Translations under genes and position numbers: made by a program
Assembly: GCA_030147945.1 (NCBI GenBank)
Contig: JASBUL010000111.1
Span: 1 to 64,000, forward strand
Origin: Oceanococcus sp.
GTDB lineage: Bacteria; Pseudomonadota; Gammaproteobacteria; Nevskiales; Oceanococcaceae
Direction: 5' to 3'
Length of the DNA: 64,000 bases
Notes under the pieces: generated by a model
What the model was told of the DNA's origin: nothing
Seen by the model: only the letters and a program-made list of their open reading frames with translations
Databases searched by the model: none
Part shown: piece by piece, positions 1-64,000 of the stretch
Numbering within the stretch: the stretch's first letter is position 1
How the letters are laid out: every line of letters starts with the position of its first letter

Positions 1-1613
1 CCCTGGGCTCCGAGCCAGACGCGCAGCCGGTCGCGCATGAATTTGAGCAACTCGTCCCGGGCTGCTGCACCAAGTTTGTGCAGTGTGCTGTCCTGACCGG
101 CTTGATCGATCAGCGCATCAAGCGGCAGCTGCGCATTGAAACCGGCCAGAATCCGGATCACCCCAAGAGCCGCGCGGCGTGCGCCATACGGATCTTTGGA
201 GCTGGTCGGGCGTAACTCGTCTTGCGAGAACAGGCAGATCAGGGTGTCCAGCTTGTCGGCCAGCGCGGTGACGGCGCCAAGCGGGGCGCTCGGAATGGCA
301 TCGTCAGGCCCTTCTGGCTGATAGTGCTGTGCAATCGCCTGGGCCACGGCGTCGGCTTCGCCGCGATGGCGTGCGTAGTGGCCGCCCATGATGCCTTGCA
401 GCTCGGGCATCTCGTACACCGCCATGCTGGCCAGGTCCGCCTTGGCCAGCTCGCTGGCCCTGGCGGCCAGCGTTGGCTCCACCGAGAAGGCTGCTGCGAG
501 CCGTGCAGCCAGCGCCTGCATGCGCTGGGTTTTGTCGGCCAGACTGCCGAGGCCTTTGATGTAGGTCACTTTGGTCAGCTTGTCGAGCCACACGCTGACA
601 TCGGTCTTGAGATCCTGTTGCCAGAAGAACAGGGCGTCAGTCAGGCGCGGCCGGACCACTTTTTCGTTCCCGGCGGTGACCTGGGCGGCATCGCGGCTGC
701 GCAGGTTGGCGACGGTGACGAACTCGGGGCTGATCGCGCCTTTGTCGTCATATACCGGGAAATAGCGCTGATGTTCCTGGATCGTGGTGACAATAACCTC
801 TTCCGGCAGTTGCAGGAATTCCTCGTCAAAACGTCCCAGAATCGGTTCTGGCCATTCCACCAGCGCGGTCACTTCATCCAGCAGGCCTTCGTCGATCAGG
901 GCGCGACCCTGGGCGACGGTTTCGACCTGTTTGCGGATCTTGGCTTTGCGGCTGGCTGCATCGGCCAGCACGAACGCCTGCTCCAGCGCCTGTTCATAGT
1001 CACCGGCCTGCTTCAGCGTGATCGTGTCGGGCGCGTGGAAGCGGTGTCCGCAGGTGGTGCGGTCGGCGTGCAGGCCAAAGGCCTGAAGCGGCAGAACGCT
1101 GTCGCCGTGCAGGGCGATCAGGCTGTGCACCGGGCGTACGAAGCTGGCATCGCCGGCGCCCCAGCGCATGCGTTTGGGGACCAGCTCATCCATGCGCTTG
1201 AGGGTTTCATCGAACAGGCCTTGCAGCAGTTCGGCCAAGGGCAGTCCGGCTTGCGTGCTGGCGTAGTACAGGTACTCGCCCTTGTCGGTCTCGATGGTGC
1301 TGAGCTGCTCAACTGTAACGCCGCAGCCTCGGGCAAAGCCTTCGGCCGCTTTGGTCGGTTGGCCGTCACGGTAGGCGGCAGCAACCGCCGGGCCGCGTCG
1401 CTCGACCGCTTGGTCCGGCTGCATGCTGGCGACATCCTGCAGTAGGGCGGCAATGCGCCGCGGCGTGGCGAAGCGCCGGCTCGTGCCAAAGCTGACCCCG
1501 GCGGATTTCAGCCCGTTGCTCAGGCCGTCCAGCAGGGCGTCGGCCAGCGGCGCCATGAAGCGTGCAGGCAGTTCCTCGCAGGCGATTTCAATCAGCAGAT
1601 CATGCTCGCTCAT
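1..1613 (-). CDS. glyS: Glycyl-tRNA synthetase beta subunit (3' end outside window)
   Basis: This is the tRNA-binding and editing-like subunit of the alpha2beta2 glycyl-tRNA synthetase, which charges tRNA-Gly in the cytoplasm. The frame is open from ATG at 1613 to the window edge, about 537 codons, and it begins [19 protein letters not shown], the typical GlyS N-terminus. Further on it has the family segments [13 protein letters not shown] and [18 protein letters not shown]. The family is usually near 690 residues, so roughly 150 C-terminal residues lie outside. Its ATG overlaps the glyQ stop (ATGA), indicating translational coupling in a glyQ-glyS operon. The long plus-strand open frame over this stretch is a shadow. 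Confidence 0.96.
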
Positions 1614-2515
1614 GCCTGGTCCTCCGTCTGCTTGGCCATGGGGAAGCCCAGGGCCTCGCGCGCCGCGTAGTAGGCTTCAGCGCAGGCTTTGGCCAGGGCG
1701 CGCACGCGCAGAATATATGCCTGGCGTTCGGTGACCGAGATGGCCGAGCGCGCATCCAGCAGGTTGAAGTTGTGTGAGGCGCGCAGAACCTGTTCATAGG
1801 CCGGCAGCGGCAAGGATTTTTCGATCAGGTTGTTGCACATGCGTTCGGCGTCATCAAAAGCCTGGAACAGAACCTGGGTGTCGGCATGCAGGAAGTTGTA
1901 CGCCGATTGCTCGACCTCGTTCTGATGAAACACGTCGCCGTAGGTGGTCACGTTGTCGCCATCGCGCGCCCAGACCAGGTCGTAGACCGAGTCCACGCCC
2001 TGGATATACATGGCCAGGCGCTCCAGGCCGTAGGTGATTTCACCGGAAACCGGGCGGCACTCAAGGCCGCCGACCTGCTGGAAATAGGTGAACTGGGTGA
2101 CTTCCATGCCGTTCAGCCAGACTTCCCAGCCCAGGCCCCAGGCGCCCAGCGTGGGTGATTCCCAGTTGTCTTCGACGAAACGCACGTCGTGGGTCAGCAG
2201 GTCAAAGCCGAGCGCTTTGAGCGACTCCAGATAGAGCTCCTGGATGTTGTCCGGCGAGGGCTTGAGCAGAACCTGAAACTGGTAGTAGTGCTGCAGGCGA
2301 TTGGGGTTTTCGCCGTAGCGGCCATCGGTCGGGCGGCGTGACGGCTGCACGTAGGCGGCTTTCCACGGTTCCGGGCCGATCGAGCGCAGGAAGGTGGCAG
2401 GGTGGAAGGTGCCGGCACCGACCTCCATGTCCAGGGGTTGAAGAATCACGCAGCCCTGCCGGGCCCAAAAATCCTGCAGGGTGGCGATGAGCTCGGCGAA
2501 GCTCGGAGCGCTCAT
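1610..2515 (-). CDS. glyQ: Glycyl-tRNA synthetase alpha subunit
   Basis: This is the catalytic subunit of the heterotetrameric glycyl-tRNA synthetase, which forms glycyl-adenylate and aminoacylates tRNA-Gly together with GlyS. At 301 residues it is the normal family length. The sequence carries the near-invariant segments [40 protein letters not shown] and [19 protein letters not shown]. It is the first gene of the glyQ-glyS operon and overlaps glyS by 4 bp. A TAGAAT -10-like element lies about 30 bp upstream. Identification is unambiguous. Confidence 0.98.
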
Positions 2516-2542
2516 GGGCTTATCTGTTCGGGAAAAACGCCC

Positions 2543-2548
2543 ATTCTA
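2543..2548 (-). promoter_or_regulatory. glyQ: Probable -10 element of glyQS
   Basis: Read on the minus strand this is TAGAAT, 27 bp upstream of the glyQ ATG. No convincing -35 hexamer sits at 16-18 bp. The divergent glnA control region begins about 45 bp away, so the two promoters share one intergenic region. Confidence 0.35.
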
Positions 2549-2594
2549 ACAAGGGTGAGGGTTATCGGCCCGACCTTGTGGGCAGAGCCGCTGC

Positions 2595-2609
2595 GCACCA
2601 ACATGGTGC
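2595..2609 (+). promoter_or_regulatory. NtrC-binding site 1 upstream of glnA
   Basis: GCACC-AACAT-GGTGC is a perfect inverted repeat with the five-base spacer of the known NtrC consensus (TGCACC-N5-GGTGCA). It is centred about 135 bp upstream of the start site predicted from the sigma-54 element at 2712-2726, a normal enhancer distance. Confidence 0.75.
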
Positions 2610-2633
2610 TTTATGGGGCGTTTGGCCCATAAA

Positions 2634-2650
2634 CGCTCTTTTATGGTGCA
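2634..2650 (+). promoter_or_regulatory. Weaker NtrC-like site 2 upstream of glnA
   Basis: The right half GGTGCA is perfect. The left half CGCTCT matches only in part (GC and C kept), with the correct N5 spacer. Its centre is 40 bp from site 1 and about 95 bp before the predicted start, resembling the paired enhancer sites of enterobacterial glnA. Confidence 0.45.
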
Positions 2651-2710
2651 TTGATCTGGCCGCTTGGCCGCGATGATCAAGGGAACTCAGTCACTTGCGA
2701 TGCCCCAAAG

Positions 2711-2726
2711 TTGGCACGCAATATGC
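2711..2726 (+). promoter_or_regulatory. glnA: Sigma-54 promoter of glnA
   Basis: TGGCAC (2712-2717), five bases, then ATGC (2723-2726). This matches the -24/-12 consensus TGGCAC-N5-TTGC with one mismatch and the exact 12-base GG-to-GC spacing. The predicted start is near 2738. With the NtrC sites upstream, this gives NtrC-activated expression under nitrogen limitation. Confidence 0.8.
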
Positions 2727-2730
2727 TTTA

Positions 2731-2747
2731 TGCACCAAACGGGTTCG
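2731..2747 (+). promoter_or_regulatory. NtrC half-site overlapping the glnA start site
   Basis: TGCACC is a perfect left half-site, followed after five bases by GGTTCG, which keeps only GGT of the right half. It would cover the predicted sigma-54 start. It could be a weak governor site or chance. Confidence 0.3.
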
Positions 2748-2795
2748 CTTTCAAGCCTTTGGCCTGCGTAACGGCGTGCGGCAACTTTTACGGTG

Positions 2796-2801
2796 TACAC
2801 T
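2796..2801 (+). promoter_or_regulatory. glnA: Possible sigma-70 -10 of glnA
   Basis: TACACT lies in the context CTTTTACGGTGTACACTGC. Almost the same string occurs upstream of the TorF-type gene at 40774. It would provide basal glnA transcription about 60 bp before the start codon. The -35 region is poor. Confidence 0.35.
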
Positions 2802-2863
2802 GCGAGGTTGCCGGGAGCCCGGCGCGCGGCACGAATTTTAATCTCACCAAACGGGAGAAAAGC

Positions 2864-4273
2864 ATGTCGGCTAACGACGTAATGAAAATGATCGAAGAGA
2901 AGGGCGTGAAGTTTGTCGACTTCCGCTTTGCAGACACCAAGGGCAAGGAGCAGCACGTCACTGTTCCGGCTCACACCATCGACGAAGACGTCTTCGAAGA
3001 AGGCAAGATGTTCGATGGTTCGTCGATTGCCGGCTGGAAGGGCATCAATGAGTCCGACATGATCCTGATGCCGGACACCGAAACGGCTGTGATCGACCCG
3101 TTTGCCGAAGAGACCACGCTGAACCTGCGTTGCGACGTGATCGAGCCGGCCACCATGCAGGGCTACGAGCGCGATCCGCGCTCTCTGGCCAAGCGCGCCG
3201 AGGCCTACATGAAGTCGACCGGCATCGCCGACACCGCCTTCTTCGGCCCTGAAAACGAATTCTTCGTGTTCGATGACGTCAAATGGAGCGCCGATATCTC
3301 CGGTGCCTCGTACAAGATCGATTCCGAAGAAGCCTCCTGGAACACCGAGAAGGTCTACACCGATGGCAACCTGGGTCACCGCCCGGGCGTCAAGGGTGGT
3401 TACTTCCCCGTGCCGCCGGTGGATTCGCTGCATGACCTGCGTTCCGCCATGTGCCTGGCGATCGAGGAAATGGGCGTTGAAACCGAAGTGCACCACCATG
3501 AGGTGGCCACTGCCGGTCAGTGCGAAATTGGCGTCAAGTTCAACACCCTGGTGAAGAAGGCTGACGAAGTTCTGATCCTGAAGTATGCGATCCAGAACGT
3601 CGCTGCCGGTTACGGCAAGACCGCCACTTTCATGCCCAAGCCGCTGGTTGGTGACAACGGCAACGGTATGCACGTGCACATGTCGCTGGGCAAAGACGGC
3701 ACCAATCTGTTCACCGGTGACGGTGTCGGTGGTCTGTCGGAAACCGCGCTGTACTACATCGGCGGTGTGATCAAGCACGCCAAGGCGTTGAATGCGTTCT
3801 GCAACGCATCGACCAACTCCTACAAGCGTCTGGTCAAGGGCTTTGAAGCGCCGACCATGCTGGCTTACTCCGCGCGTAACCGTTCGGCCTCGATCCGCAT
3901 TCCGTACATCACCAATCCGAAGGCGCGTCGCATCGAAGTGCGTTTCCCGGACTCCACGGCAAACCCGTACCTGGCTTTTGCAGCGCTGCTGATGGCCGGC
4001 CTGGACGGTATCCAGAACAAGATCCACCCGGGCGATGCCATGGACAAGGATCTGTACGATCTGCCGCCGGAAGAAGAGAAGAACATCCCGCAGGTGTGCT
4101 TCAGCCTCGACCAGGCGTTGACCGAGCTGGACAAGGACCGCGAATTCCTGACCCGCGGTGGCGTGTTCACCGACGATCTGATCGATGCCTACATCGAGCT
4201 GAAGAGCGAAGAAACCACGCGTCTGAAGATGACCACGCATCCGGTCGAGTTCGACATGTACTACAGCCTGTAA
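2864..4273 (+). CDS. glnA: Type I glutamine synthetase
   Basis: This enzyme makes glutamine from glutamate, ammonia and ATP and is the entry point of nitrogen assimilation; the family is a cytoplasmic dodecamer. The ATG at 2864 follows a GGGAG ribosome site and gives 469 residues, the usual length for the adenylylated GSI-beta type. An in-frame extension upstream to 2651 is open but would run through the promoter. Visible signatures are [19 protein letters not shown], the ATP-binding [17 protein letters not shown] and the adenylylation loop [16 protein letters not shown], with Tyr398 as the modifiable residue. It is transcribed toward glnL-glnG and is followed by a strong terminator. Confidence 0.99.
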
Positions 4274-4325
4274 CAGGGCTGCGCCAGCGCGGTGCGTGCA
4301 CCGCGTTGGGTCGTCGAAACACAAG

Positions 4326-4350
4326 CGCCCCCGCACGGGGGCGTTTTTTT
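4326..4350 (+). terminator. Rho-independent terminator after glnA
   Basis: A 7 bp perfect GC stem (CGCCCCC, 4326-4332, with GGGGGCG, 4337-4343) has a GCAC loop and is followed by seven T. It lies 52 bp after the glnA stop and should separate most glnA transcripts from glnL, with read-through possible. Confidence 0.9.
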
Positions 4351-4355
4351 GCCCG

Positions 4356-4361
4356 TATACT
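4356..4361 (+). promoter_or_regulatory. glnL: -10 element of a glnL promoter
   Basis: TATACT directly follows the glnA terminator. Its predicted start near 4368 lies inside the NtrC site at 4361-4377. There is no good -35. The layout resembles the NtrC-repressed glnL promoter known from enteric bacteria. Confidence 0.5.
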
Positions 4362-4377
4362 GCACCAAAACAGTGCG
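4361..4377 (+). promoter_or_regulatory. NtrC-binding site at the glnL promoter
   Basis: TGCACC-AAAAC-AGTGCG has a perfect left half-site, the correct spacer and a right half with two mismatches. It overlaps the last base of the TATACT -10 and the likely start point, so bound NtrC would be expected to repress glnLG. Confidence 0.75.
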
Positions 4378-4395
4378 TATACAGGTCTGTATTTT

Positions 4396-4410
4396 TGGCA
4401 AACAATTTGC
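4396..4410 (+). promoter_or_regulatory. glnL: Sigma-54-like element just upstream of glnL
   Basis: TGGCAA-N5-TTGC has the exact 12-base GG-to-GC spacing and one mismatch from consensus. Its predicted start (about 4422) would fall within the first codons of glnL, giving a leaderless message, so it may instead be a binding-only or chance site. Confidence 0.4.
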
Positions 4411-4417
4411 TTTGAAG

Positions 4418-5497
4418 ATGCCCATGACTCCCCCGCGTCCACAGTTGACCGCCGTCGAAGCGCTCGATGGGCTGACCCTGGCTGTAATTGCCCTGGATCA
4501 GCAGCTGCGGGTGGATCGCATGAACTCCTCGGCGGAAGTGTTGTTCGGCGTCAGTGCGGGCTACGCCTGCGGCGAATCCTTGCACACCGCCCTGCCGCTG
4601 CTGGCGCCGATTGTGGGCCGGGTGGCACAGGCGCTGAGTGACGGTGAAGGTTTTACCGAGCGTGAGCTACGCCTGCGTGGCCCGGGCGGGCGCACCATTA
4701 CGCTGGACGTTTCAGCCACACCGGTGCGCAGTGGTGTTGATCGGGCATTGTTGCTGGAACTGATGCCGCGTGATCGCCAGTTGCGTATCAGCCGCGACAA
4801 CAGCTTGTGGAAACAACAGCAGATTTCGCGCGAGATGATTCGCGGTCTGGCCCATGAGATTAAGAATCCTCTGGGTGGATTGCGTGGGGCCGCGCAGTTG
4901 CTGGCACGCCAGGTCAACGATCCATCGCTGACCGAATTCACCGATGTGATCATCAATGAGGCGGACCGCCTGCAGGCGCTGGTGGACCGTTTGCTGGGGC
5001 CGAACCGGCCGCCGAAGAAGCGCCAGATCAATATTCATGAAGTGGTCGAGCATGTGTGCAAGCTGGTTTGCGCCCAGGCGTCCGCCCAGGTTGTGGTCGA
5101 GCGCGACTACGATCCCAGCCTGCCGGAGCTGCTGGCTGACCCTGAACAGATGATTCAGGCACTGCTGAATATCGGCGTCAACGCACTGGAGGCGGTGGGT
5201 GATGAGGGCCGCATTCGGTTTCGCACCCGCTCACAGCGCCAGTTCACGATTGGTGGCACGCGCCACCGCTTCGTTTTGCGTGTGGATGTCACCGACGACG
5301 GGCCGGGCATTCCTCCTGCAATGCTGGAGCAGATTTTCTATCCCATGGTCACCACGCGGCCTGAAGGTTCAGGGCTGGGGTTGGCCATTGCGCAGAACCT
5401 GGTGCACACCCATGGCGGGCTGATCGAATGCGACAGCCGTCCGGGCGCCACCACGTTTTCCATTTACCTGCCCGTGGAATGTAGCGATGTCACTTGA
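4418..5497 (+). CDS. glnL: Nitrogen regulation sensor histidine kinase NtrB
   Basis: NtrB phosphorylates NtrC under nitrogen limitation and dephosphorylates it when PII is bound. The call starts at ATG 4418 (359 residues); ATG 4424 is equally possible. An open extension to 4292 would translate the terminator and is rejected. Order: N-terminal PAS-like sensor (about 15-120), dimerisation/H-box with GLAHEIKNPLGGLRGAAQL and phospho-acceptor His146, then a GHKL ATPase with N-box (LNIGVNALEA), DDGPGIPP and GSGLGLAIAQNL. There are no membrane segments, as expected for cytoplasmic NtrB. It overlaps glnG by 11 bp. Confidence 0.97.
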   Translation: MPMTPPRPQLTAVEALDGLTLAVIALDQQLRVDRMNSSAEVLFGVSAGYACGESLHTALPLLAPIVGRVAQALSDGEGFTERELRLRGPGGRTITLDVSATPVRSGVDRALLLELMPRDRQLRISRDNSLWKQQQISREMIRGLAHEIKNPLGGLRGAAQLLARQVNDPSLTEFTDVIINEADRLQALVDRLLGPNRPPKKRQINIHEVVEHVCKLVCAQASAQVVVERDYDPSLPELLADPEQMIQALLNIGVNALEAVGDEGRIRFRTRSQRQFTIGGTRHRFVLRVDVTDDGPGIPPAMLEQIFYPMVTTRPEGSGLGLAIAQNLVHTHGGLIECDSRPGATTFSIYLPVECSDVT

Positions 5498-6947
5498 AGT
5501 CTGGGTTGTAGACGACGACGACAGTATCCGCTGGGTGCTCGAAAAGGCGCTCGGTGCTGCCGGTATGGCGGTGTCGAGCTTTCCTGGCGGCGTGGAGATG
5601 CTCGATGCGCTGGACAGCGCTTGTCCCGACGTGGTCGTCACCGACATCCGCATGCGCGGTATCGACGGCATCGAGCTGTTGCAGCGCTTGAAGAAGGTCC
5701 AGCCCGATCTGCCGGCGATCATCATGACGGCGCATTCCGATCTGGACAGCGCGGTGTCGGCGTATCAGGGCGGGGCTTTTGAATATCTGCCCAAGCCCTT
5801 CGACGTGGATGATGCGGTTGACCTGGTGCGGCGTGCAGCGCGTCTGGCCGCTGAAGAAAAGCCGGCGGCCACGGAAGAGCTGGCCAACACCGTGCTGGTT
5901 GGCGAGGCGCCGGCCATGCAGGAGGTTTTTCGCGCCATTGGGCGGCTGTCGCATTCCGATATCAATGTGCTGATCACCGGCGAATCCGGGACCGGCAAGG
6001 AGCTGGTCGCGCGGGCGTTGCACGCCCATAGCCCGCGTTCGCGCAACAGTTTTATTGCCATCAACACCGCGGCGATCCCCAAGGACCTGATGGAGTCCGA
6101 ATTCTTCGGCCACGAACGCGGTGCCTTCACCGGCGCCACCGGGCAGCGCAAGGGCCGCTTTGAGCAAGCCGATGGCGGCACCCTGTTCCTGGACGAAATC
6201 GGCGAAATGCCGGCCGATCTGCAGACCCGTTTGTTGCGTGTGCTGGCCGATGGCGAGTTCTATCGCGTCGGTGGCCATGTGCCGGTCAAGGTTGATGTGC
6301 GGGTAGTGGCAGCGACCAATCAGGATCTGGAAACCGCGGTCAACGAGGGGCGTTTTCGCGAGGACCTGTTCCACCGTCTCAATGTGATCCGTGTGCGCCT
6401 GCCGCCGTTGCGTGAGCGTGCCGAAGACATTCCCCTGCTGCTCAAGCATTTCATGGTGGCCTGTGCGCGTGAACTCGGCGCCGAGAGCAAGCAGCTGCGT
6501 CCCGAGGTGGTGCAGCATCTGGCCTCGTTGACCTGGCCGGGTAACGTGCGCCAGCTGGAGAATATCTGCCGCTGGCTGACGGTGATGGCGCCGGGTGCCG
6601 AAGTGCATCTGGACGACCTGCCGGGCGATCTGCCGCCAGCGCGCGCCGGCGTGGCCGAGCCTGCAGGCGACGCGCCGCTGTCAGGCGAGACGGCGGCCAG
6701 CTATGGCGAAGTGATTCATGGCACCAGCGGGGCCGGTGGCGACTGGCGTCTGAGCCTGGCGCACTGGGCCGAAGCGCAGCTTGAACGCGGCGAAACCGGG
6801 GTGCTGGATCAGGCCATGCCGCAGATCGAAAAGTTGCTCATCCAGGTGGCGCTCAAGCACAGCGGTGGCCACAAGCAGGATGCGGCCAAGCTGCTAGGCT
6901 GGGGCCGCAATACCCTGACTCGCAAACTCAAGGAGCTGGGCATGTAA
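5487..6947 (+). CDS. glnG: Nitrogen response regulator NtrC (sigma-54 activator)
   Basis: NtrC is an enhancer-binding protein that activates sigma-54 RNA polymerase at nitrogen-regulated promoters. It has 486 residues. The receiver domain (1-120) carries an acidic cluster at 9-12, phospho-acceptor Asp53 and Lys103. The AAA+ domain has Walker A GESGTGKE (165-172), the sigma-54 contact loop GAFTGA (212-217) and Walker B LFLDEIGE (233-240). The C-terminal Fis-type helix-turn-helix includes DAAKLLGWGRNTLTRKLKEL. All functional motifs are intact. Its own binding sites are visible at glnA, glnL and glnK in this window. Confidence 0.98.
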   Translation: MSLEVWVVDDDDSIRWVLEKALGAAGMAVSSFPGGVEMLDALDSACPDVVVTDIRMRGIDGIELLQRLKKVQPDLPAIIMTAHSDLDSAVSAYQGGAFEYLPKPFDVDDAVDLVRRAARLAAEEKPAATEELANTVLVGEAPAMQEVFRAIGRLSHSDINVLITGESGTGKELVARALHAHSPRSRNSFIAINTAAIPKDLMESEFFGHERGAFTGATGQRKGRFEQADGGTLFLDEIGEMPADLQTRLLRVLADGEFYRVGGHVPVKVDVRVVAATNQDLETAVNEGRFREDLFHRLNVIRVRLPPLRERAEDIPLLLKHFMVACARELGAESKQLRPEVVQHLASLTWPGNVRQLENICRWLTVMAPGAEVHLDDLPGDLPPARAGVAEPAGDAPLSGETAASYGEVIHGTSGAGGDWRLSLAHWAEAQLERGETGVLDQAMPQIEKLLIQVALKHSGGHKQDAAKLLGWGRNTLTRKLKELGM

Positions 6948-6967
6948 GTGCCCGGCGGCCGTGTCGC

Positions 6968-8293
6968 CTACGGCGCGCGTTCGAAGGTTTTGGGATCGAT
7001 GCCGCGTGCTTTCAGGATGTTCGAGGTTTTCGGCGGGTTGCCGGTGATCAGTCGATCGGCGGTGCGGCCCATGAAGCGCCACAACCAATGCAGCGTGACC
7101 GACAGGCGCTGGCCGGGTTCGATCAGCGACCACACATGCACCACCGCCCACAGGAACCAGGCGGTGAAGCCAGTGACCCGCATGCCGCCAATCTGGCCGA
7201 CCACGCGGTAACGGCCGATGATCGCCATGGAGCCTTTGTCGAAGTAGCGGAACGGCTTGCCCGGCTTGTTTTTCAGGCGCCGCTTGAAGGTTTTGGCCAG
7301 ATACTCGCCTTGCTGGATGGCTACCGGCGCCAAGCCAGGCAGGCTGCGCCCTTCGCCCAGGCTGAAATGTGCCAGATCACCCACCACATGAATGTCCGGG
7401 TGATTGGGCAGGCTGAGGTCGGGCTGAACCAGAAAACGGCCACCCCGGTCGGTGTCCTCACCGGTGCGTTTGGCCAGAATCCGTCCGAAGGCCGAAACCT
7501 GTACGCCGGCCGCCCACAGTATGGTCTCAGCCTCCAGGGTTTCGACCTCTTCGCCCTGCTGCAATTGAACGCGCCCGGCCGCAATGTCCTGCACCATGCA
7601 CTGGGTGCGCACTTCCACGCCGAGCTGCTCAAGGTAACGCTGGGCTTTCTTGCTCAGGCGCGGATCGAACGCGGGCAGCACGCGGTCGGCGCCCTCGATC
7701 AGGGTGATGCGGGCATCGCGTGAATCGATCGCGCGGTAGTCGCCGACCATGATGCGTTGAGCCAGTTCGCCCAGCGCACCGGCCAGCTCCACGCCGGTGG
7801 GGCCGGCGCCCACCACAACGAAATTGAGCAGGCGGCGGCGCCGATCCGGGTCGCTTTCGCCTTCAGCCAGCTCGAAAGCACGGAAAATGCGATGACGCAT
7901 TTCCAGCGCGTGTTCGATGGTTTTGAGTCCGGGTGCGTTGTGGCGCCACTCGTCGTGGCCGAAGTACTGGTGCTTCACACCGGTGGCCACAATCAGCGTG
8001 TCGTAGGCCAGTTCACCACGCTCGTGGTGGATGATTTTGCGTTGCGGATCGATGTCGTAGGCTGTCGACATCAGCGTTCGCACATTCTTGCACTTGCGCA
8101 AGACCACACGCTGCTGCGCGGAAATGTCACCAACCGTCAGGATGCCGGTGGCGACCTGATAAAGCAGCGGCTGGAACAGGTGAAAATTGCGCTTGTCGAG
8201 CAAGGTGACGTCATAATCCGAGCCACAAAGTCCGCGCGCGGCGAACAGGCCGCCGAAACCGCCGCCGACGATAACGATTCTGTGCTTGTGCAT
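6968..8293 (-). CDS. ndh: Type II NADH:quinone oxidoreductase (NDH-2)
   Basis: This is a single-subunit, FAD-containing, membrane-associated enzyme that passes electrons from NADH to quinone without pumping ions. The start MHKHRIVIVGGGFGGL at 8293 gives 441 residues; the longer open frame to 8545 runs back into the divergent gene. The first dinucleotide fold GGGFGG is at 10-15, and a second Rossmann motif VVVGAGPTGVELAGAL is near 165-180. The C-terminal part is more hydrophobic and probably membrane-binding. The symbol follows the family and was not confirmed by search. The cell also encodes Na+-NQR (13669-19552), so two NADH entry routes occur within about 11 kb. Confidence 0.9.
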   Translation of the reverse strand: MHKHRIVIVGGGFGGLFAARGLCGSDYDVTLLDKRNFHLFQPLLYQVATGILTVGDISAQQRVVLRKCKNVRTLMSTAYDIDPQRKIIHHERGELAYDTLIVATGVKHQYFGHDEWRHNAPGLKTIEHALEMRHRIFRAFELAEGESDPDRRRRLLNFVVVGAGPTGVELAGALGELAQRIMVGDYRAIDSRDARITLIEGADRVLPAFDPRLSKKAQRYLEQLGVEVRTQCMVQDIAAGRVQLQQGEEVETLEAETILWAAGVQVSAFGRILAKRTGEDTDRGGRFLVQPDLSLPNHPDIHVVGDLAHFSLGEGRSLPGLAPVAIQQGEYLAKTFKRRLKNKPGKPFRYFDKGSMAIIGRYRVVGQIGGMRVTGFTAWFLWAVVHVWSLIEPGQRLSVTLHWLWRFMGRTADRLITGNPPKTSNILKARGIDPKTFERAP

Positions 8294-8342
8294 CGCAACA
8301 TGATAGCAGATACCTCTCACCCCAATGGAGTAGTTTTGAGCC

Positions 8343-9113
8343 ATGTGTCTGATCGCGCTGCAATGGAATCCGCAGGCCGAGTGGCCGCTGGTGGTGGTCG
8401 CGAATCGCGACGAACAGCACGCCCGGCCGACGCGTGAGCTGGGTATCTGGCCCGATGCGCCGGATATTCTGGCCGGGCGCGATCTGCAGGCCGGCGGCAC
8501 CTGGATGGGTGTCAACCGGTACGGCGGCTTTGCCGCCTTGACCAATTACCGCGAGCCGGCGGCTGATAAAGGTCTGCGATCACGTGGCGAACTGGTGGCG
8601 AACTACCTGAAAAAGCCTCCGCCGGACGATTTGAACGCCTACGCTGCCCAGCTCCCGCTGGCGGCCTATGCGGGGTTCAATCTGCTGCTGGGTGATCGCA
8701 AGCGTCTGATCTATCTGAGTAACCGTGACCCCAGCACGCCAAAGCCGGTGGCGCCGGGCACGCATGGCTTGAGCAACGCGCTGCTCGACACGCCTTGGCC
8801 GAAGCTGCAGGGCGTGCGCGACGGTCTGGCGTGTGTGGAGGAGGCCGCAGAGCAGCCACCGGATGAGTTGCTCGCCCTGATGCAGCGGCGTGAGCCCTAC
8901 CCCGACGCGACCTTGCCCGACACCGGCGTGGGGCTGGTGTTCGAGCGCTTCTTGTCCCCGCCCTTCATATGCACGCCGGCCTACGGCACGCGCAACAGCA
9001 CCTGGTTGCGCCTCGGCCAGAGCCGCGTCGACATGTTCGAGCGGCGATTCGATCCGGCTGGTCAGATCGCCGGCGAAAGCCGTGAAAGCCTGTCGCTGGA
9101 GCGGCCGGACTGA
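8343..9113 (+). CDS. NRDE/TANGO2-family protein
   Basis: The protein has 256 residues and begins MCLIALQWNP, with the family-defining NRDE motif (VVVANRDEQHARPT) and GGTWMGVNRYGGFAALTNYR. Members share an Ntn-hydrolase-like fold with Cys2 at the exposed N-terminus. The eukaryotic homologue TANGO2 has been linked to haem and acyl-CoA handling, but the bacterial role is not settled. It is divergent from ndh with only 49 bp between the starts, so the two promoters overlap. No signal peptide is seen, so it is likely cytoplasmic. Confidence 0.88.
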   Translation: MCLIALQWNPQAEWPLVVVANRDEQHARPTRELGIWPDAPDILAGRDLQAGGTWMGVNRYGGFAALTNYREPAADKGLRSRGELVANYLKKPPPDDLNAYAAQLPLAAYAGFNLLLGDRKRLIYLSNRDPSTPKPVAPGTHGLSNALLDTPWPKLQGVRDGLACVEEAAEQPPDELLALMQRREPYPDATLPDTGVGLVFERFLSPPFICTPAYGTRNSTWLRLGQSRVDMFERRFDPAGQIAGESRESLSLERPD

Positions 9114-9128
9114 AGCTTTAGGCTTAGC

Positions 9129-10262
9129 TTAGTCGGCGCTGCTCAGTGCGGTGCGGATCGACAGCGGGCGCGGTCGGGTCCGCGTGCGGTCCAGTGCGCG
9201 CTCGATCGCATGCTCCAGCGCGGTCAGGGCTTCGCTGCCACCATCGCGCCGAAAGCGCGGTATGTTGCTGCGATATGTCTCGATCTCGCGCAGAAAACGC
9301 TCGATGTCGTAGCCGGTAAGATCGCTTAATGAGGCTTTGTCGCCGATTCCCATAACGCTGACCATGTGCGCGTTGAGGCGCTGTTCCACCGCATCTTCAG
9401 GCAGCAGCAGCATTGGCTTTTTCAGCCACAGGCATTCACTGGCGAGTTGATGTCCGGCGGTTGCGATCACCGCACTGCTGCTGGCGATGTCGGCTACAAA
9501 GCCGGCCTGACTGGGTGCTTTGAACAGCAGGTTGCCATCCTGGCCCTCGCGCGGCGTGCCGTACACGATCACCGGCCGGCCGCATGCGCGCAGGGCTTGT
9601 TCTAGGCCATCGTGAAACTGGTGTTCGCCTTTGTTGAAATAGGCCAGCAGGTGGCCGCGGTCGCGGATGCGGGCCTGTTTGACCACGTCACGCAGAATCG
9701 GCCCGACCACCCGCACGTTGTCGTAACGCACCGGCGCCGGATAGAAGCTGGAAACGATGGCGAATTCGGGCACGCCCATCATGGCCAGGTAGCCCAGCCG
9801 GTCACGTTGTCCGTTGAACTTGTCACCAGCGGGGAAACTGGGTTTGCAGTAGGCCATGACCCCGACATGATCGAGGCTGATGCGCGGAATACGCCGTGCC
9901 CGGGCCATGCGATGGGTCCACGACTCGGAATCCGAGATCACGATATCGGGTCGGAATGCCTGCCAGCTTGCCGCGATCTGCTGGGTGCCGGCGCCGCCGA
10001 ACAGCAGGTCGGCGGTGGAGCCGAGGTTTTCCCGCAGGGTTTTCAGCGAGTCAATACGGCCGTGTTTGCCGTAGCGGTAATGGATGCAGGGAATGAGTTC
10101 ACAATCGAACTCGTCCTTCATCACCGCGTAGGCGTCCGGTCCGGCGTAGACCTTGACCTGGTAGCGCTGTTGCAACTCACGCAGGATCGCCGTGCTGCGC
10201 ATGGCGTGCCCGCGCCCATATCCCATGACCCCGTAGGCCACACGTGTTTTACGTGATTTCAT
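9129..10262 (-). CDS. GT-B glycosyltransferase of the MJ1255/GT28-like type
   Basis: The protein has 377 residues. The N-terminal nucleotide-binding-like start is RVAYGVMGYGRGHAMRST; the GxGxGH pattern recurs in MurG/UGT-like GT-B enzymes of the MJ1255 family. The C-terminal half carries the donor-site-like run VIATAGHQLASECLWLKKPM and then LLLPEDAVEQRLNAHMV, as in MurG/UGT enzymes. Donor and acceptor are unknown. There is no signal peptide and no adjacent polysaccharide cluster. It is divergent from the outer-membrane barrel gene at 10451. The start at ATG 10262 has no clear ribosome site. Confidence 0.75.
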   Translation of the reverse strand: MKSRKTRVAYGVMGYGRGHAMRSTAILRELQQRYQVKVYAGPDAYAVMKDEFDCELIPCIHYRYGKHGRIDSLKTLRENLGSTADLLFGGAGTQQIAASWQAFRPDIVISDSESWTHRMARARRIPRISLDHVGVMAYCKPSFPAGDKFNGQRDRLGYLAMMGVPEFAIVSSFYPAPVRYDNVRVVGPILRDVVKQARIRDRGHLLAYFNKGEHQFHDGLEQALRACGRPVIVYGTPREGQDGNLLFKAPSQAGFVADIASSSAVIATAGHQLASECLWLKKPMLLLPEDAVEQRLNAHMVSVMGIGDKASLSDLTGYDIERFLREIETYRSNIPRFRRDGGSEALTALEHAIERALDRTRTRPRPLSIRTALSSAD

Positions 10263-10354
10263 GCCCCGGCATTGTGAACCGCTCGTGTTGGCGTCAGATG
10301 ACAGTTACGGGTCAGTTGTGTGACAGCGTCAAATGCGCTTTGTACGTGTTTCCG

Positions 10355-10383
10355 TTGACAATTTTTTCGCCGTTACCTACTGT
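10355..10383 (+). promoter_or_regulatory. Sigma-70 promoter of the outer-membrane barrel gene
   Basis: A perfect -35 TTGACA (10355-10360) and a 17 bp spacer lead to a weak -10 TACTGT (10378-10383). The predicted leader is about 60 nt, with AGGA (10441-10444) as the ribosome site before ATG 10451. Confidence 0.5.
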
Positions 10384-10450
10384 GCAAAGCGATGGGGACA
10401 CTATAACGCCGGGTCATTCAGCACCGGGCAATCTGATCACAGGATTGACG

Positions 10451-11107
10451 ATGAAGGGAAAGATTCACGCGCTCGTGCTGGTCTTGGGCTGTGCTGCGGT
10501 ATCGCAGGCGCATGCCGAATGGTTCGATTTGTCGTCAGGCCCAACCGGCTTCTACGCTGGCGGCGGCCTGCATGTGGTCAAGGTCAACGGTCTGCTCGAC
10601 CGCCGCCTGGGTGGCCCCAACGATCCCGGGGGTTTCCGTATTGATGAGCCGGGCTACAACACCGTGGCGCAGCTGCGTGGCGGTTGGCAGGTGTTTCCAT
10701 TTCTGGGCCTTGAGGCCCAGTATGGTCTGGCCCTGGATTCGGATGATATCGAGAACGCCGACAACAGCCAGAAACTCAAGCTGAACTCCCTGTATGGCGT
10801 CTACCTCAAGCCGCGGCTGGCGATCAGTGATTCATTCGCGCTGGTTGGCAGCCTTGGTTACAACGATTTCGATTACGACATCAAGCGACAGTCCAACGCC
10901 TCGGCGGATGCCAGCAATGGCACGCGCACCGGGTTCAGCGAAAGCGGCTTTGCCTGGGGCGCCGCTCTGCAACTCCAGCTGACACCGGCGGTGCGCTTGG
11001 CTTTCGAGTACAACCAGCACTATGACAAAGACGATATCGACGTCTTTGATGCCGGTTTCGCCGTGACCTATGTGTTCGGCCAGGATGACGGCGGCGACTA
11101 CTACTGA
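10451..11107 (+). CDS. Outer-membrane beta-barrel protein (OmpA/OmpW-like fold)
   Basis: The protein has 218 residues from the ATG at 10451, chosen because it starts a good signal peptide (hydrophobic LVLVLGCAAVSQAHA, cleavage before EWF). The mature part alternates hydrophobic and polar residues in about eight strands (GFYAGGGLHVVKV, TVAQLRGGWQVF, LGLEAQYGLAL, LYGVYLKPRLAI, FALVGSLGYNDF, AWGAALQLQL, VRLAFEYNQHY) and ends with a strand containing FAVTYVF. This fits an eight-stranded barrel with acidic loops. Function is unknown. Its stop overlaps the 3' end of the convergent ABC transporter gene by 7 bp. Confidence 0.75.
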   Translation: MKGKIHALVLVLGCAAVSQAHAEWFDLSSGPTGFYAGGGLHVVKVNGLLDRRLGGPNDPGGFRIDEPGYNTVAQLRGGWQVFPFLGLEAQYGLALDSDDIENADNSQKLKLNSLYGVYLKPRLAISDSFALVGSLGYNDFDYDIKRQSNASADASNGTRTGFSESGFAWGAALQLQLTPAVRLAFEYNQHYDKDDIDVFDAGFAVTYVFGQDDGGDYY

Positions 11108-12909
11108 GCCAGCTTGCCGGGTTTTTGCAGGGCCCACAGTTCCGCATAGCGCCCAGCTGCGGCGAGCAGGTCCTGATGGCGCCCGCTTTCCACCACCTGA
11201 CCGCGTTCCAGCACCACAATCTGGTCTGCGTCGACCACGGTTGACAGGCGGTGCGCGATAACCAGCGTGGTGCGGCTCTGCGCCACATCCTTCAAGGCAC
11301 GAAGAATCGCCCGTTCCGACACCGAATCCAGCGATGAGGTGGCCTCGTCGAAGATCAACAGCCCCGGGTTCTTGAGGATCGTGCGGGCGATCGCGATGCG
11401 TTGCTTTTCGCCGCCGGACAGCTTCAGCCCGCGCTCTCCGACCTGGGTTTGCAGGCCATCCGGCAGCTGGCGGATGAAGTGGCCGAGGTGAGCTTGTTCA
11501 GCAGCGTGCTGAATGTCCTCAAGGCTGGCGCCGGGCTGACCATAGGCGATGTTGTAGGCAATGCTGTCGTTGAACAACACGGTGTCCTGCGGCACCACGC
11601 CGATGTTGGCGCGCAGGCTGTCCTGGCGGTAGGCCGCCAGCGGCAGGCCATCGATGCACACGCTGCCCTGGTCCGGGTCGTAAAACCGGAACAGCAGTCG
11701 TGCGAGAGTTGATTTGCCTGCGCCGCTGCTGCCCACCACAGCAACCGTATGACCGGCCGGAATGTTCAGCGTGACGTCGTGCAGAATCGGACGTTCCGGG
11801 TTGTAAGCGAAGTGCACATGGCGAAATTCCACGGCGGCGGGGCCGCCCTTCAGTGTTCGGGCATCGCTGCCATCGACGATCTTGGCCGGCTCGTCCAGCA
11901 GTTTGAACATGCGTGCCATGTTGGCCAGCGCCTGTTTGATCTCGCGATAGACAAACCCGAGAAAATTCAGCGGTACGAAAAGCTGGATCATGTACGCGTT
12001 GATCATGACCAGATCGCCCAGCGTCATCGCTCCACGCGCCACCCCGTGCGCTGCAAGCACCATCATGCTGGTGACGGCGCTGGCGATAATCAGGGCCTGT
12101 CCGCCGTTGAGCGCGGCCAGTGACAGCCGTCCCTGAACCATGGCCGCTTCCCACTCGCGCAGGTTGCTGTCGTACTCACGCGCTTCAAAGTCCTCGTTGC
12201 CGAAATACTTGACGGTTTCGTAATTCAGCAGGGAATCAATGGCGCGGGTGTTGGCGCGCGAATCCAGCCGATTCATCTTGCGCACATGACCGGTGCGCCA
12301 TTCGGTGACGATGATCGACCACAGGATGTAGACCACCACAGCGAGCAGGATGATCAGCCCGTACTGCCAGCCAAAACTGCTTAGCAGGATGCCGGCGACC
12401 AGGGCGATCTCAAGCAGTGTGGGGATGATGTTGAAAAGCATGAAGCGCAACAGAAAGCGCACTCCGGAAACACCACGCTCGATATCGCGGGACAGACCGC
12501 CGGTTCGGCGTGACAGATGGAAATCCAGGTCGAGCCGATGAAGGTGGGTAAACACCGACAGGGCGATTTGCCGCATGGCGTTTTCGGTGACCCGGCCAAA
12601 CACCAGGTCACGCAGTTCGCCGAAGGCCACGCTGGCAAACCGCAGCACGCCATAGGCGATCAGCAGAGCCAGGGGCACCGCAAGGGCGGTACCGGGCGGT
12701 GCCTTGTCCAGGTCCAGACCGTCAACGATCAGTTTGAGGACGTAGGGCAGTGCGACATTGGCCAGCTTGGCGCCCACCAGCAAGGCCATGGCCACGCCGA
12801 TGCGGCGCGGGAAGTGGCCCAGATAGGGCCACAGGCGCGCGATGACACGCCACTCGGCGCGGCTTGCGCCGCTGTCGTCAGCAGGATGTGGATCGGCAGG
12901 ACGAGGCAT
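11101..12909 (-). CDS. ATM1-type ABC exporter (fused membrane and ATPase domains)
   Basis: The protein has 602 residues. The N-terminal half (about 30-320) holds six membrane helices of an ABC exporter. The C-terminal half is the ATPase, with Walker A VVGSSGAGKSTLARLL, signature LSGGEKQRIAIARTI and Walker B LLIFDEATSSLDS followed by the H-loop AHRL. The membrane part, with YFGNEDFEAREYD, resembles the ATM1/HMT1 heavy-metal and glutathione-conjugate group rather than MsbA. A homodimer exporting glutathione-linked or Fe-S-related compounds is the best inference. It has a good AGGAG ribosome site and lies downstream of the CBS gene on the same strand, with 38 bp between them. Confidence 0.85.
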   Translation of the reverse strand: MPRPADPHPADDSGASRAEWRVIARLWPYLGHFPRRIGVAMALLVGAKLANVALPYVLKLIVDGLDLDKAPPGTALAVPLALLIAYGVLRFASVAFGELRDLVFGRVTENAMRQIALSVFTHLHRLDLDFHLSRRTGGLSRDIERGVSGVRFLLRFMLFNIIPTLLEIALVAGILLSSFGWQYGLIILLAVVVYILWSIIVTEWRTGHVRKMNRLDSRANTRAIDSLLNYETVKYFGNEDFEAREYDSNLREWEAAMVQGRLSLAALNGGQALIIASAVTSMMVLAAHGVARGAMTLGDLVMINAYMIQLFVPLNFLGFVYREIKQALANMARMFKLLDEPAKIVDGSDARTLKGGPAAVEFRHVHFAYNPERPILHDVTLNIPAGHTVAVVGSSGAGKSTLARLLFRFYDPDQGSVCIDGLPLAAYRQDSLRANIGVVPQDTVLFNDSIAYNIAYGQPGASLEDIQHAAEQAHLGHFIRQLPDGLQTQVGERGLKLSGGEKQRIAIARTILKNPGLLIFDEATSSLDSVSERAILRALKDVAQSRTTLVIAHRLSTVVDADQIVVLERGQVVESGRHQDLLAAAGRYAELWALQKPGKLAQ

Positions 12910-12947
12910 GAGGGCTCCTGCGCGGATGGCCCGTAGCGGGCCGGAGG

Positions 12948-13349
12948 TCAGTTCTGGCTGATAACCAGGATGGCCCGGAGCACGTCGCGGCGACTGATCT
13001 GGCCGACCAGACGGTTATCGTCGATGACCGGATAGCGCTTGTAGGGCGAGTCGATGAACAGCTTGGCAACGCTGAGGATGCTGTCATCCGCTTCCACGGT
13101 CTGCACATCGCGGCTCATGTAGTCTTCGACCTTGCCCTGGTTGTGCTGTTCGTAGGCGGCCTTGAGGGTGGCATTGATGCAATCCTTCTCGGACAACAGG
13201 CCGATCACGTTGCCCAGGCTGTCGGTGACCGGCGCACCGGAAATGCCGTTTTCAATCAGCAGGTGAATGGCCTTGAGCAGATCCATCTGCGGTTTGAAGG
13301 TGACCAGATTGGCCGCCATGTAGTCCCGGACACTGGCTTTGTGAAGCAT
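12948..13349 (-). CDS. CBS-pair domain protein
   Basis: The protein has 133 residues and consists almost entirely of two CBS repeats. The first contains VRDYMAANLVTFKPQ and GISGAPVTDSLGNVIGLLSEKD; the second contains VEDYMSRDVQTVEADD and YKRYPVIDDNRLVGQISRRD. Stand-alone CBS pairs bind adenine nucleotides or similar ligands and regulate a partner. The partner is unknown; by position it could relate to the nqr operon upstream or the ABC transporter downstream. GGGGAG lies 9 bp before the ATG. It is read in the same direction as nqrM, 29 bp after its stop. Confidence 0.88.
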   Translation of the reverse strand: MLHKASVRDYMAANLVTFKPQMDLLKAIHLLIENGISGAPVTDSLGNVIGLLSEKDCINATLKAAYEQHNQGKVEDYMSRDVQTVEADDSILSVAKLFIDSPYKRYPVIDDNRLVGQISRRDVLRAILVISQN

Positions 13350-13378
13350 CAGCGCATACTCCCCTCAGAGTGGTCTTG

Positions 13379-13570
13379 TCAGTTCTGGGTGCCGGACTGT
13401 TCGCACATGCGAGGCTTGCCGGCAGCCGCACAGGCGCAGTCGTAGCCGTCGCGGCTGGCAACGCCGCCGCAACTGCCCTTGATGGGCTTGTTCTGGACCA
13501 GCACGCCAATCGCCATGCCGGCCACAGCCAGCAGCATGACGACAAAGGTAACGAGAATCATCGCAAGCAT
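13379..13570 (-). CDS. nqrM: Na+-NQR maturation protein NqrM
   Basis: A 63-residue membrane protein with one N-terminal helix (MILVTFVVMLLAVAGMAIGV), then the family signature KPIKGSCGG and a cysteine-rich tail with CACAAAGKPRMC. In Vibrio, NqrM (formerly DUF539) is needed to assemble the iron centre between NqrD and NqrE, and its cysteines are thought to handle iron. Four cysteines are present here. It lies 98 bp downstream of nqrF on the same strand, its usual place, but after a small hairpin. Confidence 0.92.
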   Translation of the reverse strand: MLAMILVTFVVMLLAVAGMAIGVLVQNKPIKGSCGGVASRDGYDCACAAAGKPRMCEQSGTQN

Positions 13571-13610
13571 GGTGCCAGTGTACTCCTAATCAGCTGTTCG
13601 GTAGCCAGTT

Positions 13611-13634
13611 GTGCCCGGGCTCAAGCCCGGACAC
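13611..13634. repeat. Imperfect hairpin between nqrF and nqrM
   Basis: An 11 bp stem with one C/A mismatch and a two-base loop, with GTGCCCGGGCT as the left arm. It could be a REP-like element or a processing/attenuation hairpin separating nqrF from nqrM. There is no T-tract in either direction. No second copy was noticed in the window. Confidence 0.35.
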
Positions 13635-13668
13635 CTGCGTTTGGACAGTGCCTGTTCGGCATCGTGCC

Positions 13669-14889
<1,221 letters not shown>

Positions 14890-14907
14890 GATGTTGCGTC
14901 CTTCGGC

Positions 14908-15516
14908 TTACAGCTGCACGCCAGAAAAGGCCATGAAGCCCAGCGCCATCAAGCCGGCGGAAATGAAGGTGATACCCAGACCCTGCAGGCCGTCGGGCAC
15001 GTCGGAGTACTTGAGCTTTTCACGCACCCCGGCCAGCGCGGTAATGGCCAGCGCCCAGCCGGCACCGGACCCGATACCGTAGGTGATGGATTCGGCCAGG
15101 TTGTAGTCGCGTTCGACCATGAACAGCGAGCCACCGAGAATGGCGCAGTTCACCGTGATCAGCGGCAGGAAGATGCCCAGAGCGTTGTAGAGCGCCGGGA
15201 AATACTTGTCCAGCGTCATCTCCAGGATCTGCACCATCGCAGCGATGATGCCGATGTAGGAAATCAGCCCGAGGAAGGACAGGTCCACCTCCGGTAGCCC
15301 GGCCCAGGCCAGCGCGCCATCCTTGAGCAGATAGGTGTAGACGAGGTTGTTGGCCGGCACGGTGATGGCCTGAACCACCACCACGGCGATACCCAGACCC
15401 AGTGCCGTCGAAATCTTCTTCGACACGGCCAGGAAGGTGCACATGCCGAGGAAGAAGGCCAGGGCCATGTTCTCGACGAACACGGCCTTGAGGAACAGAT
15501 TGATCAGCGCTTCCAT
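14908..15516 (-). CDS. nqrE: Na+-translocating NADH:quinone reductase subunit E
   Basis: A 202-residue integral membrane protein with about six helices, starting [21 protein letters not shown]. NqrE and NqrD form an inverted-topology pair holding an iron centre between them; the conserved cysteine segments FFLGMCTFL and VNCAILGG are present. Its start overlaps the nqrD stop (ATGA). It is a membrane partner in sodium-coupled electron transfer. Confidence 0.98.
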
Positions 15517-16175
15517 CAGATGACCTCCGTCCGGTGCACGGCATGGATCTGGTAATCCGGCTTCTCAACCTGAGCCGGCTTCCAGGTGCGTACAGCCCAG
15601 ATGAACAGGCCGATGATGAAGAATGCCGACGGCGGCAGCAGCAGCATGCCGTTGGCCACATACCAGCCGCCATCCTTGGCCAAGGGCAGGATTTCCACCC
15701 CGAACAGGGTGCCGGCACCGAACAGTTCGCGGATGAAACCGACGAACAGCAGGATCACGCTGTAGCCCAGGCCGTTGCCGAAACCATCAAGCAGGCTGGG
15801 CACCGGCGGGTTCTTCATGGCGAAGGCCTCGGCGCGGCCCATCACGATGCAGTTAGTGATGATCAGGCCAACAAACACCGACAGCTGCTTGGAGACGTCG
15901 TAGGCGTAGGCCTTGAGCACCTGATCCACCACGATCACCAGCGAGGCGATGATGGTCATCTGCACGATGATGCGGATGTTGCTCGGGATGTGGTTGCGGA
16001 TCAGGCTGATGAAGAAGTTTGAAAACGTGGTGACGGCGGTCAGCGCCAGGCACATGATCACCGCGGTGTTCATGTTGGAGGTGACAGCCAGAGCCGAACA
16101 GATGCCGAGCACCTGCAAGGCGATCGGGTTGTTGTCAAAAACCGGTTCGGTAACGATTTGTTTGGCGTTATCCAT
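15516..16175 (-). CDS. nqrD: Na+-translocating NADH:quinone reductase subunit D
   Basis: A 219-residue integral membrane protein, homologous to NqrE and with about six helices. Characteristic stretches are [19 protein letters not shown] and [18 protein letters not shown], whose cysteines supply the NqrD half of the intramembrane iron site. It follows nqrC after 5 bp and overlaps nqrE by 1 bp. Length and sequence are normal for the family. Confidence 0.98.
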
Positions 16176-16180
16176 CAGCT

Positions 16181-16963
16181 TTATCCTTTGTGCAGGTTGC
16201 GCAGGAACGGGCCGAAGCCCTGTTCGCCCATCCAGAATTTCACCAGGTGGGAGACACCATTGCTGGTCAGCGTGGCGCCCGAAAGCGCGTCCACCTTGTG
16301 TTCGGCGTTGGGGGTGGAGCTGTCCACACCGCCTTTGACCAGGGCCAGTTCAACCTCACCCTCATCGTCGTAGACCTGCTTGCCTTCCCATTGTGCTTTC
16401 CACGCCGGGTTGTCCACTTCGCCGCCCAGGCCAGGGGTTTCCGCGTGTTCGAAGAACGACAGCCCCACCACGGTGTTGCCGTCACCTTCCAGAGCCAGAA
16501 AACCCCACAGGGTGGACCACAGGCCGTAGCCGCGTACCGGCAGGATCAGCTTTTCGATCTCGCCCTGAGCGTCACGCGTCAGGTAGATGGTGGCGTAGCG
16601 CTCGCGGCGTTTGATACCGGCGATGTCCTGATCCGGCGTGAGCTTCTCGCTTTGCTGAGGATCCTTGGTCGCCTTGCGGTGATCATAGGTCTTGGCGTCC
16701 ACCTGATCGGCAAATTCGCCGGTCTGCAAATCCACCACGCGGGCTTCGATTTGCTCGAAGGCCTCGGCGATGGTGCGGCCACTGGTGTCGATGCCGGCAA
16801 CCTGAACGATGTTCTTCTGCTTGTCCAGCAGCTTGTTCTTCTCCTGCATCGGCTTGAGAAAGACCGCCGATGCGGAGACGAAAATCGAACAGATCAGGCA
16901 CAGCGCCACGGCCACGATGATGGTCTTGGCGATGCTGTCGTTGGGCAAATCCTTGAAGGCCAT
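16181..16963 (-). CDS. nqrC: Na+-translocating NADH:quinone reductase subunit C
   Basis: A 260-residue protein with one N-terminal membrane helix (about 14-35) and a periplasmic FMN domain. The flavinylation motif SGATLTS carries Thr231, the expected covalent FMN acceptor. The start MAFKDLPND at 16963 is chosen because GGAGG sits just before it; the open frame extends 10 codons upstream with an unlikely Arg-rich sequence. It lies 1 bp after the nqrB stop. ApbE, which attaches the FMN, is not encoded in this window. Confidence 0.98.
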
Positions 16964-16964
16964 G

Positions 16965-18202
16965 TTACGCCTCCTGCGCCGCGGCCAGCGCACCGGTGCG
17001 CTGCTTGCGACGTTTGATATTGGCCCGCATCACGCCGTAGTCGATCAGCGGGGCGAAGATATTGGCGAACAGGATCGCCAGCATCATGCCTTCCGGGAAG
17101 GCCGGGTTGACCACGCGGATCAGCACCACCATGAAGCCGACCAGGAAGCCGAAAATCAGGCGCCCGGTGTTGGTCATGGCGGCGGATACCGGATCGGTGG
17201 CCATGAAGATCATGCCGAAGGCGAAGCCGCCCAGGGTCAGATGCCAGTACCAGGGCATGGCGAACATCGGGTTGCTGTCACTGCCAATGGCGTTGAACAG
17301 CAGCGACGTTGCGACCATGCCGAGCATGACGCCGGCCATGATGCGCCACGATGCAACCTTGGTCAGCAGCAGGAAACCGGCGCCGAACAGGCAGGCCAGG
17401 GTCGAGGTTTCACCCAGCGAACCCTGAATGCTGCCGAGGAAGGTCTGCATCCAGCTGATACCGGCCTCCTGCACCGCAGCCACGCCGCCCAGGGCGGCGA
17501 TGCCCAGCGGGGTGGCGCCGGTGAAGCCGTCCACGGCGGTCCATACGGCATCACCCGACATGGCGGCCGGATAGGCGAAGAACAGGAACGCACGGCCAGT
17601 TAGGGCCGGGTTGAGGAAGTTCTTGCCGGTACCGCCGAACACTTCCTTGCCAATGACGATGCCGAAGCTGATGCCCAGAGCCACCATCCACAGCGGGATG
17701 GTCGGCGGGCAGATCAGAGCGAACAGAATCGAGCTGACGAAGAAGCCTTCGTTGACTTCGTGGTTGCGCACCGCAGCGAACAGCACCTCCCAGAACCCGC
17801 CGACCACGAAGGTGACGAAGTACACCGGGACGAAATACCAGAAGCCAAGCCAGAAGTTGGACCACATGTTGGCCGGGTCGTGTCCGATGCCGAAAAGATC
17901 CAGCAAATGGCCGCGCCAACCGACCGCTTGATCAATCCCCATGGCCTGCATGGCCATGTTGGCTTGATATCCGGTGTTGATGCAGGCCACCAGGACGCAG
18001 GGCATAACTGCCAGCCACACGTAGATCATCACGCGTTTCAGGTCGATACCGTCGCGCACGTGGGGCGCGGCAGATGTCACATCCGGCGGTGAATAGAAAA
18101 ATGTGTCGACCGCTTCATAAACGGCGTAATACTTCTCGAACTTACCGCCCTTGGCGAACAGCGGGTGCAGTCGATCGAGATAATCGCGAAGTGGTGATGA
18201 CA

Positions 18203-18203
<1 letters not shown>
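16965..18203 (-). CDS. nqrB: Na+-translocating NADH:quinone reductase subunit B
   Basis: A 412-residue membrane subunit with about ten helices. It carries the covalent FMN motif FTGATPLG (Thr231) and helps form the quinone site and Na+ channel. The N-terminus [22 protein letters not shown] and the segments [19 protein letters not shown] and [21 protein letters not shown] are typical. Its ATG shares one base with the nqrA stop (TAATG), so translation is coupled. Confidence 0.99.
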
Positions 18204-19693
<1,490 letters not shown>

Positions 19694-19711
19694 CTAGCCA
19701 CATTCGCGCAT

Positions 19712-19740
19712 AAAAAAAGCGGAGGTGTGACCACCTCCGC
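19712..19740 (-). terminator. Terminator of the glnK-amtB transcript
   Basis: A 9 bp perfect stem (GCGGAGGTG, 19719-19727, with CACCTCCGC, 19732-19740), a four-base loop and seven A on the plus strand, which become a U-tract on the minus-strand message. It lies about 50 bp after the amtB stop and shields the nqr operon. Confidence 0.9.
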
Positions 19741-19788
19741 CTCAAGTGTTACCGGGATGATGTCCCGGTTACAGCACGGGACTGATGC

Positions 19789-21054
19789 TTAGGACTTGGT
19801 GAAGTCCGGGTAGGCTTCGAGACCGCACTCGGCGATATCGACACCTTCCATCTCTTCCTCTTCGCTGACGCGGATGCCCATGATCACTTTGAGCACGCCC
19901 CAGACAATGAGGCTGGTCACGAAGACCCACACGAAGATGGTGGCCGCACCGATCAGCTGACCGCTGAAGGTCGAGCCGTCGTTGGTCAGCGGCACAACCA
20001 GCAGGCCGAGCAGGCCGCAGGTGCCGTGGACCGAGATCGCACCGACCGGATCATCGATCTTGAGCTTGTCCAGCAGCAGGATGGAGAACACCACCAGCAC
20101 ACCACCGATCGCACCGAACAGGGTCGCGGTCAGGGCCGTCGGGGTGCTCGGCTCGGCAGTGATGACCACCAGGCCAGCCAGAGCGCCGTTCAGGGCCATG
20201 GTCAGGTCAGCCTTGCCGAACAGCAGGCGAGCGGTCAGCAGGGCTGCCACCAGGCCACCGGCAGCGGCGGTGTTGGTGTTCAGGAACACCATGGCCACAG
20301 CGTTGGCATTGGAGATGTCACCCAGTTTGAGCACCGAGCCGCCGTTGAAGCCGAACCAGCCCATCCACAGGATGAAGGTACCCAGCGTGGCCAGCGGCAG
20401 GTTGGAACCCGGGATCGGGCTCACTTTGCCATCAGGGCCGTACTTGCCCTTACGCGGACCAAGCAGCAGCACGCCAGCCAGGGCTGCAGCCGCACCGGCC
20501 ATGTGCACGATGCCGGAACCGGCGAAGTCGGAGAAGCCCAGATCGCCCAGGGTGAACATGCCGAACACGGAGCCGCCGCCCCAGGTCCAGTTGCCTTCCA
20601 TCGGGTAGATGAAACCGGTCATGACCACCGCAAAGGCCAGGAAGGCCCACAGCTTCATGCGCTCAGCAACGGCACCGGAAACGATCGACATGGCCGTGGC
20701 CACGAAGACCACCTGGAAGAAGAAGTCCGAAGCACCCGAGTAGATCGAGCCACCGCGGAAGCCATCTTCACGTCCGGCGAAATCGACCAGTACAGCATCG
20801 GCATCGACGTCGGCAATGCCCGACAGGAACAGATCGCCACCGTACATGATCATGTAACCGCAGATCATGTACATGATGCAGGAAATCGAGAACAGGGCGA
20901 CGTTCTTGGTCAGAATTTCGGTGGTGTTCTTGGCCCGGACCAGACCAGCTTCCAGCATGGAGAAGCCGGCGGCCATCCACATCACCAGTGCGCCACAGAC
21001 CAGGAAATAAAAGGTGTCTATGGCGTACTGCAGCTCAAAAATATTGTTTTCCAT
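19789..21054 (-). CDS. amtB: Ammonium transporter AmtB
   Basis: The protein has 421 residues and about 11 membrane helices. It conducts ammonia/ammonium across the inner membrane and is blocked by GlnK. Family segments present include MWMAAGFSMLEAGLVRAKNT, PMEGNWTWGGG, DFAGSGIVHMAGAAAALAG and GWFGFNGGS, with the channel-lining His region HGTCGLLG. Unlike E. coli AmtB, no cleavable signal peptide is obvious; the N-terminus resembles the longer Amt type found with glnK in many proteobacteria. A GGGAG ribosome site precedes the ATG. It is co-transcribed with glnK, 31 bp downstream of it. Confidence 0.98.
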   Translation of the reverse strand: MENNIFELQYAIDTFYFLVCGALVMWMAAGFSMLEAGLVRAKNTTEILTKNVALFSISCIMYMICGYMIMYGGDLFLSGIADVDADAVLVDFAGREDGFRGGSIYSGASDFFFQVVFVATAMSIVSGAVAERMKLWAFLAFAVVMTGFIYPMEGNWTWGGGSVFGMFTLGDLGFSDFAGSGIVHMAGAAAALAGVLLLGPRKGKYGPDGKVSPIPGSNLPLATLGTFILWMGWFGFNGGSVLKLGDISNANAVAMVFLNTNTAAAGGLVAALLTARLLFGKADLTMALNGALAGLVVITAEPSTPTALTATLFGAIGGVLVVFSILLLDKLKIDDPVGAISVHGTCGLLGLLVVPLTNDGSTFSGQLIGAATIFVWVFVTSLIVWGVLKVIMGIRVSEEEEMEGVDIAECGLEAYPDFTKS

Positions 21055-21085
21055 AATTCAAAACTCCCGTTGAGGACTCCGCGGC

Positions 21086-21487
<402 letters not shown>

Positions 21488-21492
21488 TCAAA

Positions 21493-21507
21493 GCACGCGA
21501 CGTGCCA
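21493..21507 (-). promoter_or_regulatory. glnK: Sigma-54 promoter of glnK-amtB
   Basis: On the minus strand it reads TGGCAC-GTCGC-GTGC, which matches the -24 box perfectly and the -12 box with one mismatch, at the exact 12-base spacing. The predicted start is near 21481, giving a leader of about 57 nt before glnK. Confidence 0.8.
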
Positions 21508-21584
21508 ACTTTTGCGGAGCACGCTGCGAAAAGGGATAATCCACAACCGGTTTCGCCCTCGCGGCGTGCTGCCCCACAAATCAA

Positions 21585-21601
21585 TGCACCTAAATGGTGC
21601 G
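21585..21601 (-). promoter_or_regulatory. NtrC-binding site A upstream of glnK
   Basis: TGCACC-TAAAT-GGTGCG is a near-perfect NtrC palindrome with one mismatch in the outermost base. It lies about 110 bp upstream of the predicted glnK start. Confidence 0.85.
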
Positions 21602-21618
21602 TGCATCAAAAGAGTGCG
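21602..21618 (-). promoter_or_regulatory. NtrC-binding site B, abutting site A and the ubiK start
   Basis: TGCATC-AAAAG-AGTGCG directly follows site A, with no gap, and is weaker. Its end is 6 bp before the ubiK ATG, so it lies in the ubiK leader or ribosome-site region as well as in the glnK enhancer. Confidence 0.65.
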
Positions 21619-21624
21619 TGAGCC

Positions 21625-21867
21625 ATGAAGCCCAATCCCGTGCAGGAACTTGCCGAACGGCTGAGTCAGGTGCTGCCGCCCGGTCTGGCCTCAGTGCGGG
21701 ACGAGCTGCGGGACAATTTCCGTGCGGTGCTGCAGGCCCAGCTGAGCGAACTGGATCTGGTCAGCCGGGAGCAGTTCGAGGTGCAGAAAGAGTTGCTGCT
21801 GCGTCTGCGTCAGCGCCTGGTCGAGCTGGAGGCCCGGGTCGCGGAACTGGAAAAGACCAGCCCCTGA
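21625..21867 (+). CDS. ubiK: Ubiquinone biosynthesis accessory factor UbiK
   Basis: An 80-residue coiled-coil protein of the BMFP/DUF526 family. The central segment RAVLQAQLSELDLVSREQFEVQ matches the UbiK core, and the C-terminal heptad-rich part (LLRLRQRLVELEARVAELEK) forms the trimeric coiled coil. UbiK helps the Ubi complex with UbiJ. It is divergent from glnK, and NtrC sites fill its leader. There is no usual Shine-Dalgarno sequence before the ATG (GTGCGTGAGCC). Confidence 0.9.
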   Translation: MKPNPVQELAERLSQVLPPGLASVRDELRDNFRAVLQAQLSELDLVSREQFEVQKELLLRLRQRLVELEARVAELEKTSP

Positions 21868-21925
21868 CTAAAGTCACCCGGCCACTGGCCGATACCCGAG
21901 CAGATTCCATGCGTGTTTCTGCTCC

Positions 21926-24700
21926 ATGCTGTCCACCGCTTTTGTCCGCAAAAACCTGCCACTTGCGATAACCCTGGTCGTCGGGACGCTGGTGACGTTG
22001 GGTGCGTGGCGCTTCGTCGAGAACGTTGAACGTGAGCGGACAGAGCTGGCGTTCAGTCAGCGGGTCGAGAACACCGCTGACGCAATCCTGGATCGTTTCG
22101 CCGCCTATCAGCAGGTTCTTCATGGTGGCGCGGCCTTGCTCCACGCCTCGCACGCGGTGTCCCGTACCGAATGGCGGGTCTACGTCGAACACCTGATGGT
22201 GGAAGAGCTGTTCCCGGGCATTCAGGGGGTCGGCTACGCGGTCAATCTTGCGCCGGGTGATCTGGACGCACATGAGCGCGCGGTGCGCGCGGACGGTTTT
22301 CCTGACTACCGGGTGCATCCTCACGCCGTCCGCGGGCCGCCGCCATCCTCCGCCATCATCTATCTGGAACCCTTTGATGTGCGGAATCAGCGCGCGTTCG
22401 GCTATGACATGTATTCCAATGCCATCCGCCGTACGGCGATGGCGCGGGCGCGCGACACGGGCAAGCCCGCCCTGTCGGGACGCGTGACGCTGCTGCAGGA
22501 AATGGATCAGGACCTGCAGGCCGGGACCCTGCTGTATCTGCCGGTGTACCGCGAGGATGGCCCGCTGGATACCGTGGCGCAACGACGCGCCGCCCTGCTG
22601 GGCTGGGTGTACAGCCCGTTTCGCATGAACAATCTGATGCAGGGCATTCTCGGTCACGATTTGCGTGGCGTGCGTCTGCGTGTCTTCGATGGTCAGAGCG
22701 AGGACGAGGCCAGCCTGCTGTTCGACAGTGATTCCCAAGCCCAGCACCCGGTGGCCTTGATGACCACGCGGCGCGTGCTGCAGGTCGCCGGTCGGCCATG
22801 GACCATGGCCCTGTCGCTTGAACCGGCCGCCGCGGCTGCGGGGCTTACGCAGGCCTCGATAGTGCTGATCGGCGGTCTGATCACGACCCTGCTGCTGGCC
22901 TGGGTGGTGGTGAGCCTGCGCAGTTCCGAGGAGCGCGCCGGCCGTCTGGCCTGGGAGATGACCGACGCGCTGCGTGCTAGCGAACGGCGTTATCGGGCCA
23001 TTCTGGAGCACACCGCCGATGGCATCCTGACCATCGACGAACGCGGCATCGTGCGCAGTTTCAACAAGGCAGCCGAAGCCATATTCGGCTACAGCGCGGA
23101 TGAAGTGATCGGCCGCAACGTGTCCAAACTCATGCCCGAGCGCTACCGCGCCCAGCACGACGGTTACGTCGCGCGCATGGAAACCAGTGCCTCACACCGC
23201 AATCTCGGCATGCGCCGTGAGGTGGTCGGCTTGCGCAGCGATGGCGAGGAGTTTCCTTTGTGGCTGGCGGTCAACAAGATCCCCACCCGCGGAGCCCTGG
23301 AGTATGTCGGCATGGTCAGCGATCTGACCGAGCGCAAGCGCATCCAGGCCGAGTTGCAGTACACCGCGCACCATGATGCGCTCACCACGCTGCCCAATCG
23401 AGCCGTGCTCAAGGACCGCCTCGACCAGGCTATTCGTCTGGCCCGCCGCGAAGGCAACAAGGTGGCCGTGCTGATGCTCGATCTGGATCATTTCAAGCGC
23501 ATCAACGACACCCTGGGCCATCATGTCGGCGACGACCTGCTGATCAGTATCGCGTTGCGTCTGGAGGCGTCCGTCCGGGATGTCGACACGGTCGTGCGCA
23601 TGGGCGGCGACGAGTTCGTGATCGTGCTGCCCTCGGTGGGCGGGCGCGAGGACGTGGTGCCGGTGGTTGAAAAACTCATGCGCATCCTGTCCCAGCCGAT
23701 TTCCGTGGTGGGGCACGAGATGATCATCACCCCCAGCATCGGCGTGTGCCTGTGCCCGGACGACGGCCAGGACGAGCGCGCTTTGCTCAAGCACGCTGAT
23801 ACCGCCATGTACCAGGCCAAGGCTGCAGGTCGCGGCAACTACCAGTTCTTCGAGACCCACATGCTACGTACCAATCAGCGGCGTCTTGAAACCGAGACGG
23901 CGCTGCGCCGCGCCCTCGACCGCGGCGAGTTTTCCCTGCGTTTCCAGCCGCAGATCAATATTCACAGCGGCCAGCTGATCGGTTGCGAAGCCCTGGTGCG
24001 CTGGCACCATCCGCAGCTCGGTGATGTTTCCCCGGCGCTGTTCATTCCGATGGCTGAAGAGATGGGCCTGATCGGCTCGATCGGTGACTGGGTGCTGCTC
24101 AAAGCCTGTCAGGAGGCCGCCGAGATGCAGCGCGAGCTGGGGCAGCCCCTGCACGTGGCGGTGAATATTTCGCCGCAGCAGTTTTTCCGCAACGATATTG
24201 TCAGCAGCATCAATCGGGCACTGGCGATGAGCGGTTTTCCGGCCTCGCAGCTGGAGGTCGAGATCACCGAAGGGGTGTTGCTGGAAAACTCGCGTGAAAC
24301 CGTGCAGTTACTGCACAAAATCCGTGCGCTCGGGGTCTCCCTGGCGGTCGATGATTTCGGCACCGGCTACTCCAGCCTGTCCTACCTGACGCGCTTCCCG
24401 ATCGACAAGCTGAAAATCGACCAGAGTTTCGTGCGCGATATCACCACCGATGCCAGCGACGCCGCAGTGGCCAGCGCCATCATCGCCATGGCCCATTCGC
24501 TCAAGCTGGTTGTGGTCGCCGAGGGTGTCGAGACCCTGGAGCAGTACGAATTCCTCAGCCAGCGTCAATGCGACATCGCCCAGGGCTTCTACTTCGGGCG
24601 TCCGGTCACGCAGCGGGAATTCGTTGCCTCGGCCCAGCGTTTTCAGGGCCAGCCCGCGCTGGGCGATGCGCACGTCGCCTCGCTCGACCATCTGCACTGA
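21926..24700 (+). CDS. CHASE-PAS-GGDEF-EAL c-di-GMP signalling protein
   Basis: A 924-residue inner-membrane protein. An N-terminal helix (about 10-30) and a second near 310-330 bracket a periplasmic CHASE sensor (LFPGIQGVGYAVNL, DYRVHPHAVRGPP, YLEPFDVRNQRAFGYDM). A PAS domain (about 355-475, YRAILEHTADGILTIDERG) follows. The GGDEF domain has an intact RMGGDEF (560-564). The EAL domain has an intact EAL (688-690), DDFGTGYSSLSYL and KIDQSFVRD. Both cyclase and phosphodiesterase motifs look functional; which activity dominates cannot be read from sequence. The ligand of the CHASE domain is unknown. Confidence 0.93.
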   Translation: MLSTAFVRKNLPLAITLVVGTLVTLGAWRFVENVERERTELAFSQRVENTADAILDRFAAYQQVLHGGAALLHASHAVSRTEWRVYVEHLMVEELFPGIQGVGYAVNLAPGDLDAHERAVRADGFPDYRVHPHAVRGPPPSSAIIYLEPFDVRNQRAFGYDMYSNAIRRTAMARARDTGKPALSGRVTLLQEMDQDLQAGTLLYLPVYREDGPLDTVAQRRAALLGWVYSPFRMNNLMQGILGHDLRGVRLRVFDGQSEDEASLLFDSDSQAQHPVALMTTRRVLQVAGRPWTMALSLEPAAAAAGLTQASIVLIGGLITTLLLAWVVVSLRSSEERAGRLAWEMTDALRASERRYRAILEHTADGILTIDERGIVRSFNKAAEAIFGYSADEVIGRNVSKLMPERYRAQHDGYVARMETSASHRNLGMRREVVGLRSDGEEFPLWLAVNKIPTRGALEYVGMVSDLTERKRIQAELQYTAHHDALTTLPNRAVLKDRLDQAIRLARREGNKVAVLMLDLDHFKRINDTLGHHVGDDLLISIALRLEASVRDVDTVVRMGGDEFVIVLPSVGGREDVVPVVEKLMRILSQPISVVGHEMIITPSIGVCLCPDDGQDERALLKHADTAMYQAKAAGRGNYQFFETHMLRTNQRRLETETALRRALDRGEFSLRFQPQINIHSGQLIGCEALVRWHHPQLGDVSPALFIPMAEEMGLIGSIGDWVLLKACQEAAEMQRELGQPLHVAVNISPQQFFRNDIVSSINRALAMSGFPASQLEVEITEGVLLENSRETVQLLHKIRALGVSLAVDDFGTGYSSLSYLTRFPIDKLKIDQSFVRDITTDASDAAVASAIIAMAHSLKLVVVAEGVETLEQYEFLSQRQCDIAQGFYFGRPVTQREFVASAQRFQGQPALGDAHVASLDHLH

Positions 24701-24703
24701 GTT

Positions 24704-25930
24704 TCAGGCCGGCAGCAGCCAGGTCTGCAGCCGGCGGTAAACCTCGGGATCATCGAGCAGCTGCATATGATGTGTCCCGGCCAGGGTCTCGCGCTGCAGC
24801 GCTGGCGCGTCAAGTCGCCAGTTGTCGTCGCTCGAGAGCCCCAGCGCGGACGCCACAGGCACCAGATAATCGTGGCGCGCGCGGGCGACATCATCGGGCA
24901 AGTTCAGCGACACGCTGGCCGCGACCAGCAGGTAGCGGGGGCCGGCTGGCAAGGGCAGCGGCAGGCGCACATCGCCAGCATGGTCATCCTGCGGCAAGGC
25001 GCTCCAGTCGCCCCGGGTCAGGCTGCCGAAGCGCAGATCGCGGATGCCGGCCGAGCGCATTTCACCCAGATGGGCCAGAGGCGTCATGTACGGCGAGATC
25101 TTGAGCAGCCGGTTGGCCCAGTTGCCGATACGCTCCAGCGGTGCGCCGTGGTGCGGGCTGCCAAGCATGGCCGCCTGCTTGAGACGACTGGGCCAGCGGT
25201 GACCGGCGACCTCGGCGGCGTGCAGAGCGCTGCGGATCAGCAAGCCACCCATGCTGTGACCGATCAGGGTCAGCTGCTGGTCTGATGAGAGGGTTGATTC
25301 GAGCAGCGCAGACAGGTCTTCGCCATTGCTCGAGATGTGCCGCCCGGTGTTGTAGCGCAGATAGGCCACATCGGTGCCGGCCTGGGCCCGCAGGTGCTCA
25401 CACATTGCCTGGTGGGCCGGGTTGTGCCAGCCCAGTTCACTCATGCACAGACCATGCATAAAAATGACCTGATGGCGGACAGGGTGGCTATGAGCGTCGG
25501 CAGCCTCGAAGTTGCGGTGCAGGCTCATGCCCAACGCCAGCGGGCTGTTGTCTCGGGCCAGGCGGTCGCCAAACACGCCATTGAGTGCGGCCTGAAAGTG
25601 CAGCCAGTTCGCATCGCTGGGTGCGGCGGGCTGGTCGAGTACGCGCCCGGCCTCGGCGAACCCCTGGCTGAGGTTGTCAAAGCTGCCGCGGATCAGGCGG
25701 TAGATGAAGCCGGCAATACCGAAGGCCGCGTCATTGCGCAGGCGTGAAAAAGGTCCCGGTACACGGCTGATGGTGCCGTGCATGCGCCCGACCACGTCGA
25801 CCACGTCGGTGGCCAGGTTACAGCCCAGGTGCACCAGGCTCAGCCCTCGGCCGACCAGCCTGCGGGCATGTTCGATATCAGCCGGCGTCAGGCCGGTAAA
25901 GCCACCGTTGGGCAAGCTGGAATCCGCCAT
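24704..25930 (-). CDS. Alpha/beta hydrolase (PGAP1/lipase-like)
   Basis: A 408-residue protein from the ATG at 25930, which has GGAGA 8 bp upstream. It shows an oxyanion region FMHGLCMSELGW, nucleophile elbow LIGHSMGGLLIRSAL, the segment MLGSPHHGAPLERIGNWANRLL typical of PGAP1-like lipases, and a late His in GTHHMQLLDD. Serine esterase or lipase activity on lipids is likely; the substrate is unknown. No signal peptide is seen. It is divergent from the TetR gene, with a palindrome and FabR-like half-sites between them, so regulation by that repressor is plausible. Confidence 0.8.
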   Translation of the reverse strand: MADSSLPNGGFTGLTPADIEHARRLVGRGLSLVHLGCNLATDVVDVVGRMHGTISRVPGPFSRLRNDAAFGIAGFIYRLIRGSFDNLSQGFAEAGRVLDQPAAPSDANWLHFQAALNGVFGDRLARDNSPLALGMSLHRNFEAADAHSHPVRHQVIFMHGLCMSELGWHNPAHQAMCEHLRAQAGTDVAYLRYNTGRHISSNGEDLSALLESTLSSDQQLTLIGHSMGGLLIRSALHAAEVAGHRWPSRLKQAAMLGSPHHGAPLERIGNWANRLLKISPYMTPLAHLGEMRSAGIRDLRFGSLTRGDWSALPQDDHAGDVRLPLPLPAGPRYLLVAASVSLNLPDDVARARHDYLVPVASALGLSSDDNWRLDAPALQRETLAGTHHMQLLDDPEVYRRLQTWLLPA

Positions 25931-25954
25931 GATGATTCTCCATTCAGGACAGCG

Positions 25955-25970
25955 CATGGTGTGCACCATG
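25955..25970. promoter_or_regulatory. Perfect 16 bp palindrome upstream of the hydrolase
   Basis: CATGGTGTGCACCATG lies 25 bp before the hydrolase start. TGTGCACCA recurs at 26069-26077 next to the predicted tetR start site. It is a candidate operator for the adjacent TetR protein. It is not an NtrC site because the N5 spacer is absent. Confidence 0.5.
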
Positions 25971-25978
25971 GGCATAAA

Positions 25979-25996
25979 AGTCAACACTTGTACACA
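25979..25996. promoter_or_regulatory. FabR/DesT-like operator candidate
   Basis: AGTCAACACTTGTACACA contains imperfect inverted halves GTCAACA and TGTACAC around CT. From memory, FabR and DesT operators have this general AGT-AAC-TTGT-type layout. CTTGTACA with flanking A residues recurs (reverse complement) at 27661-27671 before the FAR gene. Confidence 0.45.
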
Positions 25997-26029
25997 AAAA
26001 GCGCGCGCATTTCTGCCCCATTCAAGGTA

Positions 26030-26057
26030 TTGACAGTCATCCGGGTTCGGGCATATT
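26030..26057 (+). promoter_or_regulatory. Sigma-70 promoter of the TetR gene
   Basis: A perfect -35 TTGACA (26030-26035), a 16 bp spacer and a -10 CATATT (26052-26057). The predicted start near 26064 precedes a TGTGCACCA half-element (26069-26077), so autoregulation is possible. Confidence 0.5.
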
Positions 26058-26181
26058 GACGCAACGTATGTGCACCAATCCCCGCGTTGTGCTCCAGACC
26101 TTGATTCCATATCCGCATCTAACCCGCTGGCCCGGCCCCGATGGGCGCGAGCCTTCAGCGGCGCGCGCGGCGGGTTTGTAG

Positions 26182-26826
26182 ATGGGCCGGCCGCAAAAGA
26201 CCCACCGCGCCAGCAAAGACCGTTCGCTGAATACCCGGCAGGCCCTGCGCGAAGCGGCGCTGGAGCTGATGGACCGCGACAACAGCTTTGACGGGCTGAG
26301 CCTGCGCGAAATCACCCGTGAGGTCGGGGTGGTGCCGACCACTTTCTACCGGCATTTCAGCGACATGGAGTCGCTCGGTCTGGAATTGGTGGCCGAATCG
26401 TTTCGCACCCTGCGCGAACTGCTCAAGGTTGCTCGCCAGACGGCCGTGCCCGGCGAGAAAATGATTCGACGCTCGGTCGAGACCTTTGTCACCTATGTGC
26501 GCGCGCATCGGCGTCATTTTCAGTTTCTGGCGCGCGAGCGCTTCGGTGGCGTGGCCGCGATCCGCGAGGAAATTCGCACCGAGGTGCGCTTGCTGCAAAG
26601 CGAGCTGGCCACTGATCTGGGGCGTTTTCCAGTGCTCAAGACCTGGTCGACCGAAGACCTGAACATGGTCTCGGGCCTGATGATCAACGCCATGATCGGC
26701 ATCGTCGAGCAGGTTCTGGCCTCGCGCCGGCGTGGTCAGGACGATGACGAACTCATCATGATTGCGGAAAAACAGTTGCGTCTGATCATCCTGGGCGTGC
26801 CGCAATGGCGCTCGCAAGGCGACTGA
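26182..26826 (+). CDS. TetR-family regulator, FabR/DesT-like
   Basis: A 214-residue repressor. The N-terminal helix-turn-helix (GLSLREITREVGVVPTTFYR followed by HFSDMESLGLELV) closely resembles FabR and DesT, which control unsaturated fatty acid synthesis and desaturation in response to acyl-CoA/acyl-ACP. The C-terminal ligand domain continues with FVTYVRAHRRHFQFLARERFGG, also FabR-like. It lies between a lipase-like gene and an AraC regulator plus fatty acyl-CoA reductase, so a lipid effector is likely. Whether it controls fab genes elsewhere cannot be seen here. Confidence 0.85.
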   Translation: MGRPQKTHRASKDRSLNTRQALREAALELMDRDNSFDGLSLREITREVGVVPTTFYRHFSDMESLGLELVAESFRTLRELLKVARQTAVPGEKMIRRSVETFVTYVRAHRRHFQFLARERFGGVAAIREEIRTEVRLLQSELATDLGRFPVLKTWSTEDLNMVSGLMINAMIGIVEQVLASRRRGQDDDELIMIAEKQLRLIILGVPQWRSQGD

Positions 26827-26832
26827 GCCACA

Positions 26833-27645
26833 GTGTCGTCGTCCGCCGCCACGCAGATTTATTACTGGCCCCGCAGCTTCCTACTCCGCAGCTTCCGCTT
26901 CGAACAGGTGCGCCAATATCAGCGTGCCTCGGTTACCTTGATCGTGGCGGCCAGCGGTGGTTTTGGCATCACCACCCAGGGCCTGGGTGAAACGCAATGC
27001 AGCGGCGTGTTGCTGGGGCCGTCATCACGCCGTCAGGGTTTGCGCATCGCCGGCGCCGATATGCGTGAGGCGGTCTGGATACTCGACGTCGCGCCCGGCA
27101 CGCTGCAGCATCGTGGCTTGCTGGATGTGCTGCAACGGCGGCCCGAGCTGCGTTTGTCGAGCGCCCAGCTGGCGCGCCTGCAGCCCTTGTTCGCGGCCCA
27201 GGCCGAGCAGCCGGTGTTGCCGCCGGCGCAGGCTCAGGCCCTGCATGCGCAGGCGGTGGATGCGCTGTTGCCTGAGCGTGCTTCGCGCCCGCTTGATCCG
27301 CGTGTGGCTCAGGTGCTGCAGATGCTGGGTGAACGTTGTCTTGATGAAATCGAGATCAGCGAGCTGGCGGCCAGTGTGGAGTTGTCGGAATCGCGCTTGC
27401 GCAGTCTGGTGCGGCGGGAGCTGGCCAGCAATCTGGTTCAGGTGTCGCGCTGGTCGGCGGCCTGGCAGACCATGCTGCACTGGCAGCCCGGTATGACCCT
27501 GACCGATGCCGCGCATGCGGCTGGCTTTCATGACCTGCCCCACGCCAACCGCACGGCCAACCAGATGTTCGGCCTTTCGCCCTCGCGTGCGCTGGACAGC
27601 GAACGCGTTCTGCTGGTGCCCTGCGCCGAGCCGATCGCATCCTGA
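26833..27645 (+). CDS. AraC-type transcriptional regulator
   Basis: A 270-residue protein with a probable GTG start, 6 bp after the tetR stop, so the two regulators are likely co-transcribed. The N-terminal half is a degenerate ligand or dimerisation domain that I do not recognise. The C-terminal half has a two-helix-turn-helix AraC domain (IEISELAASVELSESRLRSL and TLTDAAHAAGFHDLPHANRT, ending MFGLSPSRAL). It ends in a small terminator hairpin 100 bp before the fatty acyl-CoA reductase gene, its most obvious candidate target. Confidence 0.75.
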   Translation: MSSSAATQIYYWPRSFLLRSFRFEQVRQYQRASVTLIVAASGGFGITTQGLGETQCSGVLLGPSSRRQGLRIAGADMREAVWILDVAPGTLQHRGLLDVLQRRPELRLSSAQLARLQPLFAAQAEQPVLPPAQAQALHAQAVDALLPERASRPLDPRVAQVLQMLGERCLDEIEISELAASVELSESRLRSLVRRELASNLVQVSRWSAAWQTMLHWQPGMTLTDAAHAAGFHDLPHANRTANQMFGLSPSRALDSERVLLVPCAEPIAS

Positions 27646-27664
27646 CCCATCGGTCAGGCGTTTT
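27641..27664 (+). terminator. Terminator-like hairpin after the AraC gene
   Basis: A 7 bp perfect stem (CCTGACC with GGTCAGG, loop CATC) is followed by CGTTTT. The stop codon of the regulator lies inside the stem. The short T-run makes it a modest terminator. Confidence 0.5.
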
Positions 27665-27672
27665 GTACAAGC
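27661..27672 (-). promoter_or_regulatory. CTTGTACA element upstream of the FAR gene
   Basis: On the minus strand it reads GCTTGTACAAAA. It shares CTTGTACA plus following A residues with the candidate operator at 25979-25996. It lies about 80 bp before the FAR start and could be a TetR half-site. Confidence 0.35.
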
Positions 27673-27749
27673 GCGGCCGACAAGACGATCAGGAATAAAG
27701 CGGCGTAGGATTAGTCCCACTAACAGCTTTGCTCTTCATGGGGGACGAC

Positions 27750-29735
27750 ATGAACTACTTTGTAACCGGCGCGACCGGCTTTATCGGCCGCTTTGTTGTG
27801 GAACGTTTGCTGCGGCGTGAAGACGCCACGGTCTATGTGCTGATCCGCGAAAGTTCGCGTGACAAGTTCGAGGCGCTCAAGCAACGTCTCGGGGCCAGCG
27901 ACAAGCAGCTCATCGCGGTGTGGGGTGACATCACCCAGGCAGGCCTGACCGATGCGGCCACGACCAAAAAGCTCAAAGGCAAGATCGATCACCTGTTCCA
28001 CCTTGCCGCCGTCTATGACATGAACATGGACGACGAGACCGGCGATCGCATCAACAACGAAGGCACGCGCAACGTTGTCGAGTTCGCCAACGCCCTGGGA
28101 GGCAAGCTGTGCTTGCAGCACGTCAGTTCGGTGGCCGTGGCCGGCGGGCAGTGGGTCGGCAACTTCACCGAAAAGATGTTCGATGAAGGCCAGGACACCT
28201 CGCACCCGTATTTCCGCACCAAGTTCCAGTCCGAGGCCATCGTGCGCGAGGAATGTCAGGTGCCGTGGCGGGTCTATCGTCCGGGCATGGTGGTGGGTTG
28301 CTCCGAAACCGGGGAAATGGACAAGATCGACGGTCCTTATTACATGTTCCCGCTGATCAAGCAGATCCGGAACAAGGTGCCCAAGTGGTTGCCCCTGCTC
28401 GGCCTGGAAGGCGGCAAGATGCCGCTGGCGCCGGTCGATTACGTGGCCGATGCGATGATTGAGATCGCCCATCAGCAGGGTCAGGACGGCAAGGCGTTCT
28501 GCCTGATCCAGAAGCCGCAGGATTCGATGGGGCGGATGCTCGAAATCATGTTCGACGCAGCCCACGGGCCGGGCTTTGCGCGCAAGTATCCGTTGCCGGA
28601 ATTGCCCGCCGTGGTCCCCGGCGCGCTCAAGGAAACGCGCAAGGTGTTGCCGCTGGACATGGCGGCCAAGCAAATGTCGCGTGCGGTCGGGATTCCGCTG
28701 TCTGCGCTGGGCTATGTCCGCAACAAGGCGGTGTTTGACGACAGCCAGACCCGCGAAGCGCTCAAGGGTACGGACATCCGCTGCCCCCAGCTCAAGGACT
28801 ACGCCGACAAGCTCTGGACCTACTGGGAAACCCACATGGACTATCCGCGGGCCGATCGTCGCAATGTGGCGCGGCTCGGTGGCAAGGTGGTGCTGATCAC
28901 CGGCGCGTCCAGCGGTATCGGGCTGGAAGCGGCCAAGCGGTTTGCCGCCAATGGCGCAACCGTGGTCATGGTGGCGCGCAGCCTGGACAAACTGGAAGCG
29001 GTGGCCGCCACCATTCGCTCCAAGGGCGGCGATGCGCGTTACTACTCCTGCGATCTCAACAATCTGGAAGCGATCGATGAGCTGTCGGTGCAGGTGCTCA
29101 AGGATCTGGGCCGGGTCGATATCCTGATCAACAACGCCGGGCGTTCCATCCGTCGTGCGGTGCTTGAGTCACTGGACCGCTTCCACGACTTCGAGCGCAC
29201 CATGCAGCTCAACTACTTCGGTTGCATTCGCCTGATCATGAATCTGCTGCCGTCGATGGTCGAGCACAACGGTGGTCAGGTCATCAACATTTCGAGTATC
29301 GGCTGTTTGTCCAACGCCGCGCGCTTCTCTGCCTATGTGGCGTCGAAGTCGGCGCTGGATGCTTACTCGCGCTGTCTCTCGGCCGAGGTCAAGCAGCACA
29401 ACATCGATATCAGCACCATCTACATGCCATTGGTGCGCACGCCGATGATCGCGCCGACCAAGCTGTACGACTATGCCCCGGCCTGGTCGGTGGATGATGC
29501 CGCAGACCTGGTGCTCAGTGCGGCGGTGGATCGCAAGAAGCGGGTCAAGACCGTGCTTGGCCAGGCGGCCGAACTGAGTTACGCCCTGTGGCCGCGTTTG
29601 AACGACTCGGTACTGTCACGTGCCTTCCAGCTGTTCCCGTCCTCGACGGCCGCCAAGGGTGGTGGCAAGCCGGAAGAGAAGCTCAGTCGCGAAGGCATGG
29701 CGCTGGCCTATCTATTGCGCGGTTCGCATCTGTAG
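27750..29735 (+). CDS. Two-domain fatty acyl-CoA reductase (FAR, fatty-alcohol forming)
   Basis: A 661-residue protein starting MNYFVTGATGFIGRF at 27750 with GGGGGAC as ribosome site. Domain 1 is an extended SDR of the FAR type with the nucleotide motif TGATGFIG and active-site Tyr154/Lys158 (YFRTK). Domain 2 is a classical SDR (about 378-640) with TGASSGIG, NNAGRS and Tyr529/Lys533 (YVASK). Length and layout match, from memory, the Marinobacter fatty acyl-CoA reductase that makes fatty alcohols for wax esters. Likely reaction: acyl-CoA plus NADPH to fatty alcohol. No wax ester synthase is in this window. Its 3' end overlaps mnmC by 53 bp, antisense. Confidence 0.85.
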   Translation: MNYFVTGATGFIGRFVVERLLRREDATVYVLIRESSRDKFEALKQRLGASDKQLIAVWGDITQAGLTDAATTKKLKGKIDHLFHLAAVYDMNMDDETGDRINNEGTRNVVEFANALGGKLCLQHVSSVAVAGGQWVGNFTEKMFDEGQDTSHPYFRTKFQSEAIVREECQVPWRVYRPGMVVGCSETGEMDKIDGPYYMFPLIKQIRNKVPKWLPLLGLEGGKMPLAPVDYVADAMIEIAHQQGQDGKAFCLIQKPQDSMGRMLEIMFDAAHGPGFARKYPLPELPAVVPGALKETRKVLPLDMAAKQMSRAVGIPLSALGYVRNKAVFDDSQTREALKGTDIRCPQLKDYADKLWTYWETHMDYPRADRRNVARLGGKVVLITGASSGIGLEAAKRFAANGATVVMVARSLDKLEAVAATIRSKGGDARYYSCDLNNLEAIDELSVQVLKDLGRVDILINNAGRSIRRAVLESLDRFHDFERTMQLNYFGCIRLIMNLLPSMVEHNGGQVINISSIGCLSNAARFSAYVASKSALDAYSRCLSAEVKQHNIDISTIYMPLVRTPMIAPTKLYDYAPAWSVDDAADLVLSAAVDRKKRVKTVLGQAAELSYALWPRLNDSVLSRAFQLFPSSTAAKGGGKPEEKLSREGMALAYLLRGSHL

Positions 29736-31512
29736 GCCACACGGTCTGGCCGCGTCGCAGGCGGCGGATGGCGAAACGCCCGGGATGGAGAGCGGCCTGC
29801 AGGTCGTTCTCCAGTGGGTTGGGTGAGCCCTCCAGCAGGCTGCACAATTGCAGGGCCGCCAGCGCGGCGCCGGTGGCGCCGCGCGAGCCGTGGGCCAGAT
29901 TCAGCCACAGCCCGGGCCAGTACTGCGGTGGGGCAAAATCCTGATGGCGTGGTCCATGGCGTAGCCCGGCATAGTGGTTCTGCCACCACGCGAGATCGGG
30001 GCACGGGCCAAGAAGGGGCAGGTGGTCCGGACTGCTGATGCGCACACCGCTGTGCGCGCTGAGCACCCGGGCATGGCTGAAACCACGCTCTGGCCAGCAC
30101 ACGGCCGCCTGTTCAATCAGCTTGAGTGATTCGTGCTGTTGCAGCGTCAGGTCGCGACTGTCGGGACGGTAACTGCTGCCCAGCAAGGTGCCCGCGCCCA
30201 GGGGCAAGGCATGGATGGCGCCCCAGCGAGGCCTGCTTGACGCTGCGCTGCAGTGCGCAACCTGGCCGGCCACCGGGTGGGTTGGCAAAACCACGGCATG
30301 ACGCAGCGCGGCTGGCACCTCTCCACAGCACAGCAGCAGCTGATCGTAGTGGCCCTGGCCCGCGCCCCAGCGTAGCTGCCACCGGCGCCCATCATGCTGT
30401 GCACTGTCGATCATCCCGGGTTGGTGATGAATCAGGGGATGGTCCAGCATCTGGCGGATCGCGTCATGGCTGTGCAGCACCCCGCAGTCGTCGTATTCAT
30501 CCCAACTTTGCGGGCAGCAGCGGGCATAGAGACTACGGGCCTGTTCGAACGCGTGCTGATAGTAGCGCTGGCTGGCGCTTACGCCGTGTTCGCCGGGCTT
30601 TTCCGGCCACGCTCTGACCAGCAGGGCCGGTATGCGCTGGCTGGCCGCATCGGTGCGGCCGAACACATCCACGCGATGGCCGCGCTCGGCCAGCACGCGA
30701 GCCTGACAGGCTCCGACTATGCCGCAGCCCAGTACCGCCAGTGTCGAGGTGCTGGGCGGGGGCTGAGGTGGCTGCGCCCAGACAGGCTCGGCCCTTGTCG
30801 GCGGTGGCGTGCTGATGCGGCCGCGCAGCATGTCGCGCTTGCGCCCGAAACCGGGGCCTTTGATCACCGCGAAACCAGCCTGCGTCAGCGCACGGCGTAC
30901 GTGTCCGGCGGCACTGTAGGTGGCAAAGCTGGCACCCGGCGCCGACAGCGCCGCCACCCGCTCAAGCACCACTGGCGCCCACATGGCCGGGTTGCGTGAC
31001 GGCGCAAAACCGTCCAGAAACCAGGCGTCGGCGCGCAGCTGAACCTGTGCCAGCGCCTCGCTCACATCGGCGCACAGCAGCAGCAACGTCACATGGGTGT
31101 CGATGTGAATGTGCTGAAAACCGGCTCGGGGTGCGGGCAAGGCGGCTATCAGCCGGTCAGCGCGCGCGCTCAGCTCGGGCCAGGCGCTGAGTGCCAGGCG
31201 CATCTGATCGGCGCTAAGCGGCTGCGCTTCCACCGAGACATAGGTCAGATGGGCATGGGGCCTGCGCTGACGGTCCCACAGCTGCCAGGTCAGCAGAAAA
31301 TTCAGCCCGGTGCCGAATCCCAGTTCGGCCACGCTGAAGCGATGTTGCGTTTGGGCAAAGCGCTCGCCCAGCGCGTTGCCGTCCAGAAACACATGGCGAG
31401 ACTCCGCCGCGCCGTCCTCACGCGCGTAATAGCTGTCCTGATATTGCGGATGAACCGGCAGGGTCCCGGACCAGGTCAACGGGGGCTGCTGTGGCGGGGT
31501 GTTTTTGCTCAC
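29683..31512 (-). CDS. mnmC: Bifunctional tRNA 5-methylaminomethyl-2-thiouridine protein MnmC
   Basis: A 609-residue tRNA wobble-uridine enzyme. The N-terminal methyltransferase domain has VAELGFGTGLNFLLTW and DAWFLDGFAPSRNPAMW. The C-terminal FAD oxidoreductase starts at about 255 with LAVLGCGIVGACQARVLAERG and ends near ALHPGRFAIRRLRRG. It converts cmnm5s2U to nm5s2U and then to mnm5s2U. Translation begins at GTG 31512; no better ATG exists. The last 18 or so residues (WPTDANRAIDRPAPCLRD) are read antisense through the end of the FAR gene and are probably a non-conserved tail. Confidence 0.93.
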   Translation of the reverse strand: MSKNTPPQQPPLTWSGTLPVHPQYQDSYYAREDGAAESRHVFLDGNALGERFAQTQHRFSVAELGFGTGLNFLLTWQLWDRQRRPHAHLTYVSVEAQPLSADQMRLALSAWPELSARADRLIAALPAPRAGFQHIHIDTHVTLLLLCADVSEALAQVQLRADAWFLDGFAPSRNPAMWAPVVLERVAALSAPGASFATYSAAGHVRRALTQAGFAVIKGPGFGRKRDMLRGRISTPPPTRAEPVWAQPPQPPPSTSTLAVLGCGIVGACQARVLAERGHRVDVFGRTDAASQRIPALLVRAWPEKPGEHGVSASQRYYQHAFEQARSLYARCCPQSWDEYDDCGVLHSHDAIRQMLDHPLIHHQPGMIDSAQHDGRRWQLRWGAGQGHYDQLLLCCGEVPAALRHAVVLPTHPVAGQVAHCSAASSRPRWGAIHALPLGAGTLLGSSYRPDSRDLTLQQHESLKLIEQAAVCWPERGFSHARVLSAHSGVRISSPDHLPLLGPCPDLAWWQNHYAGLRHGPRHQDFAPPQYWPGLWLNLAHGSRGATGAALAALQLCSLLEGSPNPLENDLQAALHPGRFAIRRLRRGQTVWPTDANRAIDRPAPCLRD

Positions 31513-31577
31513 CCGGGCAGATTACACCGCGCGTCGATGCCACAATAGAGGTCCATTGATTCGCTGAATCCGCTGCC

Positions 31578-32642
31578 ATGCTGCAAACCGTGTGGGCCGA
31601 GCTTGATTTGTCGGCTTTGCGTCACAATCTTGCCCAGGTGCGGGCCTGCGCGCCGCGCGCGCGTGTCATGGCCATGCTCAAGGCGGATGCCTACGGCCAT
31701 GGGCTGCTGACCTGCGCGCGTGCGCTGGCCGAGGAGGCGGATGGGATTGCGGTGGCGCGACTGGATGAGGCCGAGAGGCTGCGCAACGAATTGCCACACA
31801 TGCCCTTGTTGCTGACTGCCTCGGCGCTGGATGACGAGGCTTTGCGCTGGTGCGCGGCCCATGCTGTAGCGATCACGCTGCACGATCACAGCGTGCTGGA
31901 GCGGATTCTGCGCATGGCGGATACACCGCCGCTGTGGCTCAAGTTCAACAGTGGCATGAACCGCCTGGGTTTTCCTCCCTCACAGTTCAAGGATGTGGCC
32001 AGACGCCTGTGCGACAAGGGCGTGCATGGGGTGATGATGAGCCATTTCGCCTGTGCCGATGAGCCGCTCAATCCGCTGACTCAGGCGCAGATTGCGGCGT
32101 TTCGTCAGGCTCATGCTGAGCACCTGCCTGACTGGCCGGCAAGCATGGCCAACTCGGCCGGGGTGATCGCCCATCCTGACAGCCATGCCGACTGGGTGCG
32201 TCCGGGCATCATGCTGTATGGATCTTCGCCGATCGCCGGTGCCGATCTGGATTTGCGTCCGGTGATGACCCTCAAGGCACGGATTCTTGGTTTTCAGGAC
32301 GTCGCAGCGGGCCAGTCCGTCGGCTATGGCGGCGACTGGGTGGCGTCTCGCCCTTCGCGTATCGCGACGGTTGGGATTGGCTATGGCGATGGTTATCCGC
32401 GCCGTATCGCGCCGTCGGCCCAGGCCTGGGTCAATGGCCAGCGGGTGCCATTGGCAGGACGCGTGTCGATGGACATGCTGGCGCTGGATGTGACGGCCGC
32501 GGGCGATGTGGCCGTGGGTGAAGTGGTCACGCTGTGGGGGCGCAACCTGCCGGTGGATGAGGTGGCAGCGCACGCCGGTACGATCAGCTACGAGCTGCTG
32601 TGCCGGGTCAAGGGGCGGGTCCAGCGGGTAATCCGCGACTAG
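31578..32642 (+). CDS. alr: Alanine racemase
   Basis: A 354-residue PLP enzyme making D-alanine for peptidoglycan. The PLP lysine is Lys35 in MAMLKADAYGHG, and the second catalytic base is Tyr269 in GIGYGDGYPR. RPGIMLYGSSP and AGRVSMDMLALDVT are also typical. It is divergent from mnmC with 65 bp between the starts, and convergent with the LysR gene (3 bp between stops). Whether it is biosynthetic Alr or catabolic DadX cannot be told from sequence; no dadA is adjacent, which favours Alr. Confidence 0.96.
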   Translation: MLQTVWAELDLSALRHNLAQVRACAPRARVMAMLKADAYGHGLLTCARALAEEADGIAVARLDEAERLRNELPHMPLLLTASALDDEALRWCAAHAVAITLHDHSVLERILRMADTPPLWLKFNSGMNRLGFPPSQFKDVARRLCDKGVHGVMMSHFACADEPLNPLTQAQIAAFRQAHAEHLPDWPASMANSAGVIAHPDSHADWVRPGIMLYGSSPIAGADLDLRPVMTLKARILGFQDVAAGQSVGYGGDWVASRPSRIATVGIGYGDGYPRRIAPSAQAWVNGQRVPLAGRVSMDMLALDVTAAGDVAVGEVVTLWGRNLPVDEVAAHAGTISYELLCRVKGRVQRVIRD

Positions 32643-32645
32643 GCC

Positions 32646-33551
32646 TCAGCTGTCCTCGAGTGCGGCATAGCCGCTGGCCAGATGGTCGATGAGGGCGCGC
32701 ACGGCCGGCAGCATGCCGCGCCGTGAGGGGAACACTGCATGGATGATTTCGGCGCGTGGCTCCCAGGCCGGCAGCACCTGCTGCAGCGCGCCGTTTTGCA
32801 GCTGTTCGTGGACCATCAGATGGGGGAGCTGAACGATACCCAGACCGGCCAGTGCGGCGCTGCGCAGGCTGAGCATGTCGGTGGTGATCAGGCGCGGTGT
32901 GTGACGGATCGAGGCCTGGGCCTCATCCGGGCCCTGAAAGTCCCAGCGGTGGGCTTCTTCGGGGCGGCCACGGGCCAGGCTGGGCAGCGCGGTGAGGTCG
33001 TCGGGACTGTGCACCGGGGCGTGCGCGCGCAGCAGCGCCGGGCTGGCGACCAGACATTGTCCGCGTGCCGACAGCACGCGCAGCACCAGATCGCTGTCCT
33101 CCAGCGGTGGCGGGCGCACCCGTATGGCCAGATCCAGCCCTTCGCCGAGCACGTCAACACGCCGGTTGGTCGCGTCCAACTGAAGCTGAACCTGCGGATA
33201 ACGGGTCATGAAGCGGTTCAGCATCGGGCTGACGTGCACATGCAGCAGCGTGGTCGGGCAGCTCATGCGGATCAGGCCGCAGGGTTCCGAGTGGATCGCA
33301 TCGATGGCCTGCTGAGCGGCTTCGGCTTCCACCAGCATGGCTTTGCAGTGGCGCAGATAGACGCGCCCGATGTCGGTGACATGAAAGCGCCGCGAGGAGC
33401 GTTGGATCAGGCGAACGCCAAGACGCTCTTCGAGCAGGGCGATGCGTCGGCTGAGCTTGGACTTGGGTATACCCAGCTCGCGCCCCGCCGGGGCAAAGCC
33501 GCCGTATTCGACGACCTGAGTGAAAAAATACAGGTCGTTCAGGTTTTGCAT
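32646..33551 (-). CDS. LysR-family transcriptional regulator
   Basis: A 301-residue regulator from the ATG at 33551, which has GGAGG 8 bp upstream. The N-terminal winged helix is MQNLNDLYFFTQVVEYGGFA with GRELGIPKSKLSRRIALLEE. A periplasmic-binding-like effector domain follows (about 90-295). It resembles the LysR group often found near quinone, pirin or drug-modifying genes. The target is not evident: it is convergent with alr and precedes, in map order, an aldehyde dehydrogenase on the same strand whose 3' end is 125 bp from its start. Confidence 0.85.
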   Translation of the reverse strand: MQNLNDLYFFTQVVEYGGFAPAGRELGIPKSKLSRRIALLEERLGVRLIQRSSRRFHVTDIGRVYLRHCKAMLVEAEAAQQAIDAIHSEPCGLIRMSCPTTLLHVHVSPMLNRFMTRYPQVQLQLDATNRRVDVLGEGLDLAIRVRPPPLEDSDLVLRVLSARGQCLVASPALLRAHAPVHSPDDLTALPSLARGRPEEAHRWDFQGPDEAQASIRHTPRLITTDMLSLRSAALAGLGIVQLPHLMVHEQLQNGALQQVLPAWEPRAEIIHAVFPSRRGMLPAVRALIDHLASGYAALEDS

Positions 33552-33646
33552 GGCGTTGCCTCCGTGGGACGCTGGACTTCCAGAAGCCACTCTATCGAGT
33601 CAGCGTTGCAAACCCATAGCCTTCTGGTCCGCAGGAGGCAGATCAA

Positions 33647-33668
33647 CGCCCGCCGGTCTTGGCGGGCG
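33647..33668 (-). terminator. Hairpin after the aldehyde dehydrogenase gene
   Basis: An 8 bp perfect GC stem (CGCCCGCC with GGCGGGCG) with a six-base loop starts 9 bp past the ALDH stop. On the minus strand it is followed by TTGATC, a weak T-tract, so termination is only probable. Confidence 0.5.
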
Positions 33669-33676
33669 CTGGCGGC

Positions 33677-35116
33677 TTATTTCTTGAATTTGACCAGGAA
33701 ATTGAACACGAAGTTGGCAAAGCGGCCATACGGCGGCTGCAGCAGCTTCATGGCGCTGAACGGGGCCTGATAGAACACCGGGCGCATTTTCGAGAACGTG
33801 ATAAAGCCTTCGTGACCGTGATAGTGGCCCATGCCGCTGGGGCCGACACCGCCAAACGGCATGTCGTGCTGGGCCACATGGTAGAGCGCGTCGTTGACCG
33901 TAACCCCGCCCGACATGGTGTCGTTGATGTAACGATCGACCAGATTGCGGTCCTTGCTGAACGGGTAAAAAGCCAACGGGCGGTCATGATCCTGGACGTA
34001 GTTGATGACTTCATCCGGTGAGCTGTAGTTCAGCACCATGAGCAGCGGTCCGAAGGTTTCGCGCTGGCGGATGATCATGTCCGGCGTGGTGTTCATGACC
34101 AGGTGCAGCGGGATCTTGCGAGTCTGCGGGTCCGGTTCCTGCTGGCACAGGTTGACGATGCGGGCGCCTTTGCTGCGGGCGTCGTCCAGGGTGGTCATGA
34201 GCCGCTGGTAGCTGCGCTCGTCGATCACCGAGGTGTAGTCGTTGCTGTTGATGTCGGGGATGTGCTTGGCCGCCCAGGCCTGCGCGGCGCTGACAAAGTC
34301 TTCGGTTTGCGATTCGTGCACGAACACGTAATCCACATTGGTGCAGATCTGGCCGGCGTTGAACTGTTTGACGAAGAGGATGCGCTGAACTGCCGTTTCA
34401 AGCGGGAATTTGGGGTCGATAACGGCCGGCGCCTTGCCGCCCAGCTCCAGGACCACCGGGGTCAGGTTGGCGGCGGCTGCGGCCATGACCTTGCGCCCGG
34501 TTGCACCCGAGCCGGTGAAGAACAGCAGATCGAAGGGGATCTTCGAGAATTCGATGCCGACATCACCGGTTTCTTCGAAGAAGCAGAGCTTGTCGGCCTC
34601 GAAATATTTGGGAGCCAGCTCGATCAGCAGGCGACTCAGGGCGATCGAGTTCTCCGACATTTTGACCATCGCCCGGTTGCCTGCGGCAAACGCGGCGGCC
34701 AGCGGGCCGAAGCTGAGGAACACCGGGAAATTCCACGGTACGATCACGCCGACGCAGCCGAGTGGTTGCGGAATGACCCGGTTGCGACCGCCCGGGAACA
34801 GGGCCATATCGACGTGGCGCTTCTGCGGGCGCGCCCATTTCTTGACCTTCTTGATGCAGTCATTGATCGAGTCGGTGACCGAAATGACGTCGGCGAACAG
34901 GCTTTCGTTGCGGGCGCGGTTGCCATAGTCCTGGCAGATCGCATCAACGATCGCATCGCGGTTGTCGTTGAGCAGCGCTTTGAGCTGGTTGAGGTCGTGT
35001 TTGCGCTGGGCAATGGTGGGGACCGGCGCCGCGCGGTAAGCCTGGCGCTGGCGGTCGAATGCCGCGTGCAGCATTGCTGCGGTGTCATTTTGATGCAGGG
35101 GGTGGACTACGGCCAT
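33677..35116 (-). CDS. Coniferyl-aldehyde-dehydrogenase-type aldehyde dehydrogenase
   Basis: A 479-residue NAD(P)-dependent aldehyde dehydrogenase. The general base Glu224 is in VLELGGKAP and the nucleophile Cys258 is in NAGQICTNVDYV. The cofactor loop is FTGSGATGRK and the C-terminal signature is PFGGVGPSGMGHYHGHEGF. It resembles the CALDH/class-3-like group, which oxidises aromatic and long-chain aldehydes. AGGAGA precedes the ATG. It is divergent from the LAL regulator and near the GMC oxidoreductase, suggesting successive alcohol-to-aldehyde-to-acid oxidation. Confidence 0.9.
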   Translation of the reverse strand: MAVVHPLHQNDTAAMLHAAFDRQRQAYRAAPVPTIAQRKHDLNQLKALLNDNRDAIVDAICQDYGNRARNESLFADVISVTDSINDCIKKVKKWARPQKRHVDMALFPGGRNRVIPQPLGCVGVIVPWNFPVFLSFGPLAAAFAAGNRAMVKMSENSIALSRLLIELAPKYFEADKLCFFEETGDVGIEFSKIPFDLLFFTGSGATGRKVMAAAAANLTPVVLELGGKAPAVIDPKFPLETAVQRILFVKQFNAGQICTNVDYVFVHESQTEDFVSAAQAWAAKHIPDINSNDYTSVIDERSYQRLMTTLDDARSKGARIVNLCQQEPDPQTRKIPLHLVMNTTPDMIIRQRETFGPLLMVLNYSSPDEVINYVQDHDRPLAFYPFSKDRNLVDRYINDTMSGGVTVNDALYHVAQHDMPFGGVGPSGMGHYHGHEGFITFSKMRPVFYQAPFSAMKLLQPPYGRFANFVFNFLVKFKK

Positions 35117-35208
35117 GATCGGTGTCTCCTGTCTTTGTCAGCGCGCTGGCGCCTCGCATGTTCTGGACTTCGTCGGGACTGCGTGCCAGATTTGCCGCCT
35201 TCACTATT

Positions 35209-35220
35209 AGAACAAGTTCT
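35209..35220. repeat. Short inverted repeat AGAAC-AA-GTTCT
   Basis: A perfect 5 bp inverted repeat with a 2 bp spacer, about 95 bp from the ALDH start in the divergent ALDH/LAL region. It could be an operator; no second copy was noticed. Confidence 0.3.
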
Positions 35221-35300
35221 GGCCTGAGGAGGCATTTCAGCACGTCAGACATTCAGAGTTTCTGACCATGACAGTGTTGACCCTTTTCCTGTCCGGTTCG

Positions 35301-35316
35301 CCTACCCTAAGTTAGG
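35301..35316. promoter_or_regulatory. Inverted-repeat element 1 (LAL regulator promoter)
   Basis: CCTACC-CTAA-GTTAGG has inverted half-sites with a four-base spacer. It lies 16 bp before the LAL start codon. The same layout recurs at 38067-38082 upstream of the GMC gene. It may be a site for autoregulation by the LAL protein. Confidence 0.5.
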
Positions 35317-35332
35317 TTCCGGCGGTATCACT

Positions 35333-38050
35333 ATGAACCCAGCGCCTGCCATGCCAACGTTGTTGGAAACCAAGCTGTGCCCTGCCATTGGCGCGGCCGA
35401 GCCGATCGTGCGGGCGCAGTTGCAATTGCCGGAGGCTTTTCGTGACGGGCGTATTTCGCTGGCCACGGTGATTGCCCCGGCCGGCTACGGCAAATCCACG
35501 GTGATGGCGCAGTGGCAGCATGCGCTGGAGGATGCTGGCGTGCGCACCACCTGGCTGAACCTGGATGAGGACGACAGCGATCCCGCCCGATTCGCGCGCT
35601 ATCTTGGCGGCGCTTTGCGGCGCGGCGGGCTGGATGCCGGCACGGCCTTGCGTGATGCGCAGGACACCCTGCTTTCCGGTGGCATTCGCGCCGTGCTGGA
35701 GGCCTTGGCCACCGAGCTCAGCGAACTCAGTCATCGCCTGGTGCTGTTCATCGATGACGTGCATTTCGTGCGCGGTGATGAGGTGCTCGAGGTGCTGCGC
35801 TGGCTGGTCAACTACGCGCCGGCACAGGTTCAGTTCGTGCTCGGCAGCCGCGAGGATGTGCCGGTGCCGCTGGGGCGCTTGCGCGTACGTCGCAAGCTGC
35901 AGGAGTTCGGTGTCGAGGCGCTCAAGTTCAGTGACGAGGAAACCGCCGCCCTGTTGTCCAGCCGCCTGCGCGCGCAACTGGCCCCGGTGGACATCCACAG
36001 TCTGGTGCAGCGCACTGAGGGCTGGCCGGCGGGACTGGAACTGGCCGCACTGATTCTGGACGGTGCGCAGGATCCCTCGGCGGTGGTGCGGGCCTTTGCC
36101 GGCAATGCGCAAAGCGTGATGGATTATCTCGGCGAGGTGTTGCTCGACAACCTGGATCAGCCCACCCGCGAACTGATCTTCGTGATTGCCCAGTTCAATC
36201 GCATTGATGAAGGTCTGGCCGCCGCGGCCTGTGATGCACCGCTGGCTGGGGCGCGGCTGGCCGAGCTGCATGCCCGCAACCTGTTTCTCAAACGCATGGA
36301 TGCGCAGGGCCGCTGGTACCGGTTTCACCATCTGGTCGGGCAATTTTTCCGTGAGCAGGGTGAGCGCCAGTGTCCTGAACTGGCGCGCGATGCATTGATA
36401 CGCGGGGCGCGCCATCTGATGGCGCAGAACCTGCCCCTGGAGGCCATACATTGCGTAATGCGTGCTCAGGCCTGGGATCTGGCCAGTCGCTGGCTTGCCG
36501 AGAATGTCGAGGAGCTGGTGTTCTCGCGCGGCTATCTGCAAACCATCATGGAATGGATGAAGCGCTTGCCACGCGAGTGGGCTGATCGTTACCCCGAAAT
36601 CCATCTGCAGAACGCGTTCGCGACCATGCTCAACGGTCAGCCGGACCAGTCGCGCCTGATCCTCGACAATCTGGCCGCGCTGCGCCAGCGCCTGGCCGCC
36701 AGCGCCAAGCTGCCGCGTTCGCGGCTCGACCAGCTGGATCAGGAGCTGGCCATGCAGGAGGCGCATGTCGCCGGTCTGGGTGACCAGATGCACGACATGA
36801 TGCGCATATCAAGTGACTGGGTGCAGCGCTGGCCGCAGGCGCCGCGGGTCAATCAGGGCTCGGTGCGCAATGTGCTGGCCTTCGCCCACAAGTGCTATTC
36901 GCAGATTGATCAGGGCCTGGCGGTGATCGCCGAGGGCAAGCACCTGTTTCAGGGCACCGATGCGCACTATCTGATGTCGTGGAATCTGGCGATCGAGAGT
37001 TATCTGCATCTCAAGGGCGGGGATTTCAGCGCGGCGGCGAGCGCGGCGGAGCAGCTGCTCGAGCATATGCGCCGGCATCTGTCCCTGATGCATCAGCACG
37101 CCGGGCACGCTCATGCCGTGCTGGCCTTCGTCCACTATGAGCGTGACGAGATTGCCGCGGCCCGCGAGCACATCGACTGCATCAGCGAAAACGACAGCTA
37201 CGCCCAGGCGGATTACCTGATCCTGCACCACATCACCCGGGCGCGCCTGTTGCGTCTGGATGGGGACGCCGAGGCGGGTTACCAGAGCCTGCTTAAAGGA
37301 CGTGAGATCGCCGACCGTTTTCAGCTTTCGCGTGCCGCCCTGACCCTGGCCACCGAGCAGTTCAACTGGCTGTGCCGTGATGGTCACCTTGATCAGGCGC
37401 ATGAGTTGGCGCGCCGCCTGCAGTTGGACCATTGGCCGGAGCAGGACAAGGCTGTTTCGCTGGATGCGGAGAAATCATTGCGTGTCTGTGCCCGTTTGCA
37501 GCTGATGCGCGACCCGCTGGATGCCGCCGAGCGTCTGATCCCGGCGATTACGCGGTGCCGTGACCTGGGGCTGGTCCACCGTGAAGCCGAACTGCTGGTC
37601 CTGCAGGTGCTGGCGCTGTCCGCGGCGGACAAGCCCGTTCAGGCCCAGAACCGACTTGCCGAGGCGTTGCTGCTTGGTGCGGAGCGTGGCTATGTGCGTC
37701 TGTTCATGGACGAAGGTGAGGTGCTGCAACGTGTGCTCAATCGGGTGGAGCTGATGCCGGACCAGCAGGCCGCGGCACATCTGCTCCGGCGCCTCACGCA
37801 GTGCGCGGTCGCCACGCCGCTCAAGCCTGTTGCAGCAGCCAGCGTGAACGGTCTGGTTGAAGAGCTGACCAAACGCGAGCGGCAGATTCTGCGACGTCTG
37901 CAATCCGATCTCAGCAACCGTGAGATTGCCGAGGCCATTTTCGTCTCTGAAGGCACGCTCAAATGGCACCTGCACAACATCTACGGCAAGCTCGGGGTCA
38001 AGAACCGCTCCGGCGCGCTGGTCCGTGCGCTGGAGTTGGGCCTGATCTGA
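35333..38050 (+). CDS. MalT-like LuxR-family (LAL) ATP-dependent activator
   Basis: A 905-residue regulator. The N-terminal STAND-type ATPase has Walker A IAPAGYGKSTVMAQW (GYGKST 51-56), a Walker B-like LVLFIDDVH and RTEGWPAGLELAAL. A long helical TPR-like region spans about 400-830. The C-terminal LuxR helix-turn-helix includes ELTKRERQILRRLQ, NREIAEAIFVSEGTLKWHLH and NIYGKLGVKNRSGALV. The family includes MalT and the alkane regulator AlkS. No maltose genes are nearby. The neighbours are an aldehyde dehydrogenase (divergent) and a GMC oxidoreductase (downstream), so an alcohol/aldehyde inducer is a fair inference. Confidence 0.9.
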   Translation: MNPAPAMPTLLETKLCPAIGAAEPIVRAQLQLPEAFRDGRISLATVIAPAGYGKSTVMAQWQHALEDAGVRTTWLNLDEDDSDPARFARYLGGALRRGGLDAGTALRDAQDTLLSGGIRAVLEALATELSELSHRLVLFIDDVHFVRGDEVLEVLRWLVNYAPAQVQFVLGSREDVPVPLGRLRVRRKLQEFGVEALKFSDEETAALLSSRLRAQLAPVDIHSLVQRTEGWPAGLELAALILDGAQDPSAVVRAFAGNAQSVMDYLGEVLLDNLDQPTRELIFVIAQFNRIDEGLAAAACDAPLAGARLAELHARNLFLKRMDAQGRWYRFHHLVGQFFREQGERQCPELARDALIRGARHLMAQNLPLEAIHCVMRAQAWDLASRWLAENVEELVFSRGYLQTIMEWMKRLPREWADRYPEIHLQNAFATMLNGQPDQSRLILDNLAALRQRLAASAKLPRSRLDQLDQELAMQEAHVAGLGDQMHDMMRISSDWVQRWPQAPRVNQGSVRNVLAFAHKCYSQIDQGLAVIAEGKHLFQGTDAHYLMSWNLAIESYLHLKGGDFSAAASAAEQLLEHMRRHLSLMHQHAGHAHAVLAFVHYERDEIAAAREHIDCISENDSYAQADYLILHHITRARLLRLDGDAEAGYQSLLKGREIADRFQLSRAALTLATEQFNWLCRDGHLDQAHELARRLQLDHWPEQDKAVSLDAEKSLRVCARLQLMRDPLDAAERLIPAITRCRDLGLVHREAELLVLQVLALSAADKPVQAQNRLAEALLLGAERGYVRLFMDEGEVLQRVLNRVELMPDQQAAAHLLRRLTQCAVATPLKPVAAASVNGLVEELTKRERQILRRLQSDLSNREIAEAIFVSEGTLKWHLHNIYGKLGVKNRSGALVRALELGLI

Positions 38051-38066
38051 TTCGCCAACCCAAAAA

Positions 38067-38082
38067 CCTCACTTTGGTTAGG
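38067..38082. promoter_or_regulatory. Inverted-repeat element 2 (GMC oxidoreductase promoter)
   Basis: CCTCAC-TTTG-GTTAGG has the same half-site layout and spacer as the element at 35301-35316. It lies 77 bp before the GMC start, a suitable position for an activator site. Confidence 0.5.
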
Positions 38083-38159
38083 CGATGGGCCATCCGCCGC
38101 CACCAATAATCGGCCCCACTACGCTTTGCGCCAGCAGGGCAGAACGCTGGGAGGCCGAG

Positions 38160-39848
38160 ATGAAACAGACACAGCAGCACGATTACGACTATGTCATCGT
38201 GGGTTCGGGGTTTGGTGGCAGTGTGTCCGCCTATCGTTTGAGCAGCAAAGGCTACAAGGTCCTGGTCGTCGAGCAGGGTCGGCGCTGGACGCCGGATAAT
38301 CTGCCCAAGACCAACTGGCGCTTCTGGGATTACCTGTGGATGCCGCTGTTGGCCCTGCGCGGCTTTCTTAGCCTGCGCCTGTTCAAGCATGTGATGATCC
38401 TGCATGGCAATGCTGTCGGTGGTGGATCGATCACCTATGCCCAGACCCTGCTGGTGCCGCCGGATTCGGTCTGGAAGGACGGCAACTGGGCGGGGCTTGA
38501 TCAATGGCAGGCCTGCATGCCGGAGCACTACGCCACGGCCAAGCGCATGCTCGGGGTCACTGAAAATAAACGCCCGGGGCCGGCCGATGCGCGTCTGCGT
38601 GAGATGGCGCGTATGGCCGGGGTTGAAGAGAGCTTTTATTACACGCAAGTCGGCGTGTTTTTCGGCAAGGACGGTGATGCCGCCGGGACGCAGTACCCGG
38701 ACCCGTACTTCGACGGCCAGGGGCCGGCCCGCAAGTCGTGCATCGGCTGTGGCGCATGCATGGTTGGCTGCCGGCATGACGCCAAGAACACACTGGACAA
38801 GAACTACCTGTATCTGGCCGAGCAACAGGGCGTACAAGTGCAGGCCCAAACCCGGGTCGTCGATGTACAACCGCTGAACGGTCAGGCCGACGGCCGCGAT
38901 GGCTATGTCGTGACCAGCGTGCCGGCCTTTGCTCGCTTGTTTAAAAAACGCCAGCAGGTGACCGCTGCCAACGTGATTTTCGCAGCCTCGTCGCTGGGCA
39001 CCCAGGGTTTGCTGTTTGATCTGAAAGAACGTGGCTCCCTGCCCAACATCTCGGATGATCTGGGCAAGCGTGTGCGAACCAACGCGGAATCCATCCTGGG
39101 CGTGCGCTATCCCGGCACGCGCGAGGACCTGTCCAAGGGTGTGGCCATCGGCTCCGGCATTTATATCGATGAGCACACCCATATCGAGGTGTTTCGCTAC
39201 CCCGATGGCTCCAATCTGATGAGCGCCCTGTTCACCGTGCTGACGGGTGGACGCGCCGGTGTTGCCCGGGTTGCCTACTGGCTGGGTGCGATGCTCAGGC
39301 TGTTGCTGCGCAGCCCGGTGCGTGGCCTGCGCGCGTTGCTGCCCTGGCGATGGGCGCGTGAGACCATGGGGTTTCTGGTCATGCAGACGCTTGAAGGGCA
39401 TATCGACATGCGCTGGCAACGGCGTTGGTACTGGCCGTTCCGCAAGACGCTGACGTCGCACGGCGAGCCGATCCCGACCTTCATTCCCGAAGCCAACGCG
39501 TTCACCGAGAAAGTTGCCAAGGCCACCGGCGGCGTGGGCTTGTCGTCGATGAGCGAGATTGCCTTCAATGTGCCGATGACCGCGCATTGCATGGGCGGCT
39601 GTGCCATGGCGGACAGTCCCGAGCGCGGCGTGATTGACGCGCAGAACCGGATCTTCAACTACCGTGGCCTGTATGTCGTGGATGGCTCCATGCTGTCGGC
39701 CAATCTCGGTGTTAACCCGAGCCTGACCATCACCGCCCTGGCTGAACGCGCCATGAGCTTCATTCCACACAAAAGCGCACGGCCTGGCGAGCCGCTCGGC
39801 GCGGCAGAAGTCCCGGGCGCCGATGGCCGCCCCCGCTGTGCGGCCTGA
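38160..39848 (+). CDS. GMC-family FAD oxidoreductase with a four-cysteine cluster
   Basis: A 562-residue protein starting MKQTQQHDYDYVIVGSGFGG, with GGAGG upstream; a 25-codon upstream extension is open but lacks support. The N-terminal FAD fold has GSGFGG and NAVGGGSITYAQ. A motif CIGCGACMVGC (Cys194, 197, 200, 204) follows. The C-terminal GMC signature has His476 in AHCMGGCAM and Asn519 in GVNPSLTI. It oxidises a primary or sterol-like alcohol, substrate unknown. The cysteines recall the Fe-S-binding catalytic subunit of FAD-glucose dehydrogenases. It shares an operator-like element with the LAL gene just upstream. Confidence 0.87.
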   Translation: MKQTQQHDYDYVIVGSGFGGSVSAYRLSSKGYKVLVVEQGRRWTPDNLPKTNWRFWDYLWMPLLALRGFLSLRLFKHVMILHGNAVGGGSITYAQTLLVPPDSVWKDGNWAGLDQWQACMPEHYATAKRMLGVTENKRPGPADARLREMARMAGVEESFYYTQVGVFFGKDGDAAGTQYPDPYFDGQGPARKSCIGCGACMVGCRHDAKNTLDKNYLYLAEQQGVQVQAQTRVVDVQPLNGQADGRDGYVVTSVPAFARLFKKRQQVTAANVIFAASSLGTQGLLFDLKERGSLPNISDDLGKRVRTNAESILGVRYPGTREDLSKGVAIGSGIYIDEHTHIEVFRYPDGSNLMSALFTVLTGGRAGVARVAYWLGAMLRLLLRSPVRGLRALLPWRWARETMGFLVMQTLEGHIDMRWQRRWYWPFRKTLTSHGEPIPTFIPEANAFTEKVAKATGGVGLSSMSEIAFNVPMTAHCMGGCAMADSPERGVIDAQNRIFNYRGLYVVDGSMLSANLGVNPSLTITALAERAMSFIPHKSARPGEPLGAAEVPGADGRPRCAA

Positions 39849-39950
39849 GCGCTGCAGAATGAACCTGGACGACAGCAGCGACACGGTGGCTGCGTCACCA
39901 CAGTTTCAGCCGCCCGCTTTTTGATGCGCGACAGACGTGCGTAGGTAAGC

Positions 39951-39956
39951 TAAAAT
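39951..39956 (+). promoter_or_regulatory. -10 element of the tRNA-Arg gene
   Basis: TAAAAT lies 11 bp before the tRNA 5' end. The -35 region is not clear. The GC-rich stretch after it would fit a stringent-type discriminator. Confidence 0.45.
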
Positions 39957-39967
39957 CCCGCGGCCAA

Positions 39968-40044
39968 GCGCTCGTAGCTCAGTTGGATAGAGTGTCGGTT
40001 TCCGAAGCCGAAGGTCGCAGGTTCGATTCCTGCCGGGCGCACCA
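39968..40044 (+). tRNA. tRNA-Arg (anticodon CCG)
   Basis: The 77 nt fold as a full cloverleaf. The acceptor GCGCTCG pairs with CGGGCGC (one U-G pair), the D-stem is GCTC/GAGT, and the anticodon stem TCGGT/GCCGA holds the loop TTCCGAA with anticodon CCG, reading CGG. The T-arm is GCAGG-TTCGATT-CCTGC. The 3' CCA is encoded. No direct repeat of the tRNA end was noticed downstream, so there is no sign of an integrated element. Confidence 0.97.
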
Positions 40045-40115
40045 GTTTTCCACTATTTCCTGGGCCTTCTTGTCCAATTCACGCCGCGTCGGGGCGCGGC
40101 TCAGCGGAACCTAAG

Positions 40116-40616
40116 ATGTCTAAAGATCAAGCTGCAGTTGTTGAAGACCATGGTCATGACCGGATTTTCGTGGTCACCTTTCTCGCCGTGCTGGGGGTGC
40201 TGGTGGGGATCGCCGTTGTCATCGGCGTGATTGCCAATACGATCGACGCCGAAGGTGAAATGGACCCGGTTACGCTGCAGAAGACGGCGGAGCGGCTGGA
40301 GCCGGTTGGCGCGGTTTATACCGATGCCTCGCAAGTTCCGGCGGCCCCGGCGCCCAAGGCCTCTGCGGCGAATGCTGCGCGCAGTGCCGAGGACATCGTT
40401 CAGACGGTGTGTGGCGCCTGCCACAACAGCGGTCTGCTTAACGCGCCCAAGATCGGCGATGCTGCGGCCTGGGCCGAGCGCAAGAAAGCGGCCGGAGGCC
40501 TGGATGGGCTGGTCACTGCGGCGATCAATGGCATGGGCTCGATGCCGCCACGCGGTGGTGATGCATCACTGACCGACGAACAAGTGCGAGCCGCAGTTGA
40601 GGCGATGCTCAAATAA
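40116..40616 (+). CDS. Membrane-anchored cytochrome c5-type protein
   Basis: A 166-residue protein. A single N-terminal helix (about 17-41, IFVVTFLAVLGVLVGIAVVIGVIA) anchors it to the inner membrane. An Ala/Pro-rich linker (about 70-90) leads to a periplasmic c-type haem domain with CGACH (Cys99, Cys102, His103). A distal ligand Met143 is likely, in GSMPPRGG. It resembles cytochrome c5 (CycB-like) and should shuttle electrons between quinol oxidising enzymes and terminal oxidases or reductases. It begins 71 bp after the tRNA gene. Confidence 0.92.
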   Translation: MSKDQAAVVEDHGHDRIFVVTFLAVLGVLVGIAVVIGVIANTIDAEGEMDPVTLQKTAERLEPVGAVYTDASQVPAAPAPKASAANAARSAEDIVQTVCGACHNSGLLNAPKIGDAAAWAERKKAAGGLDGLVTAAINGMGSMPPRGGDASLTDEQVRAAVEAMLK

Positions 40617-40698
40617 GCCGTAAAAACGGCAGGATTCAGGATGGGGGACAAGCTGGAAATGAAGCGGCAGGACCGTGATTTTTCTTGCTTTTCCGGTG

Positions 40699-40704
40699 TA
40701 AACT
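40699..40704 (+). promoter_or_regulatory. Possible -10 of the first TorF-type gene
   Basis: TAAACT lies in the context CTTTTCCGGTGTAAACTGC, nearly identical to the glnA leader element at 2785-2803. The -35 is weak (TGATTT, 17 bp upstream). Confidence 0.4.
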
Positions 40705-40773
40705 GCTTGATGATGACGTCGCGCGGCGTGCGCGGCTACCGATTCACTCGATAAATTGAAGGGATTACTTCGC

Positions 40774-41496
40774 ATGAAAATCACATTCGCAGGTGGCTTG
40801 GGAGTCGCCGCTATGGCGCTGGCGTCCTCGATGGCGCACGCTGGAGAGGGTAAGAGCTTTGGCACCGTTTCGGGCAACATTGATTTTGCGTCCGAATACG
40901 TGTTCCGTGGCCTGCCGAGCAGTGGCAATGCTGCTGCCGTGTCGGGTGGACTGGACTGGAGCTACAACAGTGTGTACGCCGGCACCTGGATGTCCAACGT
41001 GGGTGACGACACCTCCGGTAACAAAGTTGACCTGTACGCGGGCATCACCGCTGGCGACTTCGACTTCGGTGCGATTGCTTACCTGTACCCGGCCTCCCCG
41101 ACCATGCGTGAGGACAAAGTCCTTGAGCTCTATGCGGGTTACAACAAAGGCATGCTGTCCGGTTACGTGTACTACGGTGTGAACAGCGCCGGCCGTGCCG
41201 ATGACGACTACATCTACCTGGATGCCAACTTGACTGCACCGGTCAGCGATGCCATCGATCTGAGCCTGCACATGGGCTACACGATCTTCCACGGCAAGAC
41301 CTACGATTTCGGCAACCCGAACTACATGGACGACATGTTTGATGCCGGTGTCAAAATCAGCCACGCCAGTGGTTTGTGGGTTGGTGTGACCAGCATTTTC
41401 GAAAGCAACACGGTTCGTGGATACAAGCGTCCGCGCGTAAATATCGGCTATTCGATGACGTTTGACGACATTTACGACATCGTGCTTAATCTGTAA
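40774..41496 (+). CDS. TorF-family putative outer-membrane porin, copy 1
   Basis: A 240-residue protein. The start at 40774 gives a clean signal peptide (MKITFAGGLGVAAMALASSM, cleaved after AHA). The mature protein opens with the family motif NIDFASEYVFRGL and alternates beta strands rich in Tyr and Asp (YAGTWMSNVG, VDLYAGITAG, ELYAGYNKGML, GYVYYGVNS), as in the Gcw_chp/TorF family, ending in a short hydrophobic strand. The transported solute is unknown. A strong terminator follows. A second member is at 54568, beyond the TonB2/Opp region. Confidence 0.88.
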   Translation: MKITFAGGLGVAAMALASSMAHAGEGKSFGTVSGNIDFASEYVFRGLPSSGNAAAVSGGLDWSYNSVYAGTWMSNVGDDTSGNKVDLYAGITAGDFDFGAIAYLYPASPTMREDKVLELYAGYNKGMLSGYVYYGVNSAGRADDDYIYLDANLTAPVSDAIDLSLHMGYTIFHGKTYDFGNPNYMDDMFDAGVKISHASGLWVGVTSIFESNTVRGYKRPRVNIGYSMTFDDIYDIVLNL

Positions 41497-41517
41497 CTGA
41501 TTGAGCCAAATTGGTGC

Positions 41518-41542
41518 AAAGGCCCGCTTCGGCGGGCCTTTT
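41518..41542 (+). terminator. Terminator after TorF copy 1
   Basis: GGCCCGC-TTCG-GCGGGCC is a 7 bp perfect stem with a stable tetraloop, extended by AAA/TTT and followed by TTTTG. It lies 22 bp past the stop codon. Confidence 0.88.
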
Positions 41543-41596
41543 GCGTTGTGGATCTTGCATTTGTGCGGCGCACACTTGCAGGATTATGCGTAAGTG

Positions 41597-41602
41597 TATA
41601 AT
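41597..41602 (+). promoter_or_regulatory. -10 of the DUF3450-TonB2 operon
   Basis: A perfect TATAAT preceded by TG. A -35-like CTTGCA lies 16 bp upstream. It is 82 bp before the DUF3450 start and after the TorF terminator, so it is the likely operon promoter. Confidence 0.6.
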
Positions 41603-41684
41603 TTTTCGGCTCTAACGAAATTCTGGCCTGGCTTTTGCTATAGCCAGGGCTGATTCTCGCACCAGCATCAAGTGGGTACATTTA

Positions 41685-42446
41685 ATGTTCAAAGTTCTTA
41701 GCCTCGGAGCTGCGGCGGTCGCGTTGACCCTGTCAGCTGCGGCCACGGCAGATACCCTGGGCTCGGCCATGCAGCAGCAAAAGCGCATGGATTCGGCCGC
41801 CAAGGATTCTCAGAAGCGCATCGACAAGCTCGATGATGAAGCACAAAAACTGCTCGCGGAGTACCGCTACGTAACGCGTGAGACCACCAGTCTCAAGCGC
41901 TACAACGAGCAGATGGAGCGCCAGATTGGTTCACAGCTGAGCGAGATGGAATCTATCCGCACTCAGTTGGAGCAAATCAACGACGTCAGCCGCGAAGTCA
42001 TCCCGATGATGCTGCGCATGATTGATACGCTCGATAAGTTCATTGAACTGGATATCCCCTTCCTGCAGGAAGAGCGCAGCATGCGTGTGGCATCCCTGCA
42101 CGAGATCATGGATCGCGCCGACGTGTCGACGTCCGAAAAGTACCGTCGCATCGTCGAGGCCTATCAGATCGAAATGGAATACGCCCGCACCATCGAGGCC
42201 TATCAGGCTGAGCTGGATGCCGAGGGCCAGACCCGCACGGTAGATTTCCTGCGCATCGGCCGTATCGCGCTGATGTACCAGACCCTGGATGGCGAGGAAA
42301 CCGGCTACTACAACACCGAAACCGGCCAGTGGGCCAAACTCGGTGGTGCGTATGAAGCACCGGTGCGTAACGGATTGCGTATTGCACGCAAACAGGCTGC
42401 GCCGAACATTCTGACTGTGCCGGTTGCGGCGCCGAAAGATCTGTGA
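41685..42446 (+). CDS. DUF3450 periplasmic coiled-coil protein
   Basis: A 253-residue protein. A signal peptide (FKVLSLGAAAVALTLSAAAT, cleavage before DTLG) is followed by a long coiled coil (about 25-130, with QQQKRMDSAAKDSQKRIDKL and EQMERQIGSQLSEMESIRTQ). Further on are FIELDIPFLQEERSMRVASL and DFLRIGRIALMYQTLDGEE, typical of DUF3450. Family members lie first in TonB2/TtpC operons of marine gammaproteobacteria; a periplasmic accessory role to TtpC is inferred. It is the first gene of a six-gene operon here, 14 bp before the TtpC-like gene. Confidence 0.92.
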   Translation: MFKVLSLGAAAVALTLSAAATADTLGSAMQQQKRMDSAAKDSQKRIDKLDDEAQKLLAEYRYVTRETTSLKRYNEQMERQIGSQLSEMESIRTQLEQINDVSREVIPMMLRMIDTLDKFIELDIPFLQEERSMRVASLHEIMDRADVSTSEKYRRIVEAYQIEMEYARTIEAYQAELDAEGQTRTVDFLRIGRIALMYQTLDGEETGYYNTETGQWAKLGGAYEAPVRNGLRIARKQAAPNILTVPVAAPKDL

Positions 42447-42460
42447 GGCGGGTGGCGACA

Positions 42461-43810
42461 ATGATGAACAAACGAATTTTGATCGCAGCCCTGCTGGGCG
42501 TTTTCGCAAGCCAGGCTCCGGCCCAGGGCGATCCCCTGATGGATCTGTTGCAGCAGACGCGCAATGCGCGTGCTGCAGAGCAGGCTGAGAATCAGCGCCG
42601 TGAGGCCGAGTTCCGCGCCAACCGTGACCAGCAGGCCAGTCTGTTGCGTCAGGCCAAAGCGGAAAAGGACGCCACCGAAAAGCGTTCGGAACAGTTGATC
42701 GCTGATTTCGAGAAGAACGAAAAGGACCTGTCCGAGCTGGAAACGGCGCTGAACCAGAAGATTGGTCAGCTGGGTGAAATGTTTGGCGTGGTTCGTCAGG
42801 TTGCTGGTGATCTGCGTGGCATCGTCGGCGGCTCTTATGTGTCGTCGCAGCCGGATACCGAAGGGCGCGAGGATTTCCTCGAGGAACTGGGTCGCAGTAA
42901 AGAACTGCCGTCGATCGAGAAGCTCGAGCGCCTGTGGTTCGAGCTGCAGCGTGAAATGACCGAAGGCGGTCGCGTGGTGGCCTACACCGCGCCGGTGATC
43001 AACCCGGACGGCACCGAAACCCCGCGTGACGTGGTCCGTGTGGGTACCTTTGCTGCGGTCAGCGATGGCAAATTCCTGATTTACCCGCCGGATACGGACA
43101 AGCTGACCGAGCTGAAGCGTCAGCCGCAGGGCCGTTACCTGAGCATGGCTTCGGACCTGGAAGGCGCCAGCGAAGGGCCGGTGCGCATGGCCATCGACCC
43201 GACCCGCGGCGCACTGCTGTCGGTCATCGTCCAGGCGCCGGGTATCGGCGAGCGCATCAATCAGGGTTCGTGGATCGGCTACATCATCATTGGCGTGGGC
43301 GCGATTGGTCTGCTGCTGGCAGTCTGGCGTGGTCTGGCGCTGATGAGCATCGGTGGCGCGATGAAGCGTCAGCGTGGCGACAAGGCGCGTGACGACAACC
43401 CGCTGGGTCGTGTGATGCTGGCCGGTGAGCAGGTGCGTAACGCGGATCTGGAAACCGTCGAATCCAAGCTGGACGAAGCCATCATCAAGGAAACGCCGGC
43501 GCTGGAGCGTTGGCTGCCGCTGCTCAAGATCATTGCCGCCGTGGCGCCGTTGCTGGGCCTGCTGGGTACCGTGACCGGCATGATCGTGACCTTCCAGGCC
43601 ATCACCCTGTTCGGTACCGGTGATCCGAAGCTGATGGCCGGCGGTATTTCGCAGGCGCTGGTGACCACCGTGCTGGGTCTGGTTGTGGCGATTCCGATGG
43701 TCTTCCTGCACAGCGTGCTGGCCGCCCGGAGCAAAGCCCTGATCCAGATTCTGGAAGAAGAAAGTGCCGGTCTGGTCGCGGAACGCTCTGAGAGCGCCGG
43801 AGCGGCCTAA
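42461..43810 (+). CDS. TtpC-like long MotA/TolQ/ExbB proton channel protein
   Basis: A 449-residue protein from ATG 42461 (42464 is also possible; the GTG at 42443 overlaps the previous stop and is less likely). It has a signal-like N-terminus, a coiled coil (about 30-105) and a periplasmic region up to about 270. The MotA/TolQ/ExbB domain follows with one helix (GYIIIGVGAIGLLLAVW) and two late helices including VAPLLGLLGTVTGMIVTFQA. This is the TtpC architecture of TonB2 systems in Vibrio. Its stop shares a base with the next ATG (TAATG). Confidence 0.93.
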   Translation: MMNKRILIAALLGVFASQAPAQGDPLMDLLQQTRNARAAEQAENQRREAEFRANRDQQASLLRQAKAEKDATEKRSEQLIADFEKNEKDLSELETALNQKIGQLGEMFGVVRQVAGDLRGIVGGSYVSSQPDTEGREDFLEELGRSKELPSIEKLERLWFELQREMTEGGRVVAYTAPVINPDGTETPRDVVRVGTFAAVSDGKFLIYPPDTDKLTELKRQPQGRYLSMASDLEGASEGPVRMAIDPTRGALLSVIVQAPGIGERINQGSWIGYIIIGVGAIGLLLAVWRGLALMSIGGAMKRQRGDKARDDNPLGRVMLAGEQVRNADLETVESKLDEAIIKETPALERWLPLLKIIAAVAPLLGLLGTVTGMIVTFQAITLFGTGDPKLMAGGISQALVTTVLGLVVAIPMVFLHSVLAARSKALIQILEEESAGLVAERSESAGAA

Positions 43811-44331
43811 TGGACTTCTTCACGGCCATTCGCGATTTTCTTGAAGCGGGCGGCGGTGTCCTGTGGGTGATCCTGTTTGCGGCGATTCTGATGTGGGGGT
43901 TGATCCTGGAGCGATTGACCTACTTCCGCACCGACTTTCCGCGCATGACCCGCGAGGTGATCGAGCAATGGCGCAAACGCCCTGAGTTCGATTCCTGGCA
44001 GTCGCGGCAGATTCGCCGCGCCAGGGTCTCGCAGGTCAGCCGGGAAGCCAATCGCAATATCGCCGCGATCAAGACCATCGTCGCTCTGTGCCCGTTGCTC
44101 GGTTTGCTGGGCACGGTCACCGGCATGATCCAGGTCTTTGATGTCATGGCCGCACTGGGCACAGGTAATGCCCGGGCCATGGCATCGGGCATCTTCAAGG
44201 CCACTATTCCGACCATGGCCGGCATGGTCGTGGCGTTGTCCGGAATCTATTTCGGGACCCATTTCCCGCACGTCGTTCGTCGTGAAACCGACTACCTGAA
44301 CGACGAGCTGGGTGTGCATGAGAGTAATTAA
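43810..44331 (+). CDS. exbB2: ExbB2-type proton channel protein
   Basis: A 173-residue inner-membrane protein with three helices: one near 17-34 (VLWVILFAAILMWGLILE) and two in the MotA/TolQ domain with LCPLLGLLGTVTGMIQVFDV and FKATIPTMAGMVVALSGIYF. It is the short ExbB of TonB2 systems, pairing with ExbD2 to harvest the proton gradient for TonB2. It is translationally coupled to the TtpC-like gene and is followed by exbD2 after 3 bp. Confidence 0.93.
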   Translation: MDFFTAIRDFLEAGGGVLWVILFAAILMWGLILERLTYFRTDFPRMTREVIEQWRKRPEFDSWQSRQIRRARVSQVSREANRNIAAIKTIVALCPLLGLLGTVTGMIQVFDVMAALGTGNARAMASGIFKATIPTMAGMVVALSGIYFGTHFPHVVRRETDYLNDELGVHESN

Positions 44332-44334
44332 GAG

Positions 44335-44736
44335 ATGAGAAGGAAACATCACGGCACCGCTGAGGAAGCCGATATCGACATGACCCCGATGCTCGACATC
44401 GTGTTCATCATGTTGATCTTCTTCATCGTCACCACCAGTTTCGTCAAGGAAACCGGTATCGATGTCAGCCGGCCGCAGGCCAGCACCACCGAACGTCAGG
44501 AGCGCGGCAACATCCTGATCGCGATCAAGCCTAACGGTGATGTGTGGATCGCCAAGCGCAAAGTCGAATTGCGTGCGGTGCGGGCCAACGTTGAGCGCCT
44601 GCATGCGGAAAATCCCGAAGGCACGGTGGTGATCATCGCCGATAAGGAAGCACAGACAGGCACCTTGGTGGAGGTCATGGACCAGGTCCGTCTGGCGGGC
44701 GTGTACAACGTCTCCATTGCGGCCCAGAACCCCTGA
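44335..44736 (+). CDS. exbD2: ExbD2-type energy transducer
   Basis: A 133-residue protein with one N-terminal helix and a periplasmic domain. IDMTPMLDIVFIMLIFFIVT is the hallmark, containing the proton-carrying Asp in MLDIVF. The C-terminal domain with VVIIADKEAQTGTLVEVMDQ is standard ExbD/TolR. It works with ExbB2 and TonB2. GAGAAGG follows rather than precedes the ATG, and the ribosome site is AAGAG. Confidence 0.95.
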   Translation: MRRKHHGTAEEADIDMTPMLDIVFIMLIFFIVTTSFVKETGIDVSRPQASTTERQERGNILIAIKPNGDVWIAKRKVELRAVRANVERLHAENPEGTVVIIADKEAQTGTLVEVMDQVRLAGVYNVSIAAQNP

Positions 44737-44742
44737 TCTGCG

Positions 44743-45375
44743 ATGCGTCGTATTCTGATAGCCACGGTTGGTGCGGTTGCGATTGGCCTGACGTTGTTCT
44801 GGTTCATGCACGCCCTGATCACCGGTTCCGCCAAGGAAGTCAAAAAGACCGACGACCTGGGTGGAATCGAGTTCGTGCGCCTCAAGCGTGACGAGAGCCT
44901 GGAAACACGCTCTCGCGAGGTGCCCAAGAAGCCGCCACCGCCGAAAAAGCCGCCACCGCCGCCGAAAATGAAAACGGCCCAGGTGAACAAGCCCAATCCG
45001 CAGCCCCAGCAGATGAACATTCCGAATGTGAACCTGCCGGTCAACACCGGGTCCGGCCCGTTTCTGGGCAGCTACGCCAAGGCTTCGGATTTCACCGGTG
45101 ACGGTGAGCTGATCCCGCTGGTCCGGATTGCGCCACAGTATCCGCGTAATGCGGCGCGTGACGGCATAGAAGGTTGGGTGAAGATGCGCTTCACTATCAA
45201 TCCGGACGGCACGGTGAGCGATCCCGAAGTGGTCGAATCACAGCCGCGCCGCGTGTTCGACAGCGCCGCACGCCGGGCCATACTGCGCTGGAAATTCAAA
45301 CCGCGGGTAGTGGACGGCAAACCGGTTGCCCATCAGGGCGTACAGACGATCGAGTTCAAGATGGGGGGTGAGTGA
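44743..45375 (+). CDS. tonB2: TonB2-type energy transducer
   Basis: A 210-residue protein. An N-terminal helix (about 4-26, ILIATVGAVAIGLTLFWF) precedes a short proline/lysine-rich spacer (KKPPPPKKPPPPPK). The C-terminal TonB domain (about 120-208) has VRIAPQYPRNAARDGIEGWV, FTINPDGTVSDPEVVESQP and AILRWKFKPRVVDGKPV. The short spacer fits TonB2 rather than TonB1. It contacts outer-membrane receptors; no TonB-dependent receptor is in this window. It overlaps the TPR gene by 1 bp. Confidence 0.95.
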   Translation: MRRILIATVGAVAIGLTLFWFMHALITGSAKEVKKTDDLGGIEFVRLKRDESLETRSREVPKKPPPPKKPPPPPKMKTAQVNKPNPQPQQMNIPNVNLPVNTGSGPFLGSYAKASDFTGDGELIPLVRIAPQYPRNAARDGIEGWVKMRFTINPDGTVSDPEVVESQPRRVFDSAARRAILRWKFKPRVVDGKPVAHQGVQTIEFKMGGE

Positions 45376-46586
45376 TGCTGCGTAAATGTGCACGCTATCT
45401 CGTGCTTGCCATCGGCATGATGCTGGTCACCGGTGCGCATGCTCAGACCATGTCCGAGCTGACCTACAAACGCCTGTCCAAAATTCATGAACTGATTGGC
45501 GAGGAGCAGTACGCCGAGGGGCTGGAGCGTCTCGACAAGCTGGTTGCTTCGGTGCGGCGTAACGCCTACGAACATGCCATGGTGCTGCAAACTTACGGGT
45601 TTATCTGGGCCCAACGCGGTGATTACGGCAAGGCTGCCAGTTACTTCCAGCAGGCCATCGATCTGGGCGCGTTGCCGGATGCTCAGGTTGAGCAGATGAA
45701 GTACAGCCTGGGGCAGTTCCATGTCGCGGTCGAGGAATACCGCGAAGGTATCAAGGTGCTCAATGCCTATATCAAGAGCGCCACGACGCCGGTCCCTCCG
45801 GAAGCCTACGTGCTGCTGGCCACCGCTTATGCCCAGCTCGGCCAGTACCGCAATGCGTTGCCGCCGCTAAGCAAGGCCATCGCCGAATCCAAGGATCCCA
45901 AGGAACCGTGGTTCCAGCTCAAGCTGGCCATGCACTACGAGCTCAAGGACTATTCCAACAGCGCCAAGACCCTGCTGGAAATGGTCGCGCGCTTCCCGGT
46001 CAAAAACGACTACTGGAAGCAGCTCTCCGGCATGTTCCTGGAGTTGAGCAAGGAGCAGGACGCCCTGGCGATCCTGGCTTTGGCTGAACGCCAGGGCATG
46101 CTGGAGGAGAGCAAGGAACTGGTCAATCTGACCAATCTGTTCATGTTCCTGGACATTCCGTACAAGGCCGGACGGACCCTGCAGAAGGCCATGAAGGCCG
46201 GGCAGGTGCCGGCGACCGCCGACAACTACGAGTTGTTGGCCAACGCCTGGTTGAGCGCCAAGGAGTTTGATCTGGCGATCAACGCTCTGGAGCAAGCGGC
46301 GAAAACCACCGATGACGGGGAACTGGTTTTGCGTCTGGCCTATCTGTATGTCGAGAAGGAGGCCTGGAGCAAGGTCATCCCGACGCTGGAGAAGGCGCGC
46401 AAGCTGGGTGTCGACAAGCCGGGTGATACGGCGCTGCTGCAAGGGATCGCGGCCACCGAGCTGGGCGATCACGACGCGGCGATCAAAGCGTTCTCTGTGG
46501 CCATGAAGTACGAGGACACCAAACCGCAGGCCGCCGCCTGGTTGCAGCACGCGATGGGAGAGCGTGCCGCCGCCAACGAATCGTAG
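45375..46586 (+). CDS. TPR protein of the TonB2 operon
   Basis: A 403-residue protein with signal peptide (RYLVLAIGMMLVTGAHA, cleaved before QTMSEL) and tandem tetratricopeptide repeats through most of its length, for example AYEHAMVLQTYGFIWAQRGD, EAYVLLATAYAQLGQYRNAL and YELLANAWLSAKEFDLAINA. A TPR protein commonly closes TonB2/TtpC operons, and in Vibrio such a protein is reported to interact with the system. A periplasmic scaffold role is inferred. The start ATG 45375 overlaps the tonB2 stop (TGATG). A hairpin follows. Confidence 0.88.
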   Translation: MLRKCARYLVLAIGMMLVTGAHAQTMSELTYKRLSKIHELIGEEQYAEGLERLDKLVASVRRNAYEHAMVLQTYGFIWAQRGDYGKAASYFQQAIDLGALPDAQVEQMKYSLGQFHVAVEEYREGIKVLNAYIKSATTPVPPEAYVLLATAYAQLGQYRNALPPLSKAIAESKDPKEPWFQLKLAMHYELKDYSNSAKTLLEMVARFPVKNDYWKQLSGMFLELSKEQDALAILALAERQGMLEESKELVNLTNLFMFLDIPYKAGRTLQKAMKAGQVPATADNYELLANAWLSAKEFDLAINALEQAAKTTDDGELVLRLAYLYVEKEAWSKVIPTLEKARKLGVDKPGDTALLQGIAATELGDHDAAIKAFSVAMKYEDTKPQAAAWLQHAMGERAAANES

Positions 46587-46590
46587 GCTG

Positions 46591-46614
46591 ACGCCACCGT
46601 AATGGTGGCGTTTG
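46591..46614 (+). terminator. Hairpin between the TPR gene and marC
   Basis: An 8 bp perfect stem (ACGCCACC with GGTGGCGT) with a five-base loop, followed by TTGTCCTTT. It is 5 bp after the TPR stop and 8 bp before the marC ATG, so it could act as a weak terminator or mask the marC translation start. Confidence 0.5.
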
Positions 46615-46621
46615 TCCTTTG

Positions 46622-47260
46622 ATGCTGGATTTCGCACTCGACACCTTCATCACGTTTTTCGTGGTGATCGATCCGATCGGGCTGGCGCCTGTTTTTGTCG
46701 GCCTGACCACGGGGGCGACGGCGCAGTTCCGGCGCCAGATGGCCGTGCGAGGAACGCTCATCGGGGCAGGCATCCTGATCGGTTTCGCGGCGGTGGGTGG
46801 TGTGCTGCTCGATGCCATGGGGATTGGTCTGCCGGCTTTGCGTATCGCGGGTGGCATTTTGCTGTTCCTGGTCGCCATCGACATGCTGTTCGCGCGTCAA
46901 TCCGGTTTGCGTTCAACCACCGAGAGCGAAACCGAGGAAGCTCATTTCCGCCCGGACATTTCGGTGTTCCCGATCGGTATACCGCTGATCGCCGGGCCGG
47001 GGGCTATCACCACGGTGCTGCTGATGGTGAGCGGGGCCGACAGCGACTGGACGCGGATTGGTGTCGGCATGAGCATCATGCTGGTTGTGATCGGTATGGC
47101 GTTGATCGCCTTGCTGACCGCCAGCGCATTGACCCGTCTGTTGGGTGAGATTGGCTCGAATGTCATTTCGCGGGTGCTGGGCGTCATATTGTCCGCGCTG
47201 GCCGTGCAGTTCGTGATTACGGGGCTGGCCTCGCTGGGGCTGGCGGTGGGACATACATAG
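46622..47260 (+). CDS. MarC-family integral membrane protein
   Basis: A 212-residue protein with six predicted helices. The family stretches are FFVVIDPIGLAPVFVGLTTG, GIPLIAGPGAITTVLLMVSG and SRVLGVILSALAVQFVITGL. MarC/UPF0056 proteins have no firmly assigned function, although a transporter role is suspected. No Shine-Dalgarno sequence precedes the ATG at 46622; a TTG one codon earlier is an alternative. It sits 10 bp before the DUF885 gene and may be co-transcribed with it. Confidence 0.9.
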   Translation: MLDFALDTFITFFVVIDPIGLAPVFVGLTTGATAQFRRQMAVRGTLIGAGILIGFAAVGGVLLDAMGIGLPALRIAGGILLFLVAIDMLFARQSGLRSTTESETEEAHFRPDISVFPIGIPLIAGPGAITTVLLMVSGADSDWTRIGVGMSIMLVVIGMALIALLTASALTRLLGEIGSNVISRVLGVILSALAVQFVITGLASLGLAVGHT

Positions 47261-47270
47261 GAGACGCGCT

Positions 47271-49163
47271 ATGCGCAAACATCTGCTGGCCGGGCTTGCC
47301 CTGCTGCTGAGTGCCGGTATCGGGCAGGCCCAGACGTCGCCGGTGACCAATGACCAGGCCAACGCGCGCTACAACAGTGTGCTCAACCAGCTGGGGCGTC
47401 AGGACCTGATCATGTCGCCACGGGTCAATCGCCTGATCGGCTGGCCTGGCCCCAGCGTGAGTGGCCTGAGCGATGCCGATCAGCTGGATATTCTGCTCAA
47501 AGGCTACTGGGACTGGGTCATGCAAACCCAGCCCGAGTGGGCCACGTTTCTGGGTTACCCGGGACAGAACAGCCGCTGGTCGGAGCTGACGCCACAGGCT
47601 CTTCAGGCGCTCAAGGCGCTGGAGCAGCGCAGCTTGCAACTGGCCGAACAGATCGATGCGGAAAGCCTGGACGAGCAACGCCGGCTCAATCTCGAGCTGT
47701 TCCTTTTTCAGCTGCGCGGCAGTGTCCGTGGACACGCCTTCCCGACCGACCTCATGCCGGTGGATGCCATGAATGGGGTGCAGGCCGGCATGTCCCAGGT
47801 GTTGGGCGCCATGCCGCTGCAGACGCCGGCCCAGCGACAGGACTACCTGCAACGGGTGCAGGCCATACCCACGCTGCTGGCACAAACCCGCAGCTTGATG
47901 GAGCAGGGTCTCAAGCGCGGCATCACCCCGCCGCGGGCGACCCTGCACAAGGTGGCGGCGCAGATTCGCGCGCTGAATCCGGCTGAAGCCAGCGACAGTC
48001 CGCTGATGCGGCCGTTGTTCCAGGCGTTGGGCGATGATGCGCGTCATGCCGCGCTGCGCGATCAGGCGCGCGCTGTGTATCTGAATGACGTGCGTCCCGC
48101 TGTGGCCGCTTTTGCCAGCTACTTTGAAGAGGAATATCTGCCCAACACGGTGACCGCCACCGGCCTTGAAGCCTTGCCTGATGGTGAAGCCTGGTACGCC
48201 TGGCGTGTCAGCCAGATGACCACGCTGGAGCTGTCGGCAGAGCAAATCCACCAGATCGGGCTGGATGAGGTTGCCCGCATCCGCGCCGCCATGCAGCAGG
48301 CCATGGCCGATGCCGGCTTCAAGGGCAAGGACATCACGGCCTTTGCGCGCCATCTGAGCCGGGACAAAGGCAACTTCTACACCCAGGCGGATGATCTGCT
48401 GCGTGATTACCGCGCCCTGGCCAAGCAGGCTGATGCGGCTTTGCCGCGTCTGTTCTCTCGTTATCCGTCTTTGCCCTACGCGGTCGAGCCGGTGCCGGCG
48501 TTCCTCGCCGCAGGACAGCCGGTGGCGTATTACCTGCCGGGTTCCAGCGAAGGCGGCCGCCCGGGGACGTTCTTCGTCAACACCAGCACGCTTAAGGATA
48601 TGCCGCGCTACGAGATGCAGGCTTTACTGCTGCATGAAGCGGTGCCCGGGCACCATTTCCAGATTGCGCTGGCTCAGGAGCAGGGTGATCTTCCCGACTT
48701 CCGCCGCAATGCCTACTTCACCGCCTATATCGAAGGTTGGGGGCTGTATGCCGAAAGCTTGGGTGAAGAGATCGGTTTCTACACCACCCCGCAGGAACGT
48801 TTCGGCGCATTGACCTTCGAAATGTGGCGTGCGGTGCGTCTGGTGGTGGACACCGGTCTGCACGCCATGGGCTGGAGCCGCCAGCAGGCGATCGACTACT
48901 TCCAGGCGCAGACCGGCCATGGCCTGGATCGGGTCACAACCGAGGTTGATCGTTATCTGGTGATGCCCGGACAGGCGCTGGCCTACAAGATGGGCCAGCT
49001 CAAAATTACCGAACTGCGCCGTCGCGCCGAGTCCGCTCTGGGCGAGGCATTCGATGTGCGCGCATTTCACGACGCGGTGCTCGCCCAGGGGGCTTTGCCC
49101 CTGCCCGTGCTTGAGGCGCGTATCGAGGCGTGGATAAGCCAACAGCAGGACCAAGCTTCATGA
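47271..49163 (+). CDS. DUF885 zinc metallopeptidase-like lipoyl-independent dipeptidase family protein
   Basis: A 630-residue exported protein. The signal peptide is KHLLAGLALLLSAGIGQAQ. The zinc motif LLHEAVPGHHFQIAL carries His455, Glu456 and possible second ligands His461/His462; the downstream AYIEGWGLYAESLGEEIG supplies the further glutamate ligand typical of the family. DUF885 proteins are considered M3-like peptidases or dipeptidases acting in the periplasm. GGAGA precedes the ATG. Its stop overlaps the start of oppA (ATGA), tightly linking peptide cleavage to peptide import. Confidence 0.88.
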   Translation: MRKHLLAGLALLLSAGIGQAQTSPVTNDQANARYNSVLNQLGRQDLIMSPRVNRLIGWPGPSVSGLSDADQLDILLKGYWDWVMQTQPEWATFLGYPGQNSRWSELTPQALQALKALEQRSLQLAEQIDAESLDEQRRLNLELFLFQLRGSVRGHAFPTDLMPVDAMNGVQAGMSQVLGAMPLQTPAQRQDYLQRVQAIPTLLAQTRSLMEQGLKRGITPPRATLHKVAAQIRALNPAEASDSPLMRPLFQALGDDARHAALRDQARAVYLNDVRPAVAAFASYFEEEYLPNTVTATGLEALPDGEAWYAWRVSQMTTLELSAEQIHQIGLDEVARIRAAMQQAMADAGFKGKDITAFARHLSRDKGNFYTQADDLLRDYRALAKQADAALPRLFSRYPSLPYAVEPVPAFLAAGQPVAYYLPGSSEGGRPGTFFVNTSTLKDMPRYEMQALLLHEAVPGHHFQIALAQEQGDLPDFRRNAYFTAYIEGWGLYAESLGEEIGFYTTPQERFGALTFEMWRAVRLVVDTGLHAMGWSRQQAIDYFQAQTGHGLDRVTTEVDRYLVMPGQALAYKMGQLKITELRRRAESALGEAFDVRAFHDAVLAQGALPLPVLEARIEAWISQQQDQAS

Positions 49164-50752
49164 GATCAGGTTTGATAGCCGCGTTGCTGACATGCATGTT
49201 TGCAACGCCCCTTGCGGCTCAGCAACTGGCCGCTGAGCAGATTTTGCACAAGGGTAATGGGGCGGAACCCCAGTCTCTGGATCCGCACAAGGCCGAGGGC
49301 GTGCCCTCATCCAACATCATGCGCGATCTGTACGAAGGCCTGACCTCGGAAGCGCCCAACGGGGATGTCATTCCGGGCGCTGCGAGTCGCTGGGAGATCA
49401 GTGCTGATGGCACCGAATACGTGTTCCATCTGCGCCCGCAGGCGCGCTGGTCCAACGGTGACCCGGTTGTGGCCGAAGATTTCGTGATCGGCCTGCGGCG
49501 CAGTGCTGATCCGGCCACCTTGTCGCACTACTCGCAGATTCTCTCATCGATCAAGAACGCCGAGGCGGTCACGGCCGGGCAGTTGCCGCCGGAAGAACTG
49601 GCAGTGGAAGCCCTGGACGACCACACGCTGAAAATCGTGCTCAAGGCACCAACGCCGTATTTCCTGGGTCTGCTCAATCACTCGTCGACCTATCCGATCA
49701 ATCGCCGGGCCTACCAGGAGCACGGCGCACGCTTTGCCCGGGTCGGCAATCTGGTGGGCAACGGCGCCTACCGGCTCAAGGACTGGGTGGTGCAATCGCA
49801 CATCGAGCTGGAGCGCAATCCGCTTTACTGGGACAACGCCAACACCACCATTGAGCGGGTCTACTATCACGCGACCGAAGATCAGTCTTCCGAGCTCAAG
49901 CGCTACCGCGCGGGTGAACTGGACTGGACGCATGAGGTGCCGCTCAACCAGGTCCGATGGATACGCGAGAATCTCAATGACGAGTTCTACGTATCCACCT
50001 ATCTGGGCACGTATTACTACGGCTTCAATCTGACCCAGCCGCCGTTCAAGGCCAACCGTACTTTGCGTCGGGCCCTGTCCATGGCAATTGATCGCGAGAT
50101 TCTGGTCAACAAGGTTACCCGCCTGGGCGAGCAACCGGCCTATTCCTGGGTGCCGCCGGGCATCAGCCATTACGCCGCGCAGGTGCCGGAGTGGGCCAGC
50201 TGGCCGCAGGACAAGAAGCTGGCCGAGGCCCGCCGCTTGTATGCCGAGGCCGGCTACAGCAAGGACAAGCCGCTGCACATCGAACTGCGCTACAACACCA
50301 GCGAAAACCACAAGAAAGTGGCCATTGCGGTGGCGGCCATGCTCAAGCAGTCGCTGGGCGTGCGCGTCAACCTGATCAATCAGGAGTGGAAGGTGTTTTT
50401 GGAAACGCGCAAGCAGAAACGCGTGACCGAGCTGTTCCGCGCCGGTTGGATTGGTGACTACAACGACGCCTACACCTTCTCCGAATTGCTGCATTCCAAG
50501 CACGGCATCAACGATCAGGGCTACAACAACCCCGAGTATGACGCCCTGCTGGAGCAGGCCTCGGTCGAGGGCGATTTCGACAAGCGCCGGGCTCTGCTGG
50601 AAAAGGCCGAGCGCCTGATGCTGGAAGATCAGCCCATCATGCCGATCTATTTCTACGTCAACAAACGCCTGGTCAAACCTTACGTGGCCGGATTCGAGCC
50701 CAACATCATGGACCACCACTACACCAAGAACATGCGCATCCTCGCGCATTGA
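49160..50752 (+). CDS. oppA: Oligopeptide ABC transporter substrate-binding protein
   Basis: A 530-residue periplasmic protein. The start MRSGLIAALLTCMFATPLAAQ at 49160 is a signal peptide; an open extension to 49130 is not used. It is a family 5 solute-binding protein with NGAEPQSLDPHKAEGVPSSN, YVFHLRPQARWSNGDPVVAE and LRRALSMAIDREILVNKVTR. It captures oligopeptides for OppBCDF. It overlaps the DUF885 stop by 4 bp. Sequence alone cannot separate OppA from other family-5 binders such as murein-peptide MppA, but the neighbours support peptide import. Confidence 0.93.
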   Translation: MRSGLIAALLTCMFATPLAAQQLAAEQILHKGNGAEPQSLDPHKAEGVPSSNIMRDLYEGLTSEAPNGDVIPGAASRWEISADGTEYVFHLRPQARWSNGDPVVAEDFVIGLRRSADPATLSHYSQILSSIKNAEAVTAGQLPPEELAVEALDDHTLKIVLKAPTPYFLGLLNHSSTYPINRRAYQEHGARFARVGNLVGNGAYRLKDWVVQSHIELERNPLYWDNANTTIERVYYHATEDQSSELKRYRAGELDWTHEVPLNQVRWIRENLNDEFYVSTYLGTYYYGFNLTQPPFKANRTLRRALSMAIDREILVNKVTRLGEQPAYSWVPPGISHYAAQVPEWASWPQDKKLAEARRLYAEAGYSKDKPLHIELRYNTSENHKKVAIAVAAMLKQSLGVRVNLINQEWKVFLETRKQKRVTELFRAGWIGDYNDAYTFSELLHSKHGINDQGYNNPEYDALLEQASVEGDFDKRRALLEKAERLMLEDQPIMPIYFYVNKRLVKPYVAGFEPNIMDHHYTKNMRILAH

Positions 50753-50765
50753 TCGGTCGACCACC

Positions 50766-51689
50766 ATGCTTCAATACGCATTCAAACGTTTGCTCGGCGC
50801 GATTCCCACCTTACTGGTGCTGATCACGCTGGCTTTTTTCATGATCCGTATCGCGCCCGGCGGGCCGTTCGACACGGAAAAGTCCCTGCCGCCGGAGATC
50901 GAGGCCAACCTCAACGCGGCCTACCATCTGGACGAACCGCTGATCCAGCAGTATGGGCGCTATCTGCTGCAAATTTTGCAGGGGGATTTCGGGCCGTCCT
51001 TTCAGTACAAGGACTTCACCGTCAACGAGTTGATCGCCTCGGGTTTTCCGGTCAGCCTGACCATCGGTGGATTGTCCATGCTGCTGGCGGTGCTGTTAGG
51101 CAGCGCCTTCGGCATCATCGCCGCGCTGCGTCAGAATCGCCCCACCGACTATGCGGTGATGACGGTGGCGATGACCGGCATCTCGATTCCGAATTTCGTG
51201 ATTGCACCGCTGCTCATCCTGCTGTTTGCCGTGACCCTGGGCTGGCTGCCTGCTGGCGGCTGGGACGGTGACGGACTGGGCAAGGTGGTGATGCCGGTGA
51301 TTGCACTGGCGCTGCCGCAGATTGCCTATATCTCGCGTCTCATGCGCGGCAGCATGATTGAGGTCCTGCGCAGCAACTTCATCCGTACCGCGCGGGCCAA
51401 GGGCCTGTCGGAAACCCGCATCATCCTGCGCCATGCCCTGCGTCCGGCCTTCCTGCCGGTGCTGTCCTACCTGGGGCCGGCCAGCGCCGCGGTGATCACC
51501 GGTTCAGTGGTGATCGAGAAGATTTTCGGCATTCCCGGTCTGGGGCGTTACTTCGTTCAGGGCGCACTGAACCGTGATTACACCCTGGTCATGGGGGTGG
51601 TGGTGTTCTACGGCATGCTCATCATCGTATTCAATTTCATCGTCGACCTGCTCTACGGCGCGCTCGACCCGAAGGTGCGTTATGACTGA
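50766..51689 (+). CDS. oppB: Oligopeptide ABC transporter permease OppB
   Basis: A 307-residue inner-membrane permease with about six helices, starting MLQYAFKRLLGAIPTLLVLI. It has the long periplasmic loop after helix 1 and the EAA-type coupling motif near IRTARAKGLSETRIILRHAL. It forms the translocation pore with OppC. It ends 8 bp inside oppC. Confidence 0.96.
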   Translation: MLQYAFKRLLGAIPTLLVLITLAFFMIRIAPGGPFDTEKSLPPEIEANLNAAYHLDEPLIQQYGRYLLQILQGDFGPSFQYKDFTVNELIASGFPVSLTIGGLSMLLAVLLGSAFGIIAALRQNRPTDYAVMTVAMTGISIPNFVIAPLLILLFAVTLGWLPAGGWDGDGLGKVVMPVIALALPQIAYISRLMRGSMIEVLRSNFIRTARAKGLSETRIILRHALRPAFLPVLSYLGPASAAVITGSVVIEKIFGIPGLGRYFVQGALNRDYTLVMGVVVFYGMLIIVFNFIVDLLYGALDPKVRYD

Positions 51690-52580
51690 AGCAAGCTCAA
51701 CCCTTATGGCCAGCGCTGAGCTGGCCGAGGACGTGCGCGGGCGCAGCCTGTGGTTCGATGCCTGGCGCCGTCTGCGCCGTAACAAGGCCGCCCTGACCGC
51801 CGGCGTGCTGCTGCTGGTCATGACCTTGCTGGTGCTTATCGGACCGGCGCTGTCGCCGTACACCTTCGATTTCACCGACTGGGATCATGTGTCGGAGCCG
51901 CCCAGCCTGGAAACCCAGCATTATTTCGGCACCGATGCTGTTGGTCGCGATCTGTTCGTGCGCACCCTGCACGGCGGGCGCATCTCGTTGCTGATCGGGG
52001 TTGTGGCCACGCTGGTCAGCCTGATCATCGGCATTGCTTACGGGGCCACGGCCGGCTATCTCGGAGGGCGTATCGACAATCTGATGATGCGTATTGTCGA
52101 CATCCTCTACGCCATGCCGTTCATGTTCTTCGTGATCCTGCTGATGGTCTTTTTCGGGCGCAACATCCTGCTCATATTTGTCGCCATCGGGGCGATCAAC
52201 TGGCTGGATATGGCGCGCATTGTGCGCGGGCAGACGATCTCGCTGAAGCAGCGTGAATTTGTCGAGGCGGCGGTGGCCTGCGGGGTGTCCACGCCGCGCA
52301 TCATCTTCCGCCACATCGTGCCCAATCTGCTCGGTGTGGTGATCGTCTACGTGACCCTGACCATTCCCCAGGTCATCCTGGTGGAATCGTTCTTGAGCTT
52401 CCTCGGGCTCGGGGTGCAGGAGCCGTTCACCAGCTGGGGCGCACTGGTCAATGAAGGCGCTCAGGAAATGGAGTCTGCCCTCTGGATGCTGGTGTTTCCG
52501 GCCAGCTTCCTGGCCCTGACGCTGTTCTGTTTCAACTTCATCGGAGATGGTCTGCGCGATGCGCTGGACCCCAAGGATCG

Positions 52581-52584
<4 letters not shown>
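51682..52584 (+). CDS. oppC: Oligopeptide ABC transporter permease OppC
   Basis: A 300-residue permease with six helices. The start MTEASSTLMASAE at 51682 overlaps oppB; a longer in-frame extension lies inside oppB and is rejected. The N-terminal segment SLWFDAWRRLRRNKAALTAG, the motif FGTDAVGRDLFVRTLHGGRI and the EAA loop VEAAVACGVSTPRIIFRHIV are typical. Its stop overlaps oppD (ATGA). Confidence 0.96.
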
Positions 52585-53554
<970 letters not shown>

Positions 53555-53558
<4 letters not shown>

Positions 53559-54529
53559 ATCAGCCCCTGCTGCGTCTTGAGGACGTACATGTGCATTTTC
53601 CGATCGCCCAGGGCTTGCTCAAGCCGCCGCGTCATCTGCGCGCGGTGAACGGGGTCAGCCTGGCGGTCGAGCCGGGAACCACCCTCGGCATCGTGGGTGA
53701 ATCCGGCTGTGGCAAATCGACCCTGGCGCGTGCCATCCTGGGTATCCATCCGCCGACCCACGGCAAAATCTGGCTGGGCGATCAGGAGCTGACCAGTATG
53801 GCACCCAAGCCATTGCGGGCCATGCGTAAACGCATGCAGATCGTGTTTCAGGACCCGCTGGCATCGTTGAATCCGCGCATGACCATCGGCGAGGCCATTA
53901 TGGAGCCGCTGCGCGTGTTCTTCCCCGAGATGTCGGCCCTGCAGCGCAAGCGCAAGGCTCAGACCATGATGGAACGGGTGGGTTTGCTGCCCAACCAGAT
54001 CAACCGCTACCCGCACGAGTTTTCCGGTGGCCAGTGCCAGCGCGTCGGTATCGCTCGTGCCCTGGTCGTGGAGCCTGAACTGCTGCTGTGTGACGAACCG
54101 GTCAGTGCGCTGGATGTGTCGATCCAGGCCCAGATCGTCAATCTGCTGATGGAGCTCAAGCAGGACATGGGGCTGACCATGCTGTTCATTGCCCATGATC
54201 TGTCGGTGGTGCGCCACATCAGCGACCGGGTCATGGTCATGTACCTGGGCAAGGTCGCTGAACAAGCCGAGCGTGATGCGCTCTATCAGGCGCCTGCCCA
54301 TCCCTATACCCAGGCCCTGATCCAGTCCGTGCCGGTGCCCGACCCGGTGATCGAGCGTGGCAAGAGTCGAGCGCCGCTCAGTGGCGACCTGCCGTCACCG
54401 CTGAATCCGCCATCGGGCTGCACCTTCCGCACCCGTTGTCCCAAGGCCCAGTCGGCTTGCGCCACGGATGTACCGGAACTGCGTGAGCACCATGGCGGAC
54501 AGGGCGCGGTGGCTTGTCACTTCGCGTAG
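53555..54529 (+). CDS. oppF: Oligopeptide ABC transporter ATPase OppF
   Basis: A 324-residue ATPase. Walker A is VGESGCGKSTLARA, the signature is FSGGQCQRVGIARAL, Walker B is LLLCDEPVSALDVS and the H-loop is IAHDLSVV. The C-terminal extension GCTFRTRCPKAQSAC is typical of OppF/DppF. It forms the heterodimeric motor with OppD. The gene ends the opp operon, 38 bp before the second TorF-type gene, with no terminator between them, so read-through is likely. Confidence 0.97.
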
Positions 54530-54567
54530 AATCGCGACCTGGAAATCTTGAACAACGGAGTATTGTC

Positions 54568-55281
54568 ATGAACAAACAGATTGTGGCGTTTGCCCTGCTT
54601 GCCGGCGTGTCGGGCGTTAGCGCCGCCGCCAGCGAAGTCAATCTGGGCATGTCCTCGGAATATGTGTTCCGTGGTGTGCCGCAATCCGACGGGGCCCAGG
54701 TCTGGGCGTCGTTTGATTATTCCTTCAGCCAGCTGGGCATTTACACCGGCTTGTGGGTGTCCAACGCTGGTCTGGCCGGCAATGAGGAAGTCGACGCTTA
54801 CGTCGGTTATGCCCTGCCGCTGGGCAAGGATCTGTCGCTGGACTTCGGCGCCATTGGCTATTTCGACCCCAGTGCGGCCGAAGGCGACACCGCCAACAAC
54901 AACAGCGAGCTCTATCTCGGTGTGAACTGGCAGGCGCTCAATGCTTACGCCTACTACAACTTTGGCGGCACAGCGGTGGATGATGACGAGTCGGCCTATG
55001 CGGAAGTCAATTTCGCTCTGCCGGTGCTGGCGGATGCATCGCTCAAACTGCATGTCGGCTATTTCGAGGGCCTGGGTGATTTCTACAATGCCTTGGCCGA
55101 CGACAACTACGTCGATTACGGTGTGAGCTTCATCAAGGACTACGGTGATGCCGGGCAGATTGCCCTGGCCGTGACCGCGACCACGATTGATGCAGACCAT
55201 GGCTTGAATGGCGTGTTTGCAGAAAGCGAACGCCCGCAATTCACGGTTGGCTGGTCGCGCAGTTTCGGAGGTTTCCTGTAA
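54568..55281 (+). CDS. TorF-family putative outer-membrane porin, copy 2
   Basis: A 237-residue protein. The start at 54568 has CGGAG upstream and begins a signal peptide (NKQIVAFALLAGVSGVSAA). The mature part starts with SEVNLGMSSEYVFRGVPQSD, matching copy 1 (NIDFASEYVFRGLPSS). The barrel-like strands (LGIYTGLWVSN, VDAYVGYALPLG, ELYLGVNWQAL, YAYYNFGG) are acidic in the loops. Direct adjacency to oppF suggests it may let peptides across the outer membrane, but no substrate is shown. A terminator follows. Confidence 0.85.
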   Translation: MNKQIVAFALLAGVSGVSAAASEVNLGMSSEYVFRGVPQSDGAQVWASFDYSFSQLGIYTGLWVSNAGLAGNEEVDAYVGYALPLGKDLSLDFGAIGYFDPSAAEGDTANNNSELYLGVNWQALNAYAYYNFGGTAVDDDESAYAEVNFALPVLADASLKLHVGYFEGLGDFYNALADDNYVDYGVSFIKDYGDAGQIALAVTATTIDADHGLNGVFAESERPQFTVGWSRSFGGFL

Positions 55282-55305
55282 GCCAAGGCTTCGGGACATG
55301 CCAGA

Positions 55306-55331
55306 AACGCCGGCCTCGTGCCGGCGTTTTT
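55306..55331 (+). terminator. Terminator after TorF copy 2
   Basis: AACGCCGGC pairs with GCCGGCGTT (9 bp) around a five-base loop, followed by a short T-run (TTTTTG). On the other strand it is followed by TC, so it is mainly a plus-strand terminator, between the barrel gene and the convergent comM. Confidence 0.85.
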
Positions 55332-55341
55332 GTATCAGCGG

Positions 55342-56850
55342 TCACGCCGCTGTGATCTGACGATATTGCAGCGCCTCTGCCACATGCGCGCTGCTGATGT
55401 CATCGTGGCCACCCAGGTCGGCGATGCTGCGCGCCACCTTGAGCACGCGATGCAGCCCCCGGCCACTCAACTGCAAGCGTTCAGCGGCCTGGCTCAGCAA
55501 GGCTTGAGTGGTGTTGTCCAGCCGGCAGTCCTCGGCCAGTTCCGTAGCGCTGAGCTGGCTGTTGCATTTGCCCCTCCGCGCATACTGGCGCTGCCGCGCA
55601 GCCTCGACGCGCTGGCGGATTACGGCACTGGTTTCGGCGCCCTGATGGTCGGGTTTGAGCATGTCGGCGCCCGGCAGTCTGGGCACGCTGAGCTGCAGGT
55701 CCATGCGATCCAGCAACGGCCCGGAGATACGCTGACGGTAGCGCTGCACCTGCTCCGCGCTGCAATGGCAGCGTGCGCTGCTGTCCCCGAGGTAGCCACA
55801 GGGACAAGGGTTCATCGCGGCAATCAGCTGGAATCGTGCCGGGTAGGTCACACGCTGGCGTGCCCGCGACAGATGAATCTGGCCGGTTTCCAGCGGTTCA
55901 CGTAGCACTTCCAGCACATGCCGGTTGAACTCCGGTAACTCATCCAGGAACAGGGTGCCGTGATGGGCCAGCGAAATCTCGCCGGGTTTGGGGTGGCTGC
56001 CGCCACCGACCAGCGCCGCGGCCGAACAGCTGTGGTGCGGGCTGCGAAAGGGCACGCGTCGCCACTGTGCCGGGTCGAATCCTGCGCTCAGCGTGGACTG
56101 CACGCTGGCCAGTTCGATGGCCTGTTGTTCGGTCAGGGCCGGGCAGATGCCGGGAAAGCGCTGGGCCAGCATGCTTTTGCCACTGCCAGGCGGACCCAGC
56201 ATGAGCACGTTGTGATGTCCGCTGGCGGCGATCTCCAGCGCCCGCTTGGCGCGTGGTTGCCCGCGAACCTCGGCAAAATCGGCTGTCGCAGATGATGGCT
56301 CTGCACTGTTGTGGTGGCTTGTGTGGGCCGGCTGCCAGTTTGTTTCGCCGCTGAGGGCCTGACAGACCTGCAGTAGATGTTCAGCCTGCCAGGCTGCGGG
56401 GTGTCTGGTCAGTGCCGCTTCCGCCGCGCTGTCCTGGGGCACCACGATGGCCCGCCCGGCCTGCCGGGCGGCCAGCGTTGCCGAGAGCACGCCACAGACC
56501 GGCCTCAGTGCGCCGGACAGGGAGAGCTCGCCGATAAACTCGTACGGCGTAAGCTCGGCTTGCAGCTGACCGGAGGCCTGCAGAATTCCCAGGGCGATGG
56601 CCAGATCGAAGCGGGCGCCATCCTTGGGCAGGTCGGCGGGCGCAAGGTTTACTGTGATCCGGCGTGGTGGCAGCTTGAAGCCGCTGGTCTGGATGGCCGC
56701 GCGGACACGATCTTTGGCTTCGCGCACGCCGGAGTTGGGCAGGCCGACAATGGTGAGGCCGGGCAATCCGCCAGCAACATGGACCTCAACACGCACGACT
56801 GGTGCCTGAATTCCGACTTCGGCCCGCGAATGAACAATGGAAAGACTCAT
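55342..56850 (-). CDS. comM: YifB-family Mg-chelatase-like AAA ATPase ComM
   Basis: A 502-residue protein. The N-terminal Lon-protease-like fold is VVRVEVHVAGGLPGLTIVGL. The AAA+ part has Walker A MLGPPGSGKSMLAQRFPGIC and Walker B-like GTLFLDELPEF. The C-terminal region with RISGPLLDRMDLQLSVPRLP, a zinc-type CPCGYLG segment and ELSGRGLHRVLKVARSIADL is typical of ComM/YifB. In Vibrio, ComM is a helicase that promotes branch migration during natural transformation. It is the only competence-related gene in the window. Confidence 0.95.
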   Translation of the reverse strand: MSLSIVHSRAEVGIQAPVVRVEVHVAGGLPGLTIVGLPNSGVREAKDRVRAAIQTSGFKLPPRRITVNLAPADLPKDGARFDLAIALGILQASGQLQAELTPYEFIGELSLSGALRPVCGVLSATLAARQAGRAIVVPQDSAAEAALTRHPAAWQAEHLLQVCQALSGETNWQPAHTSHHNSAEPSSATADFAEVRGQPRAKRALEIAASGHHNVLMLGPPGSGKSMLAQRFPGICPALTEQQAIELASVQSTLSAGFDPAQWRRVPFRSPHHSCSAAALVGGGSHPKPGEISLAHHGTLFLDELPEFNRHVLEVLREPLETGQIHLSRARQRVTYPARFQLIAAMNPCPCGYLGDSSARCHCSAEQVQRYRQRISGPLLDRMDLQLSVPRLPGADMLKPDHQGAETSAVIRQRVEAARQRQYARRGKCNSQLSATELAEDCRLDNTTQALLSQAAERLQLSGRGLHRVLKVARSIADLGGHDDISSAHVAEALQYRQITAA

Positions 56851-57030
56851 ACCCAGAGATACGAGGAAATGGCCAGGTTCAGGTCAACGCTCGACAAAAT
56901 GCATCGCAAGTTGCTGTTTGTATTTATGAAAGTCGCGGCAATTTCACGCGCCTGAATATCAGATGCGTTATTCTTGGCGATAACGGCAGCGATAACGCTG
57001 CTTGGGAGATTCAGGAATCAGGGGATGGGG

Positions 57031-58116
57031 ATGAAAACCGCGCTTAAAGCCGCCCTGCTGGGCGCTATTGCATGCAGCATTTCGACGCAGGCCATCGCGG
57101 CGGACTCGTTTCGCGACAAGTACTTTACCGTGGCGGGCTATTTCTACGATCCGGATGATGAGCGTGGAACGGATCGTGAAGGCGGTGGCGCCGACGTGGC
57201 ATTCGGTTTTCAACTCAGCGGCCCGTTTTTCGCCGAGTTGCGCGCCTTCGGTGTGGTTTTTGAAAACGGTGTAGGTGGCGGAGCCGACAACTACAACGGT
57301 GGCTTCGGTGCCGATCTGCAGTATCTGATTGGCAAACGCGGTCAGTTCTCTGCGTTCGGTCTTGTCGGTGCAGCCTTCGCCTACAACGACGCCAATGCAG
57401 CCTATCCGGATGAGGGCGTATTCCAGGCCAACGCCGGCATCGGCATCTTGAGCCGTGCATTGACGGCCTCGGATATCCGTCTGCGCATAGAAGCGCGCGG
57501 TATCTACGAAGACTATCTTGGTGGGGTTGAGGACTACCGCATCGGTGCCGGTATCGAGATTCCGCTTGATCCTGCCGAAATCGTGGTGCGTGAAGTCGGC
57601 GCTCCGGTGGTGCAGCAGGCACCGGTTGAAAAACCGGATGACTACCCACCGCGCCCGGTCGACACAGACCATGATGGCGTGCTCGATAACTTCGACGTCT
57701 GCCCAGGAACGCTGCCTGGAACGCGGGTTGATCGCTCAGGCTGCGCGCTCCCCGAGCAGAACGTGACCCTGCAAGGTGTTCATTTCGAACTTGATTCGGC
57801 GCGCCTTACGCCCGGGTCTTTGGCGATTCTGGATCAGGCGGCTGCCGCACTTAAAGGTCAGCCTGATATCAAGGTCCGCATTGCCGGACACACCGACAGC
57901 CTGGGTTCAGCACTCTATAACGAGAAGCTGTCGATGGCGCGGGCCAAATCGGTACGCGAATACCTGCAGTCGCATCAGGGTATCGACCCGCGTCGCCTGA
58001 GCGTGATCGGTTATGGCGAGGCTCAGCCGGTTGGGAGCAACGAAACCGAAGCCGGCCGGGCCAAGAACCGTCGGGTGGAATTTGAATTGCAAGGTCACGG
58101 AGCCAGCCCAAAATAA
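57031..58116 (+). CDS. OmpA-family outer-membrane protein
   Basis: A 361-residue protein. The start at 57031 (57025 also possible) gives the signal peptide KTALKAALLGAIACSISTQA, cleaved after IAA. It has an N-terminal barrel (about 25-205; DKYFTVAGYFYDPDDER, GADVAFGFQLSGPFFAEL), a Pro-rich hinge (about 215-230) and a TSP3-like calcium-binding segment (DTDHDGVLDNFDVCPGT). The C-terminal OmpA domain binds peptidoglycan and includes IRIAGHTDSLG and SVIGYGEAQPVGSNETEAGR. It anchors outer membrane to cell wall. It is divergent from comM with 180 bp between the starts, where I see no clear promoter. Confidence 0.93.
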   Translation: MKTALKAALLGAIACSISTQAIAADSFRDKYFTVAGYFYDPDDERGTDREGGGADVAFGFQLSGPFFAELRAFGVVFENGVGGGADNYNGGFGADLQYLIGKRGQFSAFGLVGAAFAYNDANAAYPDEGVFQANAGIGILSRALTASDIRLRIEARGIYEDYLGGVEDYRIGAGIEIPLDPAEIVVREVGAPVVQQAPVEKPDDYPPRPVDTDHDGVLDNFDVCPGTLPGTRVDRSGCALPEQNVTLQGVHFELDSARLTPGSLAILDQAAAALKGQPDIKVRIAGHTDSLGSALYNEKLSMARAKSVREYLQSHQGIDPRRLSVIGYGEAQPVGSNETEAGRAKNRRVEFELQGHGASPK

Positions 58117-58137
58117 GGGCCGGCTGGAGCTTAGCCT

Positions 58138-58953
58138 GTGTCTGAAGAGGCGCTAGCCGGGCGATTTATCGCGATTCCTGAAACCCGCCAGGTCGATGTT
58201 CTGGCCGGCTTGCTTGAGCGGCGCGGTGCTCAGGTTTTGCGTTGTCCTTTGGTTGGTATCCACGACACCCTGAATACCGAGCAGGTGCATTGCTGGCTTG
58301 ATACCTGCATCCGCGACCCGTTTGATGATCTGATCCTGCTGACCGGTGAGGGGCTGCGACGCCTGCTTGGTTTTGCCGAGCGCTACGGCTGGCGAGAGCC
58401 TTTCATCGAGGCGCTGAGCCAGATGCGCACCATCGTGCGCGGGCCGAAGCCGGCCAAGGCGCTCCGCGAACTGGGGCTGAGTCCGGGGCTGACCGCCGAG
58501 ACACCGACCACTGATGGGGTGATCGCAACCCTGCGCGAACACGCCCTCTATGACCGTCGTATTGGCGTGCAGCTTTATGGCCAGCAGCCCAATCCTGCCT
58601 TGCAGCACTTTCTGGATCAGTCCGGCGCGCATGACTTTTTCGTGGCGCCGTATCGCTATGCCGACGAAGCGGAGGATGGTCAGGTCAGAGCACTGATTGA
58701 GCAACTGGTGAATGGCACGCTGGATGCGATCTGCTTCACCAGCACACCTCAGGTGACTCGCCTGTTTGCCGTTGCGCGTCAGATGACGCAGCTCGAGGCC
58801 CTGCACCAGGCGCTGGCGCGTTGCGTGGTCGCCGCTGTCGGCCCGGTGGTGGCGGATGAACTCAAGGCCCGTGACGTGAGCGTGCATATCATGCCGGCGC
58901 AAAGCTGGTTCATGAAGCCTCTTGTTCAGGGCCTGGTGGACTACTGGTCCTGA
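58138..58953 (+). CDS. hemD: Uroporphyrinogen-III synthase
   Basis: A 271-residue protein with a GTG start (GGAG about 10 bp upstream). It has the two-domain layout of HemD: first domain FIAIPETRQVDVLAGLLERR with VRGPKPAKALRELGL, second domain VAPYRYADEAEDGQVRALIE with the signature AICFTSTPQVTRLF and CVVAAVGPVVADELKAR. It closes hydroxymethylbilane to uroporphyrinogen III, the precursor of haem and sirohaem. It is not beside hemC here; similar stand-alone copies occur with nitrite-reductase genes, so it may be an extra isoform. It is convergent with the kinase gene (13 bp overlap). Confidence 0.85.
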   Translation: MSEEALAGRFIAIPETRQVDVLAGLLERRGAQVLRCPLVGIHDTLNTEQVHCWLDTCIRDPFDDLILLTGEGLRRLLGFAERYGWREPFIEALSQMRTIVRGPKPAKALRELGLSPGLTAETPTTDGVIATLREHALYDRRIGVQLYGQQPNPALQHFLDQSGAHDFFVAPYRYADEAEDGQVRALIEQLVNGTLDAICFTSTPQVTRLFAVARQMTQLEALHQALARCVVAAVGPVVADELKARDVSVHIMPAQSWFMKPLVQGLVDYWS

Positions 58954-60248
58954 AGGCCCAGCCAGGGTGCAACGGCTGCACGCAGATCAACCACCTCGCC
59001 CAGTTTGACCAGGGTCCAGTAATGACCGTTGATCATGCGGTCGACAAAAACCGTTTGTGACGGCGGTTGCAATTGGCGGGTCAGTTTGAGGACTTCCGGG
59101 GACTTGGCCATGACCGCCTTGTGGATGCGCGACTGGCCGAAGTCAAAGCCGTTCTGGGCCAGCAGCGGCTTGAGCACGATGGGTCGCCAGTCGGCGTAGA
59201 AGGTGTCCGGTAACGGCGCTGAACCCGGGACCCGGGCGCCCAGCTCCAGCAGCGCCTGGTCAACCGCTTGCCAGTCGCAGGCCAGCGCGGCGACGATGAG
59301 CTCGCGATAGGCCCTGATCGTGCCCTCGGGCAAGTGCTTCACACAGCCGAAGTCGTAGATGATCAGGCGACCTTGCGGATCGACGGCGAAATTACCCGGA
59401 TTGGGATCGGCGTGGACGGCGTGGTACTCGAACAGCGAGCGCGCCATCATGTCGACCAGCGTGCGCCCCAGCGCCGCGCGTTGCTCCGGCGGTGCCTGTT
59501 CCAGTGCGTAACCCGGAAGATACTCCATGGTCAGCACGGCGCGACTGCTGTGGCTGTCGATCACGGCTGGCAGGCGCACGCGTGGTTCGTCTGCGAACCA
59601 ATGCTGAAAGGCGCGCAGGCTCTCAGCCTCGCGGCAGTAGTCGAGTTCCTCGTGCAGGCGGTCGCGAATCTCGCCAAACATCGCATCCAGTACCTGTTTA
59701 TCGACCTGCACCAGGCGTCCCATCCGCAGGGCGCGTTTGAGCTGGCGCAAATCTGAATCGCACGAGTCTGCAATGCCGGGGTACTGAACCTTGACCACCA
59801 CCTCGCGACCATCCAGCAGGCGTGCGCGGTGAACTTGTCCGATGGAGGCCGCTGCATAGGGCTTTTCGTCCAGATGCGCGAACAAGCGCGCCACGGGCGC
59901 ATCCAGCTCCAGCTCGATTTGCTCGCGGATGAGGGCGAAATCCATCGGTGGCGCCTGTTGTTGCAGGCGTGACAAGGCGCTGGCGATGTCGTCGGGCAGC
60001 AGGTCGGACACCTGCGATGCAAACTGCCCAAGTTTCATGACCGCGCCTTTGAGCTCCCCCAGGGTGTCGGCCAGATGATCGCCAGCCTGCTGGTTGAGGC
60101 GCGCGCGGGCCGCTTTGCGTTGTTCTTCATTGCGCACGGCCGATGCCAGCTTGTTGCCGGCGTAGCGGCTGGCCAGCGAGGCCGTCATGCCGGCCAGCTT
60201 GAGCATGCGGCGACCGCCTTGCAGCGGCCGGGTCGGTTTATCCGTCAT
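58941..60248 (-). CDS. ABC1/UbiB-type atypical kinase
   Basis: A 435-residue protein from ATG 60248 (MTDKPTRPLQGG). It belongs to the AarF/COQ8 family: KxGQ motif AVMKLGQFASQVSDLLP, Ala-rich loop AAASIGQVHRARL, catalytic KVQYPGI lysine, the loop VHADPNPGNF and the metal motif IYDFGCVKHL. Lacking the two C-terminal helices of UbiB, it is closer to ADCK3-like soluble members. A link to ubiquinone metabolism is inferred from the family only; the true ubiB is probably elsewhere. It overlaps trhO by 11 bp. Confidence 0.9.
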   Translation of the reverse strand: MTDKPTRPLQGGRRMLKLAGMTASLASRYAGNKLASAVRNEEQRKAARARLNQQAGDHLADTLGELKGAVMKLGQFASQVSDLLPDDIASALSRLQQQAPPMDFALIREQIELELDAPVARLFAHLDEKPYAAASIGQVHRARLLDGREVVVKVQYPGIADSCDSDLRQLKRALRMGRLVQVDKQVLDAMFGEIRDRLHEELDYCREAESLRAFQHWFADEPRVRLPAVIDSHSSRAVLTMEYLPGYALEQAPPEQRAALGRTLVDMMARSLFEYHAVHADPNPGNFAVDPQGRLIIYDFGCVKHLPEGTIRAYRELIVAALACDWQAVDQALLELGARVPGSAPLPDTFYADWRPIVLKPLLAQNGFDFGQSRIHKAVMAKSPEVLKLTRQLQPPSQTVFVDRMINGHYWTLVKLGEVVDLRAAVAPWLGLQDQ

Positions 60249-61167
60249 CGTGATCCGTGCGTGGGCCGAGGTGGCTGTTCCCACGCGCTTCGGCCAGGCG
60301 CACCTGGCGTATGCGCTCGCGGGCGCGAGCACGGTTGACTTCGCTCTGGGTCGGGTAGCAGTGCGGGCAACTGACACCTTCTTCGTAGTGCGGATGCTGG
60401 CGGTCTGGTTCGGAAACCGGATGGCGGCAGGCCCGGCACAGGCGATGCTGGCCCTGATTCAGCGATTTGTCGACCGCAACACGCTCATCGAACACAAAGC
60501 ACTCGCCTTGCCACCGGTTGTCTTCGGGCGCGACATCTTCCAGGTATTGCAAAATCCCGCCCTTGAGGTGGTAGACCTCGGAAAAGCCCTGCTTCAACAG
60601 ATAGTGGCTGGCCTTTTCGCAGCGGATGCCGCCGGTGCAGTACATGGCGATCTTGCGTTGCCGATTGGGGTCGAGCTCACGCTGGACATAGTCGGGGAAT
60701 TCGCGAAAGTGCTGGGTGTCGGGGGAGATCGCATTGTCGAAACGTCCGATCGCCACCTCATAGTCGTTGCGGGTGTCGATGACCAGGGTGTCGGGATCGT
60801 CCAGCAGCGCGTTCCAGGTTTGTGCGTCGACGTAGGTGCCGGTGCGACTGGCCGGGTCGGTGTCGGCGACACCCATGGTCACGATTTCTCGCTTAAGGCG
60901 CACCTTCAGGCGCAGGAAGGGTTGCTCCTCATGCCTGGACTCCTTGTACTCGAGTCCATCAAAGCGACTGTCGGCGGCAAGGAAATCGCGCAGTGCGGCA
61001 ATCGCGGCGGGTGCACCGGCAACGGTGCCGTTGATGCCTTCGCTGGCGATCAGCAGCGTGCCACGGATGTGCTGATCCAGACACAGCGCTTCCAGCGTGT
61101 CGCGCAAGGCCGCAGCATCGGGCAGGGCCACAAATTTGTAGAGGGCGGCGATAACAACAGCGGGCAT
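60238..61167 (-). CDS. trhO: tRNA uridine(34) hydroxylase TrhO (YceA)
   Basis: A 309-residue rhodanese-domain protein that makes 5-hydroxyuridine at tRNA position 34. The start MPAVVIAALYKFVALPD at 61167 matches the family; ATG 61197 is in frame but less likely. The first domain has IRGTLLIASEGINGTVAGAP. The rhodanese domain has VIDTRNDYEVAIGRFDNA and the active-site YCTGGIRCEKASHYLL. The C-terminal zinc-binding tail CRACRHPVSEPDRQHPHYEE is followed by CPHC. Two tRNA wobble-uridine enzymes, TrhO and MnmC, thus lie in the window. Confidence 0.95.
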   Translation of the reverse strand: MPAVVIAALYKFVALPDAAALRDTLEALCLDQHIRGTLLIASEGINGTVAGAPAAIAALRDFLAADSRFDGLEYKESRHEEQPFLRLKVRLKREIVTMGVADTDPASRTGTYVDAQTWNALLDDPDTLVIDTRNDYEVAIGRFDNAISPDTQHFREFPDYVQRELDPNRQRKIAMYCTGGIRCEKASHYLLKQGFSEVYHLKGGILQYLEDVAPEDNRWQGECFVFDERVAVDKSLNQGQHRLCRACRHPVSEPDRQHPHYEEGVSCPHCYPTQSEVNRARARERIRQVRLAEARGNSHLGPRTDHDDG

Positions 61168-61229
61168 GAACAGGTCACAGCGATGCGAAGCGTCCATTGT
61201 AACGACCACGCCCGCGCTACACTGCGCCC

Positions 61230-63005
61230 ATGAGTCGTGACATCGCCCAGCTACTGAGTCGCCAGCGCCTGTTTCAGGACATGGGCACGCGTATGCTCGG
61301 CAAGCTTGCCGCGACGGCCGAGCTGGTTGATTTGCGCAGCGGCGCGGTGCTGTTCGATGTGGGAAGCCCGCCCGATGCGCTGTACGTGGTGGTGACTGGG
61401 CGCCTGCGCTGCGATCTGGGTGGTGGGCGCTATTCCGAGCTGGGCGCGGCTGAATCGGTGGGTGAGCTTGGTGTGCTGGCCGACGAGCCCCAGCTGTATC
61501 GGGTGGTGGCCTTGCGTGACAGCCAGCTTGTGCGGATCGAGCGTGATGCGTTGTTACGCACCCTGATGCGCCATCCGCAATCCTTGCTGCGTCTGGGGCG
61601 GGTCGAGTTCCAGCGTTTGCGTCGCCATGGCACCGCTGAGTCGGAACGCCAGCGTGGCCGTATATCCAGCCTGGCAATTCTGGAAACGCGCCCGGGGCGT
61701 GGTGCGGGCGAGGCGGTTCGTCGCATGACCGAAGCCCTGGGGCGTTACGGCAGCGTGCGGGTGATTGACGAAAGCTCCGTGGATGCGGCGCTGGGCTTGG
61801 GTATCGCTGCGATGCCCTACGCACAGAATCAGGACAATCGTGCGCTGGTGCACTGGCTGAACGAGGTCGAAACCGAAGATGACTTCCTGATCTATACCTC
61901 GGCCCAGAACGCACCGGCATGGTGGCGTCGCTGTCTGCGTCAGGCCGATCACGTCCTGCTGGCAGCCGATGTCGAAGATACGTCGGATGGTGTGGCACTG
62001 CTTGAGGAAGTGCGCTCCCAGCGTCTTCAGGTCCCGGTGAGCATGCTGCTGCGGCGCGGTCCGCGAGCGCTGCGGGGTGATCCCATGGCCTGGCAGGCCT
62101 GCGGCGAAGTCGATGATCAGTTCTTCTGGCGTAGCGGTGAAGATCAGGACATCGTGCGCATTGCGCGACAGCTGACCCAGCAGGCCAACGGACTGGTGCT
62201 GGGCGGAGGCGGGGCGCGAGGATTTGCCCATATCGGTTTGATCCGGGCCCTCGACGAGCTCGGTATTCCGGTTGATCTGTATGGTGGATCCAGCATGGGC
62301 GCATTGATTGCGGCGCTGCGCGCCAGTGGCCTGAGCGCGGTGGAAATCGTGCGCGAAATGCGCGCCAGCTTCGTCGAACACAATTTTCTCAACGATTACA
62401 TGCTGCCGCGCGTGGCGCTGATCCGTGGCCAGCGTTTCTTGCGGCGCATGCATGAGGTGTTTGGCGACCAACGCATTGAAGATCTGCCGGTGCCGTATTT
62501 TTGCGTCAGCACCAATTTGACCAAAGGAACTTGCGAGGTCCATCGCAGCGGTTCGCTGGCAACCTGGGTGTCGACCAGCATGGCGGTACCGGGTGTGGCG
62601 CCGCCGGTGGCCTGGCGTGGCGATTTTCTGGCCGATGGCGCGGTCATCAATTCCTTGCCCACCGATGTCATGCGTGAGATGGGGCGTGGGCCGGTGATTG
62701 GTTCCAGCGTCAGCACGGAGGGCATGATTGCGGCCCCCGGGATTGAGGGGCCAGACCCTGCCGCTTTGCTCAACTGGACTTCTGAGGCCGAAAAACCCAG
62801 CCTGTTCGATATCCTGTTCCGCACGGCGACGTTGACCAGTGAGAGTGGCAATGCGCGGCGTGCCGAATTGGCCGATGTCTATTTCCGCATGCCGGTGTCA
62901 CACGTTGGCATGTTTCAGTGGGATGCGATTGATCAGGTTGTACGTGCCGGTTACGAACACGCCATGCAAACGCTGCCGCAGTGGCGTGATCAACTGGGCG
63001 GCTGA
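61230..63005 (+). CDS. NTE-type patatin-like phospholipase with cyclic-nucleotide-binding domain
   Basis: A 591-residue protein. The N-terminal cNMP-binding fold (about 10-130, LFDVGSPPDALYVVVTGRLR) is followed by a Rossmann-like middle region (about 140-320). The patatin domain has oxyanion motif GGGGARGF (325-332), nucleophile Ser355 in GGSSMG and Asp469 in the dyad DGA. This is the bacterial form of neuropathy-target-esterase lysophospholipase; it likely cleaves lysophospholipids at the inner membrane. Nucleotide regulation is inferred from the domain. It is divergent from trhO, with 62 bp between. Confidence 0.93.
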   Translation: MSRDIAQLLSRQRLFQDMGTRMLGKLAATAELVDLRSGAVLFDVGSPPDALYVVVTGRLRCDLGGGRYSELGAAESVGELGVLADEPQLYRVVALRDSQLVRIERDALLRTLMRHPQSLLRLGRVEFQRLRRHGTAESERQRGRISSLAILETRPGRGAGEAVRRMTEALGRYGSVRVIDESSVDAALGLGIAAMPYAQNQDNRALVHWLNEVETEDDFLIYTSAQNAPAWWRRCLRQADHVLLAADVEDTSDGVALLEEVRSQRLQVPVSMLLRRGPRALRGDPMAWQACGEVDDQFFWRSGEDQDIVRIARQLTQQANGLVLGGGGARGFAHIGLIRALDELGIPVDLYGGSSMGALIAALRASGLSAVEIVREMRASFVEHNFLNDYMLPRVALIRGQRFLRRMHEVFGDQRIEDLPVPYFCVSTNLTKGTCEVHRSGSLATWVSTSMAVPGVAPPVAWRGDFLADGAVINSLPTDVMREMGRGPVIGSSVSTEGMIAAPGIEGPDPAALLNWTSEAEKPSLFDILFRTATLTSESGNARRAELADVYFRMPVSHVGMFQWDAIDQVVRAGYEHAMQTLPQWRDQLGG

Positions 63006-63076
63006 CGTACATCGACGGCCGGGAACTGATGGCCCGATACGGCGACTAAGTAAGCCCAAATAAGGATAGTGGTGCC

Positions 63077-63562
63077 ATGTTTCGACGATTCGTTGCGCTC
63101 TGTGCATTGGTTTTTGCGGGCACGCTGGTGCATGCCTCCGATGCCGCACCAGCATGGCAACTCGACCAGCTCAACAGCGACGAACCCATGCGTCTGCATG
63201 ACCTGCGAGGCGAGGTGGTGTTGCTCGACTTCTGGGCCTCATGGTGCGTGCCGTGTCGCGCATCGATGGCCGCCTTGCTCGATCTTAAGCGTGAATTCGC
63301 GGAGCAGCCGGTGCGTATTGTGCCGATCTCGGTGGATGCCGATGCGCAGGATGCGCGCGATTGTCTGGCCAAGTACGGTCCGGGGCTGATCAGCCTGCAC
63401 GACCCCGACGGTGAGGTGGCCGATGCCTATGATCTGCTGGGCATGCCCAGCTCATTCGTGATCGGCCGCGATGGCCAGCTGTTGCTGCGCCATGAAGGCT
63501 ATCGCGCCGGCGACGAGGAGGCCTGGCGCGAAGCCATACAACAGGCCCTGCAGGGCGACTAG
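63077..63562 (+). CDS. TlpA-like periplasmic thioredoxin
   Basis: A 161-residue protein with a signal peptide (RFVALCALVFAGTLVHA). The thioredoxin fold has the redox motif WASWCVPC (Cys57, Cys60) and the cis-proline region LGMPSSFVI. It is a periplasmic thiol reductant of the TlpA/ResA/DsbE-like group; the partner is unknown, perhaps apocytochrome c or a damaged protein. It is convergent with the VOC gene, overlapping it by 4 bp. Confidence 0.9.
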   Translation: MFRRFVALCALVFAGTLVHASDAAPAWQLDQLNSDEPMRLHDLRGEVVLLDFWASWCVPCRASMAALLDLKREFAEQPVRIVPISVDADAQDARDCLAKYGPGLISLHDPDGEVADAYDLLGMPSSFVIGRDGQLLLRHEGYRAGDEEAWREAIQQALQGD

Positions 63563-63930
63563 CCCATCACGAACACATTGAGTTTGTTGCCGTCCGGATC
63601 GCGGAAGTAGCCGGCATAGAAATTGTCGCCACGTGGGCCCGGCTGGCCTTCATCGCTTGCACCCAATTCAATCGCTTTGGCGTGCAGAGCATCGACCTGG
63701 ACTTTGTCCTTCGCCCCGAACGCGATCATGCTGCCGTTGCCGACACTGGCGGCCTCACCATTGAACGGTTTGCAGATGCAGAAGGCGGGTTGCCCCGGCT
63801 GCGCCGCCCAGCAGATAAAGCTGTCACCGAAATCCATGAAGCGTTTGGCCCCGATGGCCTCGAACAGTGCGTCATAAAACGCCGCTGCGCGGGCCATGTC
63901 ATTGGTGCCCAGGGTGGTGTAGCCGATCAT
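63559..63930 (-). CDS. VOC-superfamily protein (glyoxalase/bleomycin-resistance fold)
   Basis: A 123-residue protein with two beta-alpha-beta-beta-beta halves. It begins MIGYTTLGTNDMARAAAFYD and ends FRDPDGNKLNVFVMG. In many relatives the first residues read MI.H.TLG and the end reads DPDGN.IE. Here His is replaced by Tyr4 and the late Glu by Asn, so two common metal ligands are missing. It is probably not a glyoxalase; the substrate is unknown. No gene is seen in the remaining 70 bp to the window edge. Confidence 0.85.
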   Translation of the reverse strand: MIGYTTLGTNDMARAAAFYDALFEAIGAKRFMDFGDSFICWAAQPGQPAFCICKPFNGEAASVGNGSMIAFGAKDKVQVDALHAKAIELGASDEGQPGPRGDNFYAGYFRDPDGNKLNVFVMG

Positions 63931-64000
63931 TGTGATGTCTCCAATCGCATATCAACGGTCAGGGCGGAGGTTGGTCAGACCCGCTGCGCTAGGTTCAGGC

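Follow-up and report, generated by a model that had tools for sequence, protein, structure and literature searches.

In Oceanococcus sp., the short region between glnK and a divergently transcribed ubiK-family gene carries two palindromes of the NtrC type, the second of which ends almost at the ubiK initiation codon. This arrangement raises the question of which gene the sites serve and whether ubiK is affected by them. The preliminary description had read them as the glnK enhancer, and had added that phosphorylated NtrC bound there should block ubiK, coupling nitrogen starvation to a ubiquinone-assembly factor. The window analyzed here is the whole stretch of 64,000 nucleotides of contig JASBUL010000111.1, and it was compared with the rest of the genome and with related genomes. 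With a probability of about 0.78, the sequences indicate that the two sites form the NtrC enhancer of glnK-amtB and that any lowering of ubiK would be a by-product rather than a selected control link.

Two NtrC-type sites in a compact divergent promoter region

The features of the locus are collected in Table 1. The sites were scored against the NtrC consensus TGCACC-N5-GGTGCA. As had been described, they abut, with zero bp between them; the gap from site B to the ubiK ATG (21625-21627) is 6 bp (21619-21624), and that from site A is 23 bp. A site with at least 11 of the 12 consensus bases occurred in 0.12-0.13% of 20,000 Markov-simulated 200-bp stretches of the same dinucleotide make-up, and in none of the 20,000 was such a site abutted by one with at least 9/12. 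Across the genome, 18 places had no more than one mismatch among the matches listed, site A included. Since 324 places had no more than two, site B alone would not stand out.

Table 1. Coordinates of the features discussed (positions in the window)
Feature	Position	Strand	Remarks
ntrC	5487..6947	+	TIGR01818, 695.8 bits vs cut-off 558.6; same window
amtB-type ammonium transporter (TIGR03644 'marine subtype')	19789..21054	-	profile matches
glnK (P-II)	21086..21424	-	profile matches
glnK sigma54 -24/-12 box	21507-21492	-	TGGCACGTCGCGTGCT, 11/12; start predicted near 21481
predicted ubiK -35	21512..21517	+	TTGCGG, 3/6, weak; 4 bp from sigma54 box
predicted ubiK -10	21535..21540	+	GATAAT, 5/6; 17-bp spacer; start near 21546
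NtrC site A (candidate)	21585-21601	.	TGCACCTAAATGGTGCG, 11/12 consensus bases
NtrC site B (candidate)	21602-21618	.	TGCATCAAAAGAGTGCG, 9/12 consensus bases, abuts A
ubiK-family gene (BMFP)	21625..21867	+	PF04380, 81.8 bits vs cut-off 37.2
CHASE-PAS-GGDEF-EAL gene	21926..24700	+	58 bp after ubiK, same strand; profile match

The GG and GC elements of the glnK -24/-12 box are normally spaced. The centres of the two sites precede the predicted sigma54 start by 112 and 129 bp, within the usual enhancer range of about 100-140 bp. The regulators are also present: ntrC is encoded in the window, and the genome carries two rpoN genes, both above the family cut-off (G000:C12:16049-17476 and G000:C67:4434-5798). 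Upon nitrogen limitation, phosphorylated NtrC would bind site A strongly and site B weakly, oligomerize, and reach the sigma54 polymerase at 21492-21507 by a loop of about 115 bp, thereby activating it. In this genus, the sites adjoin the ubiK ATG because the intergenic region is only 200 bp long and the predicted ubiK and glnK promoters stand back to back.

This layout resembles the NtrC-activated sigma54 promoters of glnK(-amtB) in enterics and pseudomonads, which likewise combine a sigma54 box with NtrC palindromes some 110-130 bp upstream, the gene order glnK-amtB, and the proteins NtrC and RpoN. It differs from them in that only 6 bp separate the enhancer from the start codon of a divergent gene. 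The paired NtrC sites at E. coli glnA are spaced by about 32 bp, compared with 17 bp here.

The name ubiK is used at the family level only, since the gene scored 82.1 bits against the NCBIfam UbiK equivalog cut-off of 100 bits. Its ribosome site had been called abnormal. It is indeed weak, the longest match to AAGGAGGT being 3 nt, but this is common among ubiK loci: among the order loci no match of at least 3 nt was found in 21/61 and one of just 3 nt in 22/61, the corresponding class counts being 8/96 and 28/96. By these matches, a weak ribosome site does not set the window's locus apart.

Conservation of the sites and the gene that they follow

The same-genus comparison comprised one genome, G001, in which both sites are kept. 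There, site A matches the consensus at 12/12 and site B at 10/12 positions, and their distances to the ubiK ATG (23 and 6 bp) are unchanged. Eleven of the 12 half-site bases are identical to the window in each site, as are all five bases of the site B spacer (16/17 over the whole of site B). Identity is higher in the pair than in the flanks (29/34 versus 29/45 bases; one-sided p 0.03), third codon positions of ubiK are 57% identical, and the glnK sigma54 box is identical at 16/16 positions. Such preservation of the pair would fit a glnK function equally well, and a ubiK role stays compatible with it.

Outside the genus, the arrangement was not retained in the same form. Two genomes of the same family and of another genus (G002 and G003) have divergent glnK and ubiK genes and the sigma54 box, with intergenic regions of 127 and 151 bp, yet neither (0/2) has an NtrC site of at least 9/12 between the genes. 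To judge by these two genomes, the closeness of a site to the ubiK ATG is not kept beyond Oceanococcus.

A wider survey covered 157 ubiK loci, namely the window, 60 relatives of the same order, and 96 loci of the class. The class loci came from 114 genomes: 16 lacked a ubiK-family match, and two of the remaining 98 (G000 and G002) were removed as already included. Three weaker second matches of the class set, the second or third matches in G036, G038, and G054, and 16 further named related loci were left out of the counts. A locus was assigned to the sigma54-promoter group if a minus-strand box of at least 9/12 lay within 420 bp of ubiK (96/157 loci), and an NtrC site was counted if it scored at least 10/12 between -300 and +20 of ubiK.

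With the loci grouped in this way, 48 of the 96 loci that have a sigma54 promoter diverging from ubiK carried an NtrC site, versus 2 of the 61 others. Thus, with the sigma54 promoter absent, a site was kept with ubiK at these two loci only, and both have a divergent gene: at L170 it encodes a TorF-type porin, and at L178 inspection by eye of the sequence upstream of ubiK revealed a divergent signal-peptide gene together with a sigma54 box of degenerate form. The other 48 sigma54-promoter loci had no site of at least 10/12, so the consensus misses many enhancers. In the class set (n = 39 sites), the distance from site centre to sigma54 start had a median of 129 bp and an SD of 18 bp and was almost independent of the sigma54-ubiK spacing (rho 0.06), whereas the distance to the ubiK ATG had an SD of 45 bp and followed that spacing (rho 0.84). 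The window's 112 and 129 bp to the sigma54 start accord with these class values. Placement across the relatives is therefore fixed to the sigma54 operon, though imperfectly in the order set, since over all 59 sites the distance to the sigma54 start correlated with the spacing at rho 0.41.

Because the sites track sigma54 promoters and are placed by the sigma54 start rather than by ubiK, they are best regarded as the enhancer of glnK, in agreement with the first half of the earlier proposal. The second half, a nitrogen-to-ubiquinone control link, found no support in the survey, in which the sites go with the divergent sigma54 operon and not with ubiK. On present sequences, glnK alone explains where the sites lie, and the survey of ubiK loci held no comparative evidence of selection for NtrC control of ubiK.

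Neither the proximity to ubiK nor the pairing is peculiar to this locus. Over 48 loci, the enhancer-to-ATG gap had a median of 72.5 bp and ranged from 6 to 184 bp, a natural spread that would provide a ready test series for any block of the divergent gene, and sites close to the ubiK ATG occur in other families too (13 bp at L144, 26 bp at L110, and also L178). Pairs of at least 10/12 and 9/12 spaced by 13-19 bp were present at 9 other loci among the 96 with a sigma54 promoter; by this count the abutting pair does not distinguish the window's locus.

The glnK-ubiK neighbourhood is an old one, to judge by gene order: glnK was divergent to ubiK within 500 bp in the window itself, in 46 of the 60 order relatives, and at 36 of the 96 class loci. 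When the loci were instead grouped by adjacent glnK, sites of at least 10/12 appeared at 16 of the 60 class loci without glnK, against 1.0 expected, an excess that arose because TorF loci with a divergent sigma54 promoter were among them. At class loci without adjacent glnK, the divergent gene was a TorF-type porin (TIGR02001, NCBIfam) in 10/10 tested. A ubiK-specific conservation of NtrC sites was accordingly rejected after the loci had been regrouped by sigma54 promoter.

TorF-type genes divergent to ubiK were observed at L102, L121, L122, L130, L150, L154, L160, L170, L181, and L196. These loci belong to many families and mostly have a sigma54 box and NtrC sites; the TorF-type porin is likely nitrogen-controlled. 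Seven other loci (L014, L015, L030, L040, L056, L057, and L064) have a short intergenic region with the glnK sigma54 box present. None of the seven had an NtrC site of at least 9/12 in the expected range, the interior of ubiK included; the best matches to an enhancer inside ubiK in these short-intergenic relatives were 8/12.

Possible consequences for ubiK

Whether the enhancer affects ubiK depends on where ubiK transcription starts. The best sigma70-like candidate is TTGCGG-17-GATAAT (21512-21540), which scores 8/12 and is identical in G001; it came from a looser scan, while a stricter scan requiring a -35 of at least 4/6 reports none. No -10 of at least 4/6 lies nearer the ubiK ATG than GATAAT in the window or in G001, and the possibility of a sigma70 promoter downstream of the sites was rejected for the same reason. 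Since the best promoter is upstream of them, the sites belong to the predicted leader of ubiK, where they span roughly +39 to +72. Regulation by an RNA hairpin within this leader was also considered and rejected (fold z-score -1.73 in the window and 0.09 in G001). Elsewhere, -10-like hexamers within 45 bp of the ubiK ATG are enriched (30/61 order loci against 15.4 expected; 68/96 class loci against 47.5), and one stands between the NtrC site and the ATG at 32 of the 50 loci with a site. Oceanococcus thus appears to be a variant in which the putative ubiK promoter lies upstream of the enhancer.

Lowering of ubiK, by bound NtrC or by the adjacent sigma54 polymerase, is physically possible. The likeliest single outcome, although we rate it at somewhat under even odds, is that ubiK is not affected at all, either because polymerase passes bound NtrC or because ubiK starts elsewhere. 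This would be one form of the glnK-enhancer explanation, and it agrees with the lack of any ubiK-linked conservation of the sites. It also agrees with the literature: the preliminary description had known of no nitrogen-ubiK link, and searches of the open-licence literature for ubiK, yqiC, BMFP, or ubiquinone with NtrC or glnK likewise found no described one. A Salmonella yqiC mutant has glnK among its changed genes (PMC9714038), which is the reverse direction. Against an absence of effect stand the predicted promoter, kept in G001, and the lack of any -10 of at least 4/6 nearer the ATG.

A clash of the two promoters was judged possible at rather longer odds. Sigma54 polymerase resting on its box (21492-21507) would overlap the sigma70 footprint at the ubiK -35 and lower ubiK measurably, with or without NtrC. 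The distance of 4 bp between box and -35 is conserved in G001, and in E. coli, where promoters overlap, the RpoN holoenzyme competes with the RpoD holoenzyme, the more so when NtrC is present (PMC8743547). As in the E. coli 'repressive promoters' of RpoN, the sigma54 box of the present locus may adjoin a sigma70 promoter, if the predicted -35 is real; unlike them, the two promoters here are divergent and side by side, and any competition between them is putative. The -35 itself is weak and predicted. Such a clash can coexist with the glnK-enhancer explanation as its by-product.

The preliminary description had favored direct blocking of ubiK by bound NtrC. As a selected roadblock, phosphorylated NtrC on sites A and B, looped with the glnK polymerase, would stop ubiK elongation during nitrogen starvation, and perhaps that of the GGDEF-EAL gene too. 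We consider this improbable. The geometry permits it, inasmuch as the only good -10 precedes both sites, and site B ends next to the ATG, in the window and G001 alike. Hervas in 2010 is said to have described the gdhA promoter of P. putida as NtrC-repressed. For E. coli, transcription from glnAp1 and glnLp is lowered by NtrC (PMC3870243), and in vitro LacI blocks polymerase more strongly when looped than when unlooped (PMC5477534). As at glnAp1, glnLp, and gdhA, an NtrC site occurs here in the neighbourhood of a sigma70 promoter, in this case a predicted one; the present locus differs from them in that site A begins 44 bp downstream of the end of the predicted -10 and covers neither the -35, the -10, nor the start. 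The comparative evidence, however, argues against selection for such a block: conservation of the NtrC sites was not linked to ubiK in the 157-locus survey, the sites being placed by sigma54, the short distance to the ATG was absent from G002 and G003, and the frequent -10-like hexamer between site and ATG in relatives leaves no roadblock there. The ubiK promoter, moreover, is a prediction of 8/12.

The CHASE-PAS-GGDEF-EAL gene could share the ubiK transcript; no terminator-like site was found on the plus strand in 21300-21950. This neighbour also follows ubiK in G001 (91% identical), whereas stretches from five genomes of the order, G002 and G003 among them, held no match to the gene. A genus-specific second role, in which looped NtrC in the leader blocks ubiK and the CHASE-GGDEF-EAL gene so that nitrogen starvation at a single stroke reduces ubiquinone assembly and alters the turnover of cyclic-di-GMP, is the least probable of the proposals and very unlikely.

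Returning to the glnK enhancer, the locus is best taken for a compact divergent promoter of the ordinary kind. A side effect on ubiK is plausible, and any such effect is probably a by-product. If an NtrC-bound enhancer does block the divergent gene, this would give any sigma54 operon a simple route to depress its neighbour.

Further sigma54- and NtrC-type elements

Several other elements were noted. The second rpoN gene (C67:4434-5798) lies near a further enhancer-binding-protein match at C67:6626-7609. The glnK leader (21425-21491) is identical to G001 at 65 of 67 positions, far above the value for the third codon positions of ubiK. Downstream of amtB, nqrA (sodium-pumping NADH:quinone reductase) has a sigma54-like box upstream on the minus strand (19628-19613, TGGCACACACCCTGCT, 10/12), which is identical in G001 (L198:5424) and has no such match in the stretches from G002 and G003; a sigma54-controlled nqr operon, if true, would provide a link to quinones in its own right. 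A terminator-like stem at 19743-19716 led to the rejection of read-through from amtB into nqrA. Between glnA and ntrB (names by sequence reading), an NtrC-like 17-bp tandem occupies 4280-4313, with units at 4280 and 4297, and a further NtrC-like site at 4361-4377, TGCACCAAAACAGTGCG, directly follows TATACT. The TGCACCAAAACAGTGCG site has the appearance of an operator for ntrBC autorepression, similar to that of E. coli glnLp, and the glnA-ntrB stretch with these sites is 97% identical in G001.
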